Shown here: one piece after another, positions 1 through 32,272 of the stretch
Layout: each line of letters opens with the position of its first letter
Numbering within the stretch: position 1 is the first letter of the stretch
NCBI GenBank assembly: GCA_905236875.1
Contig: CAJOQT010000071.1
Location: 1 to 32,272, forward strand
DNA: 32,272 nt
From: an uncultured Prevotella sp.
Lineage (GTDB): Bacteria; Bacteroidota; Bacteroidia; Bacteroidales; Bacteroidaceae
Direction of reading: 5' to 3'
Translations under genes and position numbers: made by a program
Notes under the pieces: model-generated
The model's database searches: none
Told to the model about the DNA's origin: nothing
What the model saw: the letters and a program-made list of their open reading frames with translations, nothing else

Positions 1-112
1 ACTCCCCGAGGCCAAAGGCCGATAACTCCCCTTAACTCCCTTTAACTCCACAAGGTCTTTGCAAGCAAAGCGGCAAAGCCGAGCGGAGCAAATGCGAAAC
101 TAAAATCATAAA

Positions 113-139
113 ATAAAAAAAGAGAAACTCACGTTTCTC
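113..139 (-). terminator. Intrinsic terminator downstream of tRNA-Arg
   Basis: Minus strand GAGAAAC-GTGA-GTTTCTC (7-bp stem) followed by a T7 run, just 3' of the tRNA. Confidence 0.8.
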
Positions 140-145
140 ATTCAG

Positions 146-217
146 TACCCCGACCGAGAATCGAACTCGGAACTAAGCTTTAGGAGAGCCTTGTTATATC
201 CATTTAACTATCAGGGC
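146..217 (-). tRNA. tRNA-Arg (anticodon CCU)
   Basis: Reverse complement GCCCTGATAGTTAAATGGATATAACAAGGCTCTCCTAAAGCTTAGTTCCGAGTTCGATTCTCGGTCGGGGTA folds as a full cloverleaf: acceptor GCCCTGA/TCGGGGT with G-U wobbles, anticodon stem AGGCT/AGCTT with loop CTCCTAA, T arm CCGAG-TTCGATT-CTCGG. Confidence 0.93.
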
Positions 218-349
218 TACTTGTTTTGTGGTGAAAGGCTGCGATTAAGCGAGGGCAGTGATGTTAGCATCGATTCTTGCGTCTCTTCGGTAGCAAGCGA
301 CCAGAGGCCGGGCGGCCAAGCGTGAGCAGGCTCGCAGGCTTTCTGCCTG

Positions 350-357
350 CAAAGGTA
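350..357 (-). promoter_or_regulatory. Putative Bacteroidetes -7 element (TACCTTTG) for the tRNA-Arg transcript
   Basis: Minus strand TACCTTTG about 130 nt upstream of the tRNA; the -33 box is weak (TTTT). Confidence 0.5.
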
Positions 358-518
358 CGAAAAAAATGATAGAATAAAAAATAAAAGAATAAAAATTCTA
401 TCCCATTCATCAAATAAAGTAGGATAGCGTCGGATAAATCGGGAAAAAACATAAATAATTTGTGTTTTTTTTGCCAGTTCATTAAACCTCGGGGAATCTT
501 TTGCGTCAAATATAAGTT

Positions 519-3017
519 ATGCAAAAAACTATACTGACTTTTTTATTGTCGCTATGTACTATTGTAGCGAGTTGGGCGCAGGGTACCGTTCGTGGTCATG
601 TGGTCGAAAAACAAACAAGTGATGCCTTGGAGTTTGCTAATGTTCGCGTGTTGCAGGGCACGAAGTTTATCAAAGGTGCAATCACTGACAGTGAGGGTGC
701 GTTCAATATCACGGGGCTCGGCTATGGCAGCTATACGCTCCAGGTGACATCTATTGGCTTTAAGGATGTGACCAAAGAGTTCACGCTGTCGAAGGAGAAC
801 AACCGTGTGACGTTTACCTCCATCTACATGGCCGAGGATGCACAGAGTATCGGTGAGGTAGAGGTACGCGGACAGCGTTCGCAGATGAAGCTGGAGGTTG
901 ACCGTAAGGTGTTTACGGTTGATCAGGTGTTGGCGGCTGCCGGCGGCTCTGCCAGTGAGTTGTTGGAGAATATCCCCTCGATTGAGGTAACCACTGACGG
1001 TGAGATCTCACTGCGTGGCAACTCCAGCGTGGAGGTGTGGATCAACGGCAAGGCCAGCGGACTGACCAGCGACAACCGCTACGAGGTGTTGCAGCAGATT
1101 CCTGCGGAGAGCATTGAGAAGATCGAGGTGATAGACAATCCTTCGGCCAAGTACTCGCCCGAAGGGTCGGCAGGTATCATTAATATTGTGCTGAAACGTG
1201 ACCGCATGGCTGGCTACTATGGATCGGTGAGGGGTGGCATGAACACACGCGGCGGCTGGAACACGGGTGTGAACTTCAACTATACCAGCGGCATTTTCGA
1301 TGCATACGCCAATATTGGCTACCGTCACCGCAAAGGCAAGGGCGGCAGCCTGAGCGAACAGCAGTACCTGAACACGAATACCTACCAGAACTATGAGGGT
1401 GAGAGTGAGAACGGTGGCGGAAGCCTCTTCTCACGAGCAGGACTGACCTGGCACATGACACGTAAGGATGACCTGTCATTGACGGGTATGATGATGAACG
1501 GCAAACGTGACAACAGCAGTACGACCCCTTACCACTACGGCACCATAGGCGCTCCGCAGGACACCTACCAGCAGCTGCGCTACAACAGTTCTAAAGGCGA
1601 CAACCACATGTATAACGTGGAACTGGACTACCAGCACAACTTCTCTGACACGCATAAACTGGACTTCAACGTGTCGTTCGGACGCTGGAAGAGCGACAAC
1701 GACAACTACTATCAGGACTCTATCTTCTTCATGGATGGCGTGACACCCACGCAATATGCCTATCAGTATCGTCCGTCGTATGTGAACAACCGCTCATGGG
1801 AAGCCAGGCTGGACTACGAGAACCAGATAACAGAGAACTTCAAACTGGAGGCCGGTTACGAGGGACGTTTCTCGCATGAGAACACACCGCAGGAGAGTTG
1901 GATAGACAACACCAGCTGGAGCGGCGGCAACATGAAGTTGGACGAGGCATACTACAACCGATTCATCTACGACATGGACGTACATGCCCTCTATGCCACA
2001 GTGAATGCCAAGCTGTGGGGACGGCTGGGCGTGATGGCAGGTCTGCGCGGAGAGTACTGGAAGGTGTTTACAGAGAGCTATTCGTACGAGCAGGAGCACA
2101 ACCCTGCCCTGCGTGACGAGCCGTTCAAGAAGGACTATTTCCAGCTGTTCCCCTCGCTTTTCCTGAATTATGAATTGACAGAGACCTCACAGCTGCAGCT
2201 GAACTATACACGAAGGCTGCGCCGTCCGTGGGGCGGACAGCTCAATTCGTTCAAGAATACCAGTGACGCATCGATGATTCAGTTTGGTAACCCGTTGCTG
2301 ACGCCGGAATATACCCATTCCTTCTCGCTGAACTACCTGAAGACATGGGACAAGCACACCTTGAGCATCTCAACCTACTACCGTCCCACCACCGACGTGA
2401 TACAGCGCATCCGCTGGCAAAGCACGACAGACGGAATGATGTACATGACCAGTGAGAATCTGGCCAAGCGACAGAATGCCGGTGTCGAGATTATCGGCAA
2501 GAACTCACTCTGGCGTGTGCTCGACCTGACGACGACGCTCAACGGCTACTACTCGAAGCTGGATGACTTCTCATACGTCATCGATGGACAGACGGTGACT
2601 GGCGAGGGGCAGGAGAACTTCTCTTGGAACGCCCGCATTCTGGCTTCGCTCATGCTGCCCTATGACATCTCCATCCAGACAACGGGTAACCTGCGCTCGC
2701 GTGGCGTCATCACCCAGGGTTATCGTCGCAGTAACGCTTCCATGGACATCGGTTTGCGCAAGACCTTCTTCAACAAACAGTTAGCGTTAGCCATCAACTG
2801 GCGCGATGTCTTTGGCTCACGCCACTGGGAGAACTATACGTCGAGTGACACCTTCTGGCGTCACCAGAAGAACTGGCGCAAGCCCGCCGTCAATATCCAG
2901 TTGACGTGGAATTTCGGAAATATGGGTACAAAGAAACGTACTGACGATCAAGACGGTCAGGGCGGTTCTGAGGAGGTGACGCCAACTTACGACAATGTGG
3001 GTGGTGGTGATTTCTAA
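519..3017 (+). CDS. TonB-dependent receptor-like outer membrane protein (N-terminal CarboxypepD_reg-like domain, outer-membrane beta-barrel)
   Basis: 832-aa ORF with signal peptide, GTVRGHVVEKQTSDALEFANV CarboxypepD_reg-like start, plug-like SIEVTTDGEISLRGNSSVEVWINGK and IEVIDNPSAKYSPEGSAGIINIVLK. Confidence 0.88.
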   Translation: MQKTILTFLLSLCTIVASWAQGTVRGHVVEKQTSDALEFANVRVLQGTKFIKGAITDSEGAFNITGLGYGSYTLQVTSIGFKDVTKEFTLSKENNRVTFTSIYMAEDAQSIGEVEVRGQRSQMKLEVDRKVFTVDQVLAAAGGSASELLENIPSIEVTTDGEISLRGNSSVEVWINGKASGLTSDNRYEVLQQIPAESIEKIEVIDNPSAKYSPEGSAGIINIVLKRDRMAGYYGSVRGGMNTRGGWNTGVNFNYTSGIFDAYANIGYRHRKGKGGSLSEQQYLNTNTYQNYEGESENGGGSLFSRAGLTWHMTRKDDLSLTGMMMNGKRDNSSTTPYHYGTIGAPQDTYQQLRYNSSKGDNHMYNVELDYQHNFSDTHKLDFNVSFGRWKSDNDNYYQDSIFFMDGVTPTQYAYQYRPSYVNNRSWEARLDYENQITENFKLEAGYEGRFSHENTPQESWIDNTSWSGGNMKLDEAYYNRFIYDMDVHALYATVNAKLWGRLGVMAGLRGEYWKVFTESYSYEQEHNPALRDEPFKKDYFQLFPSLFLNYELTETSQLQLNYTRRLRRPWGGQLNSFKNTSDASMIQFGNPLLTPEYTHSFSLNYLKTWDKHTLSISTYYRPTTDVIQRIRWQSTTDGMMYMTSENLAKRQNAGVEIIGKNSLWRVLDLTTTLNGYYSKLDDFSYVIDGQTVTGEGQENFSWNARILASLMLPYDISIQTTGNLRSRGVITQGYRRSNASMDIGLRKTFFNKQLALAINWRDVFGSRHWENYTSSDTFWRHQKNWRKPAVNIQLTWNFGNMGTKKRTDDQDGQGGSEEVTPTYDNVGGGDF

Positions 3018-3032
3018 ATGTATAAGACAATG

Positions 3033-3731
3033 TCAGCTGTGCGTAAATCCTAAGGTCAGCACGCTGAACCGGATGCCAGGTGCCTGACGAAGGGCTGAAC
3101 CGCAGGCAATAATGGTGGCTCCTGTCGTGGTGACATCATCGACAAGGAGAACGTGTTTGTTTGTGAGTTGTGCTGCGTTGGCAGCTTTGAACTGCTGTTC
3201 TACATTTTTCAGACGTTCCCAACGGTCCAGTTGTGTCTGGCTTTGCTGGAAGTGTAAACGAATAACGGCATCCTCTACCACGGGGATGCCTGTTTCTTTG
3301 TTGATGCCCCGTGCTATCATCGTACTCTGGTTATAGCCTCGCTTTTGCTGGCGTTGCCGTGCCAGTGGTATAGGTACGATGGCATCGATGCCGTCGAAGA
3401 ATCCGCTCTCCGCAATTTCCCTTGTCATAGCCTGTCCCATAGCTATGCCGATTTCAGGCTGGTTGTGGTACTTCAGGTCGTAGATGATGTTGCTGGTCTT
3501 CGTATGTGACGCAAAGTAAAACCAGGCGGTGGCTCGTTCCAGGGGCAAGAGTCCCCAAAACAGCTGTGCCATGATGTTCTCTTCTGCCTTGAGGTGGAAA
3601 TTGGTGCGTGGCAGCTCATTGCTGCATGTCTGACAGATGAACTCCTCGTCTGCGTCGAGTCTCCTTCCGCACATGACGCATGGCCGTGGAGATATCAGGT
3701 CAATCAGCTGAGTCCAGATATTCGTCTTCAT
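3033..3731 (-). CDS. ComF family protein / phosphoribosyltransferase
   Basis: N-terminal CxxC zinc-finger motifs (CVMCGRRLD...CQTC), PRPP motif VLLVDDVTTTGAT, KRGYNQS motif. Confidence 0.9.
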   Translation of the reverse strand: MKTNIWTQLIDLISPRPCVMCGRRLDADEEFICQTCSNELPRTNFHLKAEENIMAQLFWGLLPLERATAWFYFASHTKTSNIIYDLKYHNQPEIGIAMGQAMTREIAESGFFDGIDAIVPIPLARQRQQKRGYNQSTMIARGINKETGIPVVEDAVIRLHFQQSQTQLDRWERLKNVEQQFKAANAAQLTNKHVLLVDDVTTTGATIIACGSALRQAPGIRFSVLTLGFTHS

Positions 3732-4188
3732 TTTCTACCTCCATACATTGACGGATAATATCGAACGTAAAGCCCCGACTGACGGCAAAACGGATTAGCT
3801 TCTGATTCAACTCATAGTCACTCTGAGCCTTCGTTGAACGCCGCTTCTGTTTCAGCAAAGGCCGTAAGACGTTCAGGTATTCCTCATCGCTGACATCATC
3901 AAGTACGCGCTGGCGGATGTCGTCGTCGATATGTTTCTGCCACAATGCCTGTTCCACCTTGCGTCTTCCCCATTTGTTGTAACGGATCTTATCAAGCACA
4001 AAGGCTCTTGCGTAGCGTTCATCATCGATGTAACGGTCCTTGAGCAGCCGTTCCATGATACGTGCCTGCGCATCGTCGGCAATCTCCCAGCGGTGCATCT
4101 TTTCTGTCATCTCCCACTGACAGTGCTCACCTTGTGCACAGAGTGCCGAAAGGCGTAGGAGAGCTTCCTTCTCACTTATCTGTTTCAT
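3700..4188 (-). CDS. recX: Regulatory protein RecX
   Basis: 162 aa with RecX-like repeats (RLLKDRYIDDERYARAFV, KWGRRKVEQALWQKHID); overlaps the start of the comF ORF. Confidence 0.85.
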   Translation of the reverse strand: MKQISEKEALLRLSALCAQGEHCQWEMTEKMHRWEIADDAQARIMERLLKDRYIDDERYARAFVLDKIRYNKWGRRKVEQALWQKHIDDDIRQRVLDDVSDEEYLNVLRPLLKQKRRSTKAQSDYELNQKLIRFAVSRGFTFDIIRQCMEVENEDEYLDSAD

Positions 4189-5072
4189 TGTCTTGCTCTG
4201 ATAAATCGTTGTTTCCCAAATTGGTCGTTTTTGATTTCGATGTCGTGGTACGACATCTTGCTTAACATCTCTACTAACTCATTCGCATAGAGTGGATTGA
4301 TTTCGAAATACAGCCATCCGTTCTCCTTGAGTGCTCTCTGTGCGTAGATGGCAATGCTGCGGTAGAAGAGCAACGGGTCGTTGTCAGGCACGAACAAGGC
4401 TTCTTCAGGTTCCCAGTCGAGCACGTTCCGTTCCATCTGCTGTCTTTCATGTTCACAGACGTACGGCGGGTTGCTGACGATGAGGTCCCAGGAGGGACGT
4501 CCGTTGTCCGTTGTTCCTCCCCTATCGGGGGAGGTCAGGAGGGGGCTTATAGACAGGACATCCACTTGCTCAAACGTTACTTTTGCGCCCAGTCGTTTGG
4601 CATTTCTTTGTGCTATATTCAGTGCTTTGCCAGAGATGTCCCATCCTGTCACCTCCACATCTTGGTCTTTGAGGTTGAGAGCTATAGTACAGGCGATGCA
4701 GCCACTGCCCGTTCCGATGTCGAGGATACGAGCCTTGTGTGGCGGATACCCTTGTGAATGAGTGACAAGGTCACACAGCCATTGGGTCTCCGGTCTGGGA
4801 ATGAGAATGCCTGGTTCCACGTAGAACCGCCGTTCGCAAAACTCCGCTTCGCCCAGCACATACTGCACAGGCTCTCCCTGCTCCAGCCGATGGGCCAGCT
4901 GTTCCAGCTCCTCTTGTGGCAGGTCAGCATCACGTTCCATCAACAGGTCGCTCAAGGTCAGTCCGTAGCGAATCTCAAACACCATACGTGCTATAGCCTT
5001 CGCCTCGTCATTGTCATACAGCGGCACCAGCCGCTGCCAAAGTTTTCTGTAAGCGTTCATCGTTTTGTTCAT
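4185..5072 (-). CDS. prmC: Peptide chain release factor N5-glutamine methyltransferase
   Basis: SAM-binding DIGTGSGCIA and catalytic NPPYV motifs. ORF track begins at a GTG (5102); ATG at 5072 or 5060 is more likely. Carries a repeat-derived insertion SPLLTSPDRGGTTDNGRPS. Confidence 0.92.
   Translation of the reverse strand: MNKTMNAYRKLWQRLVPLYDNDEAKAIARMVFEIRYGLTLSDLLMERDADLPQEELEQLAHRLEQGEPVQYVLGEAEFCERRFYVEPGILIPRPETQWLCDLVTHSQGYPPHKARILDIGTGSGCIACTIALNLKDQDVEVTGWDISGKALNIAQRNAKRLGAKVTFEQVDVLSISPLLTSPDRGGTTDNGRPSWDLIVSNPPYVCEHERQQMERNVLDWEPEEALFVPDNDPLLFYRSIAIYAQRALKENGWLYFEINPLYANELVEMLSKMSYHDIEIKNDQFGKQRFIRARQ
4499..4546. repeat. GTCCGTT heptads plus GC-rich hairpin module inside prmC
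   Basis: GTCCGTT GTCCGTT GTT CCTCCCC-TATC-GGGGGAGG TCA GGAGGGGG. Confidence 0.8.
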
Positions 5073-5101
5073 TGTCAGCGGGTGAACCGCAGGACCACAC
5101 A

Positions 5102-5116
5102 CTGTTGTCCGTTGTC
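5102..5116. repeat. GTCCGTT-family tail upstream of prmC
   Basis: CTGTTGTCCGTTGTC, matching the tails at 22934, 24378, 30480 and 30514. Confidence 0.6.
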
Positions 5117-5206
5117 AGCGCAGCTTTTGGGGTACAAATGTAATTAAAATACGTTACGTCTCCAAACTTTTCCTCTGATTTTGTCGTGAATATCATACAA
5201 ATTGCG

Positions 5207-5214
5207 TATTTTTG
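5207..5214 (+). promoter_or_regulatory. Putative -7 element TATTTTTG upstream of the prolyl oligopeptidase gene
   Basis: TATTTTTG with TTTG at 5180-5183 (spacing 23, slightly long). It lies inside the over-extended ORF start, supporting the ATG at 5235. Confidence 0.45.
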
Positions 5215-5234
5215 CAACATCATTTGATAATAAT

Positions 5235-7343
5235 ATGAAAAGAAACATCCTTATTCTTATGGCAGCAATAGCAACGACAGCCGCTACTGCACAAAGCATT
5301 CAGTATCCAAAAGCCTTCAAAGACGGCACAGTAGATAACTATTTCGGCACTATGGTCGCTGACCCCTACCGCTGGTTGGAAAACGACACCAGCACCCAAA
5401 CGGCAGCTTGGGTGGAGGCCGAGAACAGGGTGACCAACGCCTATCTGCAAAAGATACCCTTCCGACAGAAACTGCTGAAGCGTCTGACGGAGTTGGCTAA
5501 CTACGAAAAGATTGGCGCTCCAATCAAACGTTACGGCAAATGGTACTTCTATAAGAACAACGGCCTGCAAAACCAGAGCGTGTTGTATGTGATGGATGAA
5601 TTGGGCAGTACGCCGCGTGTGTTTCTTGATCCGAATACGTTGAGCGACGACGGAACAGTGGCACTGAAAGGCGTCTATTTCTCGCACAATGGCCGTTGGG
5701 CGGCTTACAGCATTTCACGATCAGGAAGCGACTGGCAGGAGTTCTATGTCATTGACCTGCAGACGGGTCGTCTGACAGATGACCATATCGTATGGGCCAA
5801 GTTCTCTGGTGCTGCCTGGCTGGGCGACGGTTTCTACTACAGTGCATACGATGCTCCAGAGGCAGGCAGGGAGTTCTCTAACGTCAATGAGACACAGAAG
5901 ATCTACTACCATCGTTTGGGTACACCGCAATCGGACGATGTGCTGTTCTATCAGAATCCCGCCAACCCCAAACGCTTCTACGATGTTGATGTCAATGAGG
6001 AGGAGACCGTGATGTACCTCTATGAGAGTGGAGCAGGTTCTGGCAACAACCTCTATGTGCGTGACCTGCGTCAAGCTGGGTCACAGTTCATCCAGATGAC
6101 CTCCGATATGGACTATTTTTATAGTCCCGTGCTGACTGATGGTGACAAACTCTACATCTATAGCAACTATGGTGCTCCCAAAGGTCATATCATGGTGGCA
6201 GACATCCATCGTCCAGGAGTCGGCGACTGGCAGGAGCTGATACCCGAACAGCAGAATGCCATTGGTGACATCAATGTCATTGACCACCGGCTTTTCGTCA
6301 CCTATCAGCAGGATGCCTCTGACCATGCATACATCTATGGACTTGACGGACGGCTCCAGCATGAGGTACGTCTGCCATCGGTGGGCAGCGTAGGATTTGC
6401 CGGTGATAAAAAAGAGCCAGAATGCTTCTATACCTTCACTTCGTTCACACAGCCTGGAACCATTTATCGTTATGATATAGACCGTAATGAAAGTACGCTC
6501 TACTCGGCTCCCCAGATTAAGTTCCGTCAGGATGACTATACCAGTTGCCAAGTGTTCTTCCAGAGTAAAGACGGTACACGCATACCTATGTTCCTAACCT
6601 ACAAGAAGGGCTTGAAACTGAATGGCAAGAACCCCGTCTATCTCTATGGATATGGAGGTTTCAATGTCCCACTGCCCCCCAACTTCTCCGCCTTGCGTAT
6701 TCCGTTCCTGGAGAGTGGCGGCATCTATGCTCAGGTCAACTTGCGTGGCGGAAGCGAGTATGGCGAGGAGTGGCATCTGGCTGGTACGAAGATGAACAAA
6801 CAGAATGTCTTTGATGACTTCATCGGTGCTGCCGAATGGCTCATCAGCCAGGGATACACGTCCAGTGAGAAGCTTGCCATCGTAGGCGGTTCTAACGGGG
6901 GATTGCTCGTTGGAGCCTGTATGACACAGCGTCCAGAACTCTTCCGTGTGGCAATCCCTGAGGTGGGGGTGATGGACATGCTGCGCTACCATAAGTTCAC
7001 CATTGGCTGGAACTGGGCGTCAGACTACGGCACCAGCGAGGATTCACGTGAGATGTTTGAGTATCTGTATGGCTACTCTCCGCTCCACAACCTGAAGCCT
7101 GGCACGGCCTATCCTGCCACACTGGTCACCACAGCCGACCACGACGATCGTGTGGTGCCCGCTCATTCTTTCAAGTTTGCTGCAACGCTACAGGAGTGTC
7201 ACCAGGGCTCCAACCCCGTGCTGATCCGTGTCGACACCAAGGCTGGTCACGGTGGCGGCAAACCTCTTGCCAAAGTGTTGGAGGAACAGGCCGACATCTA
7301 TGGCTTCATTATGTATAACATGGGTATGAAATTGAGAAATTGA
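5235..7343 (+). CDS. Prolyl oligopeptidase family serine peptidase (S9A), secreted
   Basis: Signal peptide MKRNILILMAAIATTAATAQ; nucleophile motif GGSNGGLL, DHDDRVVP and GHGGGKP complete the triad. ORF-track start 5202 is a TTG. Confidence 0.93.
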   Translation: MKRNILILMAAIATTAATAQSIQYPKAFKDGTVDNYFGTMVADPYRWLENDTSTQTAAWVEAENRVTNAYLQKIPFRQKLLKRLTELANYEKIGAPIKRYGKWYFYKNNGLQNQSVLYVMDELGSTPRVFLDPNTLSDDGTVALKGVYFSHNGRWAAYSISRSGSDWQEFYVIDLQTGRLTDDHIVWAKFSGAAWLGDGFYYSAYDAPEAGREFSNVNETQKIYYHRLGTPQSDDVLFYQNPANPKRFYDVDVNEEETVMYLYESGAGSGNNLYVRDLRQAGSQFIQMTSDMDYFYSPVLTDGDKLYIYSNYGAPKGHIMVADIHRPGVGDWQELIPEQQNAIGDINVIDHRLFVTYQQDASDHAYIYGLDGRLQHEVRLPSVGSVGFAGDKKEPECFYTFTSFTQPGTIYRYDIDRNESTLYSAPQIKFRQDDYTSCQVFFQSKDGTRIPMFLTYKKGLKLNGKNPVYLYGYGGFNVPLPPNFSALRIPFLESGGIYAQVNLRGGSEYGEEWHLAGTKMNKQNVFDDFIGAAEWLISQGYTSSEKLAIVGGSNGGLLVGACMTQRPELFRVAIPEVGVMDMLRYHKFTIGWNWASDYGTSEDSREMFEYLYGYSPLHNLKPGTAYPATLVTTADHDDRVVPAHSFKFAATLQECHQGSNPVLIRVDTKAGHGGGKPLAKVLEEQADIYGFIMYNMGMKLRN

Positions 7344-7347
7344 GACG

Positions 7348-9711
7348 ATGAAAAAGAACGTATTATTACAAACCCAGCTTCTGTTAGGAATAATGGCTTT
7401 GACGGTAGTCCTGACAGGCTGTCAGAAAACAATGGATATGGAACAGCAGATAGATGAACTCTACAACAAGATGCCGCAAGAAGAGCGCATCGCACAGTTA
7501 CGAAGCATGTATATGGACGAGCTCTTCGACGAGCAGGGTAACCTCGATACGGTCAAGTGTAAGGAACTGATACCCTACGGTATTGGCCACTTCTCGCAGT
7601 TCTGTCTGCAGCAGCCGAGGGAACCGAATGAGCTTCGTGACCGTGTGGCAGCTGTTCAGGACTGGCTGATGCACCATACACCCAATGGCATCCCTGCTTT
7701 GATGCATGAGGAAGTGCTCTCTGGCATAAACACAGTGGGATCAACCATCTATCCACAGCAGATAGGACAAGCCTGTTCGTTCAACACAGAACTGGCAGAG
7801 CTGAAGACTCGTCAGACCAGCACTGCCTTGCGTAAGATGGGTGGCATACTGGCACTCTCACCAATGGTTGATGTCTGTCGTATTCCTTCGTTCAACCGCT
7901 TGGAAGAGTCGTATGGCGAGGATGGCTATCTGTCGGCAGCAATGGGTTCGGCATTCGTTCGCGGACTACAGCAGGACGACCTGAAGAAGGGTGTCATGGC
8001 CTGCTCGAAGCATTATCTTGGCTATGGCGGTGGAGGAGAAACCGAAGAGAAAGAAATGATGGAGGAAATCCTGTTGCCCCATGAGGCGATGATTCGTCTG
8101 GCAGGCAGCAAATGCGTCATGCCAGGATACCATGAGGTGCATGGCACGAAGTGCGTGGCAAACAGCGAGATTCTGCGTGATATTCTGCGCGACTATCTTG
8201 GCTTCGACGGTATGGTGGTGAGCGACTACACTGCCATTGACCAGTTGCCTGATTTGGAGGATTCCATTCAAAAGGCTGCTACAGCCATCAATGGCGGCAA
8301 CGATGTCGATTTCCCCTTTGGTGCTAACTATCAGTATCTGCAGGTAGCCATCGACAAAGGACTGGTGAAACCCGAAATACTGGAGCGTGCCGTAAAGAAC
8401 GTGCTCCGACAGAAATTCCGTGCAGGACTTTTTGACAAGGATGCCTATCTTTATAGTTCCGGGAAAATCGTCCTTGATACTCCTGAGGAACGTAAGACCG
8501 CCTACGACATTGCCACCCAGTCGGTGGTATTGCTGGAAAACAATGGCGTGTTGCCGCTGAAAGACGTGAAGAACATCCTTCTCACTGGTCCCAACGCCAA
8601 TTCTATCTGGGCCATGTGTGGTGACTATACTTACCCAGCTATGTCCTATTTCTGGAAGATGAAGGAGGACGTTCCTGACAATCCCCATATTGTGAAACTG
8701 CTGGAGGGCATGAAAGACCGCAAACCGGAAGGTGTCAACCTGTTGTACTCACGTGGCTGTGACTGGACAGAAGACATTGAGACCAAATATGGCGAAATGG
8801 GTGATGCACGTGCATGGGAATATTATCTCCTGCACCGCAAGGTGGATTCTGGCGAGAAGGCCGACAAGGCAGAAGCCCTTCGCCTGGCCAGTCAGAGTGA
8901 TGTCATCGTGGCTGCTGTTGGTGAGAACGTCATGCTTTGTGGCGAGAACCGTGACCGTCAGAGTCTCCGTCTGCCTGGCAAACAGGAGCAGTTTGTCGAG
9001 GAGCTTATCAAGACGGGCAAACCTGTGGTGCTGGTCATCTTTGGTGGTCGGGCACAGGTGGTGTCAGGTCTTGCCGAACGCTGTGCCGCCGTCATCCAGG
9101 CCTGGTACCCTGGCGAGGAAGGCGGTCATGCCGTAGCCGACATCCTCTATGGCAATGTTTCGCCGTCAGCCAAGCTCTCTGTCAGCTATCCCAATACAGA
9201 ACTTAACGAGCCTGTCTGCTACAACCAATTGCAAGATGGTCAATTGTCAAATAGTCAGATATCCTGGCCTTTCGGCTATGGCTTAAGCTATACGACATTT
9301 GAATACAGCAACCTGAAGACAGACAAAGCTGTTTCGACAGCCGACCAAAGTATCAAACTGTCGTTTGAGGTGAAGAATACTGGAAAAATGGAAGCCGACG
9401 AGGTGGCGCAAGTCTATCTCTCGCCTACCACAGAAAACCAGCAGATACGTTCTATTCAGCTGCAGGGCTTTGCCCGCGTGTCGCTGAAGCCTGGCGAGAG
9501 CAAGACCGTCCGTGTCACACTCTACACAGAACAGTTTGGATTCTACAGTAATGATGGTCATCGCCAATGGAACATCTGTCCTGGTGATTTCCTAATCAAG
9601 GTAGGAAGCTCATCTGCCGATATCAAACTTCAGGAAACTGTGACCTTAAAAGGCGATGTTGTCAACAAACCGTTGAGAGAACATTACTTCTCATTGAGTG
9701 TAGCTGAATAG
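7348..9711 (+). CDS. Glycoside hydrolase family 3 lipoprotein (beta-glucosidase/xylosidase type)
   Basis: Lipobox-like VVLTGCQ, KHYLGYG, nucleophile motif GFDGMVVSDY, C-terminal WPFGYGLSYTTFEY and fibronectin III-like domain. Confidence 0.92.
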   Translation: MKKNVLLQTQLLLGIMALTVVLTGCQKTMDMEQQIDELYNKMPQEERIAQLRSMYMDELFDEQGNLDTVKCKELIPYGIGHFSQFCLQQPREPNELRDRVAAVQDWLMHHTPNGIPALMHEEVLSGINTVGSTIYPQQIGQACSFNTELAELKTRQTSTALRKMGGILALSPMVDVCRIPSFNRLEESYGEDGYLSAAMGSAFVRGLQQDDLKKGVMACSKHYLGYGGGGETEEKEMMEEILLPHEAMIRLAGSKCVMPGYHEVHGTKCVANSEILRDILRDYLGFDGMVVSDYTAIDQLPDLEDSIQKAATAINGGNDVDFPFGANYQYLQVAIDKGLVKPEILERAVKNVLRQKFRAGLFDKDAYLYSSGKIVLDTPEERKTAYDIATQSVVLLENNGVLPLKDVKNILLTGPNANSIWAMCGDYTYPAMSYFWKMKEDVPDNPHIVKLLEGMKDRKPEGVNLLYSRGCDWTEDIETKYGEMGDARAWEYYLLHRKVDSGEKADKAEALRLASQSDVIVAAVGENVMLCGENRDRQSLRLPGKQEQFVEELIKTGKPVVLVIFGGRAQVVSGLAERCAAVIQAWYPGEEGGHAVADILYGNVSPSAKLSVSYPNTELNEPVCYNQLQDGQLSNSQISWPFGYGLSYTTFEYSNLKTDKAVSTADQSIKLSFEVKNTGKMEADEVAQVYLSPTTENQQIRSIQLQGFARVSLKPGESKTVRVTLYTEQFGFYSNDGHRQWNICPGDFLIKVGSSSADIKLQETVTLKGDVVNKPLREHYFSLSVAE

Positions 9712-9721
9712 AAACTTATAT

Positions 9722-9748
9722 GCACCTTTAACCTTCGGTTTTAGGTGC
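9722..9748. terminator. Putative terminator hairpin after the GH3 gene
   Basis: GCACCT-TT-AACC-TTC-GGTT-TT-AGGTGC immediately after the stop; T-tract imperfect (TTTCGTT). Confidence 0.55.
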
Positions 9749-9784
9749 TTTCGTTCGGAAAAGAATAGAAAAATTGGTTTTTCT

Positions 9785-9815
9785 TTTGCATTTCACTCAC
9801 TTATTCGTACCTTTG
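9785..9815 (+). promoter_or_regulatory. Bacteroidetes-type promoter TTTG-N19-TACCTTTG
   Basis: TTTG at 9785-9788, TACCTTTG at 9808-9815, upstream of ATG 9840. Confidence 0.85.
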
Positions 9816-9839
9816 CACCGTTAAAAGTGTAATAGCAAC

Positions 9840-10991
9840 ATGAGTTCGTTAGAAATCAGAAAGGTTACTGACAAGCAAGGATTAAGGCAGTTTATTCGGT
9901 TTTATTATGACCTCTATCGCAGCAGTAAGTATGCTGTGCCGTTTTTGTATTTTGATGAATGGAACACGCTCGACCGCAAAAAGAACCCATCGTTCGAGTG
10001 TTGCGATGTCCGGTATTTCATGGCTTGGCGCGATGGCAAGGTGGTGGGGCGAGTGGCTGCTATCATCAATCGCCGTGCCAACGAGCGCTGGAACCGTAAA
10101 CTGGTACGCTTCGGCTGGTTCGACTTCGTTGATGACCTTGAGGTGTCAAAAGCTTTGCTCCACGCTGTCGAGGAGTGGGGACGCGAACAGGGCATGACGG
10201 AGATTGCAGGACCGTTGGGCTTTACCGATATGGACCGTGAAGGAATGCTTGTTGAGGGCTTTGAAGAGCTTTCCACTATGTATGTTAACTACAACTACCC
10301 CTACTATCCGCAGCACATGGCGCAAATGGGTGGCTGGCAGAAGGACAACGACTACATGGAGTATCTTGTGAAGGTACCCGAGGTGGTTCCTGACAAGTTC
10401 AGCAAGCTGGCGGCAATGATTGAGAAACGCTACAACCTGCATACCCGTAAGTTTACAAGTCGGGAACTGGTGGAGGAGGGCAGAGGCCGTGAGATCTTCC
10501 ACATGATTAACGACACCTATAAGAATCTGTATGGTTACTCTGAATTGAGTGAACATCAGATAAACCAACTGGTTGATGCTTATATCAAGAAGGCCGACCT
10601 GAATCTGGTAACAGGCGTGGAAGATGGCAACGACAACAACAAACTAATAGGTTTTGGCATCACCTTCCCCTCGTTTGCCCGTGCCATGCAGAAGAGTCAT
10701 AACGGCAGTTTGTGGCCCCTTACCTGGTGGAGGGTCTTACGGGCATTGAAGTGGCATAAGACAGATACGGTAGATCTGTTACTCATTGGGGTACTGCCTG
10801 AATACCGTGCCAAAGGAGCCAACGCTCTTATCTTCAATGAGCTCATCCAGCGTTTCCAGGATTATGGCTTCAAGTGGGCAGAAGCGATGCCACAGATGGA
10901 GTCGAACCTGGGTGTCCAAAGCCATTGGCAGTACCTTGATTCCAGACAGCACCGCAGGCATCGTTGCTTCTGTAAGGAGATCAAAGATTAA
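9840..10991 (+). CDS. GNAT-like acyltransferase family protein of unknown substrate
   Basis: 383-aa ORF with GNAT-like features (VVGRVAAIINRRANE, GPLGFTDMDREGMLVEGF, LLIGVLPEYRAKGANALIF). Confidence 0.65.
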   Translation: MSSLEIRKVTDKQGLRQFIRFYYDLYRSSKYAVPFLYFDEWNTLDRKKNPSFECCDVRYFMAWRDGKVVGRVAAIINRRANERWNRKLVRFGWFDFVDDLEVSKALLHAVEEWGREQGMTEIAGPLGFTDMDREGMLVEGFEELSTMYVNYNYPYYPQHMAQMGGWQKDNDYMEYLVKVPEVVPDKFSKLAAMIEKRYNLHTRKFTSRELVEEGRGREIFHMINDTYKNLYGYSELSEHQINQLVDAYIKKADLNLVTGVEDGNDNNKLIGFGITFPSFARAMQKSHNGSLWPLTWWRVLRALKWHKTDTVDLLLIGVLPEYRAKGANALIFNELIQRFQDYGFKWAEAMPQMESNLGVQSHWQYLDSRQHRRHRCFCKEIKD

Positions 10992-10999
10992 AAAACGTC

Positions 11000-11020
11000 A
11001 TTCATAATTCGTAATTCATA
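11000..11020. repeat. Heptamer tandem repeat ATTCATA ATTCGTA ATTCATA
   Basis: Three in-register 7-nt units directly upstream of ATG 11023. Confidence 0.75.
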
Positions 11021-11022
11021 AG

Positions 11023-12132
11023 ATGAAATCATTATTATTAGTTCTTTTCTCAACACTTACGTTGAATTCTGTATGTTCATCAACGGCTGTTAAGGAGCAG
11101 GATGTTGTGGGCAACGGGCAAGATAGTCAGACTTCAAACCTCAAACCTCAAGCCTCAAATCAACAAGACACCCTCACCATTGCCATGACGGGTGACATCA
11201 TGATGGGCACCACGTTCCCCAGTAACCAACTGCCTCCAAACGAAGGTCGTGATATTTTCATGGACACTAAGGAGATTACCCTACGTGCCAATCTTGCTGT
11301 GGGTAATTTGGAAGGAACCCTTTGTGACGGCGGACAGACCAAGAAGAAACCAGGCCCTAATTGCTATGCTTTCCGTACGCCAACCAGTTTCGGACCGCGT
11401 CTGACAGAGGCAGGCTACGATTTTTTGAGTATGGCCAACAACCACTCCAATGACTTTGGAGCCTTTGGTATGGAGTCAACAGAAAAGACCCTCGACGCAC
11501 TGGGTATCAAGTATGCAGGTGTCAAGGGACGTGTACGTTCTGCTATCGTGGAGCGTGATGGCGTAAAGTATGGCGTGTGTGCCTTTGGTCATAACAGCTA
11601 TACGCTTAATCATAATGACCTTAACACAGTAAAGTCCATTCTCGATGACCTGCGTCCGAAGTGTGATATCCTTGTCGTTTCATTCCACGGTGGTGCAGAA
11701 GGTCGTACCCATACTCATTTACCAAAAGGTCATGAGTTTTTCTTAGGCGAGGATCGTGGCGACCTGCGAACATTCACTCACTTCTGTATTGACAATGGTG
11801 CAGACGTGGTTTATGGTCATGGTCCGCATGTGGTACGCTGTGTCGAGGTGTATAAAGGTCATTTCATCGCTTATAGCCTGGGAAATTTTTGTACGCCTTA
11901 TGGCATGAATCTTGCAGGAGTGACGGGTTATGCCCCAGTCGTAGAAATCAAGATTACAAGTGATGGTAAGTTCGTAGAGGGACAAATCCATTCATTTATC
12001 CAGCAGAAAGGTAAAGGACCACGTCGCGATGCTACGAATTCTGTTGCACGGGAGATACGTAACCTCACCCTTTCTGACATTCAGAACAGCGCCATCACCA
12101 TCAGTGAGACAGGACGTATAACATTGAAATAA
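11023..12132 (+). CDS. CapA family (PGA_cap-like) metallophosphatase-fold protein
   Basis: TIAMTGDIMMG, ANLAVGNLEGTLC, FLSMANNHSNDFG, DILVVSFHGGAE, YGHGPHVVR motifs typical of CapA proteins. Confidence 0.85.
   Translation: MKSLLLVLFSTLTLNSVCSSTAVKEQDVVGNGQDSQTSNLKPQASNQQDTLTIAMTGDIMMGTTFPSNQLPPNEGRDIFMDTKEITLRANLAVGNLEGTLCDGGQTKKKPGPNCYAFRTPTSFGPRLTEAGYDFLSMANNHSNDFGAFGMESTEKTLDALGIKYAGVKGRVRSAIVERDGVKYGVCAFGHNSYTLNHNDLNTVKSILDDLRPKCDILVVSFHGGAEGRTHTHLPKGHEFFLGEDRGDLRTFTHFCIDNGADVVYGHGPHVVRCVEVYKGHFIAYSLGNFCTPYGMNLAGVTGYAPVVEIKITSDGKFVEGQIHSFIQQKGKGPRRDATNSVAREIRNLTLSDIQNSAITISETGRITLK
11132..11159. repeat. In-frame heptamer array CTTCAAA CCTCAAA CCTCAAG CCTCAAA
   Basis: Four consecutive 7-nt units in the coding sequence (SQTSNLKPQASN), after the signal peptide. 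Confidence 0.8.
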
Positions 12133-12166
12133 TTTGACATTCGATTTGAAATCACATTAGATACAG

Positions 12167-14014
12167 ATGAATATTGAAGCATTAATAAGCAAGGCTGCCG
12201 GTGAAGCCGTAAAGGCACTCTATGGTATGGAGGCGACGGAGAAGATGCTGCAGCTGCAAAAGACACGTAGTGAATTCGAAGGAAACCTGACGCTTGTGGT
12301 GTTCCCCTTTGTACGAGCCGCCAAGAAGAGTCCTGAACAGACAGCCCAGGAGATTGGCGAATACCTGCAGCAAAACTGTGCAGCCGTAGAGAAGTTCAAT
12401 GTGGTGAAGGGATTTCTGAACTTGAGCGTCGGTGACGGTGCATGGCTGCAATTGTTGGAAGCCATCGACGCAGATGAGCATTTTGGCACCAAGAGTGTGC
12501 ATGAGGGTTCACCCCTCGTGATGATCGAGTACTCTTCTCCTAATACCAACAAGCCGCTGCACCTGGGTCATGTGCGTAACAACCTGCTGGGTTGGTCGCT
12601 GGCTCAGATTATGGAGGCCAATGGCAACAAGGTAGTGAAGACGAACATCGTGAACGACCGTGGTATCCATATCTGTAAGTCGATGCTGGCTTGGCTCAAG
12701 TACGGCAATGGCGAGACACCCGAGTCTTCCGGCAAGAAAGGTGACCATCTGATAGGCGACTACTATGTGGCCTTCGACAAGCACTACCGCGAGGAAATCA
12801 GGGAACTCGTAGCTCAAGGTATGGATGAAGAAAAAGCCAAGCAAGAGGCTCCGTTGATTAAGGAAGCTCATGAAATGCTGGTAAAGTGGGAGCAGAACGA
12901 CCCTGAAGTACGTGCCTTATGGGAGAAGATGAATAGCTGGGTATATGCCGGCTTTGATGAGACTTATAAGAAGATGGGCGTTGCCTTCGACAAGATATAC
13001 TATGAATCTCAGACCTACCTCAAAGGTAAGGCCAAGGTAGAGGAGGGACTTGCCAAAGGTCTCTTTGAGCGTCATGATGATGGCTCGGTATGGGCAGACC
13101 TCACTAACGAGGGGCTTGACCAGAAGCTATTGCTGCGTAGCGACGGCACCTCCGTTTATATGACGCAGGACATTGGAACGGCCGAGATGCGTTTCCAAGA
13201 CTACCCCATTGACAAGATGATCTATGTGGTAGGCAACGAGCAAAACTATCACTTTCAGGTTCTCTCCATATTACTTGACCGTCTGGGTTTCAAGTGGGGA
13301 AAGGAATTGGTACACTTCTCCTATGGTATGGTGGAGCTGCCCAATGGTAAGATGAAGAGTCGTGAGGGAACCGTTGTTGATGCTGACGACCTGATGGAGC
13401 TGATGGTCGAGGATGCCTATAAGACATCGATGGAGCTGGGCAAGTTCGACGATATGACCGAAGAGGAACGCCGTGAGATTGCCCGCATCGTGGGCATGGG
13501 CGCCCTGAAATACTTCATCCTGAAGGTCGATGCACGAAAGAACATGCTCTTCAACCCCGAGGAAAGTATCGATTTCAACGGTAATACCGGTCCTTTCATC
13601 CAATATACCTACGCCCGTATCCGCTCTATTCTCCGCAAGAGTGTAGAGTGTAGAACGGAGAATGTAGAGTTTGCTACCGCACATAATGAAAATGCTTCAG
13701 GGACAGCGGAAGCAAATTCTACACGCTACACTCTACACTCTAAACTTTCCGATAAGGAAATAGAGCTCATCCAGAAGATGAACGAGTTTGGCGCTGTCGT
13801 GGAGCAAGCTGGTAAGGACTATTCGCCCAGTGGTATCGCCAACTACTGCTATGAGCTGACGAAGGTGTTCAACCAGTTCTATCACGACTACAGCATCCTC
13901 AACGAGGCTGACGAACAGAAGAAGGCCATACGTCTGATGCTGGCAAAGAATGTAGCTAAGGTCATTAAGAGCGGTATGGCTCTGCTGGGCATCGAAGTGC
14001 CCGAACGTATGTAG
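12167..14014 (+). CDS. argS: Arginyl-tRNA synthetase (class I)
   Basis: SPNTNKPLHLGHVRNN (HIGH motif), GMVELPNGKMKSREGTVV, DALR anticodon-binding domain. Repeat-derived insertion at about 13639-13745. Confidence 0.96.
   Translation: MNIEALISKAAGEAVKALYGMEATEKMLQLQKTRSEFEGNLTLVVFPFVRAAKKSPEQTAQEIGEYLQQNCAAVEKFNVVKGFLNLSVGDGAWLQLLEAIDADEHFGTKSVHEGSPLVMIEYSSPNTNKPLHLGHVRNNLLGWSLAQIMEANGNKVVKTNIVNDRGIHICKSMLAWLKYGNGETPESSGKKGDHLIGDYYVAFDKHYREEIRELVAQGMDEEKAKQEAPLIKEAHEMLVKWEQNDPEVRALWEKMNSWVYAGFDETYKKMGVAFDKIYYESQTYLKGKAKVEEGLAKGLFERHDDGSVWADLTNEGLDQKLLLRSDGTSVYMTQDIGTAEMRFQDYPIDKMIYVVGNEQNYHFQVLSILLDRLGFKWGKELVHFSYGMVELPNGKMKSREGTVVDADDLMELMVEDAYKTSMELGKFDDMTEEERREIARIVGMGALKYFILKVDARKNMLFNPEESIDFNGNTGPFIQYTYARIRSILRKSVECRTENVEFATAHNENASGTAEANSTRYTLHSKLSDKEIELIQKMNEFGAVVEQAGKDYSPSGIANYCYELTKVFNQFYHDYSILNEADEQKKAIRLMLAKNVAKVIKSGMALLGIEVPERM
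13639..13743. repeat. Inverted-pair heptad element inserted in frame in argS
   Basis: Left arm GAGT GTAGAGT GTAGAAC GGAGAAT GTAGAGT TTGCTACCGC; right arm GCGGAAGCAA ATTCTAC ACGCTAC ACTCTAC ACTCTAA; arms are imperfect reverse complements. Confidence 0.85.
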
Positions 14015-14016
14015 TG

Positions 14017-14041
14017 TGTGTCGCGATTTTGTCGCGACAAC
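14017..14041. repeat. GTCGCGA-TTTTG-TCGCGAC hairpin between argS and the RNase H gene
   Basis: 7-bp perfect stem immediately after the argS stop. Confidence 0.65.
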
Positions 14042-14053
14042 AGAAAAGAAGTT

Positions 14054-14515
14054 ATGGTTCAGAACCCTCCCGACTATAGACACGACACCGTCCTGCCCTT
14101 GCCCCTTGAGGTACGGGCAGATGCGTGGGCCGTTGACGCTGCCTGTAGCGGCAATCCCGGACCGATGGAGTATCAGGCGATAGACCTGCAGACAGGTTAC
14201 CGCGTGTTCCATTTCGGTCCTGTTCACGGTACCAATAATATTGGGGAGTTTCTGGCCATTGTTCATGCTTTGGCTCTCTGCTGGCAGCAAGGTTTATACG
14301 ATAAGACCATCTATAGTGACTCTTACAATGCCATCCTCTGGGTACAGAAACGTAAGTGCAAGACCAAGCTGGAACGCACACCACAGACGGAACAGCTCTT
14401 CCAGATTATCGTACGTGCAGAGAATTGGCTACAAACGCACAACTTCCGCAATCCCATCATCAAATGGGACACCCAGAAATGGGGTGAGGTTCCAGCCGAC
14501 TTCGGCAGGAAGTGA
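14054..14515 (+). CDS. rnhA: Ribonuclease HI family protein
   Basis: VDAACSGNPGPMEYQAI, NNIGEFLAIVHAL, YSDSYNAILWV and a distal WD give the D-E-D-D RNase H layout. ORF-track start (GTG 14018) lies in a hairpin repeat; ATG 14054 preferred. Confidence 0.82.
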   Translation: MVQNPPDYRHDTVLPLPLEVRADAWAVDAACSGNPGPMEYQAIDLQTGYRVFHFGPVHGTNNIGEFLAIVHALALCWQQGLYDKTIYSDSYNAILWVQKRKCKTKLERTPQTEQLFQIIVRAENWLQTHNFRNPIIKWDTQKWGEVPADFGRK

Positions 14516-14585
14516 TGGATGAGGCATCGAATATAGTGTGGGTCGTACTTCTGTCGCGACAGAGACACCAATAATACTAACCACA

Positions 14586-16289
14586 ATGATAACAAAAAAA
14601 ACTCTTGTGGCATTACTGTTGCAAATCGTTTTGACGACGACAGTTTGTGCCGACAACCTTGGATATTCGAAATTCCATCCCCTGTTGTTTGGGGTGGATA
14701 TCGACTATGCACCGTTTGAATATGTTGATGAGGATGGTATTCCAAAAGGTCTCGACATTGAGTTTACACAGGAGTTGATGAAGCGCCTTGACATCCCCTT
14801 CACATACAGTCCGAATTCATGGAAGAATATTGCCGGTGATGTCATACAGGGTCGGGTTGATTTGGGAATGATGGTCTATTCGTCTTATCGCAAGGATAGT
14901 GTAAACTATTCCCGGCCAGTGTTCCGCCTTTATTACCAAATTGTCTATAGGAAGGAAAATCAGGAGACGATAGACTCCCGTAACCTCGCAGGAAAGGAGA
15001 TTGCCTACATGACATCACGACCTGTTACGGAGTTGTTGGAGAAACAAGGAGCATACCCACACGTCGTAGAGGACTTGCCACTGGCAATGACAGAGTTGTC
15101 AGAGGGTAAGTATGATGCCATCATCTGTTTTCGCTATCAGGCACGCTATCTCATTGAGAAGAATGACCTGAACAATCTGGTTCCTGAGAACATGACGCTC
15201 GCACCCCGTGAGTATTGTTACGTGAGTCATTCCAAGCCGCTGATTGATGCTATTGACAATGAGTTGGTGAAAATGAGGTCTGAAGGTCGGGTAATTGAAA
15301 TCTATGGAAATACCGTTACTACCCTGTCCTCTAAGATTATCATACCACATTGGGTATGGTACGCTATTGGTGGTCTGGTAATTGTGCTGCTTTCTTCAGT
15401 TGTCATACAACAACGTCGCGGACGTCAGCAGCTGCGTCGGGAGATGGAACGGGCTCAGCGTAGCGAACAGCAAGCACAGCAGAACGAACGACGTGCCATA
15501 GAGAGTGAGCAGTATGCCATCAAGAGCCGTCAGAAGGCTGAGCATGCAGAACAGGTAGCTCGTCGTAGTGAACAGTTGAAAAGTGTCTTTCTGGCCAATG
15601 TGAGCCATGCATTACGTACTCCTCTCAATGCCATCATTGGCTTTTCCGACATCATGCGTACAGACACTTCCGGCATGCTTGGCGATGAAGAGCGTCAGCA
15701 ACTGCTGGAGTCTATCAATACAAACGGCCAGCAGTTGCTTTACTTCATCAACGAACTGATACAGTTGTCGTCTATTGAGGGCAATGACGTTAAGTTCGAA
15801 CGTTCTCCGCTGAATATGCATGAACTAATGGAGGAATTCCGTGCTGCCATTCTTCCCCAAGTCAAGGAGGGCGTGGAAATCTTTATTGAAGGACCACAAG
15901 ACTTGTTCCCGATCCTTGACCAAAACCACATGCGACTTGTTGTGACCCACATGCTCCGGAATGCTGCCCAGCATACGGACTCAGGATTCATCACCCTGCG
16001 CTACAAGCGTGAGCGTTCGAAGGATACTGACGGTCTTGAGCGTGATGGCCTGCGTATAGATATAGCCGACACGGGAGATGGCGTACGCGCAGAGCTGCGC
16101 GACAATATCTTTGCTTTACTAACGGAAAAGACGACGTTCCTGCAAAGTGACATACCAGGATTAGGACTCAGCATCTGCGCTGCCATCGTCCATGCTGCAA
16201 AAGGTTATGTCCGTTTGGTGTCTGAGACGGGTATAGGCAGTACGTTCATTCACTGGGTACCCTGTGAGTATAGTGACCAGAAGCCGTAA
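14586..16289 (+). CDS. Membrane sensor histidine kinase with periplasmic SBP_bac_3-type domain
   Basis: Signal peptide, solute-binding-like domain (LLFGVDIDYAPFEYVDEDGIPKGLDIEFTQELMKRL), TM segment HWVWYAIGGLVIVLLSSVVI, coiled-coil, FLANVSHALRTPLNAIIGFSDIM H-box, MLRNAAQHT N-box, DTGDGV and GLGLSI G-boxes. Confidence 0.88.
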   Translation: MITKKTLVALLLQIVLTTTVCADNLGYSKFHPLLFGVDIDYAPFEYVDEDGIPKGLDIEFTQELMKRLDIPFTYSPNSWKNIAGDVIQGRVDLGMMVYSSYRKDSVNYSRPVFRLYYQIVYRKENQETIDSRNLAGKEIAYMTSRPVTELLEKQGAYPHVVEDLPLAMTELSEGKYDAIICFRYQARYLIEKNDLNNLVPENMTLAPREYCYVSHSKPLIDAIDNELVKMRSEGRVIEIYGNTVTTLSSKIIIPHWVWYAIGGLVIVLLSSVVIQQRRGRQQLRREMERAQRSEQQAQQNERRAIESEQYAIKSRQKAEHAEQVARRSEQLKSVFLANVSHALRTPLNAIIGFSDIMRTDTSGMLGDEERQQLLESINTNGQQLLYFINELIQLSSIEGNDVKFERSPLNMHELMEEFRAAILPQVKEGVEIFIEGPQDLFPILDQNHMRLVVTHMLRNAAQHTDSGFITLRYKRERSKDTDGLERDGLRIDIADTGDGVRAELRDNIFALLTEKTTFLQSDIPGLGLSICAAIVHAAKGYVRLVSETGIGSTFIHWVPCEYSDQKP

Positions 16290-16307
16290 ACCATTAACCC
16301 CAAGTCT

Positions 16308-18566
16308 TTATTTCTGGTTGCGCATTATTTTTGTTTGGGTGCAGGTACCATCCTTCATGGTGGCTTTTATGAGATAGATGCCTTGTGGAACTTGTGCCAG
16401 ATTACAGAACTGTGACAGTGCGGAACTGGCAACTTTCCGTCCGGAAAGGTCGAACACTTCGATCTGTGCCACATCGCCATAGATGATAATGCCTTGTGCG
16501 GTGATCGTCATTTTCTCAACAGGAGAATCATTGAGCACCCTGAGGTTGCCGGTTGGCGTGCCTTCTGGTTCACATCCTATGACATTCAGGTCTGTGAGAT
16601 AGACTTCATTGGATCCTGTACTGTTGAGTCGTACTATAATCGGCTCTGTGGTTTGTGGCAGTCCGTAGTAAGTGAAGTCGATGGTGTGTATGCGCTGGTC
16701 AATGGTGAATGTCTCCCCATCAGTCCAGTTGCTGTCGTTGGGGCGTTTCCATTGTACTTTGATGGTGCTGCTTTTGCCTCCTCCGTAGAGCATCGACCTC
16801 ATGATGCAGAGACTGGGAAGTGTGAACTGGATGTATCCCGACGACTTGGCGAGTTTCAGGGCGCCATGAGTTCCGCCTCCATAGAGCTTTCCAAGTTTTG
16901 ACGGCCACGTTCCGCTTCTTCCGTAATAGTTGGGTAACAGTTCATTGCCTGTTGCCTGTTCAGTGATGTACTGTGCTGTTGTGGGGGCGAGTGTGTTGTC
17001 TTGGAAGAGCTCGTCATCGATGAGAGCAACTGCTACGTAGTCGTTGCCATCAATCGTGATGACTTCTGCAGGTGAACCGTTGACAACAGGGAAGGCTTCA
17101 AACAACGTTCCGTCATTGACAGGCAGTGTCTGTAGGTCGTAGGCAGGCCGTTCCATCGTCGCCTCGTATGCACCATAGTCGGGGGCACTTCCGTCATAGG
17201 GCAGTGTGACGTAGGTGGAATAGTCGTCAAGCCATTTGCCTGCCAGCTTATATGTCTGCTGGAAGACGTCTGCACAATAGAAGTTTTCAATGGGAGTTCC
17301 CTTGTCCACGAAAATAGACCCGGGCTTGGGACGGGCGAAGCCTAACGGTAGTTCCCCATTGGGCTGGCGCGGTCCGATGGCTGTCTCCATGGATATGTCA
17401 ACGAACTCGTCATCATAGTCGGGCCAGTCCTTGGCAGCGATGCGAATATAGTCTTTGCCTGTCTTCGGGTCGATGCCCTTACCCATGTTGTACTGGGGTG
17501 ATACGCCCAGAATGTCTTGCCAGTTGGTAAACTCCGAATCGGGCCACATATCACCGAAGCGGTGATTGGCCTCTCCTGGTCGGAAACCGAGGCAGTTTCG
17601 CAGATGGAACACGGTGTTGCCTAACATCTCCACGTCACAGTTGAAACGGAAGTTTACCTGTTTGTTGGCAAATGCTGTGCAGTTGATGATCCAGTTGCCT
17701 TCATTGTGGTTGTTCTGGTCAAAACCGTGATAGAGGTTGTAAGCTGCCACATCGTTCAGGAAGATATGCGCACCGTAGGAGCCGCCACCCTGTTTGTTTC
17801 CACCTTGTTTGAATCCGTTTCCGTTAACTCCGATGCTGCCGTCCTCCAGATAGCCGTTCCAGATGGCCCAGCAGTTCTCAATGAGACAGGGGTATGCGGC
17901 ATAGTAAAGATCCCATCCGTCGTCACTGTTGCCCCAGCAGCGGTCGCCGTGCCACTCATTGCCTGGTCCTGGATAGAGCTTGTTGGCGAAGCCGTCTGCA
18001 TTGCCACCATGATCCTGCACGTCATAATTATAATAGGAGTCGCAGTTGATGATCTGGTTGTAGCGGCAATAGAGGAACTTTGGATTCCGGATGTTGTTGC
18101 CGTCTCCGTCCTTATCGAATCCCAGTTGTAGTCCTGTGTCTCCGTTGCGGTAGAAATTACAGCGTTCGATGACGCAGTAGCTGGACTCCAGTTTCATGCC
18201 GTTGTCGGCTGCATGTGTGAAGTCGATGTCGCGCCAATACCAGTAGTCTGCTGCAGGGTTCATGAGTACGCCGCGATATTGTTTGGCGTTATCATCTCCT
18301 GTATGCGGTTGTCCGGAGAAATCGAAAACGGCTTGTCCTCCTGTCGCGAACACACAAATGCGATGGTTGGGTGTGCCTCCATGTCGTACATTGATCATGT
18401 CACTGATGTTGTAGGTGCCTGCAGCAACCCAGAGCGTGTCACCAGCCCTGAGGCTTTCTATCATCTGTTTGGCATCGTCGCCAGGCGACATGGTGAGTTG
18501 TCTGGCTTGCGCTGTAGCAGTTGCCAGCAGAAGGGTAGCAATGAGGTATGGGACTCGTGACTTCAT
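16308..18566 (-). CDS. Pectate lyase family PL9-like right-handed beta-helix protein
   Basis: Signal peptide; PL9-type motifs GNADGFANK, NSDDGWDLY, NGNGFKQGG, HGFDQN; C-terminal VFDLSGRKVASSAL...VPQGIYLIK sorting-like domain. Confidence 0.85.
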   Translation of the reverse strand: MKSRVPYLIATLLLATATAQARQLTMSPGDDAKQMIESLRAGDTLWVAAGTYNISDMINVRHGGTPNHRICVFATGGQAVFDFSGQPHTGDDNAKQYRGVLMNPAADYWYWRDIDFTHAADNGMKLESSYCVIERCNFYRNGDTGLQLGFDKDGDGNNIRNPKFLYCRYNQIINCDSYYNYDVQDHGGNADGFANKLYPGPGNEWHGDRCWGNSDDGWDLYYAAYPCLIENCWAIWNGYLEDGSIGVNGNGFKQGGNKQGGGSYGAHIFLNDVAAYNLYHGFDQNNHNEGNWIINCTAFANKQVNFRFNCDVEMLGNTVFHLRNCLGFRPGEANHRFGDMWPDSEFTNWQDILGVSPQYNMGKGIDPKTGKDYIRIAAKDWPDYDDEFVDISMETAIGPRQPNGELPLGFARPKPGSIFVDKGTPIENFYCADVFQQTYKLAGKWLDDYSTYVTLPYDGSAPDYGAYEATMERPAYDLQTLPVNDGTLFEAFPVVNGSPAEVITIDGNDYVAVALIDDELFQDNTLAPTTAQYITEQATGNELLPNYYGRSGTWPSKLGKLYGGGTHGALKLAKSSGYIQFTLPSLCIMRSMLYGGGKSSTIKVQWKRPNDSNWTDGETFTIDQRIHTIDFTYYGLPQTTEPIIVRLNSTGSNEVYLTDLNVIGCEPEGTPTGNLRVLNDSPVEKMTITAQGIIIYGDVAQIEVFDLSGRKVASSALSQFCNLAQVPQGIYLIKATMKDGTCTQTKIMRNQK

Positions 18567-18568
18567 GT

Positions 18569-20875
18569 TTATCGGATGATGATTTTACGACCTTGGTAGA
18601 TATAGATGCCTGCTGCGGTAGGCTTGCCCTGAATGGAGCGTCCGTCGAGCGTATAGTACTGTTGTGTTGTCGAAGAGGACAGGTCAGCGGGAGAACCATT
18701 AACCGCGTTGATAGCTGTGGTTTCACCCTGCTTGCAGGCTGGTCCGAAGCCGCCCATCATGTTCGCTGCACGTACAGAATAGGTGCCGGAGGTGCCGTCG
18801 ATGGTATAGCTGGCTGTTGTCCCGTCAACGATGTCAACGAACTGTGCATCACGTTCGATGAGGAAGGCCTTTGCGCCCTCGTTTGTCGTCCATGTAAGTG
18901 TATTGCCGTTGAGCTGACAGGTGGTCACGAGCACCTGACGGCAGTCCTCATCGGGTGTCCAGTCTGGAAAGACATTGCGCAGTTCAAAGCGACTTGTCTC
19001 CGAAGGTTGTAGGATAGTCTCGTAGGTTGCGCTGTTGCTGGCGGTGAATGTGAGCACGTTTGAAGCAGGACTGACTACGTTGCCTTGTTCGTCAAGCGTG
19101 TTATACTCATAGAACAGCATGGCAAAGCTGTCACTGCTGGACTGTATGCCCTTGGTGCCGACGCGTAGCGTGTAGTCAGGTTCTCTGACCACAGCATAGT
19201 TGTCGGTTGCCTTTCCACTGGTCTGGTCATTGCCCAGGCGCTTCGCTGCATCGGCAGAAAGAACGGAATTGAGGAATGCCATCTTGGGATATCCTCTCCA
19301 TCCTCGTCCGAAGTCCCAAGTCTTTGACTTGCAGTCGATATAGCAGTTGTTGAAGATATAGCCATGTCCTCCTGGCTGGTCGAAGTCTTCGACGATGGTG
19401 TAGGGTGCACCGATATGTGTATCGCCTTTGTATTCTCCCTGACTGGGCTGACGGTTGACACACATCAGTCGGCAGTCATTGAAATAGACGTCACCACGTC
19501 CGCAGATGTAGTCAACAGTACCATGGAACTCTGAGGTTTCGAAATACAGCTGGCCGTAGTCGGTATTAGAGTAGTAAGTATCCTGACGGGAGATAAGTCG
19601 CATGTTTTTGCCGATGGTGTGGTGCCCCTTGTCCATCAGGGCTGCTGCCTGTCCGTCGTTGCCACCGTAGGCATAATTGTTCTGGAGCGTGAAGTCCTGC
19701 AGGTAGGTTCCCGTTCCAAAGATGACAATAGGTGCCGTACGACTGACACTGGCCATGGTGGGCTGTATGTGTATGGTCACTCCTTCGGTGCTTTGTCCTA
19801 TTAGTGAGATGTTGTCGGCCGTGATGGTGTCACGTCCGTAGGGATCGGCTCCTGATTCCGGGTTTTTGTATGTTCCGTAGTCGTAGTCCCCGTTTTTGAG
19901 GAAAATGAAGCGACGGGTGGCACTTGGGGAACCGTTGATTTCTTTGATGGCGGTGCGCAGTTCGTCGATATTGCCGACCACGATGTAGTCGCCGACCATC
20001 AGACTTTGCTGGGTGGCGTAGGTAGCCACGATGTCGGTATTGCCAACGATGGCAAAGGAATAGCTGTCGCTGGTGGAGAGTATCTTGCCCGTTGGGGTCT
20101 GCCAACCCGTAAATATATAGCCGGATGTTGGCTGTTGGGTCAGCGTAACCTGCGTATGGCTGTCGTATTCTGGACCTGCAGGATTAGCGGTCACCGTGCC
20201 TGCACCCTCAGGACTGACGCTTACATTCAAGGTATAGCGCAGGGTCTGTCCAACAGTACCGAACAGCGTTCCCTCTATGATGACATCGCCAAGAGAGAGT
20301 CCTTTATCGGCAGCCACGTCGAAGTTATAGATGTTGATGCTAAGTCCGAACTGTTGCTCGCTGGCTGCTGTTCCTGTGAGGTCGTAGCTATAGGATGACA
20401 CGTTGCCGGCTCCTGAGCCTGCACCACGATTGGGACGGATGCCGGTTGCAAGTGTTTTTACGGCATTGTCGCAAATCCACGTTGCATCGAAGTTTCCCTT
20501 GTCGGTCTTCCAGCGGAAGGCCTTGAAGCTGACCTTGGTCGGCGTGAAGGCAATGCCGTTCCTGAGCGTGATTAGGAATCGGACGGCATTGGCATCTGAA
20601 GCACTGTTGGTCTTCGTCTTCACAGGAAACATGGTTTGTGTGATGCCTTCTATCTCAGAGGTTTTGGCCACAGGACTGTTCAGTCCGGATCCTGCCGTAA
20701 TCTCTACCTTCTCGATGAACTGATAAGCTGTTTCTGGATATAATGACGGAGCCTCCGTAATCGTTCCCTCGGTCAGCGACCAGCTGATGACGGAGGACAT
20801 GTTGTCGGCTGTCTGGGCGTTTGCTGACAGCAGTAAGCCGACAAGCATCGTGGCGATAAGAACTGTCCTTTTCAT
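18569..20875 (-). CDS. Pectinesterase (CE8) with N-terminal accessory and bacterial-repeat-like domains
   Basis: SRQDTYYSN, GTVDYICGRGDVYFNDC, WDFGRGWRGYPKMAFLNS pectinesterase motifs; VSVSPEGAGTVTANPAGPEYDSHTQVTLTQQPTSGYIFTGW repeat domain. Confidence 0.88.
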   Translation of the reverse strand: MKRTVLIATMLVGLLLSANAQTADNMSSVISWSLTEGTITEAPSLYPETAYQFIEKVEITAGSGLNSPVAKTSEIEGITQTMFPVKTKTNSASDANAVRFLITLRNGIAFTPTKVSFKAFRWKTDKGNFDATWICDNAVKTLATGIRPNRGAGSGAGNVSSYSYDLTGTAASEQQFGLSINIYNFDVAADKGLSLGDVIIEGTLFGTVGQTLRYTLNVSVSPEGAGTVTANPAGPEYDSHTQVTLTQQPTSGYIFTGWQTPTGKILSTSDSYSFAIVGNTDIVATYATQQSLMVGDYIVVGNIDELRTAIKEINGSPSATRRFIFLKNGDYDYGTYKNPESGADPYGRDTITADNISLIGQSTEGVTIHIQPTMASVSRTAPIVIFGTGTYLQDFTLQNNYAYGGNDGQAAALMDKGHHTIGKNMRLISRQDTYYSNTDYGQLYFETSEFHGTVDYICGRGDVYFNDCRLMCVNRQPSQGEYKGDTHIGAPYTIVEDFDQPGGHGYIFNNCYIDCKSKTWDFGRGWRGYPKMAFLNSVLSADAAKRLGNDQTSGKATDNYAVVREPDYTLRVGTKGIQSSSDSFAMLFYEYNTLDEQGNVVSPASNVLTFTASNSATYETILQPSETSRFELRNVFPDWTPDEDCRQVLVTTCQLNGNTLTWTTNEGAKAFLIERDAQFVDIVDGTTASYTIDGTSGTYSVRAANMMGGFGPACKQGETTAINAVNGSPADLSSSTTQQYYTLDGRSIQGKPTAAGIYIYQGRKIIIR

Positions 20876-20883
20876 TGTCTGAT

Positions 20884-22917
20884 TTAATTGTTGATAAGCG
20901 AACCGTTGAGGGAGTAACGCTTGCCGTTATGTTCGATGACAACGCGACCGTTGCTCATGTACTTGCGAGGTTTGAGCACAGAAGAGGCCCCGTCGGGTAA
21001 GCTGTTGAGCATGGTGGCGTTCGTTTCTGGACGCTCGTAAGGACCGATGTCACGGGCAGAACCCGTAATGGTCCGCTGCAGGAACGGAAATTCGGCAATG
21101 AGGTCGGCAGGGATGTCATAGTCGGCATTTCCCCCGTCTATCATCTTACTGTCGGCAGCCAGGCGTCCGAACTTACGAGGCAGTCCGCCGTAGATGTCAC
21201 GTGGCCTTAAGGCTTCGTCTTCGTCAAGCGAGATGAAGTCATCGCGGCCGATTCCTGTTACGAGATGGTTGGACCAGCCGTTCTTCGACATCGGTGTGGT
21301 GATGGCGTTGTAGTCATCATAGCCTACGTCAATCTCCTGCTTGCCCAGACAGATGTTGTTGTAGAAGAACGTGTTGGCATTGGAGCCGCCGCCTTCAAAC
21401 ATATAGTCGTAACTGTTGTCAAAGGCTAGACAGCCAATGAGTACATGTCCGTCCTTATGGCTGTTGCAGTCGAAACCCTTGACAGAACTGCTGTTGTTAC
21501 ATCCGAAGGCAATGCAGTTGTAGGCATAGTGGATGCCCTTCGACGAGCCGCCGGTACCGTTGCCTCCCAGTTTGATGCCGTTACCGTTGCCGGAGAAAGA
21601 CATGGAACTGCTCTTCTTGATATAGTCCTTGACCCAGAGGTGGTCGGCTGCCTTTCCAGACTCCCAACCCCAGCACTCGACGAGGATGACGCTGAAGTCT
21701 GTCTCGAAGAGGTCCCAGGCATCGTCGCTGTTATGCCAGGCACGGCAGCGTATGAAGCGGTTGCCAATGCCGTTGTGCATCTTGCATGCAAAGCCGTCAG
21801 CATCTGAGCCATAGTTGGAGTCGTAGTCACAGTTATGGTGGGAGTCACAGTCGATGATGTCATTATAGGCACAATAGCTGCCATCGTTCTGACTGATGCC
21901 GGGGAAGGTGTCGCTGAACTTGTGGCCGAAGCCCAGTTGCAGACCGGTATCGAGGTTATAGGAGAACTCGCAGCGCTCAATACGGTTGTGTGAGCCTTCG
22001 AGCTTGATGCCGTTATCGGCAGCATGTGTGATGTGAAGTCCGAAAAGCCACCAGTAGTCACCAGTGATGGTGATGCCACGCTCTCCGATGCGCTCATTGG
22101 TCAGTCCGTTGACGAAGTCGAACACGGGCTGTTCGCCGTCATAACATCTTATGACAATAGGTTGTGAGGCTGTTCCGGAGTTTTTGATGCGTACCGTGAA
22201 CTTACCGTCACTCTGCACTTTCTGCAGATATGTTCCTCCGCGACATACGATATGGGTGCCGGCTGTTGCTGCATTGACGGCTTTCTGCAGGTCGAACCAG
22301 GGATTTTCCAACGAACCGTCACCTGTCTGATCATTACCGTCTGGTGCGATGTAGATGATGTTTGTGGGGTTGGGGAATGGAGTTGTTGGAATCCATGCGC
22401 CTTCTGTAATATAGGTGGGATCGTCCACTTCTGGCAGCGTGTTGACAGACTTGATGATGATCTTTGATACATACGTGTTGCTGGAACTGCCCACGAAGCG
22501 GAAACGTACGTTCGTCACTCCATCGAGTCCCGTCTTGGCACTATATGACTTCGCCCCGGAACCGCCGGAAGATATCTGGTCAAGCTGCTGCCATGCACCG
22601 TAATTGATAGAATAGCTGATAGTCAGCTTGTTGCTGCCACCTGAACCCCATTCAACGGTAATCTTACCGGGATCATCAAGAGCAGGTGTAATGAGATAAG
22701 AGGAATTGCCGCTGTTGAATGTGAACTGCTTCACGCCATTGTTCTCCTTAAGCTCCATCTTCAACGCCTCCCAGTCGCCGGAAGGCAATGAAAGGGTTTC
22801 CGCATTGTTCATGCCGTATTTTCCTTTAGGCAGTGAGGAAAAGTCCTCGGAAAAGTCTGCTGCCTGTGTACTGAAGGCACACACCAGCAAACAAACGATA
22901 GTAGTTAGTCTTTTCAT
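20884..22917 (-). CDS. Pectate lyase family PL9-like protein with N-terminal jelly-roll-like domain
   Basis: Signal peptide; GSDADGFACK, NSDDAWDLF, NGNGIKLGGNG, KGFDCNSH motifs. Confidence 0.85.
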   Translation of the reverse strand: MKRLTTIVCLLVCAFSTQAADFSEDFSSLPKGKYGMNNAETLSLPSGDWEALKMELKENNGVKQFTFNSGNSSYLITPALDDPGKITVEWGSGGSNKLTISYSINYGAWQQLDQISSGGSGAKSYSAKTGLDGVTNVRFRFVGSSSNTYVSKIIIKSVNTLPEVDDPTYITEGAWIPTTPFPNPTNIIYIAPDGNDQTGDGSLENPWFDLQKAVNAATAGTHIVCRGGTYLQKVQSDGKFTVRIKNSGTASQPIVIRCYDGEQPVFDFVNGLTNERIGERGITITGDYWWLFGLHITHAADNGIKLEGSHNRIERCEFSYNLDTGLQLGFGHKFSDTFPGISQNDGSYCAYNDIIDCDSHHNCDYDSNYGSDADGFACKMHNGIGNRFIRCRAWHNSDDAWDLFETDFSVILVECWGWESGKAADHLWVKDYIKKSSSMSFSGNGNGIKLGGNGTGGSSKGIHYAYNCIAFGCNNSSSVKGFDCNSHKDGHVLIGCLAFDNSYDYMFEGGGSNANTFFYNNICLGKQEIDVGYDDYNAITTPMSKNGWSNHLVTGIGRDDFISLDEDEALRPRDIYGGLPRKFGRLAADSKMIDGGNADYDIPADLIAEFPFLQRTITGSARDIGPYERPETNATMLNSLPDGASSVLKPRKYMSNGRVVIEHNGKRYSLNGSLINN

Positions 22918-22933
22918 CTTATTATTCTTTTTT

Positions 22934-22991
22934 GTCTGTTGTCCGTTGTCCCTCCCCCTCGGGGGAGCTGGAGAGGGGTCTGTCCGTTGTC
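22934..22991. repeat. GC-rich hairpin flanked by GTCYGTT heptads, between PL1 and PL9 genes
   Basis: GTCTGTT GTCCGTT GTC CCTCCCCCTCGGGGGAGCTGGAGAGGGGTCT GTCCGTT GTC. Confidence 0.85.
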
Positions 22992-22992
22992 A

Positions 22993-24399
22993 TTATTGCT
23001 TAATCATCTTCTCCGTCCTGACAGTGCCGTCAGGTAATGTGTAGCGTACGATGTTGATACCCTTTTGTGGGGCGCTGAGCGGCATGCCCGACAGGGAGAA
23101 GTACTCTGCTTTTTGGTAATACCGTGAATCGGTCATCGGCAGGCGGACGGATGTGCCCGTATTGGCGTAGCCTGTCACGCCCAGACCAACTTCTACCATG
23201 AGGTTGGCTCCAGCACCAGTAAACTCATCGCCTACGATACTGGGTACAAGTTCCATGTCAAAGCCCTCATAGGTGTAGTAGTCGGAAGGAACGAAATAGT
23301 CGGCACCGCCAACCTCAGACTTTACGTCAGCCGCATTGTGGCAGCCGTAGATTTGTAGGTTATAGTCAGGATAACCGTGCTTGGCATCCGTATAGTTCTT
23401 CGACACGACGACACCATCGGCAAACCAGCATTTCTCGGCATAGATGTTACACTTATAGCCGTAGCCGATGCTGTAGTTGTTGCCTGTGTTGGTATAGTAG
23501 CAGTTGACAATGTGAACCTTGCCGAAGCGAACACGCGGGCAGCGTTCCATGCAACCCTCATCCCACCAGCAGTTGGCAAAGGTGGTGTTCAGATGACCTA
23601 CGCTTTCTGCTGCCTTGTCGCTGGCACCCCAGGTGTTGCAATAGCGATGGTCGTTACTGCCTCCGGAGCCGCCGGCCAGTGGTGGGATGCGATAGATGAA
23701 GTGACACCACGTCACACAGACATAGTCGGACTCATGGTTGCAGTCGAAGCTGCTATCCACACCGTCACCAATGGTGCAGTGATCGACCCAGATGCGTTTC
23801 ACACCCTGAAACAGCAGGGCATCGTCGCCATCGACATCGTATGCACCAGCTCCCTGAATAGTCAGGTTGCGAAGGATGATGTTCTCAGAATCAGCACCGC
23901 TGCCGCTGGAGAACTTCATGACGCCGCTGTTCTTTTTCGTGCGGTCCTTGCTGAAGATCCTGGAACCAGGCAGACCAAGTATGGTCTTGTTCTTGACATG
24001 CCAGGTGTGCATCCTCGTGAATTCTATCTCACCCTTGACATAGATGATCATGGGAACGTCACGCTCCTTGGTCACTGGGTCTTTCGTGGTAATGGCTGCC
24101 TCAAACTCGTCTTCAGTAGTGACTACCACTTCTGTGCCGCCTTCGCCACCAGTTACTTCAAAGCCAGGCATGGCGCCCCAGCCGAAGGGACGGTTCAGGT
24201 CGTACAGGCTGAGCGGTGTCTGGGCGATGATGGTTAAAGGCAGAAAAGCCAAAAGCAGAGCCGCTGTCCGCAGTCTGTTGTCGTTCTTGCGTCCCTTTGA
24301 GACCCCCTCCAAACCTCCCCAAGGGGAGACTTTCTGCGCACACGTTTCCCCCCTCGGGGGGACGGAAGAGGGGGCCTGTCTGTTGTCTATTGTCATCAT
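22993..24399 (-). CDS. Pectate lyase family PL1 (with repeat-derived N-terminal extension)
   Basis: DDALLFQGVKRIWVDHCTIGDGVDSSFDCNHESDYVCVTWCHF and RCPRVRFGKVHIVNCYY; signal-peptide-like segment RTAALLLAFLPLTIIAQ preceded by about 40 repeat-encoded residues. Confidence 0.88.
   Translation of the reverse strand: MMTIDNRQAPSSVPPRGETCAQKVSPWGGLEGVSKGRKNDNRLRTAALLLAFLPLTIIAQTPLSLYDLNRPFGWGAMPGFEVTGGEGGTEVVVTTEDEFEAAITTKDPVTKERDVPMIIYVKGEIEFTRMHTWHVKNKTILGLPGSRIFSKDRTKKNSGVMKFSSGSGADSENIILRNLTIQGAGAYDVDGDDALLFQGVKRIWVDHCTIGDGVDSSFDCNHESDYVCVTWCHFIYRIPPLAGGSGGSNDHRYCNTWGASDKAAESVGHLNTTFANCWWDEGCMERCPRVRFGKVHIVNCYYTNTGNNYSIGYGYKCNIYAEKCWFADGVVVSKNYTDAKHGYPDYNLQIYGCHNAADVKSEVGGADYFVPSDYYTYEGFDMELVPSIVGDEFTGAGANLMVEVGLGVTGYANTGTSVRLPMTDSRYYQKAEYFSLSGMPLSAPQKGINIVRYTLPDGTVRTEKMIKQ
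24273..24394. repeat. Head-to-head GC-rich hairpin pair with heptad tails within the PL1 5' coding region
   Basis: GTCTGTTGTCGTTCTTGCGTCCCTT, inverted hairpin unit 24301-24332, forward unit 24344-24377, tail GTCTGTT GTCTATT GTC. Confidence 0.85.
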
Positions 24400-25715
24400 T
24401 GATTGTAAATTTTCTGGGTTTTTGTTGTTCCGTCGCTCATTTGGAATTCAATGATGTTGATGCCTTTCTGCAGGCGACTGATGCGACGTCCGGAAGGGGC
24501 ATAATAGCGAATCGTTGTCACACTTGGTGTACCGGCATCTATGCGCTGCACACCTGTTGTCTCCTGATAGTCCGGATTGCCTCTGGTTACAAGCAGGTCT
24601 TCGTCGAGTGTGGCACCGGCACCGTTCTCGGGATTGGTCAGCACCTCATATACCATGCTGGCAGGAATAACCTTACAGTGATAGTTGGGGTCGTTGTAGG
24701 GATTATAGACTTCTCCTGTGTATCCCTTGCCTATTTCCACTGCATCGTCTTCACCGATACAGCCAGTGATGGTAAAATGGTACAGCTTGTTGTCTTGCAG
24801 GAAATACTTGTTGTGCCCTCTCATATTGCTCTGACCGGTCATCAGGACAGTTCTGGAGAAGTCGCCATTCTCAATATACATCTTTGAACTGTGTCCAATG
24901 CCGATACAATACTGTGCGGGGTCATCAGCCGTTCCGTTTTCCCACAGGCAGTTAGCGATGTGTACCTTGCCGAAGCGGATGCGCGGACAGCGCTGTCCGC
25001 AGCCGTGGTACCACCAGCAGTTGACGAATGTGGCATTCAGATGACCCTCGTCGTCGTTACGGTTGTCGCTGCTTCCCCACATCGAGGAACAGCGGTGGTC
25101 GTCGCTCTCGCCAGCCTTTGGCCAAGGCGCAATGAGATAGGAGAACTTGCACCACGAAATCGTCATATTGTCAGACTTCGTCTTGGCATCCAGGTTACCA
25201 TCCACACCGTCCTGAATGTCACAGTGGTCAATCCAGATGTTTTTCGACTCTACCAGCTGGATGTTGTCGCAGGCCGAGATGTCGTAGGCCCCTGCTCCCA
25301 GCAAGGTGAGATTGCGGAAGATGCAGTTCTCCCAGTTCTGACAGTAGAAGAATCCTGCATAGTCGGCATTGTCGTTGTGGTTGCGGTTGTAGAGAGACGA
25401 GCCGGGCAAGCCGTAGATGGTGCAGTTCTTCACCTTGTCATAGCGCAGCTTCTCGTTGATTTCAATATTTCCGCTGATGAAGATGGTCTTGGATGCCTTA
25501 CCGCCTTTGCAACTCTGCAAGACGGCACGTAGCTCATCCTCTGTTGTGACGACCACAGGATTCTGGTTGTTACTGCCCGTACATTCCATGCCAATGGAGG
25601 CCCAGCCCACAGGACTGTTCTCGTCGTATGGCGACAATTGGGCCTGTGACTGAACTACGCAAAAGAAGCACACAGTCACCAGCATGACCAAACGTTCTAT
25701 TTTATTTGTAATCAT
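24396..25715 (-). CDS. Pectate lyase family PL1
   Basis: Signal peptide MITNKIERLVMLVTVCFFCVVQSQAQ; NIWIDHCDIQDGVDGNLDAKTKSDNMTISWCKF; QRCPRIRFGKVHIANCLW; C-terminal YYAPSGRRISRLQKGINIIEF domain. Overlaps the downstream PL1 start. Confidence 0.9.
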   Translation of the reverse strand: MITNKIERLVMLVTVCFFCVVQSQAQLSPYDENSPVGWASIGMECTGSNNQNPVVVTTEDELRAVLQSCKGGKASKTIFISGNIEINEKLRYDKVKNCTIYGLPGSSLYNRNHNDNADYAGFFYCQNWENCIFRNLTLLGAGAYDISACDNIQLVESKNIWIDHCDIQDGVDGNLDAKTKSDNMTISWCKFSYLIAPWPKAGESDDHRCSSMWGSSDNRNDDEGHLNATFVNCWWYHGCGQRCPRIRFGKVHIANCLWENGTADDPAQYCIGIGHSSKMYIENGDFSRTVLMTGQSNMRGHNKYFLQDNKLYHFTITGCIGEDDAVEIGKGYTGEVYNPYNDPNYHCKVIPASMVYEVLTNPENGAGATLDEDLLVTRGNPDYQETTGVQRIDAGTPSVTTIRYYAPSGRRISRLQKGINIIEFQMSDGTTKTQKIYNQ

Positions 25716-25734
25716 TGTTGTAGTATTTTTATAT

Positions 25735-25770
25735 TCTCTAAACTCTCAAGAGCGGTAGCAAACTCTGAAC
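25735..25770. repeat. Intergenic relative of the argS element (core GCGGTAGCAAACTCT with CTCTAAA-type units)
   Basis: TCTCTAAACTCTCAAGAGCGGTAGCAAACTCTGAAC; 15-nt core 25752-25766 is the exact reverse complement of 13666-13680 in argS. Confidence 0.6.
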
Positions 25771-25773
25771 TTA

Positions 25774-28700
25774 TCACTTGACAATAGCTTTTACGCTACC
25801 CTTAAAACCGTTGTCGCCTTCTACCTTGAGGATGACCATGCCGCTGATGCCCTGTGGCAGGCGGATGGAAGTGGTCTGGCCAGTAAACTGGTGCTGTCCG
25901 ATGATACGTCCCGCAGCGTCGTAGAGCTGTGCACGATAGTCGGACAGTCCGGCAGGACCATTGACGGTTACCAGTAACAGGCCACCCTGGGTCTGGAACA
26001 GCCGGACGCTGTTGGCCTCTGACTCCTGACGGACGACACGGATGCCGCTGGCTATCTCGCCGTCGTACTCGTAGGCACCCAGGTCGGGAGCACTGCCTTC
26101 GTATTCAATGCCTGCCACGTCGATGCCACGGTAGGTCGTGGCAGCCACTGGCGTACCGGCATCAATGAGGAACGACCCCTCTACCAGGTGTGCAAAGGTG
26201 GTTTCCGGCAGTGAGCCGTCCTCGTTACGCTCGGCAATCAGTTCGGCATCGTTTGTGATGTCAACGAACTGCGTGGGGTCAGCTTTCTGGAACTCACAGG
26301 TGACGATGGTCAGATTATCGAGTGTCTCATCAATCTCAAAGCGTCCGTAGAGTCCGTACTTGCCGTGTTCTGTCGGCTTGGGCAGGCCTGTGTTCTTGTC
26401 ACGCTTGTCTGTTGCGTCATTGTCGTTGATGGCAATACAGTTGGTCAGTCGCACCTCGTGACCGCTGGCGATGCTCTCGTAGATGCGGTAGCTATACGAC
26501 TTCTCGCCACACAGTGCCTTCAGTGTCATACCAGTGCAGTTGTTCATGATGATGTCACCGGCATTATGGTTCTGGTCGAATCCCTTGGCCTTGTTCATGA
26601 TGGCAAGACAGCGGTTCATATAGACGTTCATGGCACCCTGGTCGGAGCCGCATTTGTAGCCGTTGCCGTTGCCATCCTCTGCGATGGTGTTCAGGTCAAG
26701 GAATCCGTTCTTGTAGGAGATGCAGTTCTCTATAATGATGGTCATGTTGTCGCCGAAGTTGCCGTCTTTCTTATAGAACACATCCCATCCGTCGTCGCTG
26801 TTGGCCCATGCGCGGCATCCGTAGAAATAGTTGCCGTCGCCTACCGAAAGCTTGGGTGCGAAACCGTCAGCATCTCCCTCACCTTCGTCACAGTTCAGGT
26901 AGGAGTCGCAGTTGATGATGCGGTTGAAGGCACCCAGGTTCTTGATCTGCAGACCCGTGTCACCATTCTTATAGAAGTTACACTGCTCAATGACGTTATG
27001 GTGAGCCTGTTCTGTCAGGTTGACAATGTCGGAACTGCTGCCGCCTGTCGGCTTGTTTCGCTCGATGAGCAGGCCGTTGTCGCTGGCGTTGCAGATGTCA
27101 ATCTTATAGAAATGCCAGTAGGAGCTGGTGAGTCGCACACCCTGATAGGGGTTGTTGGAGTGTGCATGATAGGGCTGGCCCGAGAAGTCGAGTATGGCCC
27201 GTCCGTTGTAGCCGAACAGCTCGATGGGCGCATCCTCCGTACCATTGTGGTTGTCGATGTTGATACGCTTGTCATAGACATACGTTCCGGCCTTCATGTA
27301 GATGCGGTCGCCAGGCTGTGCCAGATCGACAGCCTTCTGCAGGTCGAAGAAGGGATGTTCCTCTGAACCGTCTGCCGTAGCATCGTTGCCGTCGGGTGAA
27401 CACCAGATGACATCACCCAAGATGATGTCTGGCATATCAGGCACCTCGTCCGTCGTAAACTGCTTCTCGTCACCGTACGACGTTCCCTTGTCAGTTATGG
27501 CGTATGCGCGGACAAAGTAGGTGGTGCTTTCTACCAGACTGACGGTCGTAGAGAACTTCATGGCCGGCTTGCTCATTGCTACGCGTGTACCATTATTATA
27601 TGTAAGACCGGCGGAAGTGCCATAGATGACACCAACCTCCGTGAGGTCCAGACCACCGTCGTCTGTTACCAGACCGCCTATACGGTACTTGCTTCCGCTC
27701 TTGGTCACGTCGCTGGTAGCTACAACGGCTAAAGTTGCTTCCGTAGTCTGGAAACTCTTGACCTCACCGTATGCATAGCCGGCATTCGACAGTGCGAAGG
27801 CACGGTAGTAGATGGTCTGACTGGCTTTCAGGCCTGTGATGAGTACAGAGAAGTCGCTTTGTGTGGCATCCTCTGTCTCTACAATGTTGTCAGCCAGTGA
27901 GGGCTGTGCGCTCAGTGACCAGATGATACCTGTTTTTGTGATGGGTTGGTCGCCCGGATCTGCCACTTCACCAGCCACTTCTGCTGTATTCTTGGTGATG
28001 TTCGTGGCACTGCCTGTAACGACGGTAGCCGGAGTTCCAAAGGCCTGCGCATAGACAATCAGGTTATCGATGTCGGCATCACCACTGCCCTCGTTGGCAA
28101 TCTTGATGCGGTTCACGTTGAGGCTTTCCACAGTGACGGTACGCAGAGTGCCGTCTTCGGTGATGGTAGCTTCCGTCCAAGTGGTACCTCCGTCGGTAGA
28201 GGTATAGGCTTTACACGTCTTGCGCATCTGGTTCCAGGTCACCTTCTTCACACCGCTGTTCAGTACCGGCGTGATGACGTAAGTGCCGTTCTTCGGCATA
28301 CGCAGGTTTGCGGTCGAACCATTGACATTGTAGCTGCTGTTGGTCGAGATATAGCAGTTGTAGTATATCCATTCGCCACCCAGCACGTTGAATGTCAGCT
28401 CGGTATTCGCATCTTTTCCTGTTTCATCGGGATAGGTCGTCTGATCTTCAAAGTCCTGAACGAAGTAACGCCCCTCGCTATCGACGGTCTGCTCTGTCTC
28501 TTGACTCAACGTCTTGAACGACTTGACCTCACCGTAAGTCTGTGTGCTACCATACTTGGCGTAGGCTCTGTAATAGACAATGCGGCCAGAGGGCAGACCC
28601 GTCAGGTCCGCAGAGAAGTTCTGGGTAATAGAGGCACAAGAAGCCACATTGTCGCTGATGGTCGGCTCCTTATTCGTAGTGCTCCATGCAAAGCCCACCT

Positions 28701-29316
28701 CGGTAATGCTCTCTTCCTCCTTGGTAACAACACCGTTCAGGGTGGCTGTGGTCTCGGTAATATTGGTAGCATCGCCGGTAGAAACCGTAACGGCCATGTC
28801 ATAGTTCTGTGCATAGACAGCCAAGTTGTCGATGTCGGCATCCTTCGAGGTTTCGTTGGCTACCTTGATACGGTTTACCTCATTGCTGCCGACAGTCACC
28901 GTGACCTTCTTGCCGCTGACGGTCTGCGTGGCTTCTGTCCACGTCTCACCTCCGTCGGTCGAGGTATATACCTTCACTGAGGCACGGCCGATGTCAAAGG
29001 TGACACGGCTGACACCGCTTGACAGTATGGGTGTGATAACGTACGATCCGTTCTTCACCATACGTAGGTTATGCTCCGAACCGTCTGGGATATAGCTGGC
29101 ATTCGTGGCCATAAACGCGTTCAGGTAAAGCCATTCACCCTGTCCATCCACATTGAATGCCGTCTCTGTGGTTGGCTTTGCCTCGGGATAAGTAGTCAGA
29201 TCCTCGAAGTCCTGTACAAAATAAGCGCCGTCACCCCCAATGGCCAGTGACTGTACCATGCAAAGGCAACATACTGTCACCAACATGAAAATACGCTCTA
29301 ATTTGTTTGTAATCAT
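25774..29316 (-). CDS. Large modular PL9-like pectate lyase: duplicated jelly-roll-like/FN3-like modules, third FN3-like domain, PL9 beta-helix, C-terminal sorting-like domain
   Basis: 1180 aa; YFVQDFED module twice; GDADGFAPK, NSDDGWDVF, NGNGYKCGS, KGFDQNHN PL9 motifs; LYDAAGRIIGQHQFTGQTTSIRLPQGISGMVILKV C-terminus. Confidence 0.87.
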   Translation of the reverse strand: MITNKLERIFMLVTVCCLCMVQSLAIGGDGAYFVQDFEDLTTYPEAKPTTETAFNVDGQGEWLYLNAFMATNASYIPDGSEHNLRMVKNGSYVITPILSSGVSRVTFDIGRASVKVYTSTDGGETWTEATQTVSGKKVTVTVGSNEVNRIKVANETSKDADIDNLAVYAQNYDMAVTVSTGDATNITETTATLNGVVTKEEESITEVGFAWSTTNKEPTISDNVASCASITQNFSADLTGLPSGRIVYYRAYAKYGSTQTYGEVKSFKTLSQETEQTVDSEGRYFVQDFEDQTTYPDETGKDANTELTFNVLGGEWIYYNCYISTNSSYNVNGSTANLRMPKNGTYVITPVLNSGVKKVTWNQMRKTCKAYTSTDGGTTWTEATITEDGTLRTVTVESLNVNRIKIANEGSGDADIDNLIVYAQAFGTPATVVTGSATNITKNTAEVAGEVADPGDQPITKTGIIWSLSAQPSLADNIVETEDATQSDFSVLITGLKASQTIYYRAFALSNAGYAYGEVKSFQTTEATLAVVATSDVTKSGSKYRIGGLVTDDGGLDLTEVGVIYGTSAGLTYNNGTRVAMSKPAMKFSTTVSLVESTTYFVRAYAITDKGTSYGDEKQFTTDEVPDMPDIILGDVIWCSPDGNDATADGSEEHPFFDLQKAVDLAQPGDRIYMKAGTYVYDKRINIDNHNGTEDAPIELFGYNGRAILDFSGQPYHAHSNNPYQGVRLTSSYWHFYKIDICNASDNGLLIERNKPTGGSSSDIVNLTEQAHHNVIEQCNFYKNGDTGLQIKNLGAFNRIINCDSYLNCDEGEGDADGFAPKLSVGDGNYFYGCRAWANSDDGWDVFYKKDGNFGDNMTIIIENCISYKNGFLDLNTIAEDGNGNGYKCGSDQGAMNVYMNRCLAIMNKAKGFDQNHNAGDIIMNNCTGMTLKALCGEKSYSYRIYESIASGHEVRLTNCIAINDNDATDKRDKNTGLPKPTEHGKYGLYGRFEIDETLDNLTIVTCEFQKADPTQFVDITNDAELIAERNEDGSLPETTFAHLVEGSFLIDAGTPVAATTYRGIDVAGIEYEGSAPDLGAYEYDGEIASGIRVVRQESEANSVRLFQTQGGLLLVTVNGPAGLSDYRAQLYDAAGRIIGQHQFTGQTTSIRLPQGISGMVILKVEGDNGFKGSVKAIVK

Positions 29317-29373
29317 CGTCTTAGTAGTATAATGGGTTGTTAATTAATACGATATTATTATAGGATATCGGTG

Positions 29374-29381
29374 CAAAATTA
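29374..29381 (-). promoter_or_regulatory. Candidate -7 element TAATTTTG for the pectin operon
   Basis: Minus strand TAATTTTG about 58 nt upstream of ATG 29316; no clear -33 box. Confidence 0.4.
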
Positions 29382-29424
29382 AGTATATTATTATAATAAT
29401 GTAGATGTAAGCATTTGGTTTTCA

Positions 29425-29440
29425 ACGTAATCGATTACGT
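29425..29440. promoter_or_regulatory. Perfect 16-bp palindrome ACGTAATCGATTACGT, candidate LacI-family operator
   Basis: Exact dyad symmetry with central CG, between the GT4 gene and the pectin operon. Confidence 0.6.
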
Positions 29441-29441
29441 A

Positions 29442-29523
29442 ACTCCTACACTCCTACACTCCTACACTCCTACACTCCTGCAACTCCTACACTCCTTCAC
29501 TCCTGCAACTCCTACACTCCTAT
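29442..29523. repeat. Octamer tandem array (ACTCCTAC)n, about 10 units
   Basis: ACTCCTAC x4, ACTCCTGCA, ACTCCTAC, ACTCCTTC, ACTCCTGCA, ACTCCTAC, ACTCCTAT; extends through the GT4 stop codon. Confidence 0.93.
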
Positions 29524-30742
29524 AAATCTCCATCACCTGTGCAGCGACATCGGAGCCTTCAAAACGGCGGATATACTCGCGGCTGCGGATAATCCGTTCC
29601 TCACGTCCTTCGGCACCGTGAAGCAGCTGACGTATGGCAACGGCCATACCTTCAGCATCATCGGGATTGACGTAAAGGGAATGCGGCCCACCCGCTTCTT
29701 CCAGACACGACCCTGTGGCGGCCACTACTGGCAGTCCCATGGCAATGGCCTCGATGATGGGAATGCCGAATCCTTCGTAACGCGAAGGATAGACAAAGGC
29801 TTCTGCACCTGCATATAGTGACGGCAGCTCGTCGTCAGTAACGTCATGACGCATCACGACACGATGGGACAACCCGTGCTGGTCGGCCCACTGGCGTACC
29901 TTGTCGGCATACTTCGTCCGTCTTCCCACGATGACCAACGACAGTGTCTCTGGCAAATGGCAGAGTGCCTTGACTGCCAACAGGATATTCTTGCGCTCCT
30001 CGATGGTACCAACGCTGAGAAGGTAGGGGTAGGCCCCCCTCTCATCCCTCCTGTAGGGGGGAAGCCAAGAGCCCTTTCTCCTCCCCTCATCGGGGGAGGC
30101 TGGGAGGGGACCGAACCTTGGTGAGAAGCTCTGATAGACGACGGTGATCTTGTCTTCCTTCACACCGCCCAGTTCCATGATGTCCTGCTTGGTACGCTCA
30201 CTGATGGCAATGATGCGGTCGGCCTCACGGATGGTCTGCCGGAACTTCCAGGCATAGATCTTGGTGTCCAGCCAGTGGTAATATTCTGGATGTCGTAGGA
30301 AGATAAGGTCATGGATGGTAACGACGCTCTTGATGCCAGCCTTACGCAGACCGACTGGCAACTCGCCCGACAGACCGTGAAAAAGCTGTATGCCGTCGCG
30401 CTTCAGGTCGCTGACAATACCGTATGTGCGCCACAACCCATACTTCAACCCTTGCGCCCAAGTCCCCTTCTGGACCGTTGTCTGTTGTCGTTCTTGCGTC
30501 CCTTGGCCGAGCGGTCTGTTGTCCGTTGTCTGTTGTCCGTTGTCCGTTTTGAAGTGGAAGGTGACGTTGGGACGCATGACAATCTGGTTGCGCAGGTCGT
30601 CACGTCCCTGGTCGGGAGCGTATAGATGTAGCGACAACTCCCCACCGGCCGCCTGCGAGAGGTCGTTGACCAGTGTGCGTCCGTAGCTTCCCAGTCCTGT
30701 TCCGTTGCGGACAATGCGTTTGGCGTCAAGTCCTATCTTCAT
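29462..30742 (-). CDS. Glycosyltransferase family 4
   Basis: MKIGLDAKRIVRNGTGLGSYGR start, YLLSVGTIEERKN, PSRYEGFGIPIIEAIAMGLPVVAATGSCLEEAGG. ORF-track start 30760 is a GTG about 8 nt from the -7 box, so ATG 30751 or 30742 is preferred. Confidence 0.9.
   Translation of the reverse strand: MKIGLDAKRIVRNGTGLGSYGRTLVNDLSQAAGGELSLHLYAPDQGRDDLRNQIVMRPNVTFHFKTDNGQQTTDNRPLGQGTQERQQTTVQKGTWAQGLKYGLWRTYGIVSDLKRDGIQLFHGLSGELPVGLRKAGIKSVVTIHDLIFLRHPEYYHWLDTKIYAWKFRQTIREADRIIAISERTKQDIMELGGVKEDKITVVYQSFSPRFGPLPASPDEGRRKGSWLPPYRRDERGAYPYLLSVGTIEERKNILLAVKALCHLPETLSLVIVGRRTKYADKVRQWADQHGLSHRVVMRHDVTDDELPSLYAGAEAFVYPSRYEGFGIPIIEAIAMGLPVVAATGSCLEEAGGPHSLYVNPDDAEGMAVAIRQLLHGAEGREERIIRSREYIRRFEGSDVAAQVMEIYRSVGVAGVKECRSCRSVGV
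30032..30112. repeat. Head-to-head GC-rich hairpin pair inserted in frame in GT4
   Basis: Inverted unit GGCCCCCCTCTCATCCCTCCTGTAGGGGGGAA (30032-30063) and forward unit TTTCTCCTCCCCTCATCGGGGGAGGCTGGGAGGGGACC (30075-30112). Confidence 0.8.
30473..30548. repeat. GTCYGTT heptad arrays inserted in frame in GT4
   Basis: GACCGTT GTCTGTT GTCGTTCTTGCGTCCCTT ... GTCTGTT GTCCGTT GTCTGTT GTCCGTT GTCCGTT (last five units 30514-30548 in perfect register). Confidence 0.92.
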
Positions 30743-30767
30743 AGTCGTCATCTTTTCCACATCGGCG

Positions 30768-30799
30768 CAAAGATAGGGAATTTTATTCGATTTGCCAAA
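30768..30799 (-). promoter_or_regulatory. Bacteroidetes-type promoter TTTG-N20-TATCTTTG for GT4
   Basis: Minus strand TTTG (30796-30799) and TATCTTTG (30768-30775). Confidence 0.8.
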
Positions 30800-30831
30800 C
30801 TTTCCCGCATATTTTAATCCTTCACGTCAAA

Positions 30832-30866
30832 AGTCGTCGAAAAAACTACAGGAAGTCGTCGAAAAT
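30832..30866. promoter_or_regulatory. Direct repeat AGTCGTCGAAAA, 22-bp period, candidate activator site
   Basis: AGTCGTCGAAAA at 30832 and again at 30854, just upstream of the -33 region of the next gene. Confidence 0.55.
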
Positions 30867-30869
30867 CTC

Positions 30870-30900
30870 TTGGAACGTGTATCGATTCGTCATACCTTTG
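30870..30900 (+). promoter_or_regulatory. Bacteroidetes-type promoter TTGG-N19-TACCTTTG
   Basis: TTGG 30870-30873 and TACCTTTG 30893-30900 upstream of ATG 30932. Confidence 0.8.
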
Positions 30901-30931
30901 CATCAAAATAATAAACAAAAACAACAAAGGT

Positions 30932-32272
30932 ATGAAAACAATGAAGACTATTTTGGCAGTTCTCGCCATCATGATGGCACTGCCGATGACCGCACAAACC
31001 TCTATCGTCAAGGGTGTTCTGCTTGACTCCATCAGTAACGAAGGCGTGCCTTACGCCACCGTTCGCGTATATAAGAAAGGTCAGATGACCAAGCCCGTGG
31101 CCATGTCGCTGACCGATCTCGACGGAAACTTCAGCCAGGAAGTGAAGGGCTCGGGCCAGTTCGTCATCTCGTTCAACAGCGTCGGACTGCGTACCGTCGA
31201 GCGTAACTTCTCGGCAACAGGCGGCACCATCAACCTAGGACGTGTCATGACCAGCGAAGAGAGCTCGTCAATTGGCGCTGTAGAGGTGGTAGCCCAGAAG
31301 CCGCTGGTGAAGATGGAGACCGACCGCATGACCTATAACGTGGCTGAAGACGAGGACTCCAAGACCTTCACCGTGCTCGACATGCTTCGTAAGGTACCGA
31401 TGGTAACCGTCGATGGACAGGATAACATCTCTGTCAACGGACAGTCCAGCTTCAAGGTATATGTCGATGGAAAGCCCAATGCCATGTTCTCCAGCAATGC
31501 CAGCATGATCTTCAAGAACATGCCCGCCACTGCCGTCAAGAACATCGAGGTCATCACAAACCCGGGTGCAGCCTACGATGCAGAGGGCACAGGCGGCGTG
31601 CTGAACATCGTCATGAACAAGACACCGGAGGCACAGTCCAGCCTCAACGGCTACAATGCCACCATTCGTGCCAACGGCGGAACGAAGGGGTGGGGTGCAG
31701 GAGCCTTCGTCAGCGGACAGCAGGGAAAGTTCTCCTATAGCGCCAATGCCATGTACAACTACCAGAAGCCAGGTGCAACAGACGTTACGATGGAGCAGAT
31801 GCAGCTCGGAGCCAGCGAGGCATCCATCGTATCCAACAGCTCCACCGACATCAAGCTGCCCTTCTTGATGGGTTCGTTCAACATGGGCTATGACCTGGAT
31901 TCACTCAGTTCGATGAATGTGATGCTCTCGCTGACCAGCTTCAACCTGAATAATCCCGGCACCACGACCACGACGATGGGAGGCGGACAGTATGGTTCCG
32001 GATTCGGATATGTGCAGGACCTGACCATGAAGAACAGGCGCACGTCATTTACCGGAAGCATTGACTATCAGCACTTCTTCAATGCACAGCGCACCAGTTC
32101 GATGGCCGTCACCTACCAGCTGAGCACCGCTCCGTCACGCTCAGAGCAGTGGAGCACCTTCTCGGTCCTCTCCACTGGGACCGACGGTTCTCCCATCGAC
32201 CTCACCAACCGATACTCCGACAATGACGAGCATACCACAGAACATGTGCTGCAGACCGACTTTACCACACCG
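30932..32272 (+). CDS. TonB-dependent receptor-like outer membrane beta-barrel protein, truncated by window end (absent from ORF track)
   Basis: Open frame to the window end: MKTMKTILAVLAIMMALPMTAQTSIVKGVLLDSISNEGVPYATVRVYKKG...VEVVAQKPLVKMETDRMTYNVAEDEDS...IEVITNPGAAYDAEGTGGVLNIVMNK; same family layout as 519-3017. Confidence 0.9.
   Translation, partial: MKTMKTILAVLAIMMALPMTAQTSIVKGVLLDSISNEGVPYATVRVYKKGQMTKPVAMSLTDLDGNFSQEVKGSGQFVISFNSVGLRTVERNFSATGGTINLGRVMTSEESSSIGAVEVVAQKPLVKMETDRMTYNVAEDEDSKTFTVLDMLRKVPMVTVDGQDNISVNGQSSFKVYVDGKPNAMFSSNASMIFKNMPATAVKNIEVITNPGAAYDAEGTGGVLNIVMNKTPEAQSSLNGYNATIRANGGTKGWGAGAFVSGQQGKFSYSANAMYNYQKPGATDVTMEQMQLGASEASIVSNSSTDIKLPFLMGSFNMGYDLDSLSSMNVMLSLTSFNLNNPGTTTTTMGGGQYGSGFGYVQDLTMKNRRTSFTGSIDYQHFFNAQRTSSMAVTYQLSTAPSRSEQWSTFSVLSTGTDGSPIDLTNRYSDNDEHTTEHVLQTDFTTP

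Follow-up and report, generated by a model that had tools for sequence, protein, structure and literature searches.

Heptanucleotide tandem repeats of a Prevotella genome lie mostly within genes, and repeats of related species recur at the same protein sites, often with a different unit

We describe heptanucleotide tandem repeats of the unit GTCYGTT in an uncultured Prevotella sp., starting from a window of 32,272 nucleotides (contig C71 of a 2.65-Mb draft genome in 128 contigs). The arrays are dispersed through the genome, their unit is private to the species, the shared DNA is independent of the reading frame, permissive sites are hit recurrently, units turn over between related species and hairpin modules are associated with the arrays. 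This supports a model, to which we assign a probability of about 70%, according to which heptamer repeats spread by ectopic copying between arrays and are kept at positions that tolerate the encoded peptide, REP-like hairpins being embedded in them.

The window carries repeat-derived sequences at several positions, three of these as inserts in one GT4 gene, the closest relatives of which are found in rumen Prevotella:

29462–30745, minus strand: host gene encoding a family-4 glycosyltransferase (GT4), with three repeat-derived inserts (Pfam Glycos_transf_1, 3e-28; Glyco_transf_4, 5e-15)
30473–30486, plus strand: imperfect heptad GACCGTT and perfect heptad GTCTGTT, left of element B
30490–30513, plus strand: element B with a 16-bp internal deletion, GTTCTTGCGTCCCTT / GGCCGAGCG, from pairwise alignment to the full element
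30514–30548, plus strand: five tandem GTCYGTT heptads (variants T, C, T, C, C)
30041–30109, no strand assigned: GC-rich palindromic repeat of the CCTCCCC..GGGGAGG type in the GT4 interdomain linker (residues about 216-246)
29442–29522, no strand assigned: ACTCCTAC octamer array encoding an extra C-terminal tail of the GT4 protein
24273–24297, plus strand: second window copy of a 25-mer, consisting of a heptad and the 5' half of B, which is cut off where a palindromic element follows
24298–24384, no strand assigned: palindromic element E, CCCCCTCC..CCCCTCGGGG..GAGGGGG, with a heptad at its end
22934–22988, plus strand: intergenic heptads either side of a GC-rich palindrome
4499–4545, plus strand: heptad pair and palindrome in prmC, encoding an insert ahead of the NPPY motif

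The initial annotation had pointed to a 25-mer shared between two positions of the window and translated differently at each. We find GTCTGTTGTCGTTCTTGCGTCCCTT as an exact match at 24273-24297 and 30480-30504 (expected 0.00 in shuffles), and the two translations are as it had given them, i.e. QGTQERQQT in the GT4 protein and KGRKNDNR in a pectate lyase (Pfam Pectate_lyase_4), in which the copy encodes the N-terminal region ahead of the signal peptide. Relative to the codon phase, the 15-mer core of the 25-mer is in frame 1 in the GT4 gene and in frame 0 in the lyase gene. The perfect register described for the heptads holds for the five at 30514-30548, encoding TDNGQQTTDNR on the gene strand, and for 30480-30486, but 30473-30479 is GACCGTT with one mismatch. 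The order in the GT4 gene is GACCGTT-GTCTGTT-GTC-GTTCTTGCGTCCCTT/GGCCGAGCG-(GTCYGTT)5. As B is cut at the identical point in both copies, being followed by a GC-rich palindrome in the copy at 24273, the 25-mer is not a single unit but is made up of a GTCYGTT heptad and the opening half of the truncated hairpin element B.

Searching the genome for the 25-mer, as had been proposed, returned ten copies with up to three mismatches (four exact, on three contigs). The accompanying tabulation of frames for the 15-mer core of B gave 13 coding copies (frame 1, eight; frame 2, three; frame 0, two) and 11 intergenic ones. One and the same DNA is thus read in all three frames and also placed between genes, so its identity is not due to selection on the protein, as the initial annotation had argued; the matching DNA in different frames is copied repeat DNA.

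The GTCYGTT dimer occurs 178 times in the source genome, on both strands and on many contigs. The trimer occurs 93 times there vs one time each in five of 397 other genomes of the genus, showing GTCYGTT to be a species-private form of heptanucleotide tandem repeat; in IMG/VR it is present on 25 contigs, nearly all with a single isolated trimer. From stretches around each heptad match, together with 20 unselected stretches of the same genome, we read 71 arrays of at least two units, arranged head-to-tail in tandem, and placed them relative to genes predicted with a home-made codon-score caller. Inside predicted genes lie 46 of the 71 arrays, 43 of these on the antisense strand (peptide TDNGQQT). 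The intergenic arrays are located between co-oriented genes (22), convergent genes (two) or, in one case, genes of unassigned orientation, with none between divergent genes, and often start 1-12 nt past a stop codon. Several antisense arrays lie in the linker ahead of C-terminal tails such as WYDLSGRRVENPTKG (L124, L137, L149, L155, L156, L172). At least four sense arrays constitute signal-peptide cores of the VCCLLSVVCCP type (L133 with MKTIKRTLTTSIVCCLLSVVCCPSMAQ, two in L138, and L146), those of L133 and L146 having been counted as intergenic in the initial placement tally; with these two signal-peptide arrays set aside, the antisense bias is also present between genes (17:3).

Computationally, GTCYGTT contains no stop codon in any of the six frames and encodes one seven-residue cycle per strand, i.e. 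the hydrophilic TDN(R/G)QQT in antisense and the hydrophobic VCCLLSV in sense; the unit has no G-run. Since the arrays are open in six frames and give the same peptide in every frame of a strand, they are easily tolerated. We considered six-frame openness as a general law and rejected it, as 22% of 58 Prevotella heptads are open on both strands vs 36% of GC-matched random 7-mers. Openness accordingly accounts for the tolerance of GTCYGTT and not for the origin of heptads, and peptide tolerance leaves the intergenic antisense bias unexplained.

Among short tandem periods, seven clearly dominates in the sampled Prevotella loci. In 0.95 Mb of 80 congeners the numbers of arrays with periods 5 to 11 are 0, 2, 98, 25, 10, 3 and 4, and codon-block shuffles yielded no period-7 array. 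Exact period-7 runs reach 63/Mb in congeners and 32/Mb in the unselected stretches of the source genome, compared to 4/Mb in other Bacteroidales families. Identical unit pairs account for 17.6% within a locus vs 1.6% between loci. A TRF survey of the congeners (L031-L110) also showed periods 12 (30 arrays) and 22 (21 arrays) to be prominent.

Comparison of orthologues shows unrelated heptads at the same protein sites. Among 77 genomes aligned, the heptad insert of the window GT4 is missing from the orthologues and the octamer-encoded tail from most of them. Other period-7 arrays are present in 12 of the 77, at two sites only: all 15 GT4 arrays, with the window's among them, map to residues about 61-109 or 216-246. 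Their units include ATTCCAC, TCCTCAC, GAGTTAG, GAAGGAA, AAGAATG, ACAATGC, TCTTCAC and AAGGTCA, and the same search for periods 5, 6, 8, 9 and 10 returned 0, 0, 1, 0 and 0 arrays. In an AlphaFold2 model of the window GT4 (mean pLDDT 83.5) the repeat inserts are predicted as low-confidence loops, comprising the heptad insert (residues 80-90, pLDDT <50), the linker around residues 205-240 (pLDDT 55-64) and the octamer-encoded tail (415-427, pLDDT <50). At the PrmC insert site preceding IVSNPPY, unrelated heptads are found in L246, L250, L251 and L255, and palindrome-like inserts in L247, L248 and L254. Further heptad families occur in the window. The argS insert KSVECRTENVEFATAHNENASGTAEANSTRYTLHSKLSD (13638-13746) is built from AGAGTGT / TCTACAC, and the GT4 gene of L036 contains SVECRTENLES, resembling this insert. 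TCAAACC (11134-11159) gives rise to QTSNLKPQASNQQ close to the N-terminal end of the product of the gene at 11023-12132 and also adjoins a GTCYGTT array in L153. In Rfam the window matches only a tRNA, and nine repeat-bearing loci give no match.

Unit turnover was followed by comparing related loci in 18 pairs, most of them 81-96% identical. Array sites in these pairs have the same unit (six), the same unit with changed copy number (three), a one-base unit change (six), a replaced unit (six), an array present in one partner and absent from the other (six) or flanks that cannot be aligned (seven). In L048 vs L051 (91% identity), the unit differs at all four shared sites, including both GT4 sites, with three units replaced and one changed by one base; in L044 vs L046, AAGAGTG x4 faces AGAGAGG x5 between conserved flanks. 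Between sister species of about 90% identity, array sites often persist while the seven-base unit is replaced. Turnover is not always fast: certain sister arrays are identical between genomes sharing about 88% identity. Within GTCYGTT arrays the C and T variants alternate, neighbouring units being identical in 51 of 138 cases (37%, lag 1) and next-but-one units in 60 of 93 (65%, lag 2), which points to the copying of 14-bp blocks and away from single-unit slippage.

Element B (TTCTTGCGTCCCTTCGGTAGCAAGCGGCAAAGCCGAGCG, about 39 bp) is composed of two hairpins and is present in 36 copies in the source genome (28-nt core, up to three mismatches). Of 100 genomes of the genus, this one included, 20 carry B, two of them with 21 and 15 copies, and in other species it sits in other heptads, i.e. 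CTCAGTT (L224), TTCACTC (L232, L243) and GTGAAGA (L222). Stem 2 shows compensatory changes, both sides being altered at two pairs (in four sequences and in two, respectively); 97.7% of the cells are paired. All three antisense frames of B are open and one sense frame contains a stop; a single gene (L129:1030-1094) carries two adjacent copies in two different frames (GLAACYRRDARTTTDRSALPLATEGTQER). A hairpin module lies within 75 bp of 32 of the 71 arrays vs 19 of 3000 random positions. Other modules were observed as well: a perfect hairpin C, TCAGCGG(N4-6)CCGCTGAMCACA, precedes same-orientation heptads in about 11 of the 71 arrays (L142, L157, L162, L173 and others), and a short module GCGGTAGCAAATTC or its complement repeatedly adjoins heptad arrays in several species (L222, L232, L243, L039, L044). 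At an orthologous intergenic site, the AATGAGG array is uninterrupted in L074 and contains a composite palindromic element of ~70 bp in L106, the two being an empty and a filled site for hairpin insertion. BLAST of B against plasmids and phages gave no match. Transport of B by phages, which we considered, is unsupported; 16 IMG/VR contigs hold B, some plausibly being host DNA.

Bacterial heptamer over-representation has been noted since 2007 without a detailed account (PMC4692102). Close known counterparts are heptameric SSRs of the units GGGAATC in Xanthomonas and GGGGAYT in Nostoc, with about 90-190 loci per genome and imperfect units, which are mainly intergenic and G-quadruplex forming, lie between aligned genes, are avoided between divergent genes, and keep their position among relatives while length and sequence vary (Rehm et al. 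2015, PMC4692102). The Prevotella arrays resemble these in being dispersed, imperfect, placed between aligned genes and retaining the site while the unit varies. They differ in that 46 of 71 lie in genes, in having no G-run, in being interlaced with hairpin elements and in that unrelated heptads strike the same protein sites across species. GTCYGTT accordingly shares with the heptameric SSR/STRR class the tandem 7-nt unit, the genome-wide dispersal and the aligned or convergent, not divergent, placement, but is not predominantly non-coding, a feature typical of the class and not strictly defining. TAACTGA heptamers have been reported from Beggiatoaceae, from some cyanobacteria and from five Bacteroidetes; they occupy many loci of a genome, lie mainly just upstream of start codons, contain stops in all three forward frames and are occasionally inserted at the periphery of proteins, and the same study noticed 'other heptamer repeats' in intergenic regions of Bacteroidetes (MacGregor 2015, PMC4679880). 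GTCYGTT is likewise a heptamer direct repeat at many loci and also within proteins, but it is free of stops in every frame and located mainly in genes. In the literature collection that we searched, no paper deals with Prevotella heptads. New compared to the known heptamers are the mostly coding location, the recurrent protein sites hit by unrelated heptads and the replacement of units at conserved sites, as these are the aspects in which the Prevotella arrays differ from them. REP elements and Rickettsia palindromic elements are small dispersed hairpins located between co-oriented genes and sometimes in genes (Di Nocera et al. 2013, PMC3733652). B is similar in size and fold, being a dispersed palindrome of 20-40 bp in high copy, but it has two hairpins, lies within species-specific heptad arrays and lacks the terminal unpaired GTAG/CGTC tag: both motifs are internal only, and the conserved ends are TTCTTG and CGAGCG.

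According to the model we favour, new arrays would arise, and existing ones grow, when blocks are copied from arrays of the same family elsewhere, possibly through ectopic template switching or gene conversion, together with slippage. The small hairpins (B, C, D/E) lodged in the arrays might either travel along with them as passengers or land there preferentially as guests; this part of the model, like the copying route, is suggested by comparison of sequences. Insertions would persist where they do little harm, i.e. just past stop codons and in protein loops, linkers, termini and signal-peptide cores. A different and rather unlikely account, yet one deserving consideration, is independent local birth, in which each site is a slippage hotspot creating a heptad de novo and the sharing within a genome reflects a common composition bias. 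The dominance of period 7 regardless of sequence agrees with it, as do the stepwise variants and copy-number changes of sister arrays (e.g. L051, (CACTCCT)2(CGTTCCT)3(CCTTCCT)3), and slippage has been put forward as the origin of bacterial heptamers, with the dimensions of the polymerase active site as the reason (PMC4692102). However, local birth cannot yield one GTCYGTT unit at about 70 places and nearly none in 397 relatives, and accounts neither for the shared junctions of heptad and B nor for the 14-bp alternation.

That B is a mobile unit transposed in a MITE/REP-like manner by a RAYT-type transposase, the heptads being a by-product, would fit its about 39 bp with two hairpins, the compensatory changes in stem 2, the genus-wide dispersal and the presence of one Y1 transposase gene in the genome; we consider this unlikely. 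This single Y1_Tnp (Y1/REP-type transposase) gene (L174:1084-1896) is flanked not by B but by a different palindrome, GGGGACAGG..CCTGTCCCC (also given as GGGGACAGGCACCTGACCC..CCTGTCCCC), 39 of the 71 arrays have no hairpin module nearby, B lies within unrelated heptads in other species, and heptads are common in the genus without needing B. With a single gene and the wrong flanking repeats, we rejected RAYT as the driver of the arrays; from the description of the 25-mer as mobile or copied DNA, copying is upheld and mobility through a dedicated transposase is not. Phase variation, with slippage of the unit turning genes on and off, appears very improbable to us: adding or removing a unit changes the reading frame, since seven is not divisible by three, and arrays occur in surface as well as housekeeping genes, but they are short, imperfect and mixed in C and T, many host genes are housekeeping ones such as prmC, and some orthologous arrays retain length and unit between species. 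Duplication of the 25-mer by an assembly artefact or misjoin, which the initial annotation had named as refuting its reading, might be suspected in a draft of 128 contigs; its probability is negligible, and we exclude it in view of the many contigs involved, the different flanks of the ten 25-mer copies, the 36 copies of B in the genome and the occurrence of B in independent genomes and on the 16 IMG/VR contigs. More speculatively, and in our estimate improbably, an active and possibly enzyme-dependent process might write heptads in Prevotella, with a species-specific unit that could be exchanged at existing sites, somewhat like telomere repeats following their template, and with the 7-nt step set by a machine and not by chance slippage.

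Prevotella offers many genomes, unit families and sister pairs with persisting sites and changing units, making the origin of the seven-base period testable. The data indicate that neutral repeat DNA can furnish protein linkers and whole signal-peptide cores. Where Prevotella proteins contain stretches resembling TDNGQQT, HSTFHIP or SVECRTEN, these derive from repeats and are no evidence of domains or homology.
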